This document shows, one piece after another, positions 1-64,000 of a DNA stretch of 64,000 nucleotides. How positions within the stretch are numbered: position 1 is the first letter of the stretch; each line of letters opens with the position of its first letter. Below the pieces are notes generated by a model that searched no databases, was not told the origin of the DNA, and was given only the letters and a program-made list of their open reading frames with translations. Where the stretch lies: contig NC_022571.1 of the NCBI RefSeq assembly GCF_000473995.1, positions 2,883,416 through 2,947,415 on the forward strand, in the 5' to 3' direction. This DNA comes from Clostridium saccharobutylicum DSM 13864. GTDB taxonomy: Bacteria; Bacillota; Clostridia; Clostridiales; Clostridiaceae. A program made the translations under genes and the position numbers.

Positions 1-106
1 CATGCTTGTCTAACTTCATATATATGTCGCATATTTAATCTACTATTCTTTCACGTGATTAAAAAATCCTAAAATTAAATATTAACGTCCAAAGGGGGAC
101 AAAACT

Positions 107-985
107 TTGAATAATTACAAGGGAATAGCTTATGCACTTCTATCATCAGCAGCATTTGGAGTTATGCCTATTTTAGCAAGAGTTGCATATGCCAATGGAT
201 CAAATCCAACTACTGTCTTAGTATTTAGATTTTTAATTTCAACACTAATATTATTTTTATATTTAAGATACAATCATATTAGTGTCAATCTTAAAAGAAA
301 ACAGATATTATTATTGTTATGCATCGGTATCGTTGGATATACTATAACAACTCAAACTTTATTTGTATCTTATAATTATTTAGGAGCTGGACTTGCTACT
401 ACTTTGCATTTTATTTATCCAGTGGTGGTTTGTATAACAGGATTTATTTTTTTTAAAAATAAAATTAGCAATAGAAAGATTATTTCTTTAATGCTTTCTG
501 CACTTGGGGTATATTCTTTAATCGCTTTTAAAAATAACTCTATAAACATTCTAGGAATTTCTTTAGCTTTGCTTTCTGGTGTAACTTATGGATTTACTAT
601 GATTGCTCTTAATCTACGCTCAATTAAAGTCTTAGATAATAGAGTTATTACAATGTATTTATGCTTAGGTTCAACAATTGGGATGATTTTATTCGGAACC
701 TTTAACAACTCTATAATTTTCAATTTTAACTATAAAACTTTTGGTTGTTATTTAGGCATATCTGTAATTTCAACTATAGCATCAATAATTTTGCTTTTAA
801 AAGCTACTAAACTAATAGGTGTTTCATCTTCATCAATACTTGGAACCTTTGAACCTATAGTAAGCATATTTTTAGGAATCTTGTTTCTTGGCGAACAATT
901 ATCATTTGCATTATTGATAGGAAGTATTCTTATATTAGTTTCTACAATTATATTGGCAAATGATAAACATGCAAATGCCGCTTAA
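107..985 (+). CDS. EamA/DMT-family permease
   Basis: Predicted inner-membrane drug/metabolite transporter superfamily exporter with unknown substrate. The 292-residue product is almost entirely hydrophobic. It carries two EamA-like halves, about residues 5-135 and 147-285, which is the usual ten-helix layout and length. The start is TTG, chosen because AAAGGGGG at 91-98 is a good ribosome site at normal spacing and the next Met codons lie inside the first membrane helix. It converges with the flavin reductase gene and the two share a bidirectional hairpin terminator. The family is certain; the substrate cannot be read from sequence. Confidence 0.85.
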   Translation: MNNYKGIAYALLSSAAFGVMPILARVAYANGSNPTTVLVFRFLISTLILFLYLRYNHISVNLKRKQILLLLCIGIVGYTITTQTLFVSYNYLGAGLATTLHFIYPVVVCITGFIFFKNKISNRKIISLMLSALGVYSLIAFKNNSINILGISLALLSGVTYGFTMIALNLRSIKVLDNRVITMYLCLGSTIGMILFGTFNNSIIFNFNYKTFGCYLGISVISTIASIILLLKATKLIGVSSSSILGTFEPIVSIFLGILFLGEQLSFALLIGSILILVSTIILANDKHANAA

Positions 986-1030
986 TATTTTTTAATTGAT
1001 GATAATTTATCTTAAATTAAACATATAACA

Positions 1031-1068
1031 AAAATACCATCTGTTCGTTATGAGCACTATGGTATTTT
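1031..1068. terminator. Bidirectional terminator
   Basis: Perfect 10-bp inverted repeat AAAATACCAT / ATGGTATTTT with an 18-nt loop. T-runs on both strands fit termination of the EamA gene and of the convergent flavin reductase gene. Confidence 0.75.
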
Positions 1069-1106
1069 TCTATTTTATGCAATACAATATTCTTATATTG
1101 TAAAAA

Positions 1107-1616
1107 CTATTCTTTTATAAAAATTTTATCTATCTCCGCTATATATAATGTATGATAATCCTTATCTGGATACCATTTTTTATCTATTTCACTTTCTATA
1201 AAACATTCAGGTTGAAAATTTTGTGCATATAATTTTTTGCATATTATTACAGTCTTTCCTTCTTCAAAATATGGTGTGCCATTTGAATGTTCAATTGTTA
1301 AATCTACTTTTGAAAGTTTATCTTCATCTTTTCCAGATACAGTTCCAAGATAGCTTAATTGTTTTTTAAAAGTTTCATCAAAAAATGTTAGTGAAAATGT
1401 ATCCGAATAATCTACAAATTCCTTAGTATAACGTTGAGGTCTCAACACTATATAAACTACATTCTTATTAAACATGACACCAAGGCCACCCCAAGAAGCA
1501 GTCATAGTATTCACTTTATTTTCCTTTTCAGCTGTAATCAACATCCAATCCTTACCTATAAGTTTAAATGTGTTTTCATTCAATTCTTCTGGTTTAATTT
1601 CTTTAAATTTATTCAT
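1107..1616 (-). CDS. Flavin reductase family protein (FMN-binding split barrel)
   Basis: 169-residue small flavoprotein of the flavin reductase-like (DIM6/NTAB) family, which binds FMN and reduces flavins or partner proteins in the cytoplasm. The family signature is visible around residues 35-65: T-A-S-W-G, then the hydrophobic strand and R-P-Q-R-Y-T. Length is normal. The start has AAAGAGGG upstream. It is a single gene with family-A repeat sequence just beyond its 5' end. The physiological partner is unknown. Confidence 0.8.
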   Translation of the reverse strand: MNKFKEIKPEELNENTFKLIGKDWMLITAEKENKVNTMTASWGGLGVMFNKNVVYIVLRPQRYTKEFVDYSDTFSLTFFDETFKKQLSYLGTVSGKDEDKLSKVDLTIEHSNGTPYFEEGKTVIICKKLYAQNFQPECFIESEIDKKWYPDKDYHTLYIAEIDKIFIKE

Positions 1617-1666
1617 AATATAAATATCCCTCTTTCATATTCTTAATACAATTTGCTTTAGTCACG

Positions 1667-1790
1667 TGAATGTAACAACTTACACTCTAAGAATCATAGC
1701 TATTAAAATTTTCTGAGGCAACATGCATCAAAGCATAAATGTGATTTATAAATTGTTTATCTATACATAATAATAGTATACACTTTAATG
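1667..1790 (+). repeat. Family A repeat, partial copy (right half plus trailer)
   Basis: This stretch between the flavin reductase gene and fabF aligns by eye with the right half of the 239-bp element at 5098-5336. Shared blocks include CAACTTACA.TCTAAGAA, CATAGCTAT and the trailing ATTTATAAATTG..TATCTATA. The left half is missing. The rest of the 1617-1922 gap holds no gene. TTGAATTTATAAATTCAA at 1903-1920 is a perfect palindrome next to the fabF stop. Confidence 0.55.
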
Positions 1791-1922
1791 TAATCTAATA
1801 ACCTTAATCATGTTTTTCTATATATTGATTATATTATATCAAATCAATGGTTAGGTAATCCATAACTATCCAAATAAATTTCTTAGTTTATTTTTTCTTT
1901 TCCTTGAATTTATAAATTCAAA

Positions 1923-3161
1923 TTATAAATTGAATGTTTTTAAAACTAATGTTGCATTATGACCACCAAATCCAAAAGAATTCGTTAAAGCATAAGTAAA
2001 ATCTGACTTTTTACCTTTATTAGGAACATAATTTAAATCACATTCAGGATCTGGAGTTTTGTAATTTATTGTTGGAGGTAAAAATCCTTCCTTAAGTGCA
2101 AATGCTGTTATAATAGCTTCAATAGCACCTGATGCTCCTAACAAATGACCTGTCATTGATTTTGTCGAGCTAATTGAAAGTTCATAAGCATGTTTACCAA
2201 ATACAGATTTTACAGCAGCAGTTTCACCTTTATCATTTGCTTTAGTTGAAGTTCCATGCGCATTTATATATCCAATGTCAGAAATATCTACACCAGCATC
2301 ATCAATAGCTAGTTTCATACATCTTGCAGCACCTTCACCGCCCTCAGCTGGTGCAGTCATGTGATGTGCATCATTAGTACATCCATAACCTACTATTTCA
2401 GCAATAATATTAGCTCCTCTGCTTAATGCATGTTCAAGTTCTTCAATTACAAGAACTCCAGAACCTTCACCTAATATAAAACCATTTCGCTCTAAATCAA
2501 ATGGTCTGCAAGCTGTATTTGGATCATCATTAGTCGTCATAGCTTTACTTGCACAAAAACCTGCTAAAGTCAATCCTGTTATAGATGCTTCAGCACCGCC
2601 TGCAATCATTACATCTGCATCATTCCTTTGTATTACCTTAAAACAATCGCCAATAGAATTAGTTGAAGATGCACAAGCTGTAACTGTACATTCATTAAAT
2701 CCTTTAAATCCATACTTTATAGCTATAACTCCTGATGCCATATTAGGTATCATCATTGGAACTAAGAATGGACTAACTCTACGATAACCTTTTTCAAGAA
2801 AATCTTTATGTTGACCTAGCATAGTTTCAATTCCACCAACACCAGTTCCTATTATCACTCCAACGCGTTCTTTGTTTATACTTTCCAAATCAAGTTTTGA
2901 ATTCTCAATTGCCATTTGAGCTGCTGCAAGAGCAAATTGAGCAAATCTATCCGTTCTTCTTACTTCTTTTTTATCCATAAAATTACTTGGATCAAAATTC
3001 TTTATTTCTGCTCCAACTTTCACTGGCAAATCTGAAACATCAACTCTCTCAATTCTACTTATTCCAGATTTTCCTTCTTTTATTGATTTCCAAAGATTTT
3101 CTGCACCAATCCCAAGAGATGTAACAGCTCCCATTCCTGTAATAACTACTCTTTTTCTCAT
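1923..3161 (-). CDS. fabF: 3-oxoacyl-[acyl-carrier-protein] synthase II
   Basis: Condenses malonyl-ACP with acyl-ACP in type II fatty-acid elongation. The 412-residue length matches FabF. The Cys-His-His triad is visible: Cys163 in T-A-C-A-S-S, His302 in N-A-H-G-T-S-T, and His339 in K-S-M-T-G-H-L-L-G-A with Lys334. The start is set by AGGAGG just upstream. The gene stands alone here, not in a fab cluster, so it may be a second KAS II copy. The 250-bp upstream region is AT-rich and I found no recognisable FapR or FabT operator. Confidence 0.95.
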   Translation of the reverse strand: MRKRVVITGMGAVTSLGIGAENLWKSIKEGKSGISRIERVDVSDLPVKVGAEIKNFDPSNFMDKKEVRRTDRFAQFALAAAQMAIENSKLDLESINKERVGVIIGTGVGGIETMLGQHKDFLEKGYRRVSPFLVPMMIPNMASGVIAIKYGFKGFNECTVTACASSTNSIGDCFKVIQRNDADVMIAGGAEASITGLTLAGFCASKAMTTNDDPNTACRPFDLERNGFILGEGSGVLVIEELEHALSRGANIIAEIVGYGCTNDAHHMTAPAEGGEGAARCMKLAIDDAGVDISDIGYINAHGTSTKANDKGETAAVKSVFGKHAYELSISSTKSMTGHLLGASGAIEAIITAFALKEGFLPPTINYKTPDPECDLNYVPNKGKKSDFTYALTNSFGFGGHNATLVLKTFNL

Positions 3162-3411
3162 AATAAATTCCTCCTATATTTAATTAATTTGAATTTTTTC
3201 TAATCTTTACTTTATTAAATTTAATGTATATAATAATTAAAATAAATGAATGATTCCTTTGAATATAATTGTAATAGATATTATTTATTAAAATGAACAA
3301 ATATTGCTTTTAATAATATGAAAGCAAAGAATTAACATATGAACTTATTACTTTTTAATAATGTTTAATAAATAATATTTATATTGTTAATTAGAAAAAG
3401 GTGTTTAAATT

Positions 3412-4299
3412 ATGAAAAACTTAAAAGAAACTATTGCTTCAACTATAGATTACATTGAGGAAAATTTATATGATAAAATTTCTTTAGATGATATTTCTCA
3501 GTATGCGGGAGTATCCAAATACTATCTACACAGAATTTTTAAATCTTTAACAGGAGAATCTATCATTGAATATGTTCAATCACGAAAATTAACACGTAGT
3601 ATTGATGAACTTGTAAATACTAACATGAGAATTATAGATATTGCATTAAATTATGGATTTGATTATGAACAATCTTATATTAGAGCGTTTAAGAAAGCAT
3701 TTGGATGTACCCCTTTGAAAGTTAGATCCGACAAGAAACCTCTAAGTTTAATAATTAAGGAAAAGATAAATACCAATGATATTTTATCTGTAGGTAATTC
3801 AATTACTTATAATCCACACTTTGTCTTTAAGCAAAAATTCAACTTAATTGGTATAAAGCATAAGATATTAAGTAAATCTGGTGATAAAACTGCAAATTCA
3901 TACGGACGAGATTTCTTTTATAATCATAAAGACAAGATTAATAATATCATTAATCCACAAGTATATTTGGGATATACAGATTGGAGTAGTAACAATAATG
4001 GATTTATTTATTATATTCCAAGTGCCCAGGTATCTAATTCAACAAAAGTGCCAGAAGGAATGATAAATATTTCTATACCTGCTCATAAATATGTAGTATT
4101 TCGCTTTGTAGGTTTCTTTCGCCCAGATGATCTTAACGGAAGACATATAGGAAGATTGCTAGTTCAATTATATAGAAAATGGATTTTCAAATCAGGCTAT
4201 AAGTTTGCTGATACCTTTAGATTTGAATATATCGATAACTCTATGTCAAAAGATAACTACTGCGAATTATATGTATATCAACCCATAGAAAATATGTAA
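3412..4299 (+). CDS. AraC-family transcriptional regulator with GyrI-like ligand domain
   Basis: 295 residues. The N-terminal ~110 residues carry two helix-turn-helix units of the AraC/XylS type (L-D-D-I-S..A-G-V-S-K-Y-Y-L-H-R-I-F; I-D-I-A-L-N-Y-G-F). The C-terminal ~170 residues resemble the GyrI/effector-binding fold seen in Rob- and SoxS-like regulators that sense small hydrophobic ligands. AAAAAGGTG supplies the ribosome site before ATG 3412. It is divergent from fabF, and no target operon is obvious nearby. Confidence 0.85.
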   Translation: MKNLKETIASTIDYIEENLYDKISLDDISQYAGVSKYYLHRIFKSLTGESIIEYVQSRKLTRSIDELVNTNMRIIDIALNYGFDYEQSYIRAFKKAFGCTPLKVRSDKKPLSLIIKEKINTNDILSVGNSITYNPHFVFKQKFNLIGIKHKILSKSGDKTANSYGRDFFYNHKDKINNIINPQVYLGYTDWSSNNNGFIYYIPSAQVSNSTKVPEGMINISIPAHKYVVFRFVGFFRPDDLNGRHIGRLLVQLYRKWIFKSGYKFADTFRFEYIDNSMSKDNYCELYVYQPIENM

Positions 4300-4756
4300 C
4301 GTTTAATATGAAAATTGAATTTTTGTTTATATAAATCAAAATTAGATAGATATGTTTTTCACTAACTTTCATAATGCTTGTTTAAAATATATCTATTTAT
4401 TTTTTTAATTTAACTTCTCACTTGTCGTACTTAATATTCTATAAAATCAAGAAATTTTTATAAAACCATTCCAAAATTCCAATTATCTTCATTTATTAAT
4501 ACATACACTTAATAGAATTGCTATGCACTCCATAATCAAATAACTTTACCACTATATTATTTAAAATCTAAATATTTCTTGAATTATTAAACATGTTTTT
4601 TCAAATAATAAATTTGTAATTAAATTTAACTTTAATTATGTTCTATTTAATATATAAGTTCTAATTAATTTGCTACATTAAATTAACACAAATAAGCTAA
4701 TTATATGTAGTTTATTTATTGGAATATATATAACTATTGTGTTAGGAGTGATTATA
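4300..4756. other. Gap with weak terminator and a family C end fragment
   Basis: No gene seen. A weak hairpin (AGATAGATATGTTTT at about 4343 with AAAATATATCT at about 4384, then T7) could end the AraC gene. TATATAAGTTCTAATTA at 4651-4667 matches the terminal sequence of the family C repeats at 15626 and 38060 but has no partner end here. Confidence 0.4.
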
Positions 4757-5077
4757 ATGAGTACTGAAAGGATTTCAAATAATCAATCTCAGATAAATTC
4801 CCTTCAAAGCGGAATAAATAACATGCATCTTTCAGAACCAAATGAATCTGATATTGAAAAGTTTAAAAGACTCTATTTACCAGAATCAAAAGTTAATTAC
4901 CAGCCTAGTCAAGAAAAAATTGAACGTTTAAATAATTTGAATTCTTCTAAATCTGAACCTGAAGATTCAGATATTGAAAAATTCAAAAGACTTTATCTGC
5001 CAACCTCAAAAGCTGATTACGAGCCAAGTGAGGAAAGAATCGAAAATGTAAATAACTTAAGCTATCCTAATATGTAG
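4757..5077 (+). CDS. Small hypothetical protein with two tandem ~40-residue repeats
   Basis: 106 residues, hydrophilic, no signal peptide. Residues ~30-70 and ~71-106 are copies of one unit with core S-D-I-E-K-F-K-R-L-Y-L-P, then S-K-x-x-Y-x-P-S-x-E and I-E-x-x-N-N-L. ATG 4757 is preferred over the GTG at 4739 because TTAGGAGTG lies 8 nt upstream of it. A family-A repeat starts 20 bp past the stop. I do not recognise the family. The short duplicated amphipathic unit suggests a peptide- or partner-binding role, which is inference only. Confidence 0.65.
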   Translation: MSTERISNNQSQINSLQSGINNMHLSEPNESDIEKFKRLYLPESKVNYQPSQEKIERLNNLNSSKSEPEDSDIEKFKRLYLPTSKADYEPSEERIENVNNLSYPNM

Positions 5078-5097
5078 ATATCTAAATCAAGATTTAA

Positions 5098-5336
5098 ACT
5101 TATGTAGTAAATAACCGAAATAGAAGTCATGCATTTGTTTCGGTTACTTAAAAAATTGATAGATGCTTCTAAGATTGCAAGTTGTACCCACAATACTTGC
5201 TTCACAGGCACGCTGTAAACAAGCATATGTGGAACAACTTACAATCTAAGAAGCATAGCTATCAATTTTTTAAGGTAACACTGCACAAAAGCATGACCTC
5301 TATTTCTACTTTAGGATACATATTCAGAACATAAGT
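5098..5336 (+). repeat. Family A repeat, full 239-bp copy folding into one long hairpin
   Basis: The left end ACTTATGTAGTAAATAACCG and right end ..CAGAACATAAGT are inverted. Most of the interior is self-complementary: AAAAAATTGATAG pairs with CTATCAATTTTTT; GATTGCAAGTTGT with ACAACTTACAATC; GAAATAGAAGTCATGC with GCATGACCTCTATTTC. A trailer to about 5375 (ATTTATAAATTGCATGTCTATATG) is shared with the copies near 1750 and 43840. No ORF lies inside, so it is MITE-like. The rest of the 5078-5505 gap has no gene. Confidence 0.75.
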
Positions 5337-5505
5337 GTTATTTATAAATTGCATGTCTATATGTAATTCAATTTAGAACAACTACTTTTCATTTATACTT
5401 ATATCAAATTTTCTTTTAAATTTAAGCTTTCATTGTTTTTATAATATTATAGATAGAAAGATTCCTATCTATAATATTCTCTTTATAAAAATAAATTATT
5501 TCTAT

Positions 5506-6312
5506 CTAATTTTGTACAGTTATTGATCCAACTCCAACTCTTAAATCAAATGTATAAATATCTTCACCACTAGTTTTAGCATTGATATCACATCCTCCAA
5601 CACCTTTACTTGTTATAAACTTAACTGGTGAATTTTTAGGAATTGTGATGTTACTTTTTCCAACGCCACCTTTATATATAAGGTTACCACCTACTTCTGC
5701 CATATTGAGATTCAACTCCCCTACGCGTCCATTAATAACAATATCACCACATTTTTGATCTAAATTTAAATCAACTTCACCTACTGATGAATTTAAATTT
5801 AATTTATCAAATTTTATATTTTCACATTTTAGCTTTCCAGCACCACCTTTTATGTCCATGTTTTTAACTATTATTCCTTTTATATCAGCTTCTCCAGCTC
5901 CCTGATTAAAGCTAAAGTGTTCCTTAATTTTAGAAGGAACTAAAATTTCCAAATTGGAACCATTATCTTCAGAGCCAATTTTAGAATCAAAAAATTCATA
6001 TCCTTTTTCCACCACTTCAATTTTATTATTGTTTCTATTTATATCGATTCCTTTACTTTTGTCAGATAATTCACCTGTTATCTTTACTTCATCTCCATCA
6101 TAACTACTAACAGATACCTTGGATGCACAAAGCTGTATATCTATATCAGTTACATTATCAACAGCTAAATTTTGATTTACAAAATTACTATTACCCGAAT
6201 TTTTACTTCCATTATTATTTGCATTTCTTCTATCTTTAAAATTAATGCCACATCCTATAAATAAAATTACTAGAATTCCACTTATAGCTAAAAATAAAAT
6301 TTTTTTCATCAC
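5506..6312 (-). CDS. Lipoprotein with DUF4097-type beta-helix domain
   Basis: 268 residues. The N terminus has two Lys, a hydrophobic helix and the lipobox F-I-G-C at residues ~18-21, so it should be lipid-anchored on the outer face of the membrane. A Ser/Asn-rich linker follows. From residue ~50 there are repeating short beta-strand units (D-I-K-G, L-N-L-N, D-I-V-I-N-G) typical of DUF4097 'putative adhesin' proteins. AGGAG lies 8 nt before the first ATG of the ATGATG pair. Function is unknown; an envelope or stress-related role is an inference from relatives. Confidence 0.75.
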   Translation of the reverse strand: MMKKILFLAISGILVILFIGCGINFKDRRNANNNGSKNSGNSNFVNQNLAVDNVTDIDIQLCASKVSVSSYDGDEVKITGELSDKSKGIDINRNNNKIEVVEKGYEFFDSKIGSEDNGSNLEILVPSKIKEHFSFNQGAGEADIKGIIVKNMDIKGGAGKLKCENIKFDKLNLNSSVGEVDLNLDQKCGDIVINGRVGELNLNMAEVGGNLIYKGGVGKSNITIPKNSPVKFITSKGVGGCDINAKTSGEDIYTFDLRVGVGSITVQN

Positions 6313-6795
6313 TTCAACTCCTAAGACTTAATTTACAGCAATTTGTAGCAAATTTATTTGTGAATATGCAGAATATAAATAAGCTTTTTCATAACTCAAA
6401 GCTAAAACAACCAACTACAATATATAGTATTTTATAGTCAAATATACAAATCTTATATTTATACAATTTTGTAAAGAACTTAATTGTTAAATTTTCCGAA
6501 CTATGTCACTTACTTTTTTTACATATAAACTCAAATAATTACATTTTAATTATAAAGCTTATTTATAATATATTGCAATCAATTTTAATAATTCCATTAA
6601 TGTAAGTTTTACTATATGAACATACTTACTTTTATACAAAAAATATTTCCAACTAATATTTTTTTATTTTTAGTACATACTAAAAATAGATTTTTATATA
6701 GCCCCAATGCTAAAAATATTGAAATGGTAAAAACAAATTTAATATAAAACACGAACTTTTATTGATTTTTTAATGAAAAAAATCGATTTTTTGTA

Positions 6796-6824
6796 TTGAA
6801 CAAGCCATAACAATATAGTATAAT
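6796..6824 (+). promoter_or_regulatory. glnN promoter
   Basis: TTGAAC (6796-6801) and a perfect TATAAT (6819-6824) separated by 17 bp predict a sigma-A start near 6831 and a leader of about 320 nt. The preceding 6313-6795 stretch holds no gene. At 6664-6683 there is an AT hairpin (TTTTTAGT..ACTAAAAA), and at 6700-6717 an imperfect inverted copy of the leader's AGCAATGGGGCT segment. Confidence 0.7.
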
Positions 6825-6830
6825 TAACTC

Positions 6831-7150
6831 ATAAAGATTAAAGCTATGGCAGTTTTAATTATATATGTTTTGGTGATTATTATTTACAAATTTTAAATAA
6901 AATTTTAGCAATGGGGCTAAAGAATGTTGAATCTTTCTTTAGCCTCATTATTTTTTGAATATGAATTTTATTCCAAATATGTATTTATTAAGTAACAGCT
7001 GCTGTTTTATTCTATGTTTTTATTGACAAAGTAATATTTATATTGACATTTTGATATAAATATTCTACAATTTTTTGTAAATTATTAATTTTTTATTTTA
7101 GTTAATAACGATTTAAATAATGTTGCATATCTGAAAGGGGATTTTTATCA
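6831..7150 (+). ncRNA. glnN leader with candidate ANTAR-type antitermination site
   Basis: At the predicted transcript start, ATTAAAGCT (6837-6845) pairs with AGTTTTAAT (6851-6859) around the loop ATGGC. Further on, TTTTAGC (6903-6909) pairs with GCTAAAG (6916-6922) around the hexaloop AATGGG, with A at loop position 1 and G at position 4. The 3' part of that hairpin is also the 5' arm of the terminator at 6910-6956, so the two structures exclude each other. This is the architecture of ANTAR-protein targets in clostridial nitrogen genes. The first loop has 5, not 6, nt and the two hairpins are about 43 nt apart, so the assignment is tentative. Confidence 0.55.
6910..6956 (+). terminator. Intrinsic terminator inside the glnN leader
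   Basis: AATGGGGCTAAAGAA (6910-6924) pairs over 15 positions (one G-U) with TTCTTTAGCCTCATT (6935-6949). It is followed by T6 at 6951-6956. It lies about 200 nt upstream of the glnN start, so it should act as an attenuator. Confidence 0.85.
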
Positions 7151-9244
7151 ATGAACAAAATTAATGAAATTTTTGCTTCAAACGTATTTAGCGATGCTGT
7201 AATGAAAGAACGTCTTCCAAAGGCTACTTATAAAGCGTTAAAAAAGACAATTGAACAAGGAACTGCTCTTAAACTAGAGGTTGCAGATGTTGTTGCTTCT
7301 GCAATGAAAGATTGGGCTGTTGAAAAAGGGGCTACTCACTTCACTCACTGGTTCCAACCAATGACTGGAATTACTGCTGAAAAACATGATTCTTTCATCA
7401 ATCCAACTTCTGATGGAAATGTTATACTAGAATTTTCAGGTAAAGAATTAATTAAAGGTGAACCAGATGCATCTTCATTCCCTAATGGAGGACTTAGAGC
7501 TACTTTTGAAGCTAGAGGATACACTGCATGGGATTGTACTTCACCAGCATTTATTAAAGATGGTTCTTTATGTATTCCAACTGCTTTCTGTTCTTATAAT
7601 GGAGAAGCTTTAGACAAGAAAACTCCACTATTACGTTCAATGGAAGCTATAAATAAGCAAGCACTACGTGTTTTAAGATCATTAGGTAATACTACTACTC
7701 AAAAAGTTATTACAACTGTAGGTCCTGAACAAGAATACTTCTTAATCGATAAGAAAATGTATAATGCTCGTAAAGACCTTATCTTAACAGGAAGAACATT
7801 ATTCGGAGCAAAACCTTCAAAAGGTCAAGAACTTGAAGATCATTACTTCGGAACAATAAAGCAAAGAATTTCTGATTTCATGAAAGAATTAGATGAAGAA
7901 CTTTGGAAGCTTGGAATATTAGCTAAAACTAAACATAACGAAGTTGCTCCTGGTCAACATGAATTAGCTCCTATATTTAGTACAACAAATATATCAACTG
8001 ATCACAACCAACTTACAATGGAAATAATGAAGAAAGTTGCTGAAAAACATGATTTATATTGCCTACTTCATGAAAAACCATTTGCTGGAGTTAATGGATC
8101 AGGTAAGCATAACAACTGGTCAATGGGAACTGATGATGGAATGAACCTTCTTGAACCAGGAAAATCTCCACACGAAAATCAACAATTCCTTTTATTCCTT
8201 TGTGCTGTAATAAAAGCTGTTGATGAATATCCAGATTTATTAAGAGTATCAGCTGCAAATGCTGGAAATGACCACCGTTTAGGTGCTAACGAAGCTCCTC
8301 CAGCTATAATTTCTATATTCTTAGGAGATCAATTAGAAGACGTATTAGAACAAATAGAAAAAGGACCAGCTACAAGCTCTAAATCTTCAAGCAAATTAAC
8401 TATTGGAGTAAATACATTACCAGCTCTTCCAAAAGATGCAACTGACAGAAACAGAACTTCTCCATTTGCATTCACTGGAAACAAATTTGAATTTAGAATG
8501 GTTCCATCTTCAGCTTCAATTGCTGGATGTAACTTTGTTTTAAATACAATAGTTGCTGAAACTTTATCTGAAATTGCAGATAAGCTTGAAAAAGCTACTG
8601 ATTTAGATGCTGAAATCCAAGCAATCTTAACTGATATTGTTAAAAACCATAAGAGAATTATCTTCAATGGTAATGGATATTCAGATGAATGGGTTGCTGA
8701 AGCAGAAAGAAGAGGACTTCCAAACATTCACTCAACTGTAGAAGCTGCTAAAGCTATGATGTCTGAAAAGAATCAATCAGTACTTGAAAAACATGGAGTT
8801 TTAACTAGAGTTGAATCAGAATCTCGTTACGAAATAACTCTTGAAAACTACAATAAGATTATAAATATAGAAGCTTTAACAACACTTGAAATGGCAAAAC
8901 GTCAAATCTTACCTGCTGTAATCAAGTTTGCTACAAGCCTTGCGGAATCTATAAACACTATAAATGCTACTGGAATAGGCGCTGATGTTTCAGTTCAATC
9001 TGAATTATTAAAGCAAGTTTCAACATTAACAGCTTCATTAAATAAGAATGTAGTACTTCTTGAAAAATTAGTTGAAAAAGCTGACAACTTCACTGGAGAT
9101 ATATTCGATTTAGGTATGATGTACAGATACGAAGTATTTGAACAAATGAATACTTTAAGAGAAGATGCTGATAAGCTTGAAACTCTAGTTGATGAAAAAT
9201 TCTGGCCAATACCAACTTATGAAGATATGTTATTCAACGTTTAA
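7151..9244 (+). CDS. glnN: Glutamine synthetase type III
   Basis: Makes glutamine from glutamate, ammonia and ATP; a main entry of ammonium nitrogen in the cytoplasm. The 697-residue length is that of GSIII, far longer than GSI (~440). Visible blocks include the conserved N-terminal [17 protein letters not shown], the region [23 protein letters not shown], and the C-terminal [16 protein letters not shown] precedes ATG 7151. Transcription is probably controlled by the attenuator in its leader, and a strong hairpin with a GAAA loop ends the gene. Codon choice is that of a highly expressed gene. Confidence 0.97.
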
Positions 9245-9261
9245 TATAAATAAATTTCACA

Positions 9262-9295
9262 AAAAGGAGCACTTCAGAAATGAAGTGCTCCTTTT
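9262..9295 (+). terminator. glnN terminator
   Basis: Perfect 15-bp stem AAAAGGAGCACTTCA / TGAAGTGCTCCTTTT closed by a GAAA tetraloop, 17 nt after the stop codon. Confidence 0.9.
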
Positions 9296-9415
9296 ATTCT
9301 ATCTAATAATTTATAATTATTACTTCGATCTTTTCACCATACTTAAAAACATATTTTTAAGAAATAAAATGCCCATACTTTCATGAAATAACTTGCTTCA
9401 TGATATTAGTGGCCT

Positions 9416-9423
9416 TATTAATA
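9416..9423. repeat. IS target-site duplication, left
   Basis: TATTAATA directly before the left terminal inverted repeat. It is identical to 10948-10955 after the right end. Eight base pairs is the usual duplication for IS256-type elements. Confidence 0.9.
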
Positions 9424-9466
9424 GGGACTCTAGATAATTTTGTGTTATTAGTATATTTGTTATTTA

Positions 9467-9505
9467 AATATTACTGGAAATTTTATGGTCCAGTAATATT
9501 TTTTT
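9467..9505 (+). terminator. Hairpin inside the IS left end
   Basis: AATATTACTGGA (9467-9478) pairs with TCCAGTAATATT (9489-9500), then T5. It is oriented to stop plus-strand transcription entering the element from glnN. This fits known IS self-protection against outside transcription, but that role is inferred. Confidence 0.65.
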
Positions 9506-9601
9506 ATTTTTAGTAAATGCTAAAAATATGTTTTATATCCATTTATAGTATTAGTGAAAAATCAGATATTATACATAAAGTTTAGCAAAAAGTACAAGCT
9601 A

Positions 9602-10840
9602 TTAAGCTAATTCATCATTTAATTGTTCTTCAAATACTATTGATAATTCTGCTAAAGTACGACCCCAATTTGGTGTTGGTTGAGTCCACTTTTCTATAAT
9701 TTCCATAGTAGCTAGATAAACACATTTACTTAAAGATTCATCGGTTGGAAATACAGTTCTTGATTTAGTATACTTACGTATTTGTCTGTTAAATCCTTCA
9801 AGCGTATTAGTTGTATATATCATTTTTCTTATTTCAGGAGAGAAAGTGAAGAATGTTGATAGGTGACTCCAATTGTTATACCACGAATCTATTACAATAG
9901 CATATTTATCTCCCCACTTATCCTTTAAATTATCGAGCTGCGCTAGCGCAAGTTCCTCAGTTGAAGCCTTATAAACACATTTTAAATCTTTAATAAATTC
10001 TTTCTTATCTTTTGATGCTATATACTTAACTGAGTTTCTTATTTGGTGAACAATACATGTTTGAATGTTAACTGATGGAAATACAGTTTTAATGGCTTCT
10101 GGTAACCCCTTTAATCCGTCCATACATGCTATAAGGATTTCTCGTACGCCTCTATTTTTAAGATCAGTGCATATCTTTAACCAAAACTTAGCACCCTCAG
10201 CTTCATCTACCCAACTTCCTAAAATTTCTTTGTATCCTTGCATGTTGTATCCTAAGCATATATAAACAGCTTTATTCATAATCTTTCCATTGCTTCGCAC
10301 CTTGAAATACATACCATCCAAATACACTATTGGCTAAACTTTATCTAGTGATCTATTTTGCCACTCAACAGCACTTTCCATAACTTTATCTGTAATTCTA
10401 GATACCATAGAAGGTGATATTGTTATTCCATATAAGTCCTCTATTTCTGCTTGAATATCACTTGTGGTCATTCCTTTTGCGTAAAGAGAAATCACCTTTT
10501 TATCTAATTCTGTACACACAGTTTCGTATTTCTTTATAATTTGTGGCTCAAATTCAGCATTCCTATCTCTTGGTACGTCTAAATCGACGTCACCGAAGGA
10601 ACTTCTAAGATTTTTGGTACTATATCCATTTCGATAATTCTTTTTTGTAGAATCATTAGTTTCTGCTCTTTGATATTTATTTCTTCCAAGGTGTTCTTCC
10701 ATTTCACCTTCTAAAATATTTTCTAACACATCTTTAACTAATCTTTGAATTAAACCATTTTTACCCATGACATCATCGATAGTCTTACATTTCTTTACCT
10801 CAGCTTTGTAATCAAAGTCATCATCAATTGGTTTTGACAT
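9602..10840 (-). pseudogene. IS256/Mutator transposase, interrupted by an in-frame amber codon
   Basis: Read through, the frame encodes 412 amino-acid codons, normal for IS256 transposases. A TAG at 10334-10336 splits it into a 168-residue N-terminal part (start 10840, DNA-binding region) and a 241-residue C-terminal part (possible GTG start at 10327). Both parts are in the same frame. Related proteins usually have Tyr at this place (D-x-V-Y-P-I-V), so a single TAY-to-TAG change explains the break. The DDE triad lies wholly in the second part: Asp in Y-L-D-G, Asp in A-C-M-D-G, Glu in T-N-T-L-E-G-F-N-R. Most likely inactive, unless restart or suppression yields enough product. Confidence 0.88.
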
Positions 10841-10903
10841 ACATATTCCTCCTTTATTCTTTATGTATATTATTCCAAAACTACCAACTGATTATGTAAA
10901 AAA

Positions 10904-10944
10904 ACAGTAGATAGTTTTGTTTTTTACACAAAACTATCTACTGT
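10904..10944. repeat. Inverted copy of the IS right end, forming a 17-bp hairpin
   Basis: ACAGTAGATAGTTTTGT (10904-10920) is the exact reverse complement of 10928-10944, which is part of the right terminal repeat. The loop is 7 nt. The right end is therefore palindromic; the left end has no matching copy. Confidence 0.8.
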
Positions 10945-10947
10945 CCC

Positions 10948-10955
10948 TATTAATA
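10948..10955. repeat. IS target-site duplication, right
   Basis: TATTAATA, matching 9416-9423. Confidence 0.9.
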
Positions 10956-10973
10956 TTTTCTTATTAAAATATT

Positions 10974-12395
10974 CTATTCTAAAATTGTTTGTTCTTTGCT
11001 TTTTAAAGATTTTTTATCCTTTCCAAAAACAAATGATAAAATCAATCCAACTATAGCAATTCCAAATGCCACCATTGTTGCACTTGAAAATCCTGTGGCT
11101 ACTGCAACTTCATTTGATACATGTTGAGCTGCTAAAGTTTTAAGTTGAACTGCTGACATTATTCCCATAAAAAGTGATGACCCTATTGCTGCTGACACTT
11201 GTTGAAGTGTATTTACTATTGCCACTCCATGAGGATAATATTCTTTTGGTAATTGATTTAATGAATGTGTTTGACATGGTGACATAGTAAATCCAACACC
11301 TACGCAAACACATATGTAAGCTATTATTATTTTAATCAATGATGTTTCACTGCTACAATTAGCTAAAACAAATACAAATATAGCTATTATTCCAACTCCA
11401 GCTGGTACTAACAATTTTACACCGCACTTATCATAGATTTTTCCACCTATTGCTGTAGCAATCCCATTACAGATTATAGCTGGTAATAATGCAAGTGCTG
11501 CTATGAAACTTGTTGTTCCAAGTGATCCTTCCATAAACATTGGCAACATTACATTCATAGTAAACATAATCATCATCGATACCATTACTAATAATACACC
11601 CATTACGAATTTTGGGTATTTAAACGGAGATAAATTTAGCATAGGCTCGTTTAAAATAATTTGACGTTTCACAAATATTATCATGCAGATTATTCCTATT
11701 GCAAAGCTTAATATTGTAATTTTAACATCACTTCCGCTAATACTACTTATTCCATATATTATAGAACCTAATCCTATCGTTGAAAGAATAATTGATAAAT
11801 AATCTATTTTAGGCTTTGTAATTTCTGCTACATCTGCCAATACTAATTTTCCTGCTACCATAGCCAATGCTATAACTGGAATTAGGATTATAAATAATGT
11901 ATGCCAGCTAAAATATTGTAATATGATACCTGATACTGTTGGTCCAAATGCAGGCCCAAGTGAAATTGCACATACACATATTGCCATTGATGAGCCTATC
12001 TTTTCTTTTGGAGATACTAATAATACTGTATTCATCATAATTGGTATCATCATACCTGTTCCTGATGCCTGTATCATTCTTGAAATTAGCAACATAATAA
12101 ATGATCCTGAGCATGCTGCACATATTGTTCCTACTAACAATAACCCTAATGCACTTAAAAATAATTGTTTAGTTTTAAACGTTTGAATAAGAAATGCCGT
12201 TACTGGTACCATAACAGATGTTACTATCATATAAGCTGTAATTAACCATTGAACAGTTCCAGCTGTAACATTCATCTCTTTCATTATTCCTGATAACGCT
12301 ACATTTAATATAGTTTCATTAAATGTGGCTATAAATGCACTGAATACTAATATTGATATAATTGCTGTTGCGTTTACTTTGTTTTTTTGTTTCAT
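10974..12395 (-). CDS. MFS drug-efflux transporter, DHA2 (EmrB/QacA) type
   Basis: 473-residue, ~14-helix proton-coupled exporter. Family features include N-E-T-I-L-N-V-A-L in helix 1 and the motif-C-like G-P-A-F-G-P-T-V-S-G in helix 5. It probably exports toxic organic compounds. GGAGG precedes ATG 12395. The TetR gene lies just upstream in the same direction, and TAGACCAGTCTA between them matches a site before the TetR gene, so repression by that TetR is very likely. The IS256 element ends 27 bp downstream of its stop codon. Confidence 0.9.
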   Translation of the reverse strand: MKQKNKVNATAIISILVFSAFIATFNETILNVALSGIMKEMNVTAGTVQWLITAYMIVTSVMVPVTAFLIQTFKTKQLFLSALGLLLVGTICAACSGSFIMLLISRMIQASGTGMMIPIMMNTVLLVSPKEKIGSSMAICVCAISLGPAFGPTVSGIILQYFSWHTLFIILIPVIALAMVAGKLVLADVAEITKPKIDYLSIILSTIGLGSIIYGISSISGSDVKITILSFAIGIICMIIFVKRQIILNEPMLNLSPFKYPKFVMGVLLVMVSMMIMFTMNVMLPMFMEGSLGTTSFIAALALLPAIICNGIATAIGGKIYDKCGVKLLVPAGVGIIAIFVFVLANCSSETSLIKIIIAYICVCVGVGFTMSPCQTHSLNQLPKEYYPHGVAIVNTLQQVSAAIGSSLFMGIMSAVQLKTLAAQHVSNEVAVATGFSSATMVAFGIAIVGLILSFVFGKDKKSLKSKEQTILE

Positions 12396-12412
12396 TTATT
12401 TCCTCCGTTTAT

Positions 12413-12424
12413 TAGACCAGTCTA
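12413..12424. promoter_or_regulatory. Candidate TetR operator upstream of the MFS gene
   Basis: TAGAC-CA-GTCTA, a 5-2-5 palindrome 17 bp before the MFS start. It is nearly identical to GTGACTGGTCTA at 13106-13117, upstream of the TetR gene. Confidence 0.7.
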
Positions 12425-12508
12425 CATAATAAATTCCAACCAAATAAATCATCTTAAAACATTATTTTTTTAGTATTTAATCTTTTTAAGATAACTATTA
12501 GTAGATTT

Positions 12509-13078
12509 CTACTCTCTTATTAATATTGGTATTTGCTTGCCAAGTCTTCTTAAAGTTTCACCATTCCTTATAGTCAAGCTAACAGTAATAGCGCCTTCCA
12601 TCATAGTCAATATCAATATTGCTATATCTTCAGCTCTTTTTTCGCTAATTCCAAAATCAATTAACTTTTTAATATATATATTCTGTATTGTTTTAAAAAC
12701 TTTTTCACAAGCATTCCTTAAAACTTCACTAGAATTATATGTCTCCAAAGCTACTAAACTTATAGACATATCATGCATTTTTTTATTATTATCTATTATT
12801 TCTGCAAGTTTATTGATATTAAAGACAATACCATCAATGGGATTTTCAAAAACATCTATATTTTTTTTTAAGTTGGTAGTTATTTTTTCACCTGCTAATT
12901 TTATTGATTCTAAAGCAAGTTCTTCTTTCCCATTTGGAAAATGATAATATAATGAACCTTTTGGAGCTCCGCTCTCTTTTAAAATTTCATTTAATCCAGT
13001 TGCATTGTATCCCTTAACTTCAAAAAGTTTATATGCAGTTTCAATAAATTTCTCTTTTGCATTTGTATTATTTCTCAT
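12509..13078 (-). CDS. TetR/AcrR-family repressor
   Basis: 189 residues. The N-terminal helix-turn-helix has the typical G-Y-N-A-T-G-L-N-E-I-L-K-E-S-G-A-P-K-G-S-L-Y-Y-H-F order at residues ~24-48, and an all-helical ligand domain follows. It is the first gene of a pair with the MFS exporter, 113 bp apart. Matching palindromes before both genes indicate autorepression and control of the exporter. The ligand is unknown. Confidence 0.9.
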   Translation of the reverse strand: MRNNTNAKEKFIETAYKLFEVKGYNATGLNEILKESGAPKGSLYYHFPNGKEELALESIKLAGEKITTNLKKNIDVFENPIDGIVFNINKLAEIIDNNKKMHDMSISLVALETYNSSEVLRNACEKVFKTIQNIYIKKLIDFGISEKRAEDIAILILTMMEGAITVSLTIRNGETLRRLGKQIPILIRE

Positions 13079-13105
13079 GAGCTTATACCTTCCAAACTTA
13101 TTATA

Positions 13106-13117
13106 GTGACTGGTCTA
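13106..13117. promoter_or_regulatory. Candidate TetR operator upstream of the TetR gene
   Basis: GTGACTGGTCTA, 28 bp before the TetR start. The right half-site GGTCTA is identical to that of the operator at 12413-12424, and the left half has two changes. Confidence 0.65.
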
Positions 13118-13180
13118 TATTTTAAATTATATGACTAAACACTGTTAGTTTCAATACTAACAAAATCTATTAAAGATTTT

Positions 13181-14170
13181 CTATTTATTTTCTGGTTTAG
13201 AATATGATAAATAGTTTTTATATTTTTCTAACATTTTAGGTAATTCACTAGCTTTAGGATTTGGCTTTAATGCAATATCATTTAACTCATCACCATGCTC
13301 AAATTTTCCTGAAAGCATTACATGTGAATGAACCTTATCTTCTTCTGAAATTTCAAATTTAACTTTATTATTTATTACATTTAAAGTTCCTTTGACTCCA
13401 CAAACAGCACATACTGCTGGATAATTCTTATCTTCATTTCTTATTTCTATAAGTTTTGAATGACAAAGAGGACAAATTCCTGGTTCTCCTATAAATTCTG
13501 GTTTCTTTTTGTTATCAGATAAAGTTCTATCTGTTTGTTCTAATAGACATTTTGCTACATGACGTCCTGATTTTCTTGCTTTAGCTAATGCATCATCATT
13601 AAATGCTACACTTCCTGGAAGGCCTGTCCAGTTAACTAATATTTTATCTACAACATCCATATGAGTTGATATAAGTGATAAATGCATTAATGGAAGAGCC
13701 AGGTTATCCCATTCACTTCCTCCAACAGCTATAAGTGATGCTACTCTTGTCTTAAAAGATCTTTCATCAACTGGAGTTCCAGTAGTTATTCCTTTTTCTT
13801 CACGATTCTTTTTAGAAATAAGTCTAAATGCTACATCATGAGATGGTCCCATTCTATCAGCTAAAATCTTTAATAATCCAGTAGGTCCTTTTTCATAAAT
13901 TGGTGATCCAAGAATTAATCCGTCACATTCCATAATCTTTTCTTCAATGAATGCAAAATCATCATCCTTAATAATACATTCTCCAGAACTTGATTTTCCA
14001 AGCAAACTTACGACACATGCGTTACAGCCTGTACAAGGTTTAATATTCAAATCATTTAATCTTACTAATTCTACCTCTGCACCTAATTCTTCCGTTCCCA
14101 TTAAAGCTTCCTTAACAAGAATTTCTGAATTACTCATTTTTCTTCCACATGTTAATCCTAATATTTTCAT
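13181..14170 (-). CDS. Flavodoxin-fold oxidoreductase with Cys cluster and zinc ribbon
   Basis: 329 residues. Residues 1-~190 are an NADPH-dependent FMN reductase/iron-sulfur flavoprotein-like domain (start M-K-I-L-G-L-T-C-G-R). C-T-G-C-N-A-C at ~46-52 plus a later Cys before I-I-K-D-D-D can hold a cluster, as in archaeal Isf proteins. A C-terminal extension has two CxxC pairs (C-P-L-C, C-A-V-C) at ~234-262, consistent with a zinc ribbon. It probably transfers electrons to an unknown acceptor. It is longer than simple members of the family. It lies upstream of and parallel to the TetR/MFS pair, with 102 bp between. Confidence 0.75.
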   Translation of the reverse strand: MKILGLTCGRKMSNSEILVKEALMGTEELGAEVELVRLNDLNIKPCTGCNACVVSLLGKSSSGECIIKDDDFAFIEEKIMECDGLILGSPIYEKGPTGLLKILADRMGPSHDVAFRLISKKNREEKGITTGTPVDERSFKTRVASLIAVGGSEWDNLALPLMHLSLISTHMDVVDKILVNWTGLPGSVAFNDDALAKARKSGRHVAKCLLEQTDRTLSDNKKKPEFIGEPGICPLCHSKLIEIRNEDKNYPAVCAVCGVKGTLNVINNKVKFEISEEDKVHSHVMLSGKFEHGDELNDIALKPNPKASELPKMLEKYKNYLSYSKPENK

Positions 14171-14485
14171 ATAATTTCTCCTTACATATAATATATTTAT
14201 GAATATTGTTTTTACTCACTTTTTGAATTATATCAATTTATTTGTATTCTAATAAGTTATTTTTACCTTTAGATCAAAAAAACTAATTTTCTTAACATAT
14301 GTACTCGTTATCAATTAAGTTATATACTTAATGAAATAAACTACCATATATAACTTATATAAAAAATTAACGACGATTTTACTTGTTGCATTTCACTTTA
14401 AAAACATTTTTATAATATTATTGTTTAATTTTCTGTATATAAAAAAGGATATGAATATAAATTCACATCCTATAATAAGCTTAAT
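14171..14485. other. AT-rich gap
   Basis: No gene or conserved motif seen apart from the terminator at 14441-14471. Confidence 0.5.
14441..14471 (-). terminator. Terminator of the b5-like gene
   Basis: On the minus strand, AGGATGTGAAT pairs with ATTCATATCCT around TTAT and is followed by T5-6. Confidence 0.75.
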
Positions 14486-15502
14486 TTACTCGTAGTACAA
14501 TCTATTTCTTTTATTTACAGTACTACTCCCATTTCTTGTATTTGTGCCTGTGCTTCCTCCTGTACCCATTCCGCTTCCTGAGCCAAAACTACCAGTACCT
14601 GTACCGAAGCCTCCGGCGCCCATTCCGCTTCCTGAACCAAAGCCACCAGTGCCTGTACCAAAACCACCTGCACCCATTCCGCTTCCTGGACCAAAGCCAC
14701 CAGTACCTGTAGAACCTCCAGTAGTTGTTCCTGTGCCACCTCCGGTAGTTGTTCCCATGCCACCTCCGGTAGTTGTTCCCATGCCACCTCCGGTAGTTGT
14801 TCCCATGCCACCTCCAGTAGTTGTTCCCATGCCACCTCCGGTAGTTGTTCCCATGCCACCTCCGGTAGTTGTTCCCATGCCACCTCCAGTAGTTGTTCCC
14901 ATGCCACCTTTTAGCAATTGAGATGCACCACTATTTTGCCAATTTTGAACTTGGTTAATTGCTTCTTGAGGAGTTTTTCCTAATCCAACAAGCACTCCCA
15001 TCAAAGTAATCCTCTGATATAAACGTTGCATGTCAGTTCCCTGTGTACCCATGGTACTTCCCTGTGTACCCATGGTACTTTGATTACTTTCTCTTAAAGC
15101 ATAACTGACTAATGGAGTAATATACCTAATCCAATCATCTGGAGTAAATTTTGATGTATCTTGCTTTGCTTGCCTGTTCATGGACATGAAGAAATCATTC
15201 ACATCATAGTTATCCGAAAGTATTCCTACTATAGGTGCATTATCAAGAATTTCAGCCATACCATGACAAGAATTTAATTGGTTTGTTAAATCTTTACCAG
15301 CAAAAATACCATGGTGTGTTCCTCCGCTCCAAGAGCCTTCTTTGCTCACATCATAGACTATTCCATTCACAGACACATACGCTGGTTTTCCATTACTTCC
15401 ATCATACTGTGATAATTCATCTAAAGTAAATTTTTTTTGTTCTCTATATTGTTCATTATCTACAAGTTCTCTAATGGTTTTGAAATCAAAATAAATAGAC
15501 AT
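14486..15502 (-). CDS. Cytochrome-b5-like domain protein with Gly/Thr-rich tandem repeats
   Basis: 338 residues. Residues ~20-95 match the cytochrome b5-like heme/steroid-binding fold (F-T-L-D-E-L..Y-V-S-V-N-G-I-V-Y-D-V; G-T-H-H-G-I-F-A-G-K-D-L-T; C-H-G). Residues ~100-195 are a helical segment. From ~199 there are eight copies of an 8-residue unit G-G-M-G-T-T-T-G, then three 18-residue Gly-rich units. No signal peptide is visible. The DNA repeats are 24 and 54 bp, both multiples of three, so copy-number change alters length but not frame. Clostridial relatives keep the b5 domain; the repetitive tail is the odd part. The role is unknown; redox or ligand binding is inferred. Confidence 0.7.
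   Translation of the reverse strand: MSIYFDFKTIRELVDNEQYREQKKFTLDELSQYDGSNGKPAYVSVNGIVYDVSKEGSWSGGTHHGIFAGKDLTNQLNSCHGMAEILDNAPIVGILSDNYDVNDFFMSMNRQAKQDTSKFTPDDWIRYITPLVSYALRESNQSTMGTQGSTMGTQGTDMQRLYQRITLMGVLVGLGKTPQEAINQVQNWQNSGASQLLKGGMGTTTGGGMGTTTGGGMGTTTGGGMGTTTGGGMGTTTGGGMGTTTGGGMGTTTGGGTGTTTGGSTGTGGFGPGSGMGAGGFGTGTGGFGSGSGMGAGGFGTGTGSFGSGSGMGTGGSTGTNTRNGSSTVNKRNRLYYE
14565..14715 (-). repeat. 54-bp tandem repeat, about 3 copies, in the b5-like gene
   Basis: CCCATTCCGCTTCCTG recurs at 14565, 14619 and 14673, exactly 54 bp apart, encoding an 18-residue Gly/Phe/Ser-rich unit. Confidence 0.85.
14721..14908 (-). repeat. 24-bp tandem repeat, about 8 copies, in the b5-like gene
   Basis: Units start at 14721 and every 24 bp to 14889. 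Each encodes G-G-M-G-T-T-T-G with only third-base changes (CCGGTA/CCAGTA) and one M-to-T variant. The near-identity suggests recent expansion. Confidence 0.9.
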
Positions 15503-15625
15503 TTATACCTCACATGTATTTCTATATATAAAATGTATGAATCTAGAGCTATAAAAATGCATATTTCTACTATAAAGTATTCATGTATTAGTTTATTAAT
15601 ATAATTAATAATAAGAAAGATCTTA

Positions 15626-15728
15626 TATATAAGCTCTAATTATTAAAATTCATAAATAATAAACATTGCTCTGTACTTGCTTTGCTGAGACTTAAAATTT
15701 ATAAATAAAATCTTTTAGAACTTATATA
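15626..15728. repeat. Family C repeat, copy 1 (~103 bp)
   Basis: Ends TATATAAGCTCTAATTATT and ..TTTTAGAACTTATATA are inverted. The interior AATAATAAACATTGCTCT and GACTTAAAATTTATAAAT is shared almost base for base with 38060-38163. It has no coding capacity and is MITE-like. The rest of the 15503-16015 gap is AT-rich without a gene. Confidence 0.75.
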
Positions 15729-16015
15729 AATTATTTTTCTCTTATTCTTCATGAACTATCTTTCAATTTATAGTTATATAAATTGAAAGCTATACTGAAG
15801 ATTAATGTCAATTTATATCATTAATTTTATTAACTATATTATAACTTGACTATACTTTTTAATAATTATATAGTTATATATGCTAAATAATTTCAAGTTA
15901 TTATATAAATGATTTTTACATCTATAATTTCTATAATATAATATTTTAGTTTTTATTTACAGTAACAGAATAGATATTAAAAAATACTAATATTAATGGA
16001 GATGATAAATTACAA

Positions 16016-16804
16016 ATGAGATATTTAAGTGATTACCACATACATTCAACATATTCTTTTGATGCTAATCAAACAATTGAAGATATTGTAATTAAATCTA
16101 TTTCAATGAACTTAAATGAAATATGTTTAACTGAGCATATTAGCTTTGATCCTAAAGATAATAGTTACAAATTCTTTGATTTTAAAGATTATGAAAGTGA
16201 GATAAAAAAACTTTCTCAGAAATATTATGGAAAAATTCTTATAAAGCAAGGACTCGAGACAGGAGAATATCCTCTTTATAAGAAAGATTTTGATAACTAC
16301 TTTAAAGAGCATGATATTGATTTTATTATAGGTTCAATACATAATCTTAATGGTGAAGGTTTTAGAAAAAACATTTCAGAAAATGGTGTTAATTATACAT
16401 ATGAAGCTTATTTTAAAGAAATTCTTAACTATGCTAAAATGGGGGATTTTGATATACTTGGACATCTTGACATTGTTCAACGTTATGCTTTTAAATCTGG
16501 AGGAATATATAACTTAGATGACTATAAAGATTACATATATGCTATTTTAAAGACAATAATTTCTAGAGGCAAGGGAATAGAAATAAACACTTCTGGCTTA
16601 TCTAATAACCTACTATTTCCAAAGTTAGAAATACTACAAATGTATAAAGATTTGAATGGTGAAATTTTAACAGTCGGTTCTGATGCCCATTCCTGTGATA
16701 GAGTTGGTGATGGAATTAGCTATGTTTATGATTTACTAAAAGATATAGGATTTAAATATGTATTCACTTTTGATAAGAGAAAAATGAATGGCATACTTTT
16801 ATAA
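16016..16804 (+). CDS. PHP-domain phosphatase, histidinol-phosphatase (HisJ) family
   Basis: 262 residues with the metal-binding PHP motifs in order: D-Y-H-I-H-S near the N terminus, L-T-E-H-I-S, I-G-S-I-H-N, L-G-H-L-D-I, and S-D-A-H-S near the C terminus. The family hydrolyses phosphate monoesters such as histidinol phosphate with a trinuclear metal site. There is no his gene nearby, so the substrate is unproved. The ribosome site GGAG is 14 nt from the ATG. A five-codon reading frame starts inside that spacer and its TGA overlaps the ATG (ATGA), which may allow coupling. Confidence 0.8.
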   Translation: MRYLSDYHIHSTYSFDANQTIEDIVIKSISMNLNEICLTEHISFDPKDNSYKFFDFKDYESEIKKLSQKYYGKILIKQGLETGEYPLYKKDFDNYFKEHDIDFIIGSIHNLNGEGFRKNISENGVNYTYEAYFKEILNYAKMGDFDILGHLDIVQRYAFKSGGIYNLDDYKDYIYAILKTIISRGKGIEINTSGLSNNLLFPKLEILQMYKDLNGEILTVGSDAHSCDRVGDGISYVYDLLKDIGFKYVFTFDKRKMNGILL

Positions 16805-16807
16805 GCT

Positions 16808-16848
16808 AAAATACTTAGGCATCTAATAATAATGTCTAGGTATTTTTT
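16808..16848 (+). terminator. Terminator of the PHP gene
   Basis: AAATACTTAGGCAT pairs with ATGTCTAGGTATTT (two G-U pairs) around CTAATAA, followed by a T-run. Confidence 0.8.
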
Positions 16849-16940
16849 AATCATGTACTTATTGTATGATGAATTGTTTCAATGTAACTTATAACATATT
16901 TTGCGCACAGCAATTAATTTATACAAATATTGCATGGAAA

Positions 16941-17003
16941 ATTATCCAAAAAAGTATTATAATATAGATATATTGGATAAATATGGACATTGTAATACTT
17001 TTT
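16941..17003 (+). promoter_or_regulatory. Two interleaved dyads over the kinase promoter region
   Basis: TTATCCA/TGGATAA (16942-16948, 16974-16980) is interlocked with AAAAAGTATTATAAT/ATTGTAATACTTTTT (16949-16963, 16989-17003; one mismatch). The second ends 17 bp before the kinase ATG and contains TATAAT at 16958. They cannot both form. They could be operators in DNA or alternative RNA folds; the sequence does not decide. Confidence 0.4.
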
Positions 17004-17020
17004 AGATTGGGTGATTTAAT

Positions 17021-18892
17021 ATGGAAAATAACTTAGGCATAGTTATCTGTGGAAATTTTATTGAAGAAATTAACTGCATAATAAAAAGAAATAATATAAA
17101 TAATATAGAGGTTTTTCCTTTCTCTTCTAAATGTAATTTGAGCAAATCTAATCAAAATAACTCTTTAACAGAAACAATTGAAAGATGCCAAAAAAAATGT
17201 AGTAAAACAATTATTATAGGTGGGAGTTGTTGTTCTAACATAAAGAATATTGTTACTGATAATGAAAATTGTAAAATACATATATTTGAACATTGTTTCG
17301 ATATGTTTATTAATAAGGATATAATTTCTAATTTTATAAATGAAAACCTATGTATTATAACATCAGGTATGCTTTCTAACTTAGAAGTGAACGATTATAA
17401 TCTTAGTTTTCTCAAAACAAGAAAAAAAATTAGACTTTTAGATACTGGGATAAGTAAAGAAAATCTAAATAAACTTGTCCAATTGTCCTCTTATACACAT
17501 ATACCTTATGATTCATTTTTTATAGGATTAGATTACTTTAATATGTTTATAGAAAAAATACTCTTAGAATGGAAATTAGAATGTGAAAGAGCAGAAAGAA
17601 TGCTTAAACCTGAAGTTTCCATCGACGAAAAATATACAAAACTAGAAACAACAAAAAATTTTATCGAAAATAAAAAAGAACAACTTTTATATATTTTGGA
17701 TAGTATTTACGAATGTGTATTTATTATGGATCAAAACTACGACATACTGTTTATCAATAGAGGCGTCGAGAAAATGCTTCATCTTAAAAATTTTAAAAAT
17801 ATAATTGGTAAAAATGTATTTGATATTGGTATTATACATGATGACTATAGCAATATTATAGCTAATAGATTTAAAAAAGTGATTACTACTAGAACCTCGG
17901 TACCTTTAATTGAAGAAAAACTAATACAATATAACGGTAATGTCATAACAGTTAATATATATTCTGAGCCTATTGAATATAAAGGAAACTTATGCATATT
18001 AAGTGTAATCAGGGATATTTCTGAACATAAAAAATCCGAGAATCTAAAAAATAAAATTATAGAGCAAAGCAAATTATTGGACAGAGCTGCAGAATATGAT
18101 AAACTCAAAACTGAATTTTTTGCAAATTTATCTCATGAATTTAGAACTCCATTAAATGTAATGCTTAGCACTCTTCAATTACTGAATTTAATGGGAGTAA
18201 ATCACTTTAATGATAATACTAAAGAAAAAGTAACAAAATATTATCATATTATGAAACAGAACTGCTACAGATTGTTAAGACTAGTTAATAATTTAATTGA
18301 TCTCACAAAAATAGAAACTCAATATTATAAACTTAATTTAAAAAATGAAAATATTATAGAAATTATAGAAGATATAACTTTATCAGTAACTGATTATGCC
18401 AAAAACAAAGGTTTAGAGATTATATTTGATACAGATGTTGAAGAAAAAATAATGGCTTGCGATGCCGATAAGATTGAAAGAATTATACTTAATCTTCTTT
18501 CCAACGCAATTAAGTTTACCCCATCTGGTGGAAATATACTAATAAATATTCATGATAAAGGTTCCAGTATAATAGTATCTGTAAAAGATAACGGAACTGG
18601 TATTCCCCTTGATAAGCAGGAATATATTTTTAAAAGATTTATTCAAGTGGATAAATCACTTTCAAGAAATCGAGAAGGAAGTGGTATAGGTTTATCACTT
18701 GTAAAATCTCTTGTTGAACTTCATAAGGGTAATATTAAACTTATTAGTACTTATGGTGAAGGTAGTGAATTTATAATGGAATTCCCAATTAGTGTTTTAC
18801 CTTCCAATGAAAAAACTATATTAGATGAAAATTTAAACACGCAAACAAGCATAGAAATGATTAATATAGAATTTTCTGATATATATGATTAA
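17021..18892 (+). CDS. Orphan sensor histidine kinase with PAS domain
   Basis: 623 residues, no clear membrane helix, so probably cytoplasmic. The N-terminal ~200 residues are Cys-containing (G-G-S-C-C-S, E-H-C-F-D-M-F) and faintly recall DUF1638-type sensing domains; I am not sure of this. A PAS domain covers ~220-340, the dimerisation/phosphoacceptor helix has His372 in L-S-H-E-F-R-T-P-L, and the ATPase domain has N-L-L-S-N-A-I-K-F (~490) and D-N-G-T-G-I-P with later G boxes. No response regulator gene is adjacent. The C-terminal ~25 residues after the ATPase are unassigned. Confidence 0.85.
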   Translation: MENNLGIVICGNFIEEINCIIKRNNINNIEVFPFSSKCNLSKSNQNNSLTETIERCQKKCSKTIIIGGSCCSNIKNIVTDNENCKIHIFEHCFDMFINKDIISNFINENLCIITSGMLSNLEVNDYNLSFLKTRKKIRLLDTGISKENLNKLVQLSSYTHIPYDSFFIGLDYFNMFIEKILLEWKLECERAERMLKPEVSIDEKYTKLETTKNFIENKKEQLLYILDSIYECVFIMDQNYDILFINRGVEKMLHLKNFKNIIGKNVFDIGIIHDDYSNIIANRFKKVITTRTSVPLIEEKLIQYNGNVITVNIYSEPIEYKGNLCILSVIRDISEHKKSENLKNKIIEQSKLLDRAAEYDKLKTEFFANLSHEFRTPLNVMLSTLQLLNLMGVNHFNDNTKEKVTKYYHIMKQNCYRLLRLVNNLIDLTKIETQYYKLNLKNENIIEIIEDITLSVTDYAKNKGLEIIFDTDVEEKIMACDADKIERIILNLLSNAIKFTPSGGNILINIHDKGSSIIVSVKDNGTGIPLDKQEYIFKRFIQVDKSLSRNREGSGIGLSLVKSLVELHKGNIKLISTYGEGSEFIMEFPISVLPSNEKTILDENLNTQTSIEMINIEFSDIYD

Positions 18893-18904
18893 TTACAAGT
18901 AATC

Positions 18905-18971
18905 AATTATATACCCTTTTATGTTTTTAAACATTAGCTTAATATTTAAAAACATAAAAGGGTATATGATT
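18905..18971. terminator. Bidirectional terminator between kinase and lysozyme genes
   Basis: ATATACCCTTTTATGTTTTT pairs with its reverse complement at about 18948-18967; the full stem is about 25 bp with a 13-nt loop. It serves two convergent genes. Confidence 0.85.
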
Positions 18972-18991
18972 AGCTCCTATACCCTAAAAAC

Positions 18992-20026
18992 TTAGCTTAA
19001 TTTAGTTGCAACTCCATTGCTATCAAATCTGTACCCATACATCTCACAATCGTGAATCATAGAACCATTTGAATATAAGCAATAATCTTTACCATTGTCA
19101 CTTATCCATCCAGTTTGCATAACTCCATTAGAGTCAAAGTAATACCATTTATCATTAATTTTTTGCCACCCTGTTTTGATAGATCCATCATTTAAATCTC
19201 CGAGATAATACCATTTATTATCTTGTAATAACCATCCTGATTTCATTGAACCATCATCTGAGCGTCCTAAATAGTACCAATTATTTCCTTCCTTTTTCCA
19301 ATCATAAAGCATCCATCCTTCATTATCGAATAGATACCATAAACCATCAATCTTTTCCCATCCATTTTTAGTATAACTTCCATTTATATGCTTGTACCAC
19401 CACTTTCCATTCTGTATAATCCATTGTCCTGCTATAATAGCATTATCTAATAATACACCTTCGGTAAATAAATTAACATCACATCCTTCACTTATTCCAC
19501 TAATAGAACCATTTTCAGTATATTGATGTCCTACTCTATTTGTAAAGAAATTGGAATGTAAATTCCAAGGATCATCATTATAATTTGCTTCCCAGAAAGG
19601 CATATCTTTTATTGTTTCTTCTGCATCTGTTAAATAATCTATAAAGCTAGTATAGCTATAAATCCCCAATTCTAGTGGACTTAATTGTTTAAATGTTGAT
19701 ATAAATCTTCTAACATAATTTGATAAACCTGAAAAATTAGTTTCTACATCCATCATAGGAATCAAATCCCAATCATAATCTTTTATTTTTCCATAAAAAT
19801 TTTGTGCCTGTGCTTCTGGTGTACTGCTTCCAACTAAAAAATGATATGCTCCTACTTTTAAATTATTTGCTTTACATTGATTATAGAAAGTTTTCATTGC
19901 GCTATCTTTAAAAGTAGCACCTTCAGTTGCTTTCACATAAACATATTTCACTCCATCATCTGCAACTCTACTAAAATCTATACTTCCATTATTATTTGAT
20001 ATATCTATTCCCTTTATATATGACAT
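18992..20026 (-). CDS. GH25 lysozyme with choline-type cell-wall-binding repeats
   Basis: 344 residues. Residues 1-~195 are a GH25 muramidase (start G-I-D-I-S-N-N-N-G, Y-V-K-A-T-E-G, acidic pair in M-M-D-V-E-T, G-V-G-A-Y-H-F-like strand). Residues ~200-340 are about six cell-wall-binding repeats (G-W, W-Y-Y-F/L, G-x-M-x-x-G-W). There is no signal peptide, as in phage endolysins released by a holin. The holin gene lies immediately upstream, 82 bp away, in the same direction. AAGGAAGG precedes ATG 20026. Confidence 0.92.
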   Translation of the reverse strand: MSYIKGIDISNNNGSIDFSRVADDGVKYVYVKATEGATFKDSAMKTFYNQCKANNLKVGAYHFLVGSSTPEAQAQNFYGKIKDYDWDLIPMMDVETNFSGLSNYVRRFISTFKQLSPLELGIYSYTSFIDYLTDAEETIKDMPFWEANYNDDPWNLHSNFFTNRVGHQYTENGSISGISEGCDVNLFTEGVLLDNAIIAGQWIIQNGKWWYKHINGSYTKNGWEKIDGLWYLFDNEGWMLYDWKKEGNNWYYLGRSDDGSMKSGWLLQDNKWYYLGDLNDGSIKTGWQKINDKWYYFDSNGVMQTGWISDNGKDYCLYSNGSMIHDCEMYGYRFDSNGVATKLS

Positions 20027-20108
20027 CTGATTCCTTCCTTTCTTATATTATTAAAAAGTAGCCAAAATGGCTACTTAATTACTATTTATCAAACTAACAA
20101 TCTTAAAA

Positions 20109-20354
20109 TTATTTAGTTTTATTTTCTGTAGAATTTGTTGATGTAGTAGTTTGATCACTTATTCCTGGTGTACTTGTATCTACTATTATTCCAGACATTG
20201 TTAAAATTGTTAAAATAGCATTTACGACTGCTGAATAATCACTAGGAAGTTGTAAACCTAATTGTTGAACTAATAATGCTATAGCACTAACCATTGAAAC
20301 CCAAAATGCTTTATTTTTCAATCTTGCTTTTAAATCAATATTTAACATCTCCAT
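20109..20354 (-). CDS. Phage holin, phi-LC3-like
   Basis: 81 residues matching the small phage_holin_1/phi-LC3 pattern: N-I-D-L-K-A-R-L-K-N-K-A-F-W at the start, two hydrophobic helices (~17-32 and ~40-56), G-I-I-V-D-T-S-T-P-G-I-S-D, and a polar Ser/Thr tail. Holins form membrane lesions that let the endolysin reach the wall, and the lysozyme follows directly. GAAGGTG precedes the ATG. No tail or other structural phage genes lie in the window. Confidence 0.85.
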   Translation of the reverse strand: MEMLNIDLKARLKNKAFWVSMVSAIALLVQQLGLQLPSDYSAVVNAILTILTMSGIIVDTSTPGISDQTTTSTNSTENKTK

Positions 20355-20515
20355 GGTTCACCTTCTTTTCTTTTGTACTACATATTATGCAAAAGTATCC
20401 TTAATGGCTACTATAAAAATTATAGTAATATTTATATTTTAACTAATCTTTGCAAAACATCTTGAGTAACATATGTACTGTAAAAAAGAAAAAATAAGGG
20501 CAGTAAACAGTATTT

Positions 20516-20722
20516 CTACTCTCTACTACCCTTATCTATATTATTACCTTTTTCAATTTCTTTTAATATTTTCTTATTTATTTCATTGACTTGATCTACA
20601 CTCAAACCTTTTTTCTTAATAGCATTAGTAAAAATGTTTTTTACTATATTCCATTCATTAACTTTATTTTGTTCAATTTGCAAATCTATATCTCTTAATA
20701 ATTCAAAAGTATATTTATCCAT
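20516..20722 (-). CDS. Small helical hypothetical protein near the lysis pair
   Basis: 68 residues, charged, probably two helices (D-K-Y-T-F-E-L-L-R-D-I-D and V-D-Q-V-N-E-I-N-K-K-I-L). GGAGTGG lies ~12 nt before the ATG. It is upstream of and parallel to the holin, so it could belong to the same phage-like transcript. Family not recognised. Confidence 0.55.
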   Translation of the reverse strand: MDKYTFELLRDIDLQIEQNKVNEWNIVKNIFTNAIKKKGLSVDQVNEINKKILKEIEKGNNIDKGSRE

Positions 20723-21125
20723 GTTTAATTAGCCACTCCATTTACATATAATATTATTTTATAAAACACATATAATAAGGTAATAAAGTTTTTCCTTATT
20801 ACCTTATCAATTAAGATGTTTATTATATTTTTCTTGGTTGTATTTTGGGGAAGGGGTATAAATCTTTGTAACCCAAGAAATAATATTTTACTAGGTTATA
20901 CTGGGTATTATGTCTAAATCAATATTAACATATTATTATAAAATATTCAATATCACTTAATAATTTTTATTTATTATATCAAAAAAGAATATAGAAAAAT
21001 AATCATGTTCATGTAACATTCTTACTTCCCATCATACTTAATAACTATAGACTCTGATATCACTTTTAAAAATATTCTGTTTATGCATGATTTTGTACGT
21101 TTAGAAGAAAAAGTATTTATTTAAT
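20723..21125. other. Gene-free gap upstream of the lysis module
   Basis: AT-rich with one odd GC-richer block at 20833-20880: CTTGG ... GGGGAAGGGG ... CCCAAG, able to form a weak hairpin. No convincing ORF or known RNA motif seen. Confidence 0.4.
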
Positions 21126-21281
21126 TTAAGAATTATGAGAATATGTAATTGCAACAAATATATAATATTGTCCATATTTTTGTACCATTTTCAAATGACT
21201 TATTACACCACAATAAGTCATTTTTTTATTTTCAAGAGTTAATTCTGAATTCTCAGCAGTGATAAATTTACATTTTTTCAT
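21126..21281 (-). CDS. Possible 51-residue hypothetical protein
   Basis: Translation from ATG 21281 gives 51 residues beginning M-K-K-C-K-F-I-T-A-E-N-S with mixed polar and hydrophobic composition. GAGGATGG lies ~10 nt upstream. A perfect hairpin inside it (AATGACTTATT/AATAAGTCATT at 21192-21220, with T7 on the plus strand) raises the alternative that this is a plus-strand terminator and not a gene. Confidence 0.35.
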   Translation of the reverse strand: MKKCKFITAENSELTLENKKMTYCGVISHLKMVQKYGQYYIFVAITYSHNS

Positions 21282-21381
21282 AAAAAATACCATCCTCATC
21301 ATTTAAAATTTTATTCAAATAATGCGAACAGTATTTTTTATCAATTATCTATTTTAAGAGTCATTTCAACTCTATAAATTC

Positions 21382-22380
21382 CTAATTTAAAACCCTTCCA
21401 AAATATTTCATATTTGAAGTTGAAAGCTTAGAAATTTTAACTACATCTCCTGTATGAGGTGCTTGAATATACATATCATTTCCAATATACATTCCTACAT
21501 GCGTAGCATCAGTAGGATTATTAAATACTAAATCTCCCGGTTTAATTTCAGCTATCGTTACAGTTGTCGCAAAACTTTGTTGCTCCTGAGATGTTCTTGG
21601 TATACTTATTCCTTGAGAATTAAATACATACTGCATAAGTCCAGAACAGTCAAATCCCTGTGGGCTTGTACCGCCCCATAGATAAGGAACTCCTAAATAT
21701 TTTTCTGATTCCAATATTATCGTCTTAGCCTTATCTGAAATATCAGAAGGTAATGTTACTGGAACTGTATCGCTTGTTTCTGTATTTAATAATTCACTAT
21801 GATCTTGTACATATTTTAAAAGATCTTGCTTTTGATCCTCTAAATCTTTAATCTCTTTTTCAACCTCATCTTTACTTTTTTGAAGTTCATCATTTTCTTT
21901 TTCTATATTAACTTTAATATTTTCAAGATTTTCTTTAGACTTTTTTGCTTGATTTACAAGATTATTATCACTTTCACATATCTTAGAAATTAAATAAACC
22001 TTTTGTGTAGCTTGTAAAACATCTTCTGATGAAAATACTGCATCAATATATTTCATTGGCGTTGCTGCAATTCCTCCATTAGTTTGAATTAATTTCAATC
22101 TATCTGACAGTTGCTTGTCCTTATCTTCTATATCTTGTTGTGCTAAAGCTAACTTATCTTCATTATCCTTTATCTCTTTTTCTTTTTTCTCAATTTGATC
22201 TTTATAATCATTAAGCTTAGTCATATTATCTTCAATTTTACTATCACATTCTTGTATATTTTGTTCAACTTGTTCTAACGTTGGTTCGCTAGGCTCTGCA
22301 TATGCTGGCAATGCACTAGTTACACTTGTCAAAAACAGCAAAGTCGCTACTATTGTAGTTATATATTTTTTCTTCATCAT
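21382..22380 (-). CDS. Secreted NlpC/P60 peptidoglycan endopeptidase with coiled coil
   Basis: 332 residues. Signal peptide 1-~28 ending A-L-P-A-Y-A. A long coiled coil runs ~33-200 (E/K/D-rich heptads). The C-terminal NlpC/P60 domain (~222-332) has catalytic Cys245 in F-D-C-S-G-L, His294 in D-A-T-H-V-G-M-Y, and a third polar residue near His309. It cleaves peptide stems in the cell wall. The architecture matches CwlO-like autolysins, whose activity is usually controlled through the coiled coil. It is a single gene. Confidence 0.92.
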   Translation of the reverse strand: MMKKKYITTIVATLLFLTSVTSALPAYAEPSEPTLEQVEQNIQECDSKIEDNMTKLNDYKDQIEKKEKEIKDNEDKLALAQQDIEDKDKQLSDRLKLIQTNGGIAATPMKYIDAVFSSEDVLQATQKVYLISKICESDNNLVNQAKKSKENLENIKVNIEKENDELQKSKDEVEKEIKDLEDQKQDLLKYVQDHSELLNTETSDTVPVTLPSDISDKAKTIILESEKYLGVPYLWGGTSPQGFDCSGLMQYVFNSQGISIPRTSQEQQSFATTVTIAEIKPGDLVFNNPTDATHVGMYIGNDMYIQAPHTGDVVKISKLSTSNMKYFGRVLN

Positions 22381-22873
22381 AATATTCTCCTTTAGTCGCT
22401 TATTGCATATTCTTCATTATCAACTTCATACACGCATCATTTTATTTTTATATTTACTATGATTCATATTATCTTATATTGTTAACTCTTGATTTTTACC
22501 TTATTCACTTTAACTATGTATATTATATAAAATTGATTATATGCATTAAGTTATCTTTAAATAACTTCTTTTGTTAGTAGTGCTAGCTTAATTTATTTGT
22601 ACCACTAAATACATTATAATACAATATTATCTTTTATTTTTTACAATTTTATTAAGATTTAATTTTTAGTTGTATTTACATACATTAGTGCTAAATAAAA
22701 ATTAAAGCAAGTTAATATAATTTAGCTTCATTAAATATAAAATTCACTAAATTATAAAAAACCTGCTTTAAATTTTTTATTAAATTTAAAGCAGGTTTTT
22801 ATAATTCAAATATATACTTATATATAGTATATATTATTTTTAAAAACACTATTAAATAATTATTAAATGTATA
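22381..22873. other. AT-rich gap with the prs terminator
   Basis: No gene seen. The terminator at 22756-22800 is listed separately. The remaining sequence shows no conserved RNA motif. Confidence 0.5.
22756..22800. terminator. Terminator of the PRPP synthetase gene
   Basis: A 19-bp perfect stem, AAAAACCTGCTTTAAATTT against its complement at 22782-22800, with a 7-nt loop and T-runs on both strands. Confidence 0.85.
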
Positions 22874-23965
22874 TTATTTGTTTAATAAAGTATGTATTAT
22901 TCTTGTAGCATCTAAATATTTAGCAATAGATTTACCATGATTTAATCTATTGATTATTCTTGCTGAGAATTCCGACATATCAACAGCTTCAAACCATTTT
23001 GCATCATTTAATTCTTGTGATATGTATGTTAGATTAGTAGAATATATTCTTGATATTATTCCATCTTCATAGAATTTATTAAACTTATCAAGACCTTCTG
23101 TAAAGAATGTAAATGTTGCTGCTACATATACATTTCTAGCATTTCTATTTTTCAATTCTTTTGCTATATCAAGAACAGATTCTCCTGATGCTATCATATC
23201 ATCAACAATTAAAACATCTTTTCCTTCTACGTCTCTTCCCATATATTCATGTTGTACTATAGGATTTTTACCATTAACTATTGTTGAATGATCTCTTCTC
23301 TTATAGAATAATCCAACATCAACTCCTAAAGCACTTGAATAGTAAATTGCTCTATCCATAGCTCCAGTATCTGGACTTATTACAAGTAACTTTTCTTTAT
23401 CTAATTCTAATGATTTTTCATTACACACAAGTGCCTTTACTATATCATAAGTTGGATATATGTTTTCAAAAGATAATAATGGGATTGCATTTTGGATGTT
23501 AGGATCATGAACATCAAATGTGATAATTTCATCTACACCTAATCTTTCAAGCTCTTGAAGCGCTAAAGCACAGTCCAAAGATTCTCTACCTTTACGTCTG
23601 TGTTGTCTTGATTCATATAGAAGTGGCATGATTACTGTTATTCTTGCAGCTTTACCTCTTATGGCAGCTACTGTTCTCTTTATATCTTGAAAATGTTCAT
23701 CCGGTCCCTTGTGATGCTCGAATCCAAACATAGTATATGTGCAGCTATAATTACCAACATCGCATAATATATATATGTCTCTTCCTCTTACAGTTTCAGA
23801 AATTTTTACTTTTCCTTCACCATTTGCGAATCTTATTTCGTCTAGTGGTATTAAAAATGATTCTGTAGTATTTCTTTGTTCTTGGATATACTTGTCAATT
23901 GCATTTCCTAAAGTTGCGCAGCTTTCTAATGCTATTATTCCAAGATCATGATTTAATTCGTTCAT
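22874..23965 (-). CDS. Ribose-phosphate pyrophosphokinase (PRPP synthetase), long form
   Basis: Makes PRPP from ribose 5-phosphate and ATP for nucleotide, His and Trp synthesis. Key motifs: the phosphoribosyl-binding loop L-I-V-D-D-M-I-A-S-G-E-S, the P-L-L-Y-E-S-R-Q-H-R-R-K-G-R-E-S catalytic segment, and F-D-V-H-D-P. At 363 residues it is ~45 longer than the usual 315-residue Prs, and the N terminus differs (G-I-I-A-L-E-S-C-A rather than the usual F-S-G opening), so it may be a second, divergent paralogue. AGGGGGAAG precedes the ATG. Confidence 0.85.
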   Translation of the reverse strand: MNELNHDLGIIALESCATLGNAIDKYIQEQRNTTESFLIPLDEIRFANGEGKVKISETVRGRDIYILCDVGNYSCTYTMFGFEHHKGPDEHFQDIKRTVAAIRGKAARITVIMPLLYESRQHRRKGRESLDCALALQELERLGVDEIITFDVHDPNIQNAIPLLSFENIYPTYDIVKALVCNEKSLELDKEKLLVISPDTGAMDRAIYYSSALGVDVGLFYKRRDHSTIVNGKNPIVQHEYMGRDVEGKDVLIVDDMIASGESVLDIAKELKNRNARNVYVAATFTFFTEGLDKFNKFYEDGIISRIYSTNLTYISQELNDAKWFEAVDMSEFSARIINRLNHGKSIAKYLDATRIIHTLLNK

Positions 23966-24106
23966 CGGTCTTCCCCCTCATGGTTAATTAAAAGATTACG
24001 TAGTTAATTTAATATAGATATACTAAACTACTTACTAGTATATACTATAATTTAAAATTTATAAATATATTATTATATTTTTGGAATTGTCTGATAATAT
24101 TATTTT

Positions 24107-24266
24107 AGGCACATTCAAAAAATAACAAGTCCATATGCCGAGCTTATTTTTCATCATTTTTATTTTACCAGATTCCTCTAATAGACTTACTATGAGACAA
24201 ATTTGATTTCTTACCTGATGAAAAAATCATGACATTTTTGACTTGTTATTTTCTTTCATATGCATT
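24107..24266 (+). repeat. Family B repeat copy B1 (~160 bp)
   Basis: Left end AGGCACATTCAAAAAATAAC and right end ..ACTTGTTATTTTCTTTCATATGC are inverted. The interior TTCCTCTAATAGACT..ATGAGACAAAT matches copies B4 and B6. It stops 3 bp from the TAA of the helicase gene. The flanking 23966-24106 stretch has no gene. Confidence 0.8.
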
Positions 24267-24269
24267 AAA

Positions 24270-26027
24270 TTAAATCCTTTTAAGAATTTCATTTATAGCT
24301 TCGCTCACTTTTAATCTTTCTTCATAAACCCATTCTACATTAAACTTCAAATTAAATATCTTAGAAAATGAATAATACATATTTATTTTCTGATAATAAA
24401 TTTCCAAATCATCTAAATTGCCATTAAAACATTGTGGAATAAATAACTCTTCTTGTTTATTTATAAATAATTCATCAACATAATCTAAGAATGTTTGCAT
24501 AAGTTCATCTCGGCTTACATCAAAAGGAACTTTTAGCAAATCCCATTGATCTTCTTCACTAAGTTTATATTTTTTTATTTTATCTAATATCAAAATATAC
24601 TCACTTACATCCATTTTAGTATAATAGTCTAATTTCTCTTCTCGTGTACTCCAAAGAGCAAGTTTCTCATTTAAAGGTAAACTTTTTATGTTAAGTATAG
24701 CTTCTGATGGACCAATTACTGCTTCTCTTATAACTTGGTCTTTTGCTTCTAGCTTTGATTTAATAAACTCTGCACTTCCACCTACTCCTGCAATATATCC
24801 AACTTCATATATTCCTTGTCTACCTGCACGACCGCCTACTTGTTTTATCTCTTGTGAAGTTAACTCTCTAACTTCTTCACCATCAAATTTTCGTATACTC
24901 ATGAATATAATTCTTCTAATAGGTAAATTTACTCCCATTCCTATAGCATCTGTAGTCACAAGAACTTTTGTCTCTTTTTTTACAAATTGTTCATATTGCA
25001 TTTTTCTAACTTCTGGTGGTAAATCTCCATATATTATACTTGTTTTAATTCCTCTATTTGAATATTCTTGGGCTATTTCTAAAACTCTTTTCTTTGAAAA
25101 TACTACGATTGCATCTCCATCTTGTACATCGTTATACGAAAAATTTTTATCTTCGACTTCTAGAGGAATTGCTCTCTTATATTCTTTAATTTCATATTCA
25201 TCATTACAATCACTAATCATCTTTTCTAATATATATTTTGAATTAAGAGCTCCACATATATGAATTTCATTACATTGAAGACCAAGTACAGACTTACTCC
25301 ATGCCATTCCTCTAAACGTATCACTTATCATTTGTATTTCATCAATAACAGCTATATCATAATGCTCTTTAAGATTAACCTTTTCTATAGTACATGACGT
25401 ATGAGTAGCACCTGGCTTAATTACTTCCTCTTCACCTGTTGATAAATTACATACTATTCCTTCATTATTTAATTTCTCAAAATTTTCTAAAGCTAAAATT
25501 CTAAGTGGAGATAAATATACTCCATTTCTTGCAGTTTTAAGACGTTGAATTGCATTATAAGTTTTTCCGGTATTGGTATCTCCTAAATGAATATAAAACT
25601 TTCTTTTCATTCGCCTTGCAGCAATATACTCATCTTTCGGATTTTCTGGAAAGTTCTTTTCAAACTCATTAGCAATTAATTTAGGTATGACATGCTTTGT
25701 AAGTAATGTCATTATTCCTTGATTCAAAAAACTATTATAATTACCTCTTACAACATCATAAAAATCAAATTCTGTATTATTCTTTTTATTATACTCATTA
25801 AGAATTCTCTTTGACGTATATTCTAATAATTCTTCATATCTCTCACATACATCATTAAACTCTCTTAGTCCTTCATTTTTTAATTCTTTAAGCTTTATCA
25901 TTTTTTTTCTTATGGCACTTTCATGCTCTAAAAGGGCTCCTGGCTTTGAATGTTCTACTATTTCTTCTATTTGATTTATTTGACTTTTAAATTTTTTAAA
26001 TTCCCTTTGTGCTGCATTCTTCTTCAT
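24270..26027 (-). CDS. SUV3-like DExH RNA helicase
   Basis: 585 residues. Walker A is G-D-T-N-T-G-K-T (149-156), motif II is D-E-I-Q (229-232), and motif VI is Q-V-G-G-R-A-G-R-Q-G (396-405). The D-E-I-Q box and layout are those of SUV3, the mitochondrial degradosome helicase, a family found patchily in bacteria including clostridia. A basic helical N-terminal ~130 residues precede the core, and a helical C-terminal domain follows. It probably unwinds RNA for decay; its nuclease partner is unknown. AGGAGGG precedes the ATG. Family-B repeat DNA abuts the stop. Confidence 0.88.
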   Translation of the reverse strand: MKKNAAQREFKKFKSQINQIEEIVEHSKPGALLEHESAIRKKMIKLKELKNEGLREFNDVCERYEELLEYTSKRILNEYNKKNNTEFDFYDVVRGNYNSFLNQGIMTLLTKHVIPKLIANEFEKNFPENPKDEYIAARRMKRKFYIHLGDTNTGKTYNAIQRLKTARNGVYLSPLRILALENFEKLNNEGIVCNLSTGEEEVIKPGATHTSCTIEKVNLKEHYDIAVIDEIQMISDTFRGMAWSKSVLGLQCNEIHICGALNSKYILEKMISDCNDEYEIKEYKRAIPLEVEDKNFSYNDVQDGDAIVVFSKKRVLEIAQEYSNRGIKTSIIYGDLPPEVRKMQYEQFVKKETKVLVTTDAIGMGVNLPIRRIIFMSIRKFDGEEVRELTSQEIKQVGGRAGRQGIYEVGYIAGVGGSAEFIKSKLEAKDQVIREAVIGPSEAILNIKSLPLNEKLALWSTREEKLDYYTKMDVSEYILILDKIKKYKLSEEDQWDLLKVPFDVSRDELMQTFLDYVDELFINKQEELFIPQCFNGNLDDLEIYYQKINMYYSFSKIFNLKFNVEWVYEERLKVSEAINEILKRI

Positions 26028-26087
26028 TTATTACCCTCCTTTAAATAAAAACGATAACGCTGTTTAATTCAAAAAGTTATATTTTAT

Positions 26088-26474
26088 TTATAAATTATAA
26101 TAATCTACAATAATTTTCTTATCTATTTCATCAAATTCATAACCATCTAAATCATTTTTGTTTATCCATTTAGCTTCATCATAACTTTTATCTAATACAA
26201 ATTTTCCCTTTAAGTCTCCTAAATATACCTTAATTCCTTCATTGTTTTCTGAATCTATAGCATATTCATTAAATTGCTTTAGATCAAAGACAATTGTTTT
26301 TAAAATCTTATTTACAGATTTATTTATGCATTTTTCATAACTTTCTTTTCCTTTTATTTTTTGAGTAAGTAACGACCATATTTCTTTTTGTCCCTTTTTA
26401 ACTTTCTTTTTCAATACCAATATGTTCCCAAAATCATCCTTAATTAACAATGTACACCCAGTAAAATTCATCAT
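26088..26474 (-). CDS. Nudix-fold protein with degenerate Nudix box
   Basis: 128 residues with the Nudix-type strand order (N-F-T-G-C-T-L-L-I-K-D-D-F-G-N-I-L-V-L-K-K-K). The box region reads K-G-K-E-S-Y-E-K-C-I-N-K-S-V-N-K-I where active enzymes need R-E-x-x-E-E, so the metal-binding Glu residues are missing. It is probably not a hydrolase; a binding role is inferred. AGGAG precedes the ATGATG start. It lies 60 bp upstream of the SUV3-like gene in the same direction and may be co-transcribed. Confidence 0.65.
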   Translation of the reverse strand: MMNFTGCTLLIKDDFGNILVLKKKVKKGQKEIWSLLTQKIKGKESYEKCINKSVNKILKTIVFDLKQFNEYAIDSENNEGIKVYLGDLKGKFVLDKSYDEAKWINKNDLDGYEFDEIDKKIIVDYYNL

Positions 26475-26669
26475 AATATTTTCTCCTGTATTTTAATTTT
26501 TCAATATATTTTGTGTGTTAATTGCACCATTAATACTTTTATTAATAATATTCTTTTCTTACAAATAGATTTTTTACAAATATAATCAAAACTCAAGTAT
26601 ACTCTAATGCTCCTACTAACATTATACAATATTTCTTAAATTTTCATCAATATTTTTATATAATTAATA

Positions 26670-28409
26670 TTATAGTCCAGACTTTCTGACTTCAATTCTT
26701 CTTTTCTCTTCATTATATAATACATGTATATTTTCCATAACTTCATCTAAAATCATCTTAGATTTCCCAAAACAAAATATTGTATTTTGATAAGCTAGCA
26801 TTGCACTTATCTTACCACTTTTAGGAACCTCTAACACTGTAGGTACGCAAGCTTTACTTCCAACTATACCCAAACTAATATTTCTTCCTGCAGATAATTT
26901 TCCACCTCTTGCAACAGAATTAGATTTGGTAAATAATATATCCTGCATTGCTGTTATCTTAGAAGTATACTGTCCTTGACCGCATATTATAACATTGCCT
27001 GTAGATTTTATATCACAATCTTGACAATAACTTATTCGTATATCTAGTGGAATTATTATATTTTTATCATAATAATCTATATCATTTTCTAACATATTTC
27101 TGAATTTAACTAAATCTTCACTAGATTTTAAATTTAAAATATTATAACCTAATAAATTATCCTTAATAAATCTTGCCATTCTATCATCTTTGATTTTATT
27201 TTTTATCCCCCTCGAGATTACATCCAACGATATTTTTGCAAGATTTATCTGCATTTCTTCCGCAGTGTTTTTTATAAATTCTCCAAACACTAAATTTTTC
27301 TTCTTCAAATTAGTAGTTTCAGAGACATATATTAATCTATTTATAATATTTTTATATTTAATTAGGATATCACAATACTCCTTTTTTGCCATATCATATT
27401 GCCCTGCTAAAATTTTAGAATTAAGTGCATTTCCTAATATATTTATTTCCCCACCAGTAACTACGTTAGATGTGTTAATATTTTCACTTACATCTAAAGA
27501 GCCACCTGCACTAACAGACATATTATCATCAACACTATTGTATACTTCAATATCTCCATAAAAATTAATATTACAACTCTCCATATTTACGCTTTCTACT
27601 GTATGGACAGGATTTACACTAATATTTCTATTAAGAACATGAGCCTTTCCATTGATTGTTGCTGTTATATTATTTTCTTCTACAATACACCCGCTTTTAA
27701 TATTAATTGGTATTTTTCTAACATATTCTCTTTCTACTATATTTCCACATACGTCTATTCCATCAGTGCCTATAACTTCAGGAATTATTTCTGCTATTTT
27801 ATCTCCCTTACTAACATTTGAAATTCTAAATAAGTTTTTATAATCAATTTTTTCATCAGAATCACAATCTGGGAAAAACATTTGTGTAGGGGTGAAAAAT
27901 AATTTTAATTCACTTTGTTTATCTTTTACGGGAATTTCGCCTTCTGCAACAAGAATTTCTTCTACACAACCTTCCCGTAGTTTTTCTAATGCTTTTTCTT
28001 TAATTCCAAATTTCACCCCATTTTCTTTTAATATTTGACGCAATTCTAAAGTTGAAAAAGGTTCTGGTTGTTTTTGATACTCTATTTCAGTCGCTAAAGC
28101 TAGATTTAAAAAACACTCTCTATCCTTTAACTTATATTGAATTTCTGGTGTATATACTACAGTCATGTTTGCTCTCATTTTATCTTCTGAAATTATAACA
28201 TTAATTTCCCTTTTCGAAGGTATTTTATTGCAAGTATACGTTATCGTGTCTAGCGAATTAATCTCATATGCCTGATTAATTTCACAAGGTTTATTATTAA
28301 TGAATAAATTTATATGATTTAAAGCTTTTATTGTAATTAATTCTTGATTATCCCCATCAGTTACTATTATTTTTCCATTAATAACTTTTGCTCCTGTAGC
28401 TAATTCCAT
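26670..28409 (-). CDS. FapA/DUF342-family polymer-forming protein
   Basis: 579 residues matching the clostridial FapA (DUF342) family: an N-terminal ~150-residue globular region, then the conserved F-F-P-D-C-D-S and K-G-D-K-I-A-E-I-I-P segment, then right-handed beta-helix repeats (V-Y-N-S-V-D, S-A-G-G-S-L-D-V, I-T-G-G-E-I-N-I) interrupted by a helical insert at ~330-430. Such proteins are thought to be cytoplasmic scaffolds linked to signalling or motility; exact function is unknown. AAGGGG precedes the ATG. It is divergent from the Na/Pi transporter. Confidence 0.8.
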   Translation of the reverse strand: MELATGAKVINGKIIVTDGDNQELITIKALNHINLFINNKPCEINQAYEINSLDTITYTCNKIPSKREINVIISEDKMRANMTVVYTPEIQYKLKDRECFLNLALATEIEYQKQPEPFSTLELRQILKENGVKFGIKEKALEKLREGCVEEILVAEGEIPVKDKQSELKLFFTPTQMFFPDCDSDEKIDYKNLFRISNVSKGDKIAEIIPEVIGTDGIDVCGNIVEREYVRKIPINIKSGCIVEENNITATINGKAHVLNRNISVNPVHTVESVNMESCNINFYGDIEVYNSVDDNMSVSAGGSLDVSENINTSNVVTGGEINILGNALNSKILAGQYDMAKKEYCDILIKYKNIINRLIYVSETTNLKKKNLVFGEFIKNTAEEMQINLAKISLDVISRGIKNKIKDDRMARFIKDNLLGYNILNLKSSEDLVKFRNMLENDIDYYDKNIIIPLDIRISYCQDCDIKSTGNVIICGQGQYTSKITAMQDILFTKSNSVARGGKLSAGRNISLGIVGSKACVPTVLEVPKSGKISAMLAYQNTIFCFGKSKMILDEVMENIHVLYNEEKRRIEVRKSGL

Positions 28410-28803
28410 ATTAAATTCCCCTTACTTACTAATCTTAAAAATCATATTAGCTTCTTGATTGTTACTTATATAATAATTTAATATTAAAATATTTATAGAG
28501 ATACTAAAAACATTAATATCTCTATTCCCCAAATTTCTATAATAATTATTGTATTCATTTATACAATGCTCTTATTTTGTATTATAAATTACTATAGAAT
28601 TTTATGTCAACTTTGGTTTATTAATTACACATGAAACTTTAATATTATTAGTAAACGTTTATTCAGTATCAAATTACTGCTAAAATCATCTAAATAGAAA
28701 CAATATATTATATTTAAGTTAAATCTTTATCACAAATGTTAACATTACAGAAAAAATACGTTAAAATAGACTATAAAATATATTATACAAAAGGGGAAAA
28801 ATT
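28410..28803. other. Divergent intergenic region
   Basis: Holds the promoters of the FapA gene (minus) and the Na/Pi transporter (plus). It is very AT-rich; no operator, riboswitch or ORF could be identified. Confidence 0.4.
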
Positions 28804-30417
28804 GTGGACACTATAAAAATTACTATTGAATTAATGGGTGGGTTAGGTTTATTTCTTTACGGCATGAAATTAATGGGCGATGGATTGGAAAACGTAGCCG
28901 GAGAAAATCTTAAAATTATTCTTGAAAAATTAGCAAGCAATCGATTAATGGGACTAACTGTTGGAGCGCTTGTTACAGCAATAATTCAAAATAGCAGTAC
29001 CACTACAGTAATGGTTGTAGGATTTGTCAATGCTGGACTTATGAGTTTATCTCAGGCACTTGAGATTATTATGGGTGCTAATATAGGTACTACAGTAACA
29101 GTACAATTAATATCATTTAAATTTGATCAGATAGCTCCTATTTTTATTTTCATAGGAACAATCTTAGTTATGTTTTCTAAAGCTAAACAAAGAAAAGAAA
29201 TTGGAAATATAATTCTTGGTTTTGGATTATTATTTATGGGAATGGGTATTATGAGCCTATCAATGCAACCTATATCATCCTCTGTTATTTTTAATGAGTT
29301 ATTAGTAGCTATTGATAATAATTGGTTTATAGGAATAATATTAGGGCTTTCAATTACGGCTTTACTCCAAAGTTCATTAGCGACCACTGGCATGTTAATG
29401 GCTTTATCTACAACTGGATCAATAAGTATTAATCTTGCAATATCAATACTTTTAGGTTGTAATATAGGAACATGTATAACTACATCACTTGCTTCCATCG
29501 GAACTAATAAAACTGCACATAAAGCTGCAATCTTACATTTAATTTTTAATTTTGCAGGAACAATAATCTTTATACCTTTTTTAAATACTTTAGATGATTT
29601 AGTGCAAAATACAAGTTTGGATGTCACTCGACAAATAGCCAATGCTCATACTATTTTTAATCTAGTTAATGCTATTTTATTATTGCCTTTTAGTAACTAT
29701 ATAATAAAATTGGCCAATAAAATAATTCCTGGAGAGGACCAAATTGAAAAAGCTGGCCCTAAATATATTGATGATAGAGTATTAGAAGCACCCGTTATAG
29801 CAGTTGGTCAAGCTATAAAGGAAACTATCAGAATGGCTAACAAAGCTAAGCATAATGTTGAATTATCAATGAAAGCATTTGTATCAGGTGATGAATTATT
29901 AATAAACAAAGTATATGAAAATGAAAAAATAATTAATTTGCTTGATGAAAGCATAACTACATACTTAGTAAAACTAGCAAAATGTGATTTATCGGATAAA
30001 GAAAAAGTATTAGTAGCATCAACATTTCATATAATAATTGATATTGAAAGAATTGGGGATCACGCTAAAAACATAGTTGATTTAGCTGTTGAAAAAAATA
30101 CTAGAAAGCTTAAATACAGTGGTGATGCCATAAATGAATTATATAAAATATATAATTTAGTTATTGAGGCTTTAAATATTTCAATAAACTCTTATATATC
30201 TAAAGATGCTTCTATCGCTAAGACTATTACGCAAGTTGAAGCAAAAATTAATTCTTATCAAAAAAGTTATAGAGAAAAACATATTCAAAGATTATATGAT
30301 GGAAAATGTAATGCTTTTGCAGGTGCTATTTTTTTAGACCTAATAACTGCCTTTGAAAGAATTGGAGATCATTCAACTAATATCGCAGAAAGTGTTGCGG
30401 ATATTCATCTAAATTAA
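28804..30417 (+). CDS. Na+/phosphate symporter with C-terminal PhoU-like domain
   Basis: 537 residues. The membrane part (~1-310) contains the two PNaS repeats with the Q-N-S-S-T-T-T and Q-S-S-L-A-T-T signatures and the G-A-N-I-G-T-T / G-C-N-I-G-T-C pair. Residues ~340-535 form a PhoU-like helical domain with E-R-I-G-D-H in each half. Imports phosphate with sodium, or acts in phosphate homeostasis. The start is GTG 28804, with AAGGGG 7 nt upstream. Length is normal for the family. Confidence 0.93.
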   Translation: MDTIKITIELMGGLGLFLYGMKLMGDGLENVAGENLKIILEKLASNRLMGLTVGALVTAIIQNSSTTTVMVVGFVNAGLMSLSQALEIIMGANIGTTVTVQLISFKFDQIAPIFIFIGTILVMFSKAKQRKEIGNIILGFGLLFMGMGIMSLSMQPISSSVIFNELLVAIDNNWFIGIILGLSITALLQSSLATTGMLMALSTTGSISINLAISILLGCNIGTCITTSLASIGTNKTAHKAAILHLIFNFAGTIIFIPFLNTLDDLVQNTSLDVTRQIANAHTIFNLVNAILLLPFSNYIIKLANKIIPGEDQIEKAGPKYIDDRVLEAPVIAVGQAIKETIRMANKAKHNVELSMKAFVSGDELLINKVYENEKIINLLDESITTYLVKLAKCDLSDKEKVLVASTFHIIIDIERIGDHAKNIVDLAVEKNTRKLKYSGDAINELYKIYNLVIEALNISINSYISKDASIAKTITQVEAKINSYQKSYREKHIQRLYDGKCNAFAGAIFLDLITAFERIGDHSTNIAESVADIHLN

Positions 30418-30448
30418 AGCCAAAACTCCCCTTCGTTAAAATCATATA

Positions 30449-30508
30449 AAACTAAATGCATATGTGTTTCATAAACTTAAAAAAGTTTCACACATATGCA
30501 TTTAGTTT
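30449..30508. terminator. Bidirectional terminator
   Basis: AAACTAAATGCATATGTGT pairs with its complement at 30490-30508, with a nested AAACTT/AAGTTT loop. It serves two convergent genes. Confidence 0.8.
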
Positions 30509-30567
30509 ATTTAAAATTATATAATTTAAAATTACAATAGGTTATCCTAAACTTCTATTATTAGCTC

Positions 30568-31395
30568 TTATAACTCTTCTGATAATTGACCTAGTAATTT
30601 AGCAGTAGAATTTAAATTTTCAATAGATTCTACTATTTTCTCTAATGCTGTTAATTGCTTTTCTGATACATTATCTACATTCGATACTTTTTCATTTATA
30701 ATCTTTATTGAACTTGATATATCTTTTATAACAGTTTCAATTTTACCTATAGATTGGCTGGATTCATTAGATAATTTTCTTATCTCTTTTGCAACTACAT
30801 TAAATCCCTTTCCTTGTTCACCAGCTCTTGCTGCCTCAATAGCTGCATTTAATCCTAAAAGGTTTGTTTGAGATGAAATTCCTTTTATGAATCCAACTAT
30901 CTCATCAGTATGAGAGGTCATTTCATTAGCAGCATTAGTTTTCATAAGTATTTCTGTATTCATGCTCGCTAATTCTTGAAAACTTGCTGAAATATCATTT
31001 ATTCCTGATGATATTTGTGAAACTGCTTTTATTAAATTTTCTGTAATACCAGTTACAGAATTTTTCTTTGAAAGACTTTTCCCAATTGCTATTGAACCTA
31101 TTACTTTACCCTCTTCTTTTATTGGAATCATGTATGACTTAAATGCTACACCTAAAAATTCTTTAGGAATCTCTTCAATTACAGTTTCACCTTTATTCAT
31201 AGCATCTCTAACAAATTCCCCAATTGGGTCTCCTTTTTTTATCTTAAAATCTATCTCTTTACTTCCTTTATAGTACAATACCTTTTCTCTATCTGTTAGC
31301 ATTATTTCTATATCCTTATCAAAAAAAGTATCTATATATTGAATTGCATCATAAATACCACTTAACTGATTGTTTTTCAAATTTTCTCTTAACAT
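30568..31395 (-). CDS. Soluble methyl-accepting chemotaxis-like protein
   Basis: 275 residues with no membrane helix. Residues 1-~125 form a small sensor domain (cytosolic Cache/PAS-like). Residues ~135-275 are a shortened MCP signalling hairpin with the conserved tip ([23 protein letters not shown]). It could signal to CheA/CheW from the cytoplasm. The signalling domain is much shorter than in full transducers, as in other clostridial soluble MCPs. Confidence 0.85.
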
Positions 31396-31723
31396 TTTTA
31401 TTCCACCTTTTCTGCATATACAATATCAAAAGCACATTGTCAAGTACTTCCATTTATGTTTTTTTGACACGATTCTAATTATATTGCATTTTCGCCCAAA
31501 TTAAAAAACAATATTTTGAATTTACTACTTTCATTTACATTTTTTATTGGTTATAATGCCTAAAAATTAAAGTTTATATATTTTTCTATTTAGATAAAAC
31601 CAAACAAAAAAGTTACTATCTAAATTGATATTTAGCATTATAAAATAAAAAATAATACGACCAATTAAGAAAGCAATTCTTCCCTTCTAGCGTATTATCT
31701 TATTAAAATTCATTACTTATGAT
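31396..31723. other. Gap with the lipoprotein gene terminator
   Basis: No gene. It holds the upstream region of the MCP-like gene and the minus-strand terminator at 31640-31698. Confidence 0.5.
31640..31698 (-). terminator. Terminator of the DUF5780-like lipoprotein gene
   Basis: On the minus strand, ATAATACG pairs with CGTATTAT around an inner AAGAA/TTCTT hairpin, followed by a T-rich run. It lies beyond the family-B repeat, so the repeat is inside the gene's transcript. Confidence 0.65.
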
Positions 31724-31784
31724 AAGGCACATTCAAAAAATGATTATGACATTTTGGACTTGTTATTTTTTTCTTTATGTTCCT
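31724..31784 (+). repeat. Family B repeat copy B2 (61 bp, internally deleted)
   Basis: Left end AAGGCACATTCAAAAAATGA joins almost directly to the right end GGACTTGTTATTTTTTTC..ATGTTCCT. It overlaps the last ~12 codons and the stop of the lipoprotein gene. Confidence 0.75.
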
Positions 31785-32652
31785 GTAGCCATATATTATA
31801 TAAAGGATTTTCCCATTTTGAGCCATCCTTAAATTCTAAAGTCTTTACACATGCTAATATTGTTTTTATCTTGTTATCACTTGCAAGATTCCATCCATAT
31901 TGTTCTCCCCAAGCCTCTCCTGGCATAATACTAATATTTTCGCCAGCACCTATAAATTCATAACCTGTATAATCATTTTGTGTATTCTTTATCTCAATAG
32001 GATTACCATTTTCATCATATCCTAAAATTCCAACAGTAAATTTTGTTATAATTTTTTGCGATTTATTATTCATAATAACTTGCATTTGGTCTGGATATAA
32101 ATTTTTATTTGAAGTATTATTTACATGTATTTTTGTTTTCTCAATAGTCGCTAGAGATTCAGCTTCTACAGTATTGCTAAGTTCTTTAAACTTAGCTTGA
32201 GCTATTTCATAATGTTCACTATCTGATGATATAACATTGCTATACCCTTCAAGAGCAGTTGCGTAATCTTTCTCTTTTTCACCTCTTTGTCCATCGGCAA
32301 ATCCTTTTTGAGAATCCATTAAAGCATTAATTTCCTTTATATAATTGCTTATTGTATCCTCCATCCCCTTTATATTTTTGAATTTTTGTAAATTAGATAT
32401 TGCTAATGTACCATCTATCTGCCCATTCATAAATTGCTCTTTAATATCATTAACTTTATTATTGAGCATGTCCATTAATTTTGATTTGTCTTCATCCGTG
32501 CTAACTCTTCTAATTTGATTGAATGCATCACTATAATCATCTTTATTTAAATTATCCTGTATTTTTTCAAGATTTGTTTTACAACCTACTAATCCTGTCG
32601 TCAACGTAGTCACTAAAAAAATAATAAGAATTAACTTCTTTGAATTCTTCAA
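31744..32652 (-). CDS. Putative lipoprotein, DUF5780-like C-terminal domain
   Basis: 302 residues. Signal sequence with lipobox G-L-V-G-C at ~20-24, so anchored outside the cell membrane. A helical middle (~28-165) follows, then a C-terminal beta-rich domain (~175-290, with G-A-G-E-N-I-S-I-M-P-G-E-A-W-G) resembling DUF5780. The last ~12 residues (E-H-K-E-K-N-N-K-S-K-M-S) are encoded by a family-B repeat, so the native C terminus was probably replaced on insertion. Function unknown. Confidence 0.7.
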   Translation of the reverse strand: MKNSKKLILIIFLVTTLTTGLVGCKTNLEKIQDNLNKDDYSDAFNQIRRVSTDEDKSKLMDMLNNKVNDIKEQFMNGQIDGTLAISNLQKFKNIKGMEDTISNYIKEINALMDSQKGFADGQRGEKEKDYATALEGYSNVISSDSEHYEIAQAKFKELSNTVEAESLATIEKTKIHVNNTSNKNLYPDQMQVIMNNKSQKIITKFTVGILGYDENGNPIEIKNTQNDYTGYEFIGAGENISIMPGEAWGEQYGWNLASDNKIKTILACVKTLEFKDGSKWENPLYNIWLQEHKEKNNKSKMS

Positions 32653-32864
32653 AGTTTGTTCCTCCTAGTCTGTTATCTTATTATAAATTATAACATTAAT
32701 GAATTAAGCTGTAACCATCCAAGAAGTAATAATACCAACCAGTAATATTTACTAAATATTGGCCATATAATTAAATATAAAAACATTAAGTAATTCAATA
32801 TTGATCTAGATAGGTCTACGTTTATATTATAAACTTTCAGTTAATATTACAAGGGGGTTAAAAA

Positions 32865-33152
32865 ATGGATTTTATGTATATAAAGTATAAAAATAAAAAG
32901 AGGCACTCTATTATAAAAAATGGTGACAATATTTTAAATACAGATTCAACAATTATACCACTTAAGCAAAAAGAATTAAAAAATCCTTCTTCAATCTCTA
33001 ATTCATTTTCAAATATAAAGAATAATACAACCGTAATTCCTGTAATAGAATTAAAGAAATATAATTCTTCACATGATAATGATAAAAATAATGAAATAAC
33101 AAATTTTTTTCTTAATGCAATTCATAAAAATTACTTACGCAATAAAAAGTAA
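32865..33152 (+). CDS. Small basic hypothetical protein
   Basis: 95 residues, rich in Lys, Asn and Ser, no signal peptide or membrane helix. AAGGGGG lies 6-8 nt before the ATG, and a terminator starts 3 bp after the stop, so it looks like a genuine single-gene unit. Family not recognised. Confidence 0.6.
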   Translation: MDFMYIKYKNKKRHSIIKNGDNILNTDSTIIPLKQKELKNPSSISNSFSNIKNNTTVIPVIELKKYNSSHDNDKNNEITNFFLNAIHKNYLRNKK

Positions 33153-33154
33153 TA

Positions 33155-33187
33155 AAAAAGGCGTACTCAAAAAGTACAGCCTTTTTA
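33155..33187. terminator. Bidirectional terminator
   Basis: AAAAAGGC-GTACT / AGTAC-A-GCCTTTTT hairpin between two convergent genes. Confidence 0.8.
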
Positions 33188-33195
33188 TTGTATAT

Positions 33196-33834
33196 TTACA
33201 TATTTTCAATAAGTCTAATAATATAACTAAGAGTATGGAACTCCCTATCCACTTCAAACTTAATATAGTGAAGTCCTTCAATCAATGCTTCTCTATTAAA
33301 TTTTTCGCATAAAATCATCAAAGATAATGTATTTATTTCTCCGTCCTTAGTATCAAATACTCTTGATTTTTTAATAAACTCATTTTCCATAGCATTTAAC
33401 ATAACTTTTTTTAATTCATCATCAATCTCTAGTTCTGGCATTTTTTCAAATATTCGTATACCTTTATTTTGTAAATTAAAAGTTTTTGCTTTAGTTAAAT
33501 CACAACCTACAAAGATAGTATTAATAAAGCTTGCTTCACTAAAATCTGTACCATCTAAGCTTGCTCCTTCAAAAATAGTATTTTCAAATTTAGCTTCTCT
33601 AAATTTACAACCTTTTAGATTCGAGCCGATAAATTCTGCACCCTTAAAGCTACATCTAAAAAAATTACACTTTTTAAAATGTGCACCTCTTAAACTTGCA
33701 TAATCAAAATGTGAATTTGAAAAATCGCAGTTATAGCATTTACTTCTTTTAAGATTTTTGTAAATAAAGTTCTTATTAGTTTTTTGTGCATTGTCATAAT
33801 GAAAATTTTCTGGTGCACTTCTATTAATAGCCAT
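33196..33834 (-). CDS. Pentapeptide-repeat protein
   Basis: 212 residues from ATG 33834, which has TATGGAGG just upstream; the longer frame from 33876 has no ribosome site. Residues ~30-125 are about 15 pentapeptide units of the A(D/N)LXX type (F-R-C-S-F, K-G-A-E-F, I-G-S-N-L, E-G-A-S-L-D-G-T-D-F), predicted to fold as a right-handed quadrilateral helix. The C-terminal ~85 residues are helical. Some relatives mimic DNA and protect gyrase; nothing here shows that role. Confidence 0.85.
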   Translation of the reverse strand: MAINRSAPENFHYDNAQKTNKNFIYKNLKRSKCYNCDFSNSHFDYASLRGAHFKKCNFFRCSFKGAEFIGSNLKGCKFREAKFENTIFEGASLDGTDFSEASFINTIFVGCDLTKAKTFNLQNKGIRIFEKMPELEIDDELKKVMLNAMENEFIKKSRVFDTKDGEINTLSLMILCEKFNREALIEGLHYIKFEVDREFHTLSYIIRLIENM

Positions 33835-34057
33835 TATTACCTCCATATAATATGTTTTATGATAAGCTATATTCACTTACTATTTCCTATCATATTATCA
33901 AGCCAGATTTAATAATAATCAAATTCTTTTATTATTATTAAAATATTCTAGCTTCTTTACAATATTATAGTTAGTATCAACAAAAGTCAATCTAATATAC
34001 TGATAGCTAGTCACATAAAAATAAACAACAGGTCCAATTTAAAAATTAGATTTATAA

Positions 34058-35377
34058 TTATTTTATGTTTCCTTCTAACCAGTTTATAAATTGTTTTGCT
34101 GTTCTCGGAGAACGTGCATTATGCCATCTAACCCACTTTAAGGCTTCTGCATGAAGATATTCTTTATCTACTTCAAGTCCACGAGCATCAACTATGCCGT
34201 CAATAATTTTTAAATATTCTTTTTGATCTGGAGAATAGAACGATACTGTAATTCCAAATCTATCTGCTAATGACAATTTTTCTTCTATAGCATCCTGTGC
34301 ATGAACATCGTCATTTTCCCTTTCGCTAAAAGTTTCTTTTACTAAATGTCTTCTATTTGTGGTTGCATAAATTAATATATTACTCGATCTATTTTCTACT
34401 CCACCTTCTAAAATTGTCTTTAATGCAGAATAACTTGCTTCTCCCTCTTCAAAAACTAAATCATCTACAAATATTATAAATTTCAAATTTTTATCTTTAA
34501 GCACTCTAATTATCTTAGTAAAATCTACTAGTCTCTCCTTATCAACTTCAATAAGTCTCAAGCCTTTATGATAATATTCATTTATAATAGCCTTAACAGT
34601 TGAAGATTTTCCTGTTCCTCTAGATCCATATAACAAAAGATTATTTGCTGGATGTCCACTTAAAAATTGAAGAGTATTATCTATTATCGTTTCCTTTTGA
34701 TCCTCATAACCTACAAGATCTTTTAATCTCACTGGATCTGGTGATTGCACTCCCCTTAGATATGTATCATTATCTTCATGTTCCCACACAAAAGCTCTAT
34801 ATTCACCAAATTCTCCAGTTCCATACTGAACATAAAAATCTATAATATCATTCAAGCACTCACCCCAATCTTCAGACATTATGATTTTAATCTTTAATCT
34901 GTCTATGGCCTTTTCTGGATCACAATTATTAAAATTATCTTCTAACTCTATAAGATTTTTTACTATATCTTCTTCATAATTCATTACTCTTGTTTTATCT
35001 AAAATTACTTGTTTAAATGTATCAGTTTCTATGTTACATATATATTGTAATACTTTTAGCTCATAACCTACCTGGTCTATAACATTCTTATTTGCCAAAT
35101 CATTATGATCAATAATACAAGTAAACGGATTAGAGTCTAAAAAAACTTTATCCATAATATATTTCTTTAATGATGTATTCATCGATTTATTCAATAACTC
35201 ATAAACAAAATCATTATAAAGACTCACACCTTCCCCTACAGATATTTCATTTTTACTTAAGCACTCTAGTAAATCCTTATATTTCTTTATTACACAATCA
35301 TTTTTTAATTGCGTAAAAACACATAATGAGTTTATCATTATATTTGCTTTTTTAATTTGTTCAAAATTTTTACACAT
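34058..35377 (-). CDS. DUF815 AAA-type ATP-binding protein
   Basis: 439 residues from ATG 35377, preceded by a run of seven G; the frame could open 15 codons earlier but lacks a ribosome site there. A helical N-terminal ~190 residues precede the DUF815 P-loop module: Walker A G-S-R-G-T-G-K-S-S, Walker B F-I-I-F-V-D-D-L, sensor Y-A-T-T-N-R-R-H-L, and an arginine-rich C terminus (W-H-N-A-R-S-P-R-T-A). The family is widespread but its cellular task is not established. Confidence 0.85.
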   Translation of the reverse strand: MCKNFEQIKKANIMINSLCVFTQLKNDCVIKKYKDLLECLSKNEISVGEGVSLYNDFVYELLNKSMNTSLKKYIMDKVFLDSNPFTCIIDHNDLANKNVIDQVGYELKVLQYICNIETDTFKQVILDKTRVMNYEEDIVKNLIELEDNFNNCDPEKAIDRLKIKIIMSEDWGECLNDIIDFYVQYGTGEFGEYRAFVWEHEDNDTYLRGVQSPDPVRLKDLVGYEDQKETIIDNTLQFLSGHPANNLLLYGSRGTGKSSTVKAIINEYYHKGLRLIEVDKERLVDFTKIIRVLKDKNLKFIIFVDDLVFEEGEASYSALKTILEGGVENRSSNILIYATTNRRHLVKETFSERENDDVHAQDAIEEKLSLADRFGITVSFYSPDQKEYLKIIDGIVDARGLEVDKEYLHAEALKWVRWHNARSPRTAKQFINWLEGNIK

Positions 35378-35791
35378 ATGTTTTGCCCCCCCGAAAATAT
35401 TGCATATTGCTTTGTTAAACATATAAGGTACCTAAAAAATAACTTTTCAGATATGTAACGTATATTTTTATCTTAACACCAAATACTATTGGTAATATTA
35501 ATTTACATTTAATTAAAAATATATTAACATGCTGAATTATCATATTTTAAGTATGCCATATCCAAACAAATATTACTAAATATTATAGCACTTTAGATTT
35601 TTAATTCCAAACTTTTAATATTATTTTCAAATACATAATTCTATAATAATCTGACTCATGTATAAGTTTTCGCTTTTATTTATTTTTTACAATGCAGAAT
35701 TTATAGTTGTATGATTTTACTCTTAATGTTATAATATGACTTGCGTTTTTACGTGGGTGGGCGAGGGAGATTTGAAAGTCAGGTTGAAAGG
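35378..35791. other. AT-rich divergent intergenic region
   Basis: No gene. I looked for a purine riboswitch before the permease and did not find the CTACC..GACTATG signature. Confidence 0.5.
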
Positions 35792-37084
35792 ATGAAAAAT
35801 TTTTTAAAATTAAAAGAACATAATGTTACAGTTAGGAGTGAAGCTCTAGCAGCATTAACATCATTTTTTGCAGCAGTTTATATAATAATTGTAAACTCTA
35901 GTATCTTAAGTGATTGTAATGTTCCTATGGAATCATTAATTATAGCTACTGTATTCTCATCAATAATCGGTTGTTTATTGGTTGGATTAATAAGTAATAC
36001 TCCTTTAATTGTAATGCCAGGTATGGGGATTAATACATTATTCACCTATACTATAGTACAAACTTTAGGTCTTTCTTTTTATCAGGCTCTAGCTTCAGTC
36101 TTTATTGCAGGAGTGATTTTTACAATTGTTGCTTTAACTCCGCTTTCAAAAGCCCTAATGGAAGCTATACCACATAGTATGAAGGATGCTATAACTGTTG
36201 GCATAGGATTATTTATTACTTTTCTTGGACTTCAAAAATCTGGTATTGTAATCTCTGATTCTTCAACATTAGTTAAACTTGGGAATATAGCAAGTACTGA
36301 AGTTTTATTATTCATTGTTATTATGATCATTACTTTAATATTATTCTTAAAAAATATACGTGGTAATTTTCTAATTTCAATAATAATTGGTACTATTTTG
36401 GCTATAATATTTGGAATTGTAAATATAAATAATTTACACTACTCAATGCCAGACTTTGGAAGTTACAAAAACATATTCTTTAGTTTAAATTTCAATGCTA
36501 TATTGAATATTAAATTTTGGATAGCTACATTTTCATTGACTTTAATATTAATTTTTGAAAATATAGGAACACTTCATGGACAAGTTTCCGGAATGTTAAA
36601 TTGTCCTCAAAAAACTTCTAAAGCACTTTTAGGAATTTCGCTTTCTACTATAGCGTGTGCACTTCTTGGAAGTAGTCCTTCAGTCACTACAGTGGAAGGA
36701 ACTGCTGGAATAGCAGACGGTGGAAGAACAGGACTTACCTCTATAATATGTGGAGTAATCTTTTTAATAGCATTATTTTTTATTCCATTCATAAGTCTTA
36801 TTCCTAATATAGCGTTAGCACCAATCCTTATCATACTTGGATGTTTAATGGCACAAAACTTAAAAAATCTAGATTTTAATGATATGAGCGAATTATTTCC
36901 AAGTTTTATTACTATAGTTTCAATACCATTAACCTATAGTATAATAGATGGGATAGCATTTGGATTCGTACTTTATCCTATATGCAAAATATGCGTAAAA
37001 AAGGGTAAAGAAGTATCACTTCAAATGTATATTTGTTCATTAATATTCTTAGGTTATTTTATAGCTCAAAGCTTTATACATTAG
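35792..37084 (+). CDS. NCS2-family purine permease (AzgA-like)
   Basis: About 430 residues and ~12 membrane helices. It starts L-K-E-H-N-V-T-V-R-S-E-A-L-A-A-L-T-S-F-F and has G-M-G-I-N-T and the re-entrant S-S-P-S-V-T-T-V-E-G-T-A-G-I-A-D-G-G-R-T-G segment, matching hypoxanthine/guanine/adenine symporters of the AzgA branch. ATG 35792 gives the family length; the frame also has TTG 35741 and GTG 35753 but their ribosome sites are no better. Likely supplies purines for salvage with the nearby xpt. Confidence 0.85.
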   Translation: MKNFLKLKEHNVTVRSEALAALTSFFAAVYIIIVNSSILSDCNVPMESLIIATVFSSIIGCLLVGLISNTPLIVMPGMGINTLFTYTIVQTLGLSFYQALASVFIAGVIFTIVALTPLSKALMEAIPHSMKDAITVGIGLFITFLGLQKSGIVISDSSTLVKLGNIASTEVLLFIVIMIITLILFLKNIRGNFLISIIIGTILAIIFGIVNINNLHYSMPDFGSYKNIFFSLNFNAILNIKFWIATFSLTLILIFENIGTLHGQVSGMLNCPQKTSKALLGISLSTIACALLGSSPSVTTVEGTAGIADGGRTGLTSIICGVIFLIALFFIPFISLIPNIALAPILIILGCLMAQNLKNLDFNDMSELFPSFITIVSIPLTYSIIDGIAFGFVLYPICKICVKKGKEVSLQMYICSLIFLGYFIAQSFIH

Positions 37085-37171
37085 TTAATATTTTATTTGA
37101 ATATATCATTTTTTAAATTTATTCAAATCAATTTTGAGTTATATTTTAATAAATATATATAGTATTTAACA

Positions 37172-37214
37172 TAAAAAAACCATATTAAACAGCTAAGTTT
37201 TAGTATGGTTTTTT
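37172..37214. terminator. Bidirectional terminator
   Basis: AAAAACCATA / TATGGTTTTT with an imperfect inner stem, between the permease and Nudix genes. Confidence 0.75.
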
Positions 37215-37282
37215 ATCATTTTAAAATATATTATTTTTGTTTAACATATACAAGATTATTCAATAAATGCTCTAACAAAAAG

Positions 37283-37894
37283 CTACTCAGTAAATAACTT
37301 TTCTCCAAGTAATGCATAACTTTGAAGTATAGTAAAACACTTAGCATCCATTTTTTCATTTCTTTCTAATAACTTTCTTGATTCTTCTTGTGATATAAGC
37401 ATTGCTTCTATGCATTCATCATCTTCAAGATTTTTATCGTTTATCTCCCCTTCACATGTACAATAAGCCATCATCACAGATTCATCTGTCATTCCTGGTG
37501 AAAGATATAATTTATTTATTACTTTGATTACTTCTACTACCTTTAACCCTGTTTCTTCCATAAGTTCTCTTTCTATAGTCATTTTAGCATCTTCACCTGG
37601 ATCTATTAATCCAGCTGTAAGTTCATACACATAACTGTTTATTGGAATTCTAAACTGCTTTATTATTACAAGCTTGTTAGATGGCTTATGTAAAGCAACA
37701 ACAACTACAGCATCATCACAATCTTCTTTCCCCTTAAAAAATCTGTCATTTAAAACATCTTCATTTTTTCTTGATGCAATAGTCCACGTTTTCATATTAC
37801 CTAACTTATTTTCATATTCTGCTTCATAAAACTTTAAAAACTTGGTTTCTGATAAAGTTTTTAATTTTTTAATTTTATTTTGTTTCATAACCAT
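37283..37894 (-). CDS. Nudix hydrolase, ADP-ribose pyrophosphatase-like
   Basis: 203 residues with a complete Nudix box: G-L-I-D-P-G-E then R-E-L-M-E-E-T-G-L (GX5EX7REUXEEXGU). The following Y-L-S-P-G-M-T-D-E is typical of ADP-ribose or sugar-nucleotide pyrophosphatases. It hydrolyses nucleoside diphosphate derivatives in the cytoplasm. GAGAGG precedes the start; ATG 37894 and ATG 37888 are both possible. Confidence 0.88.
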   Translation of the reverse strand: MVMKQNKIKKLKTLSETKFLKFYEAEYENKLGNMKTWTIASRKNEDVLNDRFFKGKEDCDDAVVVVALHKPSNKLVIIKQFRIPINSYVYELTAGLIDPGEDAKMTIERELMEETGLKVVEVIKVINKLYLSPGMTDESVMMAYCTCEGEINDKNLEDDECIEAMLISQEESRKLLERNEKMDAKCFTILQSYALLGEKLFTE

Positions 37895-38059
37895 TTCATC
37901 CTCTCAGTATATTTAAATATATGATTATTAACTTATAATACAATTATACTTCAATTTAATTTTTAATTCATCTAAATTATGACTATATTTAGATAAATTT
38001 TACATATATAGTTAATCTTAAATGAATATTTACAATTAAAATCCAAACCATTTATATTA

Positions 38060-38163
38060 TATATAAGTTCTAATTATTAAAATTAATAAATAATAAACAT
38101 TGCTCTATACTTCCTTTGCTTAGACTTACAATTTATAAATAAAATCTTTTAGAACTTATATAT
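38060..38163. repeat. Family C repeat, copy 2 (~104 bp)
   Basis: TATATAAGTTCTAATTATTA..TTTTAGAACTTATATA, nearly identical in sequence and length to 15626-15728. The rest of the 37895-38305 gap is AT-rich without a gene. Confidence 0.75.
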
Positions 38164-38250
38164 TTATAATTATAGATTTTCATCAAAGTTATTTTTATTA
38201 AAAATATATGATTAAAAATAATTTTATGCATATTACATGTAAATTATAAT

Positions 38251-38284
38251 AAAGAAGGCAGTTTTCAAAAAACCGCCTTCTTTA
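38251..38284. terminator. Terminator of queT
   Basis: AAAGAAGGCAGTTTT pairs with AAAACCGCCTTCTTT (one mismatch), followed by T-rich sequence. Confidence 0.8.
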
Positions 38285-38305
38285 TTATGTGCATTAACTT
38301 TAATG

Positions 38306-38803
38306 TTATACAAGCAATCTCTTGTATTTATTTTTAAGTAATTTTATTACAGGAACACCAACAATTGTTACAACCACAATTTCTCCTGCTGCTACTTCTA
38401 ACATTGATAATATAATTGGTAATTGATAAAGATAATTAAGTTCCCATCCAATTATTAATCCATTAAATATAGTTGGCCAAAGTGATGCTATTATCAATGC
38501 TATATTATTGTTCTTTATATATTTTGATGTAAATGAAATAGCATAAACACTAATAAAGGTTGCAATAGTACCAAAAATCACGTCTGCTATCCCATTAGGT
38601 CCCAATAAATTTGCAATAAAACATCCAAGAGTAAGCCCTCCAATATAGAATGGATCAAAAAATGCTAATAAAACCATTATTTCAGATACTCTAAATTGTA
38701 CTGCACCATAACTTATTGGTGCTAAACATAGTGTTATAACTGCATATATAGCTGCTATTATAGCTGTTCTAACTAATCTTTCCACTGTTTTTTCATTATT
38801 CAT
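38306..38803 (-). CDS. queT: QueT-like queuosine-precursor ECF transporter S component
   Basis: 165 residues and five to six membrane helices. Family features: A-P-I-S-Y-G-A-V-Q-F-R-V-S-E at ~27-40 and G-C-F-I-A-N-L-L-G-P-N-G. QueT binds a queuosine precursor (preQ0/preQ1) and works with the shared ECF energizing module, not encoded here. GGAGG lies 8 nt before the ATG. A preQ1-I-like hairpin and terminator lie in its leader, which supports the substrate assignment. Confidence 0.85.
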   Translation of the reverse strand: MNNEKTVERLVRTAIIAAIYAVITLCLAPISYGAVQFRVSEIMVLLAFFDPFYIGGLTLGCFIANLLGPNGIADVIFGTIATFISVYAISFTSKYIKNNNIALIIASLWPTIFNGLIIGWELNYLYQLPIILSMLEVAAGEIVVVTIVGVPVIKLLKNKYKRLLV

Positions 38804-38930
38804 TTATAATTCCTCCACTTACTTAAAGTAAATTAAATTTAAATCAGTGAAATTCCTCTAACATTATAAAACACTATTTCGGTTAATTTAAAATTAATAT
38901 AATATTTATAAATTAAATACTATTAAAAAT

Positions 38931-38957
38931 AAAAAAATCGCAGGAAAATCCTACGAT
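38931..38957 (-). terminator. Leader terminator upstream of queT
   Basis: On the minus strand, ATCGTAGG pairs with CCTGCGAT (one G-U) around ATTTT, followed by T7. It lies 128 nt before the queT start, so it can only act on the leader. Confidence 0.75.
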
Positions 38958-39026
38958 AAATAATTACAACAAAATAAAAGATATTCACATGATCATCTGT
39001 AAATGCCTAATATTTCACTTATTTAA

Positions 39027-39066
39027 CCGTAGTTTTATTTATAGTCAGGAGGCTTTCGAACTGACT
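39027..39066 (-). ncRNA. Candidate preQ1 (class I-like) riboswitch aptamer
   Basis: On the minus strand, AGTCAG and CTGACT close a 13-nt loop (TTCGAAAGCCTCC) and are followed by ATAAATAAAACTACGG. A short hairpin plus an A-rich tail ending in ACTA is the preQ1-I layout. The tail segment CTACGGTTAA can also pair with TTATCGTAG of the downstream terminator, giving a plausible antiterminator. The loop does not match the class consensus closely, so the ligand is inferred partly from queT. Confidence 0.55.
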
Positions 39067-39184
39067 TATTATTAATAAAAATCCAATGTGCATTATACCA
39101 TATATGCTTTTAAATTACAATTTAAAACATGTAAATATACTTATTTTTGTTAAATAAGCATATTCACTATATTCTACACATGAA

Positions 39185-39757
39185 TTATTTTTCGAATTCA
39201 ATTAAGTTCTCACCTAATTTTTTAATTCTAGCTAAAGAATATACATCATATCCCTTTTCTTTTAAAATTTGTGGACCAGGTTGAAATGACTTTTCAATAA
39301 CAATCCCTATTCCAGCTACGCTGGCTCCTGCTTCTTCTACTAATCTTGCCGCACCTAATGCAGCTTCTCCATTAGCTAAAAAATCATCGATAATTAATAT
39401 TTTATCTTCGCTATCAATAAATTTTTTAGATAATGTCAACTCATAATTCATATCTTTAGTAAATGAATGTACTGTTGTTTGATATACATCCCCACTTAAA
39501 ATCTTTGATCCTTGTTTCTTTAATGTAACCATTTTTAATCCCATTTGCATTGCTGTCATAACAGATGGTGCAATCCCAGAACTTTCAATAGTAAATATCT
39601 TGGTAATACCTTTATCCTTAAAATAATTTTTAAAATATGTTCCCATTTCATACATCAACTCAGGATCAACTTGATGATTTAAAAACGAATCAACTTTTAA
39701 CACATTTGATGATAAAGCATTTCCTTCTTCTAGAATTATTTTATGTAATCTTTCCAT
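39185..39757 (-). CDS. xpt: Xanthine phosphoribosyltransferase
   Basis: Converts xanthine (and guanine) with PRPP to the nucleotide for purine salvage. 190 residues, the usual length. The PRPP loop is [14 protein letters not shown] at ~124-137, and the N-terminal [22 protein letters not shown] is diagnostic of Xpt. GGGGTGG precedes the ATG. A guanine-type purine riboswitch lies ~130 nt upstream. Confidence 0.95.
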
Positions 39758-39883
39758 TAATTTTCCACCCCATTAAAATTATTTATATCTAATATGTAAC
39801 TACTGCATCTTTAAATTATAAATTTTTCAAAGCAAATATAGAGGTGAATTCCTTTATATGTGAGAAATCATCATAAAAGTTAC

Positions 39884-39950
39884 CTCATAGTCTGCTAATA
39901 TACGGATAGCAGGTAGAAACTTTCCAACCATACATTTGGAAATATACGAG
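39884..39950 (-). ncRNA. Purine riboswitch, guanine type
   Basis: On the minus strand: P1 CTCGTA/TATGAG, P2 TTCCAA/TTGGAA with loop ATGTATGG, J2/3 AGTTTCTACC, P3 CTGCTA/TAGCAG with loop TCCGTATAT, and J3/1 GACTATGAG. The base after GA is C, the position that pairs with guanine (adenine aptamers have U). Downstream, GAGGTAACTT can pair imperfectly with AATTCACCTC at 39841-39850, with no strong T-run, so the expression platform is less clear. Confidence 0.93.
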
Positions 39951-40122
39951 TTTGTGTATTATTTGTGGTTATTATATCATAGTTTGTCTGTTTTGTAAAA
40001 AACATTAAATACTATTGCTTGTATTCACTATTTGTCATTAATTTTTCACAGCTTAATACTTTCATAAGCATTTATATCACTGGATTTCACAAATGCATTT
40101 TTTATACTTTTGTAGACATTAA

Positions 40123-40166
40123 TAAAAAGTGCCTTAAAATAATAATTATCTTATTTTAAAGCACCT
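40123..40166 (-). terminator. Terminator of the 54-residue gene
   Basis: On the minus strand, GTGCTTTAAAATAA pairs with TTATTTTAAGGCAC around an 8-nt loop, then T5. Confidence 0.75.
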
Positions 40167-40265
40167 TATATAAATAACCTTTTATTACAACGATAGTATC
40201 ATTAGTTTATCATCTTGCTATAAAAATTATGTTTAAATATTTTAATTAACTATTGTTAACAATAA

Positions 40266-40430
40266 TTAATTCACTTTACTTTGTAATTGTTCTAAATCAT
40301 GTATTACCATATCTATAACTTCTATTTTAGATTTAGCATAATCATTATGTGGTAACCACTTTAATCCGCATTCTAAACATTCCTTTGTACTTTTATATTC
40401 TTGTAATAATTGTGTTATATTTTCTTCCAT
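40266..40430 (-). CDS. Small hypothetical protein, 54 residues
   Basis: Direct translation from ATG 40430 gives 54 residues: an acidic helical protein starting M-E-E-N-I-T-Q-L-L-Q-E-Y with a C-L-E-C-G-L-K-W pair and ending Q-L-Q-S-K-V-N. AAGGAG is 11 nt upstream. A terminator follows ~100 bp downstream on the same strand. Family not recognised; the CxxC is isolated, so metal binding would need a dimer. Confidence 0.6.
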   Translation of the reverse strand: MEENITQLLQEYKSTKECLECGLKWLPHNDYAKSKIEVIDMVIHDLEQLQSKVN

Positions 40431-40607
40431 ACCTTAACACTTCTCCTTTATATTAAATTTTTTATTGTATAATTACATATTATATGCTATTATCCATTAT
40501 TTATTCACTGTATAATCCAATTTATACTAATTAAAATTTGAACACATTTATTATTATATCACATTTTCCTTTATATGGTAATTGTTTTTTTCGTAAATAT
40601 ACCATAA

Positions 40608-43535
40608 TTATATTTTACCTTTTAACTTAAAATTCATATTTTTAAAATAATATTGTTCATTTTCTATTTTGTATAATTCCCAAAACATTTTATGCTTTTT
40701 AGCTTCATTATTAAAATTTTGCTCAATATTCTTATTGTTTTTTTTCAGATTGTTCAAAATTATATTTATATTGTTTCTCTTCCAATTATTATAGTTAAAC
40801 TCTATTTCTGAAAGTATTTTATTAGTTGGTGCAAATTCAATATTAGGACCACCAAGATCTCTTTCTAAGTTTCTTATTGTATATGAATTCTGACCTGGAT
40901 CTAAAATTATAAAATACCCATAATCAAAAGTACTTCTAATTAATCTTCCATAAATTTGTTTTACTTTTATACAAAGTTGAGGATAATTAACATCTTGATA
41001 ACCCTTTTTTTGATATGTAGTAATTGCTCTTAAAATAGGAAATTCTGGACTGTAATTAGGAAGCTTATCAAGCATTACACAATTTAAAGCATCCCCTGGA
41101 ACATCTATTCCTTCAAAAAATCCCTTACTCCCCAGAATTATCACGATTCTATTTTTATCGTTAAGTGCTCCAATAGACTTTTTATTTGTATGAACTTCAA
41201 TTTTAGTACCTCTTGTCAGAATTTCCAACTCTTCATTTACAGCTAATCTTCTTGCATTATTATTAAATAAAACTAAAATATGACCATTTAATTTTTGTGC
41301 TGTATTAAATATAAATTTTGATATTTTTTTAATAAATCCTGATTCGTCATATCTTCCAACATTATTTAAAGCAAATATTTTAGTTCTATTTTTCAAATCA
41401 AAAGTTGATGGAATCAAAAATTCTTTGGCATTATTTTGGCCTAAATGTCTTTTCATTCTATTAAATGAATTTTCTATTCTTAATGTTGCAGATATAAATG
41501 TCGTACTTTTAACTTCCTTTAGCATATGTTCATTAACCAATTCCCCTACATTAAGTGGTATATTCTTCAAAACGAATGTCTTGTACTCTGAATCAACTTC
41601 TAATATTTTAGCATAATATGTAGATTTTTCTAAAAACTTATCTAAAATATCAAATGCTGATTTAAGCTTTGCTACATAGTCTGATATATTTTTATAATCA
41701 GTATCGCCATTTATTTCATCATCTTGAGTAATATTAGAAATGTAATCATTTATAAGCTTATATAATGGATATATACTTTCTTTTAATACCGATATTTCAG
41801 AACCTAAAACTTTTGTTATTCCTTGCAAATCTTCTCTTGGAATAAAAAATTCAGTAGTAAAATTATATTCACCACTTACAAGCCTCATGCTTCTAAAATC
41901 ATTGATTAATATATTAATATTGACTACAATATCATTCACTAAATAGTTTAACTTATCCTTTTCTATAGTTTCTCTAAAACCAAAACTTGCATTTAAATTT
42001 AATAGCATAGCTAAAATACTTGGATGTCCTTTTTCTATCATATCCAATAATTCTAAAAATTCAAAAGAAGAAAATTCCTCTGCAAAAAAATCATAGCACT
42101 TTTCCATAAGATTATGTCCCTCATCAATTATAATATGATTTATTTTCTTCTTTTCACAATACGGCCAGCAAGATAAAAGAGAATGATTAATTACAGTTAT
42201 ATTTTCATTACGTAAATCATTATATCTTGTTCTTAAATAACAAGGCTTAATACATTTTTCTAATTTACATTGTTCGCTATCACAGTTAACATCTTTCAAA
42301 TATTTATCCAGCTCAAAATGTTTTTGTGCCCAATAACTGATATTTTCTATATCCCCATATTTACCATCCTCGCAAAGTCTTCTAAGAAAAAGTAAAGCTA
42401 AATTGCCTTTTTCATCAAATTCTAAACTTTCACATTTATTCAATCTATCTATACAAAGATAATTACCTTTTCCTTTCATAGCTCCATAATTGAGCTTATC
42501 ATCTAATCTCAACTTTTTAAGTATAGTAGGAATATCTCTTTCAATAAGTTGATTTTGAAGCTCCTTTGTATTTGTAGATATAATAAAACTGGAATCATCT
42601 TTTCTATTTTTTTGTTTATTTAAATATGTCTCTATCGCTGCTATGAGAACATATGCAAATGTTTTGCCACTACCTGTTGGCGCCTCAATAAAAATTCTCT
42701 CCTGTTTTTCAAAATTTTCTCTTATTTTTTTCGAAAATTCTTTTTGATCTTTTCTGTATTGATATCCAAAGTCTCCACCATTATTCCAAATATCTTCATG
42801 TTTTAACAATTCTTCATACAATGAATAATCTATCTCAACTTTTTTTAGCTTGACCTGATCCTTTGAGTATTCTTCATAATTAACATATGTATAATCTTCA
42901 TCAATAAAAAATGGTGGCTTTAATAAATATTTAGTCCATTCCCATTTTTTTAGATAATTATAATCATTATTTAATACAAAATATAACGTTTTTTTCTTTT
43001 TATTTTGTTCTTCTCTTGCCCATTGTCTACAAAGAAGAGAATTAACAACCTTTAGAGTATCAATACAATCATCCAATGCTCTATGTAATTCGTTCTTATT
43101 TAAACTTGTGATTTCTTTAACTAATGAATCTAAATTAAATTCCTTTTTCCAAGGCTCCAAAATTGCTGCAAGTTCCATTGAATCTAATATTTTATTCTTT
43201 ATTTCTGGAATATTGTATTCTAAAAATCTTCTTTCGAAATTTCCATTGTGGCAAATCAACGGAATATCTTCTAAAAACTCCAAAACTTCTGATTTTATTA
43301 AATTTAAACTTCTAGCTCCTAATAATTCTTTTTCCGTTAATCCGGTACAAAGATTATAGATTTCGATAGGTACTCTGCCTCTAGGTCTTATTAGAGTTTT
43401 ATATGTAGTTATAATTCCATTTTTTATCTTTATAGCACCTATTTCGATAATTTCAGAACTTTTTTCATCAATTCCCGTAGTTTCAATATCTAAATATATT
43501 ACATTATCTAAAATACTAGTTAATTGTTCTAACAT
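40608..43535 (-). CDS. DinG-type helicase fused to a DnaQ-like exonuclease
   Basis: 975 residues. Residues 1-~165 are a DEDD 3'-5' exonuclease (Y-L-D-I-E-T-T-G, H-N-G-N-F-E-R-R-F, H-R-A-L-D-D-C). The rest is an XPD/DinG helicase: Walker A A-P-T-G-S-G-K-T-F, four spaced Cys (~C-I-D-R-L..C-D-S-E-Q-C-K-L-E-K-C-I-K-P-C) able to bind a 4Fe-4S cluster, D-E-G-H as motif II, and Q-I-Y-G-R-L-I-R-S as motif VI. Firmicute DinG proteins carry this fusion. It likely acts in DNA repair. AGGAG precedes the ATG. Confidence 0.92.
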   Translation of the reverse strand: MLEQLTSILDNVIYLDIETTGIDEKSSEIIEIGAIKIKNGIITTYKTLIRPRGRVPIEIYNLCTGLTEKELLGARSLNLIKSEVLEFLEDIPLICHNGNFERRFLEYNIPEIKNKILDSMELAAILEPWKKEFNLDSLVKEITSLNKNELHRALDDCIDTLKVVNSLLCRQWAREEQNKKKKTLYFVLNNDYNYLKKWEWTKYLLKPPFFIDEDYTYVNYEEYSKDQVKLKKVEIDYSLYEELLKHEDIWNNGGDFGYQYRKDQKEFSKKIRENFEKQERIFIEAPTGSGKTFAYVLIAAIETYLNKQKNRKDDSSFIISTNTKELQNQLIERDIPTILKKLRLDDKLNYGAMKGKGNYLCIDRLNKCESLEFDEKGNLALLFLRRLCEDGKYGDIENISYWAQKHFELDKYLKDVNCDSEQCKLEKCIKPCYLRTRYNDLRNENITVINHSLLSCWPYCEKKKINHIIIDEGHNLMEKCYDFFAEEFSSFEFLELLDMIEKGHPSILAMLLNLNASFGFRETIEKDKLNYLVNDIVVNINILINDFRSMRLVSGEYNFTTEFFIPREDLQGITKVLGSEISVLKESIYPLYKLINDYISNITQDDEINGDTDYKNISDYVAKLKSAFDILDKFLEKSTYYAKILEVDSEYKTFVLKNIPLNVGELVNEHMLKEVKSTTFISATLRIENSFNRMKRHLGQNNAKEFLIPSTFDLKNRTKIFALNNVGRYDESGFIKKISKFIFNTAQKLNGHILVLFNNNARRLAVNEELEILTRGTKIEVHTNKKSIGALNDKNRIVIILGSKGFFEGIDVPGDALNCVMLDKLPNYSPEFPILRAITTYQKKGYQDVNYPQLCIKVKQIYGRLIRSTFDYGYFIILDPGQNSYTIRNLERDLGGPNIEFAPTNKILSEIEFNYNNWKRNNINIILNNLKKNNKNIEQNFNNEAKKHKMFWELYKIENEQYYFKNMNFKLKGKI

Positions 43536-43710
43536 GTTTTCTCCTGATTTGATACATACAATAATAAAAATATCACTTATACTATTGCATATGTCTTATT
43601 TTATACTTCTGATAGTTTAATTATAAATTTAAATATATATTTATAATATTAATTTTTCCCTATTCACTCAATTATATCATAGTATTTTATACTACTATTG
43701 ATTATTTTCA

Positions 43711-43834
43711 ACTTATGTGGTAACTTACCGAAATCATATACATATTTGTTCCATAGGACTTATGAAATTTTCGCTGGAAGATTCTAAATGTGAGCTTGTG
43801 TCCATTTCTGATTTTGGTTAATCACCACATAAGT
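43711..43834 (+). repeat. Family A repeat, 124-bp copy
   Basis: ACTTATGTGGTAACTTACCG at the left and an inverted ..TTTTGGTTAATCACCACATAAGT at the right. The interior CATATTTGTT..GAC resembles the left arm of 5098-5336. It lies between the DinG-type gene and the small gene at 43934. The rest of the 43536-43933 gap has no ORF. Confidence 0.75.
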
Positions 43835-43837
43835 ATA

Positions 43838-43883
43838 AATCCTAAGTTGTTTATCTATATAAATAAACAACTTAGGATTTGGT
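43838..43883. terminator. Hairpin adjoining the family A repeat
   Basis: AAATCCTAAGTTGTTTAT pairs with ATAAACAACTTAGGATTT around CTATATA. It may terminate the 43934 gene. The AAGTTGTTTATCTATA part is the conserved trailer seen after other family-A copies. Confidence 0.6.
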
Positions 43884-43933
43884 TTTATTGTATTATATTT
43901 TAAATAGAAATTTTGTTGTTAAATTTAATAAGT

Positions 43934-44107
43934 TTAACACCAACGGCTTTCACTATCCTGTTTCTTTCTAACCTTACCTTCAAAGCCCTTAACAGTATAA
44001 TACTCTGTTAATAGTGCTGGGTCATATGAAATATATCCGCCTTGATAATCGTAATATCCATCGTGCATATTAGGTTCATCAAAATTGTTTTTAATTTGTT
44101 TATTCAT
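43934..44107 (-). CDS. Small Tyr-rich hypothetical peptide ending in Trp-Cys
   Basis: 57 residues from ATG 44107 (start M-N-K-Q-I-K-N-N-F), preceded by AAGTGGGTG; the longer frame to 44128 is less likely. The middle is Tyr/Gly/Asp-rich (G-Y-Y-D-Y-Q-G-G-Y-I-S-Y-D-P) and the only Cys is the last residue after S-R-W. It sits next to another small protein with a C-terminal W-C. Family not recognised. Confidence 0.55.
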   Translation of the reverse strand: MNKQIKNNFDEPNMHDGYYDYQGGYISYDPALLTEYYTVKGFEGKVRKKQDSESRWC

Positions 44108-44256
44108 AATAACAGCACCCACTTTCAAATAATATTTTAATTAAAGTACCATAGAAAACTAAAATATTTTTAAATTTTTAATAGAGTATTTAGTTAAAAT
44201 TTTATTTTCACTTATCAATATTTCCTTATATTTAAGATAAAATAAATTTAAATATT

Positions 44257-44481
44257 TTATTTTGAACAAGAGCACCATTGATTATTTGTTGCAGTTTTTT
44301 CATTCTTATGGCAAGACTCATCTTTGTCATAAGTTTTAGGTACTGATTCCCATTGATTATTTCCTTCATTTTTTAAATTTTCTTGTTGACTAGATGAACT
44401 AGAATCTTTTATATCCTTTTCACCACAAGAGCATCCACATGTATTTTTTGCATTATCATAATTTTTACTTTGGTTATTCAT
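44257..44481 (-). CDS. Small Cys-rich hypothetical protein
   Basis: 74 residues from ATG 44481 with AAAGGAAG upstream. Six Cys: a C-G-C-S-C cluster near the N terminus, one in E-S-C-H, and C-S-C near the C terminus. The motif N-N-Q-W occurs twice (N-N-Q-W-E-S, N-N-Q-W-C-S). Very polar otherwise. Possible metal-binding or peptide-precursor protein; no modifying enzyme gene is nearby. Family not recognised. Confidence 0.55.
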   Translation of the reverse strand: MNNQSKNYDNAKNTCGCSCGEKDIKDSSSSSQQENLKNEGNNQWESVPKTYDKDESCHKNEKTATNNQWCSCSK

Positions 44482-44566
44482 AATATACACTTCCTTTCTA
44501 CAAAAATATATTGTGCACTATAGTCTTCTTTTATCCCTATTTTAATTATCCTTATTTCTCATTTTT

Positions 44567-44727
44567 AGGCACATGAAATAAAATAGCAAGTCCAAATCTG
44601 ACATGAATATTTTTCATCAAACAAGGAGACAAAGCGCCATAATAGCGGATTTATTCTGGTATTTTGTCAATGTAAAATAATGGAAAATATACTGCAGATG
44701 GACTTGCTATTTTTTTGAATGTGCCTT
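44567..44727 (-). repeat. Family B repeat copy B3 (161 bp, inverted orientation)
   Basis: AGGCACATGAAATAAAATAGC at the left and TTTTTTTGAATGTGCC at the right, i.e. opposite to the other copies. It overlaps the last codons and stop of the 44707 gene. Confidence 0.8.
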
Positions 44728-45204
44728 GTCTTCTTCTAGGGTATTTAATACTTGTAAAAACATATTATACATTTCTACCTTATCATCCTCATTAGACAGA
44801 ATTTTAAATCCAAAAAACAATGTTGATATAACATAAACTACCAATGAGGTTGTTCCGAGTTTACTTACATAATTATCTATATAAGAAAATACTCCACTGG
44901 CTAAAAGACCTGCAAACAATGATGCACCTATTCCACATCCACCGCTAGTATATGATCCAAGCTTTGTGTTAATATGAATCTTTTCTATATTTAAATCGAC
45001 ATCATCTTCTTGTTCATACCACTCTTTCACCTTTTTGTACATAATAAATAAGGTTTTATTTCTATTATTAGTTATCTTTAATATTATTTTAAAAGTATTT
45101 TTATATCTTTTAACCATATCTGGCGTGTATATTTTATATTCTAGTTTTTTTATTTTTTTAGAGCTTGGTATATTAGATAATTTTATTATCTTTTTATTTT
45201 CCAT
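44707..45204 (-). CDS. Hypothetical protein with two C-terminal membrane helices
   Basis: 165 residues. A basic, polar N-terminal ~85 residues, then two hydrophobic helices (~95-115 with G-I-G-A-S-L-F-A-G-L-L and ~120-142 with S-L-V-V-Y-V-I-S-T-L-F-F-G). The final K-A-H-S-K-K and the TAG stop come from family-B repeat B3, so the native C terminus was probably altered. Family not recognised. Confidence 0.55.
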   Translation of the reverse strand: MENKKIIKLSNIPSSKKIKKLEYKIYTPDMVKRYKNTFKIILKITNNRNKTLFIMYKKVKEWYEQEDDVDLNIEKIHINTKLGSYTSGGCGIGASLFAGLLASGVFSYIDNYVSKLGTTSLVVYVISTLFFGFKILSNEDDKVEMYNMFLQVLNTLEEDKAHSKK

Positions 45205-45395
45205 TATATACTATCTCCATATATTTCTATGTAAATACATTCTATTTTTATAATATAAACTATTCACAAGATTAACAATTGTATCTACTTGCTATTAGAT
45301 TGTATATGTTATGTTTTTTATATTATATGTATTTCAAAAAATAATTTACATTAAACTGAATAATAGTAATTTAATTTTTATATAAAACTAAATTT

Positions 45396-45455
45396 TTTAG
45401 TAACCAAAACAAATGCACGATATCTGTTTAAATTAGCTATCACATAAGTTTACTA
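45396..45455 (-). repeat. Family A repeat, end fragment
   Basis: TTTTTTAGTAACCAAAACAA..ATGCACGA..CACATAAGT matches the reverse complement of the left ~60 bp of 5098-5336. The rest of the 45205-45557 gap is AT-rich and gene-free. Confidence 0.6.
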
Positions 45456-45557
45456 CTTAATTTAAATATATATTAAAATTTTTTTATATTTTTGTAAACA
45501 CCTGAAAGCAATAATCATACAATGGATTATGCAATAAAAACACAAGGTGATTAAATA

Positions 45558-46052
45558 ATGGACGAATTTGAAAATCTTAATGAACTTAATAACAACTTTA
45601 ACAATTTAAATGCCGACTTTAATGACCTAAGTAGTACTTTAGGTCTTGACGGTAATACTAGCAACAGTAGTAGCAGTAGCAACTGCGACACAGCCTTCAA
45701 TAATGGTGTACAAGCTGGTCAAGTAGATGCACTTTGCGAATTAAAGTGTATAACTAAACAATATCAATCTCTAGTTATTTTATTAATAATACTATATTCG
45801 TGGAGTAACCAATGTACTACTAATTATTTAATGAATACAAATAATCAATTAATTTGCAATTTATCTTGCTTATTAGATAAACTAGTAGATAACGCAGTAG
45901 AGAATTGTGCAAATTGTAAAAATTGCGGCAATGTATCACCTGCTCAAGATACTAATCGTAAACCTAAGCATAGACATAAACATCGTGATTGCCGTAATGA
46001 TTGTGACTGTGATTGTGACTGTGACTGTGACTGTGACTGTGACGAATGTTAA
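45558..46052 (+). CDS. Hypothetical protein with a (Asp-Cys)n tail
   Basis: 164 residues. Asn-rich acidic N terminus, a Ser run (~36-44), a hydrophobic helix (~72-85, L-V-I-L-L-I-I-L-Y-S-W-S), N-C-A-N-C-K-N-C-G-N around 115, then a His/Arg/Lys stretch (K-P-K-H-R-H-K-H-R-D-C-R) and a tail of alternating Asp and Cys. The tail is coded by a TGTGAC/TGTGAT 6-bp repeat. AAGGTG precedes the ATG. It looks like a metal-binding or spore-coat-type protein; this is inferred from composition only. Confidence 0.65.
   Translation: MDEFENLNELNNNFNNLNADFNDLSSTLGLDGNTSNSSSSSNCDTAFNNGVQAGQVDALCELKCITKQYQSLVILLIILYSWSNQCTTNYLMNTNNQLICNLSCLLDKLVDNAVENCANCKNCGNVSPAQDTNRKPKHRHKHRDCRNDCDCDCDCDCDCDCDEC
46003..46043 (+). 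repeat. 6-bp tandem repeat (TGTGAC) at the 3' end of the DC-tail gene
   Basis: About seven consecutive TGTGAC/TGTGAT units encoding Cys-Asp. Copy-number change keeps the frame but changes tail length. Confidence 0.85.
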
Positions 46053-46173
46053 ATTTAAAGAACTATATATAATTAACTGTTCTTTCTTTATAAAATATAC
46101 TTTAATATATATATTTCCGAATATTTTGCTAATAATAAAAAGTATATTTAATTTAATAAGCAATAAGAACGGA

Positions 46174-46216
46174 AATAAGGAGCATGCATCTAAATTTGTT
46201 GCATGCTCCTTATTTT
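46174..46216. terminator. Bidirectional terminator
   Basis: AATAAGGAGCATGCA pairs perfectly with TGCATGCTCCTTATT around an 11-nt loop. It serves the DC-tail gene and topB, which converge. Confidence 0.9.
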
Positions 46217-46244
46217 TATGTCATTTATTTGATTGTACCTAAAT

Positions 46245-48434
46245 TTACTTAAAGTCTTTCAAAAGTGCTGCAAATGGATTTTCATTAAATTCTTCTGCTT
46301 CTTTTTTCATTTTCTTCATGTAATTATTAACTTCTCTCTTATCTACTTTTCCATTTTTATCAAATCTCTTTTTAAATTGAGACGCCTTCTCTCTAAAGTT
46401 ACAATTAGTTCCTGGACAAACATAAATTGCACCTTCTCCATGTCCTCTAAGTTCTAATTTTTTCTTACATTCTGGACATCTGGCATTTGTAACCCTTGAT
46501 ATACTTTCCCTATATCCACATTCTCTATCTTGGCATACATTCATAACGCCATTCTTGCCTTTAACTTCTAACATATACTTACCACACTGTGGACATTTTT
46601 TACCTGTCAAATTATCATGAGTATATTTATCAGTACTAAATTTTACATCCTGAACTAATGCTGTTGCATAATTCCTCATTCTACCTATAAAATCATGTGC
46701 ATCTTCTTTTCCTTTGCTTATATAATCAAGTTCTTTTTCCCATCTTGCAGTAAGAAGCGGCGATTTTAAATCTTTAGGTACAAGTTCTATAAGTTGCTTT
46801 CCTTTAGATGTTGGAATTAATTCTTTTCCTTTTTTTTCTATAACAAAAGAATTAAATAATTTTTCTATTATATCTGCTCTTGTTGCAACAGTTCCAAGCC
46901 CACCTGTTTCTCCAAGTGTTTTAGCAGATTCTTTGTCCACGTTAATATATTTTTGTGGATTTTCCATAGCAGACAACAATGTTCCTTCATTAAATCTAGC
47001 TGGTGGTTTAGTTTGATGTTTTTTTATTTCAACATTATTTATTTTTAGTTTATCACCCTTAACTAATTTAGGTAAAACTTGTTCCTTTAATATTCCCTCT
47101 TCATTAGTTTCTTCAAGATCATCTACTCTATCATAAACCATCTTCCATCCTTTATCTTTTATAACCTTACCTTTAGCTCTAAAAGTTTCATCTCCTATTT
47201 TAATAGTGATTCCTGTTTGAACATATTCAAATGGAGGTAGTAAAACACTTAAGAATCTCTTTATTACTAAATCATATACATTTCTTTCTTCTGAACTTAA
47301 ACTTCCAAGACTTACTCTTTGTTCCGTTGGAATAATAGCATGGTGATCTGAAACCTTCGAGTCATCCACAAAACTTTTACTTGCATGAATATTACCTTTT
47401 AATATTTCAGTAGCTGGTTTTGCATAATTTGAAACACAAATAGCCTTCAATCTATCTTTTAAGGTAGGTACTACATCCTTAGTTATATATCTTGAATCTG
47501 TTCTTGGATATGTCAAAATTTTATAATTTTCATATAATCTTTGCATTATAGATAATGTTTGTTTTGCTGAATATCCAAAAATTCTATTACAATCCCTTTG
47601 AAGTTCTGTTAGATCATATAATGCTGGAGCATATTGTTTTTTATTACTTTCTTTAATATCAACAACTTCTGCATCCCTGCCCCTACATTCTCCTACTATT
47701 TTCTTAGCTATTTCTTCATTAAATAATCTATTTGTATTATCTTTGTTAATCCATTCCATAGAAAAGTTATTGCTATTAGCTATTATTGTATGATAATTCT
47801 TAGGTTTGAAATTCTTAATATCTTCCTCTCTCTGAACTATCATAGCTAAAGTTGGAGATTGAACTCTACCTGCTGATAACTGAGCATTATACTTACAAGT
47901 TAAGGCTCTTGTTACATTAAGACCAACAATCCAGTCAGCTTCTGCTCTTCCAACTGCTGCTTTATACAAATTATCATAAGAAGATCCTGGCTTTAGATTT
48001 TTAAATCCATCCAATATAGCTTTATCAGTTTGTGAAGATATCCAAAGTCTCTTTATCGGCTTTTTAAAGCCAACTTTTTCAATTATCCATCTTGCTACCA
48101 ATTCTCCTTCTCTTCCTGCATCTGTTGCTATAACTAAATCCTTTATGTCATCTCTCAACATTTGTTTTTTTACTTCGTTAAATTGCTTACCAGTTTTTTT
48201 AATTACAGTAAGTTTCATTTTTTTAGGAAGCATAGGTAAAGTATCCATACTCCATTTTTTATATTTATCCCCATAACCTTCTGGGTCTAGTAACGTAACT
48301 AAATGACCTAGTGCCCATGTTACTATATAATTAGGTCCTTCTATATATGCGCCTTTATTTTGGTTACATTTTAAAACTTTAGCTAAATCTCTCCCAACAC
48401 TTGGTTTTTCTGCTAATACAAGAGTTTTACTCAT
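46245..48434 (-). CDS. topB: DNA topoisomerase III
   Basis: 729 residues, type IA topoisomerase that passes single strands and helps decatenate and resolve recombination intermediates. Toprim motif with D-A-G-R-E-G-E (105-111), G-R-V-Q-S-P-T-L (189-196), and catalytic Tyr309 in L-T-Y-P-R-T-D-S-R-Y. Two four-Cys zinc modules close the protein (C-P-Q-C..C-Q-D-R-E-C and C-P-E-C..C-P-G-T-N-C at ~630-690). The length fits Firmicute TopB. Single gene. Confidence 0.95.
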   Translation of the reverse strand: MSKTLVLAEKPSVGRDLAKVLKCNQNKGAYIEGPNYIVTWALGHLVTLLDPEGYGDKYKKWSMDTLPMLPKKMKLTVIKKTGKQFNEVKKQMLRDDIKDLVIATDAGREGELVARWIIEKVGFKKPIKRLWISSQTDKAILDGFKNLKPGSSYDNLYKAAVGRAEADWIVGLNVTRALTCKYNAQLSAGRVQSPTLAMIVQREEDIKNFKPKNYHTIIANSNNFSMEWINKDNTNRLFNEEIAKKIVGECRGRDAEVVDIKESNKKQYAPALYDLTELQRDCNRIFGYSAKQTLSIMQRLYENYKILTYPRTDSRYITKDVVPTLKDRLKAICVSNYAKPATEILKGNIHASKSFVDDSKVSDHHAIIPTEQRVSLGSLSSEERNVYDLVIKRFLSVLLPPFEYVQTGITIKIGDETFRAKGKVIKDKGWKMVYDRVDDLEETNEEGILKEQVLPKLVKGDKLKINNVEIKKHQTKPPARFNEGTLLSAMENPQKYINVDKESAKTLGETGGLGTVATRADIIEKLFNSFVIEKKGKELIPTSKGKQLIELVPKDLKSPLLTARWEKELDYISKGKEDAHDFIGRMRNYATALVQDVKFSTDKYTHDNLTGKKCPQCGKYMLEVKGKNGVMNVCQDRECGYRESISRVTNARCPECKKKLELRGHGEGAIYVCPGTNCNFREKASQFKKRFDKNGKVDKREVNNYMKKMKKEAEEFNENPFAALLKDFK

Positions 48435-48538
48435 TTTTCTTATCTTCCTCTCTTAAATGCCTTTTCTATTAATTAAGGCACATCTTATCGACTTATTATA
48501 TCATATAATGTTTATCAATTTAAAATTCATGTTTTAAT

Positions 48539-49060
48539 CTATATCTGAGTAAATGTAAATATTGATGTTATATGAAGTAAATCAAGAATTATAACAATAT
48601 TTATACAAGTTAAAATTCCACACAATATATCTTCGAATTTACCATTAGTCTTTATCTTCGCTAATGATACCTTTTTCTTGCTAAAAGGATAAAACCAAGG
48701 TAATCCTCCAATAGTAAAGCTATCTAAGATTAAATGAGAAAATATTCCTATAAATACTCCATTAATTGCTACCAATCCTAGCTTCTCTTTAATCATTCCT
48801 ATACCAATAGAATATAAAAATAAATATATAAGTGGTGCATGAAATAATTTTCTATGCCCTGCAAACTTGTTTATTGCTTTAGAAACTGATTTAGCTTTTT
48901 GTCCAATATAACTATTTTTATGATCTATATCAGGAAATAAACTTCCTACAATTGCTCCTCCTAGTAATAATCCACTCGTTAATACAGATTGCTTTGGTAC
49001 TCGACATATCATATACAATCCTAATAATATTCCACCATTCACATGTGTCTTATAATTCAT
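48539..49060 (-). CDS. YdjM-like membrane-bound metal-dependent hydrolase (DUF457)
   Basis: 173 residues from ATG 49060 (M-N-Y-K-T-H-V-N-G-G), which has AGGAG 8 nt upstream; the longer frame to 49084 is rejected. Conserved polar residues of the family: K-T-H near the N terminus, P-D-I-D-H, H-R-K-L-F-H, and H-L-I-L-D-S-F-T within four hydrophobic helices. Related proteins are LexA-controlled in some bacteria. Substrate unknown. Confidence 0.8.
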   Translation of the reverse strand: MNYKTHVNGGILLGLYMICRVPKQSVLTSGLLLGGAIVGSLFPDIDHKNSYIGQKAKSVSKAINKFAGHRKLFHAPLIYLFLYSIGIGMIKEKLGLVAINGVFIGIFSHLILDSFTIGGLPWFYPFSKKKVSLAKIKTNGKFEDILCGILTCINIVIILDLLHITSIFTFTQI

Positions 49061-49358
49061 TTTAAGTACTCCTATTTTTAACACTTATTTTTACTTTTAC
49101 TAAACTTTAATTGTTTGACTTATTAACAATTATTTTTGTTTAGTACTAGTGTCATTATTAGATTTTTTCTTATGTATCTCTTTTATGTATTATACTACAT
49201 TTTTACCTTCTATCTACATTTATATAATATTTAAACTTAAATTTCTACGAAATATGTGGTTTATGATTCAATACCCAAAAGATATTGTTAATCAAAATTT
49301 TACAGCTCGCAAATCGCAAACTACTAACCTTAATTATATTTTAAAATATATTTTAACC
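49061..49358. other. AT-rich gap
   Basis: No convincing gene. A 78-codon plus-strand frame here lacks a ribosome site and ends inside the terminator hairpin. Confidence 0.5.
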
Positions 49359-49433
49359 CAAAAAGAAATGATGCTCTTTTGTTGAGTGTTACATTTTCTC
49401 TAGTAACCAAAACAACAGAGCACCATTTCTTTC
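49359..49433 (-). terminator. Terminator of the feo transcript
   Basis: On the minus strand, AAAGAAATGGTGCTCTGTTG pairs with CAACAAAAGAGCATCATTTC.. (small bulge), followed by T5. The loop contains GGTTACTAG..., resembling an inner part of family A. Confidence 0.75.
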
Positions 49434-49444
49434 ATATTCCTTAA

Positions 49445-49600
49445 TCAATTTTGTTTTTTATCTTTTGATTCACATTTATTTTCTAATTTGCATCCTTTGC
49501 AACCGCAACTACATTTTCCCTTTGAGGAATTTCTTACAGACTTTACTATTATATAAAAAGCTATCAAACATATTATAACAGTTATAATTATCTCTATCAT
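49445..49600 (-). CDS. FeoB-associated Cys-rich membrane protein
   Basis: 51 residues, found by direct translation. One N-terminal membrane helix (I-I-I-T-V-I-I-C-L-I-A-F-Y-I-I-V) then a cytoplasmic Cys motif K-C-S-C-G-C-K-G-C..C. Size, topology and motif match the FeoB-associated Cys-rich peptides of Firmicutes, which accompany ferrous iron uptake. It lies downstream of feoB in the same direction. GTAGGTG precedes the ATG. A 245-bp family-B repeat now separates it from feoB. Confidence 0.85.
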   Translation of the reverse strand: MIEIIITVIICLIAFYIIVKSVRNSSKGKCSCGCKGCKLENKCESKDKKQN

Positions 49601-49632
49601 TAATTTCTTCACCTACCTAAGATACTATTCTC

Positions 49633-49877
49633 AAGGCACATTCAAAAAATAATAAGCCATCTGCAAGCCTATTTTTCATCAGAGGAAGCTCGATTCGCAT
49701 ACGCTCACTGAGTGCTCTCTGAGTAAGCGACCATCATCAAATCATAGATTTGGACTTTCACTTATCTGCTCACGTTAGCAGATTCCTCTAATAGATCGCT
49801 ATAAGACAAATCCACTTCCTTGCCACATGAAAAATAATCATGACATTTTGGACTTGTTATTTTCTTTCATGTGCCTA
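49633..49877 (+). repeat. Family B repeat copy B4 (245 bp, long form)
   Basis: AAGGCACATTCAAAAAATAA at the left and TTGTTATTTTCTTTCATGTGCCTA at the right. It carries the long interior (GAAGCTCGATTCGCA..CTCACTGAGTG..AAATCATAGATTTGG) also seen in B8. It supplies the TAG stop of feoB. Confidence 0.85.
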
Positions 49878-51638
49878 AAATATTAAACTTCCCAAATTGT
49901 ATACTAAGAATGAAGCAACCCATGCAACTATCAATTGAAACACTACTGAAAATAATGTTAACTTTATTCCATATTCTTTTTTCATAGCTCCAAGTGCAGA
50001 TATACAAGGCGTATATAATAATATGAATACTAAGAATGCATAAGCTGATAAAGAAGTAAAATGTTGTGGCAATATAACGCTTAAATCTCCTGCAAAAATT
50101 ACTTGCATTGATGCTAAGACTGATTCCTTAGCCAACAATCCTGAAATTAAAGATACAGCTGATTGCCAATTTCCAAAACCTACAGGTTTAAATATTGGTG
50201 CTATAACACTTCCTATTGAAGCTAACAAACTTTCATTAACTTCGCTTACCATCCCATTAATATTAAAATTTGATAAAAACCATACTAATACACTCATGGC
50301 AAATATTATAGTTCCGGCTTTTTTTAAAAACTGTCCAGCTTTATCCATTGTTTGTTTATATACCGAAGAAACCTTTGGCATTTTATATTCTGGAATTTCT
50401 ATTATAAACGGTTCCTCATCTTTTTTAAAATATGTATTTTTAAATAATATTCCAAGTAAAAATGCTACTATTACTCCCATTAAGTATAATGAAGCTACGA
50501 TTAATCCTCTATGAGTTTCAAAAAACACTGCTGCAAAAACTGTATAAACTGGTAATCTAGCATTACACGACATAAATGGTACAAGTATTGCTGTAAGTTT
50601 TCTATCCTTTTCGCTTTCTAAAGTTCTAGCTGTCATTATAGCAGGTACTGTACACCCAAATCCTATTATCATTGGAATAAACGCCTTTCCTGAAAGCCCC
50701 ATTTTTCTCATTAATTTATCCATCATGAAAGCAACTCTAGCCATATAACCACTATCTTCTAGAAGCGTTATACATATAAATAATACTAAGATTATAGGCA
50801 ATAGCACTATTATTCCACCGACTCCTGAAATTATTCCATCTAAAATAAGTGATTGAAACCATGGAGCAGTATTTGAAAGTAGATCGTGTCCTCGAGGAAT
50901 TATAATATCATTTAATAACCCATCTAATACATCAGACAATGGTTGTCCTACCCATGAAAATGTTAATTGAAACATTAATGACATTAATGCAATAAATATT
51001 GGATATGCAAATACTGGATGTAATACATATTTATCTAATTTTTCAGTAAAAGATTCGTTATTGTTTTCTTTTTCTTTAAGACTATCTCTCAAGGTACTTT
51101 CAATAAATTTATACGCATCCTTTTCGGAAGAAAAATTAAATTTATCACAATCCCCAGAAACATTAAAATTTTCTTTCTGTAATCTCTCTTTAATTTTATC
51201 AATACCTATATTTTTTCCTGCAATAATAGGAATAACTTCTACATCTAGATCTTTACTTAATTTTTTATAATCAATTATAATACCTTTATTCTCACAAATA
51301 TCAATCATATTTAATGCTAATATAATAGGTTTATTAAATTGCTTAAGTTGTGTTGTAAGATATAAATTTCTATTCAGATTTGATGCATCTACAATATTTA
51401 AGATTACATCAACATCGCCTTCTTCTAAAAATTGTTTAGATACCTTTTCTTCATTAGAAAAAGTGTCCATTGCATATATACCTGGCAAATCTACTACTTT
51501 TATGTCGCCAAAGAATCCTTCTTTTTTATCTACAGTAACGCCTGGCCAATTACCTACATACTGATTAGATCCTGTTAATGCATTATACAACGTTGTTTTT
51601 CCCACATTGGGATTACCAAGCAAAGCTACATTTATCAT
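49875..51638 (-). CDS. feoB: Ferrous iron transport protein B
   Basis: 587 residues. Cytoplasmic G domain at the N terminus: G-N-P-N-V-G-K-T (8-15), switch region G-N-W-P-G-V-T-V, D-L-P-G-I-Y, N-M-I-D. Then a helical spacer and a ~8-helix permease with two Gate motifs (G-F-G-C-T-V-P-A-I and T-P-C-I-S-A-L-G-A). Imports Fe2+ across the membrane. The last codons run S-L-I-F-TAG, the TAG lying in the terminal sequence of family-B repeat B4. It forms an operon with feoA upstream, 117 bp away. Confidence 0.95.
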   Translation of the reverse strand: MINVALLGNPNVGKTTLYNALTGSNQYVGNWPGVTVDKKEGFFGDIKVVDLPGIYAMDTFSNEEKVSKQFLEEGDVDVILNIVDASNLNRNLYLTTQLKQFNKPIILALNMIDICENKGIIIDYKKLSKDLDVEVIPIIAGKNIGIDKIKERLQKENFNVSGDCDKFNFSSEKDAYKFIESTLRDSLKEKENNNESFTEKLDKYVLHPVFAYPIFIALMSLMFQLTFSWVGQPLSDVLDGLLNDIIIPRGHDLLSNTAPWFQSLILDGIISGVGGIIVLLPIILVLFICITLLEDSGYMARVAFMMDKLMRKMGLSGKAFIPMIIGFGCTVPAIMTARTLESEKDRKLTAILVPFMSCNARLPVYTVFAAVFFETHRGLIVASLYLMGVIVAFLLGILFKNTYFKKDEEPFIIEIPEYKMPKVSSVYKQTMDKAGQFLKKAGTIIFAMSVLVWFLSNFNINGMVSEVNESLLASIGSVIAPIFKPVGFGNWQSAVSLISGLLAKESVLASMQVIFAGDLSVILPQHFTSLSAYAFLVFILLYTPCISALGAMKKEYGIKLTLFSVVFQLIVAWVASFLVYNLGSLIF

Positions 51639-51755
51639 AAGTGTTAATCCTCTCTGTATTAATAATAATCAACTAATTTATATTTTTATACAATACAAAA
51701 CAATTGTGTTTATCATTAAGTTTCGATGTTTTATTTGTTTATACTTTAATTTTTA

Positions 51756-51977
51756 TTATACTGATAATAATATTGATTTAGCATCCTTTTTTCTTATAGC
51801 TAAGTCAAATCCTCTAAAATTTATTATTATAGGATCTCCTAAAGGTGCGCATCTTTTAAATTGTACTTCTGTACCTTCAATACATCCTAAAGCAAGTAAT
51901 CTTTTAGTTAACTTCTCGTTTCCATTAATTGATGCAATTATTCCTTTTTCACCTGGATTTAAATTACAAAGACTCAT
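51756..51977 (-). CDS. feoA: Ferrous iron transport protein A
   Basis: 73 residues from ATG 51977 (M-S-L-C-N-L-N-P-G-E), chosen because GGGAGG lies ~9 nt upstream; the 11 extra upstream codons are not needed. SH3-like fold pattern: G-E-K-G-I-I, L-T-K-R-L-L-A-L-G-C-I-E-G-T-E-V, A-P-L-G-D-P. It assists FeoB from the cytoplasm. First gene of the feo transcript. Confidence 0.93.
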   Translation of the reverse strand: MSLCNLNPGEKGIIASINGNEKLTKRLLALGCIEGTEVQFKRCAPLGDPIIINFRGFDLAIRKKDAKSILLSV

Positions 51978-52014
51978 AAAAAACGCCTCCCAATTGAAAT
52001 TGTTTATCATATAA

Positions 52015-52037
52015 TTAAGAATATCATTATTATCATC
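52015..52037 (-). promoter_or_regulatory. feoA promoter with Fur-like site
   Basis: On the minus strand, TTGACT (-35, 52032-52037) is followed 17 nt later by ATATTC/TATTCT (-10). The spacer ATGATGATAATAATG contains a degenerate 7-1-7 Fur element (TGATAAT-A-ATGATAT). Repression by Fur with iron would fit feo regulation elsewhere. Confidence 0.55.
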
Positions 52038-52097
52038 ATCTAGTCAATATATAAAACTATTTTTTTATAAATAAATAAGTGAAATTTCTTTATAAAA

Positions 52098-52140
52098 TAA
52101 AAAAACAAATGGAAGTTTTAATCATTCCACTTGTTTTAGT
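52098..52140 (-). terminator. Terminator of the cell-wall-binding gene
   Basis: On the minus strand, AAACAAGTGGAA pairs with TTCCATTTGTTT (one mismatch), then T-rich. It lies beyond repeat B5, so B5 is inside the transcript. Confidence 0.7.
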
Positions 52141-52150
52141 ATTCTTTATT

Positions 52151-52235
52151 AAGGCACAATCAAATAAATAACAAGTCCATTTGCCAGTCTATTTTCTATG
52201 GCAAATTTGACTTGTTATTTATTTTCATGTACCTA
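52151..52235 (+). repeat. Family B repeat copy B5 (85 bp, short form)
   Basis: AAGGCACAATCAAATAAATA..TTTTCATGTACCTA with a reduced interior. It supplies the TAG stop of the cell-wall-binding gene. Confidence 0.8.
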
Positions 52236-52601
52236 ATTTAAATTTGTATTAAGATTTGAAATAAATGCTTCTTCTATTGGTAAAGTACTTTCACTCATAA
52301 GCTGTCCACTTTCTGAAAAAGTATATGGTTGTCCATTAATGTTTACTAATCCAGTTTGTACTACTCCATTTAGATTTGCGTAATATAAATTTTCTCCATA
52401 TTTTATCCAACCAGTTTGTATTGCACCATTTACATTAGTAAAATAGGAAGCCTCACCATCTTTAATCAAACCGCTCTTCATTACGCCAGAATCATCTAAA
52501 TAGTACCATGTTGTTCCGTCTTGAATCCATCCACTTTTTTTATTTCCTTCGTCATCAAAGAAATACCATTTTTTATTAATACTTTTCCACCCAGTAATCA
52601 T
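52233..52601 (-). CDS. Protein made of choline-type cell-wall-binding repeats
   Basis: 122 residues from ATG 52601 (M-I-T-G-W-K-S-I), preceded by TATGGAGG; the frame opens earlier inside repeat B6 but without a ribosome site. About five ~20-residue repeats (G-W-I-Q-D-G-T-T-W-Y-Y-L-D-D-S-G-V-M-K-S-G) make up nearly the whole protein. No signal peptide and no catalytic domain, so it may be a detached remnant of an enzyme like the lysozyme at 18992, or a wall-binding accessory. It is flanked by two family-B repeats. Confidence 0.75.
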   Translation of the reverse strand: MITGWKSINKKWYFFDDEGNKKSGWIQDGTTWYYLDDSGVMKSGLIKDGEASYFTNVNGAIQTGWIKYGENLYYANLNGVVQTGLVNINGQPYTFSESGQLMSESTLPIEEAFISNLNTNLN

Positions 52602-52634
52602 CTTATATCCTCCATAACATTTGATATTTTTCTT

Positions 52635-52796
52635 AAGGCACATTCAAAAAAATAACGAGTCCATCTGCCAAGCCTATTTTGCATCATGCTACGTTAGCGG
52701 ATTCCTCTAATAGCCCGCTATGAGACAAATCCACTTCCTTGCCTAATGCAAAATAATCATGGCATTTTGGACTTGTTATTTTCTTTCATGTGCCTA
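52635..52796 (+). repeat. Family B repeat copy B6 (162 bp)
   Basis: AAGGCACATTCAAAAAAATA..TTTCTTTCATGTGCCTA with the medium interior (GATTCCTCTAATAGCCCGC..GAGACAAATCC). It begins 34 bp upstream of the cell-wall-binding gene start. Confidence 0.85.
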
Positions 52797-53542
52797 ACTC
52801 TGCTCGTTTAAAATTAAGTGATATTTCTTCTCCACTTGACCCTATAACGTCTTTTCTATACTTTCCACAACATTTATATCTTACATAACTTTATTTAAAA
52901 CTTAATCCAAAATCAATATATTTAGACATTAATTATATTTTCAAATTGCAAATCGACATTAAAATTTTACTTTTATTTAACTATATCTACATTCTTTATA
53001 CGCTTTTATTATAGCAATCATAGTATTTTATGTAACCACCCCAAAGGGTAGTTTATACGCTTATTAAGTTGTTGTAAAATTTTCATAACTTTCCTAAAAC
53101 GCATAAAAGAATATTATATTCCCACGTCTTATAAATCTCTAAAAAATAAAAAAAGACCACATTAAAACGAATCTTTAACACAATAAATAAACCCCTATTA
53201 TATCAAAATGTTGATATAAATTTATTGTGTTATTCTTTCTTTTTAAAAGCAGTCATAATTACTCTTAAATATTCTAAAGAGTCTAAATATAAAATTAACT
53301 TAAATACTACATATTTTTCTCATCTTTACCCAGTAACCACAATTGAAAACCCTATTTTATATTTCAACTATAATACCTTACCCCTTTGGTATTATACTAA
53401 ACTATATATTTTTTTATAACTACCCAAAAGGGGAGCCTTTTTACATATTGTAATTTTTTTTGCTTTAACGAAGAGATAATTTCAGTAATATCATCCTTTA
53501 ACTTCATTAAAAGCTTTATCTTTTCTTACTATGTATATTCTT
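52797..53542. other. 746-bp gap with GC-rich palindromic motifs
   Basis: No convincing gene. Three related CCC..GGG motifs stand out in AT-rich DNA: AACCACCCCAAAGGGTAG at ~53035, ACCTTACCCCTTTGGTATTA at ~53373, and AACTACCCAAAAGGGGAG at ~53420. There is also an AACACAATAAAT/ATTTATTGTGTT inverted repeat (53178-53233) enclosing TATATCAA/TTGATATA. They lie at the 3' side of the MalT-like gene. Function unknown. Confidence 0.4.
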
Positions 53543-56017
53543 CTATTCGAACATTCCAACTTTTTTTGCATATTGAACAGCTTTTAGTCTATTTCTTACA
53601 CCCAACTTACTATATATATTTTTTATATGAAATTTTACCGTATCTTTTGTAATGTTTAAATAATCACTTATTTCAGAATTACTCATACCTTTATTAATTA
53701 GTTTTAAAACTGCTATCTCTGATTTTGTAAGTTTAACATTTCTTATTTCTGTATCTTTCTTAAGATATTCTGGATACATTTCACTAAATTTTCTTGATTC
53801 ATTCAATAATTCCTTAAGATATTCCTCGCTTAAGTTACTATGTAATTTTGCATTTTTATAATACTGATTTAAAATTTCATATGAAGCTTCTCCTTCATCA
53901 GCAAAAATCCTTATATATTTATACGGTTCACATATATTTATAGCTTCATCAATTTTTTTAAAAGCTTCTTCTTTATGATCATCTCTATTTAATGCAATAG
54001 CTTGAAGAATACAACATTCAGCTATATTAATTTTATTATTATAACTTTTATTTAGCGTATATAGTATTTCTAAATAGCAAATTGCTTTACCATATTGCTT
54101 AGTTGCAATATAAATCCTGGCTTTAGTAAAATATTCATACATACCTAAAAGATTAAATTTTTTTTCCGCTTTATTTAAGTAATTTTTTAACCACTCTTTT
54201 GCTTTATCCACATCACCATTTAAAAGATGCTTTCTAGTATATGCAGCTTTGATATTATTCATAAGATACAACGCATTTCTATCTTTCACCATTTTTTCTA
54301 AACTAATCAAAACCATATTAGCATCCTTTATATAGCCACTTGCACACATAGTTTTTTCAAGTAATATATATCCTATGTATAGTATGTCAATATGTGCGCT
54401 ATCATTATACTTTATGATTTCTCTTGTAAAATTTATTAATGCATCGTTTAATTTGTTTTGTTCATACTCAACTTCTGCACATGCGAAATCAACCAACCCT
54501 ATAGAGTATTCTCCTAATACGTCTTCTAATATTAAATTCATCTTATTTTTTTTGTCAAAATCATAATTGTTTAATATTTCACTGAAATCTCTAATGCCCC
54601 TTATAATGGTTGGCAAATTTCCTGTTATGCTAATATTCTTAATAATCTTGCCGCTACTACTATTTCTTCTTTTATGCATATAATAAAACATATGAACTAA
54701 ATTATAATTGCTCATTTGTGGCAATCCAATGCATATATATATTTTTTTTTCATTAATATTTTTTATTATTTTTTTATATTTTTCATCAATTTCATCATTA
54801 GCATTTTCTTTCTTATATTGTAATGCATTTCTCTTCATACTTAACAGCTTCTCATACCATATTTTTGCCGCATCTGGATTATAATATATAATTTCAAATA
54901 TTGCCATAACACTACACAGAGTTATACTATTATTTATAATCTCACTCGGCAATCTCATTATATAATGCTTTACTAATGAAAACCTTGTAACAGAACTAGG
55001 TATATTACAGAATCTTTCCAAGTTCTTGGCTTCATTTTCTATATCTCCAGCATTATAATACGCATTAGCTGCATCAAGATATAGCTCATTTTTTTCGAAC
55101 CATTTTCCTCCTTTTTTATAACTTTTAATTATCTCCTCAGAACTTATTTGGTCGTACTTTTTTCTTATAAATTGTAGAACTATTGGATTGAAACTATAAT
55201 ACTTATCTTTATTCGCACTTAAAAGTAAATTTAAAAATTCTTCACTTCTTATTTCACCAGTAATTTCTATACATTGTTCTAAACTTATCTCTTCGAAAAG
55301 TGATGCAATTAGAAAAATTCGTTTAGCATTTTCACTGCATTTGTTCCAAATACTTCTATTTAAAAAATCTTCTATATATTCATTATTCTCAAAAATATCA
55401 TCTATAGTTTCATTTTTATTCAATTTGAGATTAATTAATCCTATATTTATACAAATTGGCCATCCATCTGTATGTATAAAAATTTTTTTTATATCACTGT
55501 CCCTTAAGCTAATTTCATTTTTTAAATAGAATTCTTTTATTTCCTTATTATTAAAAGCCAAATCGTCTTTATTAATTATATTTATTTCATTCCTAATTAT
55601 AAATCTACTAAAACATGATGGTATTTTTTTTCTGCTTATAATCATAAACTTATAATTTTTGGAACATGTATCAATAAAATTACATATTCCTTCTAACACT
55701 GTATTATCCTTCATCAAATCAAAATTATCAAAAATAATATATCTTTTAATATTTAGTTTAGTATTTTTTCTTTGCTCTATTAAATGTCTTAATACACTTC
55801 TATTGTTATCTTCTTCATCAAAGTTATACCATACTACATTTTTTAAAAATTTATTAGCATAATAACTAATAGCAATGGTTTTTCCCCATCCAATAGGTGC
55901 GAAAACAAAAATTATTTTATTAAGAATTATTGCATTATCAATCTTCTCATTTAACATCTTTCTATCAATGGTAAACTCACTGTTGATATTCTTAAAAAAA
56001 TCGTGAACTATTTTCAT
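53543..56017 (-). CDS. MalT-like LuxR-family ATP-dependent regulator
   Basis: 824 residues from ATG 56017, set by GGAGG 5 nt upstream. N-terminal STAND-type NTPase with Walker A A-P-I-G-W-G-K-T and a following F-D-N-F-D-style Walker B, ~300 residues of TPR-like helices, and a C-terminal LuxR helix-turn-helix (L-T-K-S-E-I-A-V-L-K-L-I-N-K-G-M-S-N-S-E-I..L-G-V-R-N-R-L-K-A-V-Q). Such regulators bind an inducer and ATP, oligomerise, and activate promoters. No adjacent target operon in the same direction. Confidence 0.88.
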   Translation of the reverse strand: MKIVHDFFKNINSEFTIDRKMLNEKIDNAIILNKIIFVFAPIGWGKTIAISYYANKFLKNVVWYNFDEEDNNRSVLRHLIEQRKNTKLNIKRYIIFDNFDLMKDNTVLEGICNFIDTCSKNYKFMIISRKKIPSCFSRFIIRNEINIINKDDLAFNNKEIKEFYLKNEISLRDSDIKKIFIHTDGWPICINIGLINLKLNKNETIDDIFENNEYIEDFLNRSIWNKCSENAKRIFLIASLFEEISLEQCIEITGEIRSEEFLNLLLSANKDKYYSFNPIVLQFIRKKYDQISSEEIIKSYKKGGKWFEKNELYLDAANAYYNAGDIENEAKNLERFCNIPSSVTRFSLVKHYIMRLPSEIINNSITLCSVMAIFEIIYYNPDAAKIWYEKLLSMKRNALQYKKENANDEIDEKYKKIIKNINEKKIYICIGLPQMSNYNLVHMFYYMHKRRNSSSGKIIKNISITGNLPTIIRGIRDFSEILNNYDFDKKNKMNLILEDVLGEYSIGLVDFACAEVEYEQNKLNDALINFTREIIKYNDSAHIDILYIGYILLEKTMCASGYIKDANMVLISLEKMVKDRNALYLMNNIKAAYTRKHLLNGDVDKAKEWLKNYLNKAEKKFNLLGMYEYFTKARIYIATKQYGKAICYLEILYTLNKSYNNKINIAECCILQAIALNRDDHKEEAFKKIDEAINICEPYKYIRIFADEGEASYEILNQYYKNAKLHSNLSEEYLKELLNESRKFSEMYPEYLKKDTEIRNVKLTKSEIAVLKLINKGMSNSEISDYLNITKDTVKFHIKNIYSKLGVRNRLKAVQYAKKVGMFE

Positions 56018-56219
56018 TTCTACCTCCAAAATAATATATTGCTCTATTATATTATTTTGTTATAATTATAAATTAAATATTCTTAACTTGATTATTTAAT
56101 ATTTAATTGCTGAAGATTCAAATGAATGAAAGTTAAACAAACTTGATCTAAGATTTGTAATATATCTTAACTAGAAAGGTGACAACTTCTACTGGTAGAA
56201 ATCCACTACCCAATTATCT

Positions 56220-56270
56220 AGCAACCGAGAAAAAGAATATAGCTTCTTTCGGTTAGTTAGCACATAAGTT
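56220..56270 (-). repeat. Family A repeat, end fragment
   Basis: GCAACCGAGAAAAAG..TTTCGGTTAGTTAGCACATAAGT; the reverse complement begins ACTTATGTGCTAACTAACCG like the family ends, with the AACCGA/TCGGTT inner hairpin. The trailer ..AAGTTATTTATCTATA follows to ~56296. The rest of 56018-56219 has no gene. Confidence 0.6.
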
Positions 56271-56296
56271 CAAATATCAAGTTATTTATCTATAAT

Positions 56297-57211
56297 TCAC
56301 GAAATTTTCAATTTATTATAAGCCTCTTTGCTATAAGGTGTTAAAATTCCCACTTCCTGTCCCATTCTATAAACTTCTTCGCAAAATCTTTGCAATTCAA
56401 AATTTTTACCAACACTCATATGATTATTTACAGGTGCTGTGTTCTTAGAATATAGTTTCATAAGAATATTTATAGTAGTATTATAAATATTTTTCGAAAG
56501 ATTAATTCCCTTAGCCCTCCCAACACGTTCACATTCTTTAGCTAAATTACAAAAAGTATTAAATTTTTCTTCATCATCTAATATTTTATTTGATGATGAA
56601 GTGTAGTATGAATCTGTTACATTAAATGCATAATTAAACATATGTTTTTCCCATGATATCACTTCCGCATCTTTACGCACTTCACATATAATTTCTGCTT
56701 TTGTCAAAATATTATATATTTCTTCTAATCTCTTTTTATAAATTTTGCGTTCTTTACTTGCACTTATAATAATTTTTCTATTTTTATTCGCACATTTAAT
56801 TACCCCTGGTGATTCTACTTTAGAAACAATGTACATAGCTGCTTCTGCTACTTTTCCTTTTCCTAAGTAAGAATATAATTTACTTCCACCGTCAACCCCA
56901 TTAATGATAGGAATAACAAGTGTATGATTATCAACCATAGGCGAAATAGCTTTTGCTGCATTCTTGAGCGAATATTCTTTTACACAAACAAACACAATAT
57001 CCATAATTCCCGCTTCACTTGCATCATCTGTGACAAGCTTTGGATAAACCACTAACTTATCATTTGTTTCATTTTTTAATATAATTCCGTTGTTTTTTAT
57101 TGCATTCATTGTTTTTCCACTTGAAATAACATAAACATTTTCATTACTTTTGCAAAGCATTGCACTTATATATCCGCCTGTAGCACCAATACCTATAACA
57201 CCAATTTTCAT
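56297..57211 (-). CDS. Ketopantoate reductase-like (ApbA/PanE family) dehydrogenase
   Basis: 304 residues from ATG 57211 with GGAAGG upstream. Rossmann motif G-I-G-A-T-G-G-Y at the N terminus, N-G-V-D-G in the middle, and the conserved Lys in W-E-K-H-M-F-N-Y-A-F-N. The family reduces ketopantoate or related 2-oxo acids with NADPH. Not linked to panB/panC here, so the substrate may differ. Divergent from the LysR gene, which probably regulates it. Confidence 0.82.
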   Translation of the reverse strand: MKIGVIGIGATGGYISAMLCKSNENVYVISSGKTMNAIKNNGIILKNETNDKLVVYPKLVTDDASEAGIMDIVFVCVKEYSLKNAAKAISPMVDNHTLVIPIINGVDGGSKLYSYLGKGKVAEAAMYIVSKVESPGVIKCANKNRKIIISASKERKIYKKRLEEIYNILTKAEIICEVRKDAEVISWEKHMFNYAFNVTDSYYTSSSNKILDDEEKFNTFCNLAKECERVGRAKGINLSKNIYNTTINILMKLYSKNTAPVNNHMSVGKNFELQRFCEEVYRMGQEVGILTPYSKEAYNKLKIS

Positions 57212-57237
57212 AATACATTCCTTCCTTTCCTGTAAAT

Positions 57238-57263
57238 AAGGCACAATCCAAAAAAATAAATAA
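57238..57263 (+). repeat. Family B left-end fragment
   Basis: AAGGCACAATCCAAAAAAAT, a solo left end with no matching right end before the LysR gene. Confidence 0.5.
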
Positions 57264-57273
57264 AATTAATATA

Positions 57274-57300
57274 TAAAATTTATTAATAGAACAAATTTTA
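57274..57300. promoter_or_regulatory. Candidate LysR-type operator
   Basis: TAAAATTT-N11-AAATTTTA, a perfect 8-bp dyad with the T-N11-A-type spacing of LysR sites, midway between the divergent PanE-like and LysR genes. Confidence 0.55.
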
Positions 57301-57386
57301 TTTTCTTGATTTATTTTATTTTACTACCCATCAATATATAATAGAAATATATATTAGTTATAAATATTATAACAGGAGGTTATATC

Positions 57387-58301
57387 ATGACATTCGATTT
57401 GAATCTTTATAAGGTATTTTTTGTTGTTGCTCAATGTAAAAATATATCCCGTGCATCAGAACTGCTTTTTGTTTCTCAGCCAGCTGTAAGCAAATCTATA
57501 AAAACACTAGAAAACTCAATTAAATTAACTCTTTTTTCACGTAATTCAAAAGGTGTTAATTTAACACCTGAAGGAGAAATATTATTCACTCATATAGAAA
57601 AAGCTTTTAAACAGATCGATTTAGGAGAAAATATTTTAGAAAAGTTAAAAAACAAAGAGATTGGAAATATAAATTTAGGCGTGAGTACTACAGTTGGAAA
57701 AAGCTATTTTTTACCCAAATTTAGAAATTTTTCAAAAGAATACTCACATTTCAAAATTAATATTATAAATAAACCTACATTAGATACAATCAATTTAATT
57801 AAAGAAGATAAATTAGATTTAGGTATTATTGCATCATGTAAAAATGAAATTCCAAATGAAGCTGATCTTCAATTTATTAAACTTTGCCAAATGCAAGATA
57901 TTTTTGTAGCTAATAATACTTATCTAAAAAAATTGAATTATAAATCAATCGATGACATATTTTCTCGTGGTTCATTTATGCTTCTAGAAAAACCTAATGC
58001 CACTAGAGAACATATTGATGAATATTTTAATAAACAAAATTTAAAAATAACACCTTATATTGAAGCTAGCAATATGGATTTTTTAATCGAATGTGCAAAG
58101 ACCGGACTTGGAATCACATCTATAATAGAGGATTTTTCACTTACTGATTTAGAAAAAGGTAGTCTTATTGAGATTCCTCTTGATAAAAAAATTCCTCCCA
58201 GATATATTGGAATCATTTATAAAAATTCCACAAGCTTATCTATAGCTGCCAAAACACTAATTGACTTTTTAAAAAATGAGCATGCTATTAACATGCAATA
58301 A
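57387..58301 (+). CDS. LysR-family transcriptional regulator
   Basis: 304 residues. N-terminal winged helix (Y-K-V-F-F-V-V-A-Q..N-I-S-R-A-S-E-L-L-F-V-S-Q-P-A-V-S-K-S-I-K-T-L-E) and a C-terminal periplasmic-binding-like effector domain (~90-300). AGGAGG precedes the ATG. Divergent from the PanE-like gene with a dyad between them, the classic LysR arrangement. Confidence 0.92.
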   Translation: MTFDLNLYKVFFVVAQCKNISRASELLFVSQPAVSKSIKTLENSIKLTLFSRNSKGVNLTPEGEILFTHIEKAFKQIDLGENILEKLKNKEIGNINLGVSTTVGKSYFLPKFRNFSKEYSHFKINIINKPTLDTINLIKEDKLDLGIIASCKNEIPNEADLQFIKLCQMQDIFVANNTYLKKLNYKSIDDIFSRGSFMLLEKPNATREHIDEYFNKQNLKITPYIEASNMDFLIECAKTGLGITSIIEDFSLTDLEKGSLIEIPLDKKIPPRYIGIIYKNSTSLSIAAKTLIDFLKNEHAINMQ

Positions 58302-58305
58302 AATA

Positions 58306-58397
58306 GCTGCCTCAAAATATAAAATTAGTACAATATGTTGATTGTTTAGTGCTTTAATCAACCAATATATTTTATCTAAAATTTATTTTGAGGCAGC
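58306..58397. terminator. Large imperfect palindrome after the LysR gene
   Basis: GCTGCCTCAAAATA pairs with TATTTTGAGGCAGC, with further inner pairing (CAATATGTTGATT / AATCAACCAATAT). About 92 bp. Likely a terminator, though the T-run is short. Confidence 0.65.
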
Positions 58398-58407
58398 CTC
58401 TTTAATT

Positions 58408-58569
58408 AAGGCACAATCAAAAAAAATAATAGACCAGTATGCTTACCTATTTTGCGTCATACTGCGTCAATAAGTTTTGCCAATAGGCTCGCTATTACTA
58501 AAACTTCCTTCCTTGCCTGACGCCAAATATGTATCGCATCTTTGGTCTATTATTTTCTTTCATGTGCCT
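58408..58569 (+). repeat. Family B repeat copy B7 (162 bp)
   Basis: AAGGCACAATCAAAAAAAAT..TTTCTTTCATGTGCC. It is the most divergent copy: the subterminal reads AATAGACCA instead of AACAAGTCCA on both arms, a compensatory change. Confidence 0.75.
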
Positions 58570-58618
58570 TAATATTAAATTTTTACAGCTTTATATGCAT
58601 TAATTGTATATGAATTTG

Positions 58619-59038
58619 CTATTGATTAGTTCTTGGCTTAAATCCTGTTATAATCAAAATAGCCCAGTCTTTATGTGGTATTTCTGTCCATGTACATTCA
58701 ACATCAAGAAATTTAAGCCATGCATTAAGTCCATAGCTCTTTTTACTAACGTTAGGTGACTTTCTTTTATGATTTTCTTTTATGATTTCTAATAATTCTA
58801 TTTGTTCATCTTTTCCTAATTCTTTATTTAATAATCCTTTTATAACTTCCAAACATTCGATATATGCTATGCCATCCCCAATATATATTTCATCTGCATA
58901 TACCTGTCTCTCTTGATTTAATATCTCAATTATTTCATTAATCTCATCTTTATTAGATAAATAGTGCTTAGCTCTTCTTAATGATTCTATATCATTATCT
59001 AGTTTATTTATTTTCTTTTCAAGTTGTTCAAATTTCAT
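58619..59038 (-). CDS. Hypothetical protein with N-terminal coiled coil
   Basis: 139 residues. Residues 1-~70 are a charged coiled coil (F-E-Q-L-E-K-K-I-N-K-L-D-N-D-I-E-S-L-R-R-A-K). The C-terminal part has aromatic residues (W-L-K-F-L-D-V-E-C-T-W-T). No signal peptide or membrane helix. Family not recognised. It lies in a run of accessory minus-strand genes. Confidence 0.55.
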   Translation of the reverse strand: MKFEQLEKKINKLDNDIESLRRAKHYLSNKDEINEIIEILNQERQVYADEIYIGDGIAYIECLEVIKGLLNKELGKDEQIELLEIIKENHKRKSPNVSKKSYGLNAWLKFLDVECTWTEIPHKDWAILIITGFKPRTNQ

Positions 59039-59151
59039 TTAGATTTCTCACCCTACATATTTATTTAATCATTAAATACTTAATGAAGATTTATATATTA
59101 TACCATTAACTTATGTTGTTTAAAACAATTCAGCCTTAAATTATAAATATA

Positions 59152-60003
59152 TTATCTTATTTTCCTAGGTATAAGTCCAAAATCTTCCCCATACTTATCA
59201 AATTCCATCTTGTAAACATTACAATTAATCTTGTTTCCTATTTTTATTATTCTTTTAGCATATTCTTCTTCACATTTTAGACCCACATATATAGATTCTA
59301 CTTTTAATCCTACTCTATTTATATTTATCCTTTTACCACTTGTTATTTGTTTATCTAAATCACAATATAATAATCGGTACTCATTTTCATATTCCCAAAA
59401 ATTATTTTTACAACATAGTGAAAAATATAAATATAAAAAATATTTATAAAATTTTTCAGTTGGTTCTGTTAATTTTTTTTGAAATGATTTATATATTTCT
59501 GAGACTAAATTAGTTAAAATAACTGCACTTTTTGTCCTCTTTCCTTCATATGAAACTGGAAAAATCATATTTGGATCCTCTACTAAATACTCAACACAAT
59601 ATCCCTTATGATTATTAGCATAATGAGCCCACATAGGCATATTATTATCTACTTTTGAACTAAAACATGAAACTAAAGTTCTCTCTTTAAATATATCTAT
59701 TTGTTCCTCTACATCCTTAATATCCCAATTAGTATTTTTTAATCTTTCTTTATCTATTGCAAGCATTTCAAATTCAAATGGATCGTTAAAAGCTTTATGA
59801 TTCGAGAGCCAAATTGTATTACATTCTAATGAATTTAGTCTTTTGTTATTCTCCAACTCAAAATCTAAGTATTTTTCATCTAATAATAAATTATATTTAT
59901 ATAACTTTTTAGGAATAAATTTGTTTTTATATTGTATAACTTCTTCAACACTATGTTCTTCTAACAAGTTATCAATTTTATAAAAATCTATTTTTTCATC
60001 CAT
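59152..60003 (-). CDS. DUF2971-domain protein
   Basis: 283 residues from ATG 60003 with AAGGTG 6 nt upstream. Family landmarks: K-Y-N..L-E-C-N-T-I-W-L-S-N-H-K-A-F-N-D-P-F-E-F-E, V-S-C-F-S-S-K-V-D-N-N-M-P-M-W-A-H-Y-A-N-N-H-K-G-Y-C-V-E-Y, and a late E-Y-R-L-L. DUF2971 genes are common in accessory regions; the biochemical role is unknown. 165 bp downstream of, and parallel to, the NADAR gene. Confidence 0.8.
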   Translation of the reverse strand: MDEKIDFYKIDNLLEEHSVEEVIQYKNKFIPKKLYKYNLLLDEKYLDFELENNKRLNSLECNTIWLSNHKAFNDPFEFEMLAIDKERLKNTNWDIKDVEEQIDIFKERTLVSCFSSKVDNNMPMWAHYANNHKGYCVEYLVEDPNMIFPVSYEGKRTKSAVILTNLVSEIYKSFQKKLTEPTEKFYKYFLYLYFSLCCKNNFWEYENEYRLLYCDLDKQITSGKRININRVGLKVESIYVGLKCEEEYAKRIIKIGNKINCNVYKMEFDKYGEDFGLIPRKIR

Positions 60004-60167
60004 ATATATCACCTTAATTTCATACTAATCATGCATTGCTATTAAAATGCTAACATTATAAATTACACAATTTCAATAATTATTATGCAATAACTTTAAA
60101 TACTATTTAAAAACATAGTAAAATACTTCAACGTTCTTATTTGAATGTTTCAATTGATCTATATTAT

Positions 60168-60710
60168 TTATAACAAAATTTCTCTTACATTCATTAAAAC
60201 AAATCCTAGCAGATTTTCTCCATTCCAATACAAAGGATTTTGAGATAAACAATCATTTTCTGAAAATCCAATTCCCCAAACTTTATCATGAGGGTTTGCT
60301 TGTACTAAAATTTTATTTTTTGTTGAACGCAGATATTTTTTTAGTTTATAATTCTGAGAAAACTTCCCCAAATTCGCAATTTTAACTATATCAAACTTTA
60401 CTTCATTCCAAATTTTCAAATCAAAATTTTTTATATTTTTACCAATCAATTTCATCTGATTAGGATGATATGCTTTGAGTATTTTATCAAGTGCTTCTTC
60501 ATCTTTAAATATTCTTGCTTTCTCAGCCATCATATATTGTTCTGCACATTGATAGGTAAAATTATTCATTTCAAATGGTTCTTGATACCATTGACTAAGA
60601 CATGTTTTAGTTACAGTTCCATTTAATGTCTTTTGATGTCCCCAAAAAAATATATATTCAAGTTGTTCACCAGCTCTAAACTTAGCTTGTACATCTTTAA
60701 CTCCATACAT
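60168..60710 (-). CDS. NADAR-family (YbiA-like) glycosidase
   Basis: 180 residues matching NADAR: F-F-W-G-H, L-S-Q-W-Y..P-F, C-A-E-Q-Y-M-M-A-E-K-A, and W-G-I-G near the C terminus. Members cleave N-glycosidic bonds in riboflavin intermediates or remove ADP-ribose from guanine in DNA-targeting toxin systems. No DarT-like toxin gene is recognisable next to it. Sits between family-B repeats B7 and B8. Confidence 0.85.
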   Translation of the reverse strand: MYGVKDVQAKFRAGEQLEYIFFWGHQKTLNGTVTKTCLSQWYQEPFEMNNFTYQCAEQYMMAEKARIFKDEEALDKILKAYHPNQMKLIGKNIKNFDLKIWNEVKFDIVKIANLGKFSQNYKLKKYLRSTKNKILVQANPHDKVWGIGFSENDCLSQNPLYWNGENLLGFVLMNVREILL

Positions 60711-60825
60711 GTCTATAGCACCTCCTAAAACAAACCATTTAAAAATATTTTTGCTTATATATTCTATTCAACTTAATCACTGTTTAAAATATATCATATT
60801 TTAACATTTTTTCCAATATATAAAA

Positions 60826-61045
60826 TAACAAGTCGATTTGCCAGTCTATTTTTAATCCAATGAAGCTCAACTCGCACACACTCACTGAGTACTCACAAAG
60901 TAATCTATATCAAATCATAGATTTGGTTTCACTACTCACGTCGGTAAATTCACATAATAGTTCCGCTATAACAGCAATTTACCTCCTTGACTGATAAAAA
61001 ATATCCATGACAAACTTTTGACTTGTTATTTATTTTCATATTCCT
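60826..61045 (+). repeat. Family B repeat copy B8 (~220 bp, long form, decayed left end)
   Basis: TAAAATAACAAGTCGATTTGCC at the left and ..ACTTGTTATTTATTTTCATATTCCT at the right. The interior CACTCACTGAGT..AAATCATAGATTTGG matches B4. It ends 7 bp from the stop of the 61053 gene. The rest of 60711-60825 is gene-free. Confidence 0.75.
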
Positions 61046-61052
61046 GAATTCT

Positions 61053-61235
61053 TTACCAATCTGGATCTGGAAAAATCCTCATTGTAAATTCTCTTTTTTC
61101 TCCATAATCATTATGCTTCTGTTCATCTTTAATTTCCAAATCATCATATCCCTCTATAGTATCCATATAATCTTCTCCCCTTGAATATTTATTAGAAATC
61201 ATTATATTTTTTTTATATTTATTAGTTATATTCAT
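61053..61235 (-). CDS. Small acidic hypothetical protein
   Basis: 60 residues, basic N-terminal 20 then acidic (Y-M-D-T-I-E-G-Y-D-D-L-E-I-K-D-E) and ending F-P-D-P-D-W. AAAAGGAGG lies at ideal spacing before ATG 61235. Family not recognised. Confidence 0.6.
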   Translation of the reverse strand: MNITNKYKKNIMISNKYSRGEDYMDTIEGYDDLEIKDEQKHNDYGEKREFTMRIFPDPDW

Positions 61236-61412
61236 TGTCCTTCCTCCTTTTCAATACTAAAAGTATTTCCAGGATTTTAAATTATATTCCTATAGATATC
61301 AGTTAAATATCAGTAAGACTATTATTTATGTTTTCCTAATTTATCAAGGTGTTAAAATTGTATTTTAGCAAATACTATTACTATATCAATTAATATAAGG
61401 AGGATATAAATA

Positions 61413-61622
61413 ATGGCAAGTACAACTGGAGTAGTTAAATGGTATGATAAAGAAAAAGGATATGGATTCATATCCTGCAATGGTGGAAATGATGTGTTTG
61501 CACATCACTCTCAAATAAAAGATAAAGGACCTGACAAAGAGTTAAATGAAGGAGAAAATGTTACTTTTGATATTAAAGAAAATGAAAAAGGTCCTATGGC
61601 TACAAATATTCAAAGCTTATAA
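61413..61622 (+). CDS. Cold-shock protein (CspA family)
   Basis: 69-residue single-stranded RNA/DNA-binding OB fold. RNP1 K-G-Y-G-F-I and RNP2 D-V-F-A-H-H are intact, and the N-terminal G-V-V-K-W-Y/F is canonical. Acts as an RNA chaperone. AAGGAGG precedes the ATG. Its 5' leader (up to ~170 nt) shows no obvious cold-box motif. Confidence 0.95.
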   Translation: MASTTGVVKWYDKEKGYGFISCNGGNDVFAHHSQIKDKGPDKELNEGENVTFDIKENEKGPMATNIQSL

Positions 61623-61741
61623 ATTTATCAATACACATTCTACAATTTTACATTTAATATAACATTAAATTGTAAGTACTCTTAATAACACTCTCCGATA
61701 ATGATGAATATAATATGATTAAAACAGTCGGAGGTGATTTT

Positions 61742-62017
61742 ATGAATTTTTCATTACTGAAAAGAGCTTCTTATAGATCTAATGTATTAGTTATTGAATT
61801 TAATATGGGGATGATTCAAGAAAATGAGCATAGTTATAAAAATTTATATAACTATGCCTTTAAAATAGATGATAAATTAATAATATTTTCTAAAGATATA
61901 AATATAACTGAATTATTTCCTGGCGATACCCTCTCATTTACATTTCCATTAGAATTTTCTAAGTACCTTACCTCCAATAGCATAATAATATCTATAGATG
62001 AACTTACTTGTATTTAA
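61742..62017 (+). CDS. Small hypothetical protein
   Basis: 91 residues from ATG 61742, set by GGAGGTG 5 nt upstream; the frame opens at 61715 without a site. Predicted mostly beta (V-L-V-I-E-F-N-M-G-M, Y-A-F-K-I-D-D-K-L-I-I-F, I-I-I-S-I-D-E-L). Its TAA overlaps by 4 bp the TAA of a convergent 58-residue gene. Family not recognised. Confidence 0.6.
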   Translation: MNFSLLKRASYRSNVLVIEFNMGMIQENEHSYKNLYNYAFKIDDKLIIFSKDINITELFPGDTLSFTFPLEFSKYLTSNSIIISIDELTCI

Positions 62018-62190
62018 GTATCTTTAAAATCTCCAGTGAGTTTTACCCTATTGCCATCAAAATTAGTTGCAACTGGTTTTATATCTAATGAACCTATTGT
62101 AGTGCTCCCTGAAACTTTAATTTCTGTTGGTATAGATGTTGATACTTCTAATTTATTTATCTTTAAATCCTCAAAATTCATTGTTCTCAT
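62014..62190 (-). CDS. Small hypothetical protein, 58 residues
   Basis: Found by direct translation from ATG 62190: M-R-T-M-N-F-E-D-L-K-I-N-K-L-E-V-S, then a beta-rich Thr/Ser stretch, ending T-G-D-F-K-D-T. GTGGTG lies ~8 nt upstream. Its TAA overlaps the TAA of the convergent 61742 gene (TTAA at 62014-62017). Family not recognised. Confidence 0.5.
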   Translation of the reverse strand: MRTMNFEDLKINKLEVSTSIPTEIKVSGSTTIGSLDIKPVATNFDGNRVKLTGDFKDT

Positions 62191-62495
62191 ATTACCATCA
62201 CCACACTCTTAATATATGAATAACATTACATAAATGTACATATTTTTATTATTTAAAATATATTTTTTAAGAGAGTTAGAAATAAATATTAATAAAACAA
62301 TAAAACTACTTTTTCATATTTATCAATTTACTAAAATTAATTTTTATATTTTACCTACTATAATCTATCAATTTAATATTTTAGTATTATTATTGGTAAA
62401 TTATATATACTAATATATAAATAAATATTTTATGTTTTTAATATATGTATAAATAACATATTAATATATATGTTAAAATTAAAGGAGGTAAATTA
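62191..62495. other. Very AT-rich promoter region
   Basis: No gene or RNA motif seen. It holds the upstream regions of the 58-residue gene and the hydrogenase-like gene. Confidence 0.4.
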
Positions 62496-63845
62496 ATGAA
62501 TAGTAAATATAATGATTTATTTGATGAATTAGTTAAATCATATTATGAAGGTAATTTTGATGAAACTCTTTCTAGTATTATGGTTTGTCATGAAAAATCT
62601 CCACAAGAAACTTTTGAAATTATTACTTCATTATGTGGTGTTAATATTAAATTTGATAATAACTATATATATAACATAAAAAAAGCAATAACAAATTACG
62701 CAGTCAATAAAAGAATAGTAAAAAAACTTGAAGACTGCTCAGCTAATTGTTCTAAAGATGGCAATGAAAAATTTAAGTGCGAAGCAGCATGCCCATTTAA
62801 TGCTATAAGTTACGATAGCAAAAAGAAAAATACATACATAGATTCTAATCTATGTGTTAATTGTGGTTTATGTGTAGACTCTTGCCCTAATGGACGTATT
62901 TTAGATAAAGTTGAATTTATTCCTGTTATGAATTTAATACATGATAGTAAAACAGTAATTGCCGCTGTTGCTCCTGCAATTGCCGGACAATTTGGAGATG
63001 ATGTAACTTTAGATATGTTAAGAGCTGCATTTATTAAATTAGGTTTCACTGATATGATAGAAGTAGCATTTGCTGCTGATATACTCTCAATTAAAGAAGC
63101 TGTTGAGTTTGATAAGCATGTAAATGGACCTAAAGATTTAATGATAACATCTTGTTGCTGTCCTATATGGGTTGGAATGCTTAAAAAGGTTTATACTGAG
63201 CTTGTTCCTGATCTTTCACCTTCTGTATCTCCTATGATTGCTGCTGGCCGTATTATTAAAAAGCTTAATAAAGATGCCAAAGTAGTATTTGTAGGGCCAT
63301 GTATTGCTAAAAAGGCAGAAGCTAAGGAAAAAGACATAGCTGGTGCTATAGATTTCGTATTAACTTTCCAAGAACTTGATGAAATATTTAAAGCTTTAAA
63401 CATTGAACCTAATAAAATGAAAGGTATTCCTTCAATCGAATATGCATCAAGAGGCGGTCGTTTATACGCTCGTAGTGGTGGTGTCTCAATTGCAATATCG
63501 GAAGTTATAGAAGAACTTTATCCAGAAAAATTCAAACATTTTAAATCAGCTCAAGTTTCTGACGTTAAAGATTGCAAGGAGATGTTAGAAAATGCATTGC
63601 AAGGAAAAATCGATGCTAATTTTATCGAAGGTATGGGATGTCCTGGTGGCTGTGTTGGCGGTCCAAAAAGAATTATTCCTACTGATAAAGGAAAAATTTG
63701 CGTTGATAATACTGCATATGATTCACCTATAAAAGTTCCTCTTCATAGCGATGTCCTTGATGATGTTTTAAATAATATCAATATAACTTCTTTAGAAGAT
63801 TTTAAAGATGAAGAAAAAGTTAGCATTCTAGAACGTACATTTTAA
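62496..63845 (+). CDS. [FeFe]-hydrogenase-like protein, compact form
   Basis: 449 residues. A helical N-terminal ~75 residues, a Cys cluster at ~81-100 and a C-V-N-C-G-L-C-V-D-S-C ferredoxin motif (~120-130), then the H-domain: L1 T-S-C-C-C-P-I-W (218-225), L2 V-G-P-C-I-A-K-K, L3 E-G-M-G-C-P-G-G-C-V-G-G. Canonical bifurcating and fermentative enzymes read TSCCPxW, MPCxxKK and E-x-M-A-C-x-G-G-C. The extra Cys in L1 and G-P-C in L2 point to the group C/D ('sensory' HydS-like) branch. All H-cluster Cys are present. AGGAGG precedes the ATG. No partner subunit genes in view. Confidence 0.85.
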   Translation: MNSKYNDLFDELVKSYYEGNFDETLSSIMVCHEKSPQETFEIITSLCGVNIKFDNNYIYNIKKAITNYAVNKRIVKKLEDCSANCSKDGNEKFKCEAACPFNAISYDSKKKNTYIDSNLCVNCGLCVDSCPNGRILDKVEFIPVMNLIHDSKTVIAAVAPAIAGQFGDDVTLDMLRAAFIKLGFTDMIEVAFAADILSIKEAVEFDKHVNGPKDLMITSCCCPIWVGMLKKVYTELVPDLSPSVSPMIAAGRIIKKLNKDAKVVFVGPCIAKKAEAKEKDIAGAIDFVLTFQELDEIFKALNIEPNKMKGIPSIEYASRGGRLYARSGGVSIAISEVIEELYPEKFKHFKSAQVSDVKDCKEMLENALQGKIDANFIEGMGCPGGCVGGPKRIIPTDKGKICVDNTAYDSPIKVPLHSDVLDDVLNNINITSLEDFKDEEKVSILERTF

Positions 63846-64000
63846 ATCAATTACTTTTTTAATAAATTAAATATAATTCTTTTATCTTTAATGTTTTTAA
63901 TAATTTTAAATTTTTTAAATTTAATATACCCAATTTTTATGATATACTTATAAAAAGCATAAGCAGACTTGATTTAAATCCAAATCAAATGAAATTAATT

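Follow-up and report, generated by a model that had tools for sequence, protein, structure and literature searches.

Targets of ANTAR antiterminators have been defined, and searched for, as pairs of hexaloop hairpins, and structural modelling, as for P1 of the EutV system, casts the first loop as the one that brings in the protein ahead of terminator formation. The published motif places the two hexaloops 5–12 nt apart in the eut leaders of Enterococcus faecalis, with 2–25 nt accepted in actinobacteria. Both in vivo and in vitro, EutV depends on two hairpins separated by a short spacer; its action is abolished by loss of P1, by 14-nt spacers or by the addition of 20 nt. For nitrogen metabolism, a passage in PMC6316151 (citing Stutz et al. 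2007, Microbiology 153:3081) describes NitR, the ANTAR protein of strain NCP262, as antiterminating GS/GOGAT genes upon nitrogen limitation; Fierro-Monti 1992 is also cited on this protein in a passage of PMC4676874.

The genome analysed here is that of Clostridium saccharobutylicum NCP262/DSM 13864, and coordinates are positions in the window, by which we mean the whole 64-kb stretch of DNA examined. The leader of the glutamine synthetase gene glnN is built from the following elements.

6796–6824, + strand: sigma-A type promoter of the long glnN leader, TTGAAC-17-TATAAT (10/12 consensus matches), with boxes TTGAAC at 6796–6801 and TATAAT at 6819–6824, spaced by 17 nt
6837–6859, + strand: P1-like hairpin ATTAAAGCT-ATGGC-AGTTTTAAT, with a conserved top CTAYGGNAG
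6903–6922, + strand: P2 antiterminator hairpin TTTTAGC-AATGGG-GCTAAAG, whose helix covaries over 23 homologues
6910–6915, + strand: hexaloop AATGGG with A1 and G4, the putative ANTAR contact loop
6910–6949, + strand: 15-bp intrinsic terminator hairpin, exclusive with P2 (arms 6910–6924 and 6935–6949)
6951–6956, + strand: terminator U-tract, T6
7043–7071, + strand: second promoter, TTGACA-17-TACAAT (11/12 consensus matches)
7151–9244, + strand: glnN, the controlled gene, encoding a type III glutamine synthetase of 697 aa (assigned by Pfam domains)

The promoter, the upstream hairpin, the hexaloop hairpin and the base-sharing terminator with its T6 tract all lie where the initial annotation had placed them. 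Transcription of the long leader would start at about 6831, judging from the promoter consensus, and ATATAGTATAATT and the −35 region are kept among close relatives in a leader alignment. The hexaloop bases (6910–6915) double as the bottom of the terminator stem; with 6910–6922 shared in all, P2 and the terminator are mutually exclusive. The segment 6831–6960 folds to −29.8 kcal/mol, against −19.0 ± 2.9 kcal/mol for shuffles (z −3.7; 0/200 shuffles as good). Folded separately, the P2 hairpin comes out weak, at −5.1 kcal/mol, and the terminator strong, at −19.9 kcal/mol, so that the terminator should be the default state—a balance that, on these modelled energies, is as expected for a switch needing a protein. 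The second promoter, which 13 of 16 close relatives retain, sits between the terminator and glnN, where it would bypass the attenuator and provide attenuator-independent basal glnN transcription. GlnN itself matches GSIII_N (1e-83), Gln-synt_C-ter (5e-43) and Gln-synt_C (1e-21). Rfam scans of the leader matched no family, and their sub-threshold hits to microRNA and small-RNA families were dismissed as chance. Elsewhere in the window is a purine riboswitch aptamer (39868–39969, minus strand; RF00167, 66.3 bits). Just downstream of glnN lies a mutator-type transposase (9602–10840, minus strand; IS256-like by eye), present as two neighbouring ORFs (241 and 168 aa), the split being either a frameshift or programmed.

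The attenuator of the glnN leader is real. Over 23 diverged homologues, the P2 helix has 97.4% of cells paired with a covariation of 0.627, and the terminator helix 95.3% with a covariation of 0.774; neither result was reached in 500 shuffles, and slid versions of either helix likewise fall short of the observed pairing and covariation. Covariation in both of two overlapping helices is the signature of an exclusive pair, and the P2 5′ arm, which lies outside the terminator, covaries with the P2 3′ arm. An A1/G4 hexaloop sits within the terminator 5′ arm in 41 of the 42 glnN leaders examined in the genus, such that hexaloop and terminator are conserved together, rather than the terminator outlasting the loop. 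The one exception (G004) has glnN following asnA in an operon, and it is the asnA leader that carries AGC-AAAGAC-GCT and a terminator. These glnN leaders, which are related sequences, are our only unselected measure of loop conservation; sites beyond them were selected for having A1 and G4, and loop invariance there is not independent evidence.

The initial annotation had tied glnN to a nitrogen-sensing ANTAR regulator, and the genome bears this out. A whole-genome search returned a single ANTAR protein (188 aa, E 2.8e-20, above the cut-off), encoded directly downstream of glnA, and no second one; it is NitR, the published nitrogen antiterminator of the same strain. Aligned with EutV, NitR keeps the RNA-contact residues R142, K143, K147, K149, E160 and M172 and has Phe in place of Tyr164. 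The receiver phospho-acceptor of EutV, Asp54, is Gly in NitR and in the aligned members of the genus, whereas NitR-like proteins of other families retain Asp there, as EutV does. Because of this replacement, we reject activation by phosphorylation in genus Clostridium, where NitR is probably not phosphorylation-switched. Across the genus, 43 of 69 genomes have glnN; ANTAR proteins are present in 41/43 of these and in 13/26 of those lacking glnN (Fisher p 1.7e-5). The two glnN genomes in which ANTAR was not detected are 70% and 90% complete (G006 and G084, respectively). In distant Clostridium species, glnN and the ANTAR gene often share a contig, lying within a few kilobases of each other. With covarying exclusive helices, a hexaloop in 41 of 42 leaders and NitR as the lone ANTAR protein, encoded beside glnA, the ANTAR reading is well supported.

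The same attenuator precedes other genes. Two tandem promoter–hexaloop–terminator units lie before glnA–nitR in the C. saccharobutylicum genome (L075, ~620–670 and ~960–1015), implying that NitR would regulate its own synthesis. ANNG hexaloops in a terminator 5′ arm are also found before genes for an amino-acid ABC ATPase, an RpiR regulator, a nitrilase, an ammonium transporter, a class-III (GABA-type) aminotransferase and a solute-binding protein; MgtC, Opp permease and class-IV aminotransferase sites are weaker candidates, with short stems or an unclear promoter. Two tandem single-hexaloop attenuators stand before eutA (L221, G000:C1 ~4221600–4227200, minus strand), in an operon of eutA, a permease, eutB and eutC with EutVW not nearby, and ethanolamine use has apparently moved from EutVW to NitR in this genome. 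These are at least the sites present: model R1 scored 150 of 13,254 first-look places in the genome, making the list a lower bound, and two closing-pair patterns, with TC/CC closings left out, filled part of the gap. The fixed pattern GCAANGGNGC has 23 matches in the genome, mostly coding, with terminators only at the glnN and amino-acid ABC leaders; its reversed-pattern control contains CG and is unfair, and enrichment is not claimed. Low-scoring R1 matches that lack a hexaloop (for example, L191, L202, L206, L217 and L238) are plain terminators and were dropped.

Relatives add PII, a xanthine permease, a urea/amide-type ABC solute-binding protein and asnA to the list, under gene names read from the sequences, some of them supported by Pfam runs. 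An RpiR-family regulator is preceded by a NitR-type attenuator in many species (L182, L186, L187, L190, L199, L210 and L213; 3041285, minus strand, in C. saccharobutylicum). A model search of class Clostridia places the attenuator before glnN, asnA, amtB, gltB and gatC. Class-wide, 20 genomes have a verified hexaloop site, and 19 of them encode an ANTAR protein, against 34 of the 79 others (p 2.3e-5), G126 being the genome with the attenuator in which ANTAR was not detected. The gatC sites (an amidotransferase subunit; L240 in G135 and L244 in G097) link ANTAR control to glutamine-dependent tRNA amidation.

How many loops does such a leader hold? At none of 73 NitR-type sites do the 50 nt upstream of P2 contain a second ANNG hexaloop hairpin (1.7 expected from shuffles). 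Leaving aside the glnN leaders of the C. beijerinckii group, a promoter can be recognised at 65 of 75 sites, and at 52 of those 65 the −10 box ends no more than 20 nt from the P2 stem (median 11 nt; 6% for random anchors). A −10 box this close puts the stem near the transcript 5′ end, the hexaloop usually beginning no more than about a dozen nt from it, leaving little or no room for a first hairpin. As a positive control, the same scan showed dual hexaloops with short spacers in the EutV-type eut leaders of a sister species (G025): its eutG leader reads AATACAC-AATGAC-GTGTATT followed by GAGC-AACGAA-GCTT, and dual loops also precede its eutP–eutV genes. From the absence of a second loop, we infer that a single one may suffice.

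The P1-like hairpin at 6837–6859 has to be set against this pattern. The initial annotation had described it as a companion of P2 and had proposed that an ANTAR protein uses two A1/G4 loops. The hairpin is present and conserved—all 15 close relatives whose leaders are complete have it, its stem paired in 100% of cells with little covariation—but it is not a hexaloop. The loop, ATGGC, is 5 nt long, or 7 nt (TATGGCA) should the U-A pair come open, and U stands where A1 would align. The core AYGGN recurs in the P2 loop (AAYGGN), with the G aligned with G4 kept in 15/15. P1 and P2 lie 40–57 nt apart in this leader and those of close relatives. Related glnN leaders keep the hexaloop together with its terminator, and the glnN leader of C. 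saccharobutylicum itself has neither the second A1/G4 hexaloop nor the short spacer of the canonical EutV type. The P1-like hairpin is restricted to the glnN leaders of the C. beijerinckii group (which includes this genome), where the promoter lies ~70–94 nt from P2; none of the other glnN or NitR-type leaders examined has it. With a 5-nt loop at such a distance from P2 and no counterpart outside the group, the proposed use of two A1/G4 loops is not supported.

We therefore weighed what each part of the leader could do. It is highly probable, in our judgement, that NitR controls the glnN leader as a transcription attenuator in which one hexaloop per terminator is sufficient. Without active NitR, the nascent RNA would fold the 15-bp terminator (6910–6949) and transcription would stop near 6956. 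Under nitrogen limitation, NitR would grip the A1/G4 hexaloop of P2 (6903–6922) as it emerges and hold this weak hairpin; the terminator would then be denied its 5′ arm, and RNA polymerase would read on into glnN. In most NitR-type leaders the hexaloop would act close to the 5′ end, with no recruiting hairpin. That NitR binds the glnN leader RNA, and the direction of control, are what we infer from the sequence; dependence of glnN expression on nitR and nitrogen limitation is predicted, the literature reporting such control for GS/GOGAT genes. A quite different view holds that the hexaloop is a by-product of terminator conservation, or that another factor (a small RNA, a metabolite or another antiterminator) controls the leader. 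Contact between NitR and the RNA of these leaders is indeed a prediction, yet the P2 5′ arm, though outside the terminator, covaries with the 3′ arm, the leader resembles no Rfam family, and the attenuator both co-occurs with ANTAR genes and precedes nitrogen genes, including the operon of nitR itself. We regard this explanation as very improbable.

The remaining alternatives concern the P1-like hairpin. Were the leader a canonical dual-hairpin ANTAR switch, NitR would have to contact both the 6837–6859 hairpin and P2. The paired stem kept in every complete leader among close relatives and the AYGGN core with its invariant G4-aligned G fit such a role, but a loop of 5 (or 7) rather than 6 nt with U at A1 does not, nor does a spacer of 40–57 nt when eut leaders have 5–12 nt and either 14 nt or an extra 20 nt kills EutV action; moreover, neither the glnN leaders of other clades nor the remaining NitR-type leaders examined have P1. 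A dual-hairpin switch is therefore unlikely. More plausible, at somewhat short of an even chance, is that the hairpin is an unrelated 5′-end element, an RNA stabiliser or a pause site, leaving P2 as the sole NitR site in glnN: it occurs only where the promoter is ~80 nt from P2, and no other structure would precede it in the long leader, although its loop resembles the AYGG core of P2 beyond the needs of a generic stabiliser. The hairpin may, on these alignments, be an auxiliary element, perhaps a docking or a 5′-end element, and could be a second, non-canonical NitR site.

Extending the single-hexaloop reading to the nitrogen regulon of class Clostridia, we think it reasonably probable that one A1/G4 hexaloop near the 5′ end suffices for NitR (non-phosphorylatable in genus Clostridium) to block termination, against the requirement for a recruiting hairpin derived from EutV, and that the pentaloop hairpin of glnN is a clade-specific addition. 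The published EutV case, the best studied, contradicts a one-hairpin mechanism and counts against this reading. If one-hairpin attenuators do stand before central nitrogen genes across the class, this would show one loop to be enough and would explain how earlier covariance searches could miss such leaders. A leader of this kind offers a simple test system, with a 5′-end hairpin only some 40–50 nt before the terminator end. For an industrial solvent producer, the sites also outline a candidate NitR regulon, which takes in ethanolamine genes that are without EutVW there. The single-hexaloop variant of ANTAR antitermination appears to be new and widespread in Clostridia, and parts of it may have been described before.

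Among known systems, the EutV/EutW-controlled eut leaders of E. faecalis, Listeria and Clostridium (PMC3369931, PMC8934654) share with the NitR-type leaders an A1/G4 hexaloop on a short stem, a P2 overlapping the terminator 5′ arm, an ANTAR protein with the same RNA-contact residues and a nitrogen-related target. They differ in that NitR-type leaders have no second upstream hexaloop and usually carry theirs near the transcript 5′ end, and in that the NitR receiver of genus Clostridium has Gly for the phospho-acceptor Asp54. The extra single hexaloop of EutX/Rli55 (PMC8934654) is a comparable lone G4 loop thought to bind an ANTAR protein, but the RNA carrying it is a sequestering small RNA with a dual motif as well, rather than a one-hairpin attenuator. 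The NasR–nasF and AmiR–amiE leaders (PMC3369931) are likewise ANTAR-controlled, combining hexaloop and terminator before nitrogen-related genes; unlike ours, both leaders present two hairpins, and their sensors are arranged differently. Predicted ANTAR targets in diverse bacteria, Desulfotomaculum for example (PMC3369931), include the same kinds of gene (ammonium transporters, glutamine/glutamate synthases and PII), but were found with a dual-hairpin model that is blind by design to one-hairpin leaders. The published NitR of NCP262 is the same protein from the same strain, a GS/GOGAT antiterminator acting on nitrogen limitation. To what the cited passages say of it, our analysis adds a putative RNA target, namely one hexaloop that overlaps the terminator, as well as candidate target genes, among them glnN, amtB and eut.
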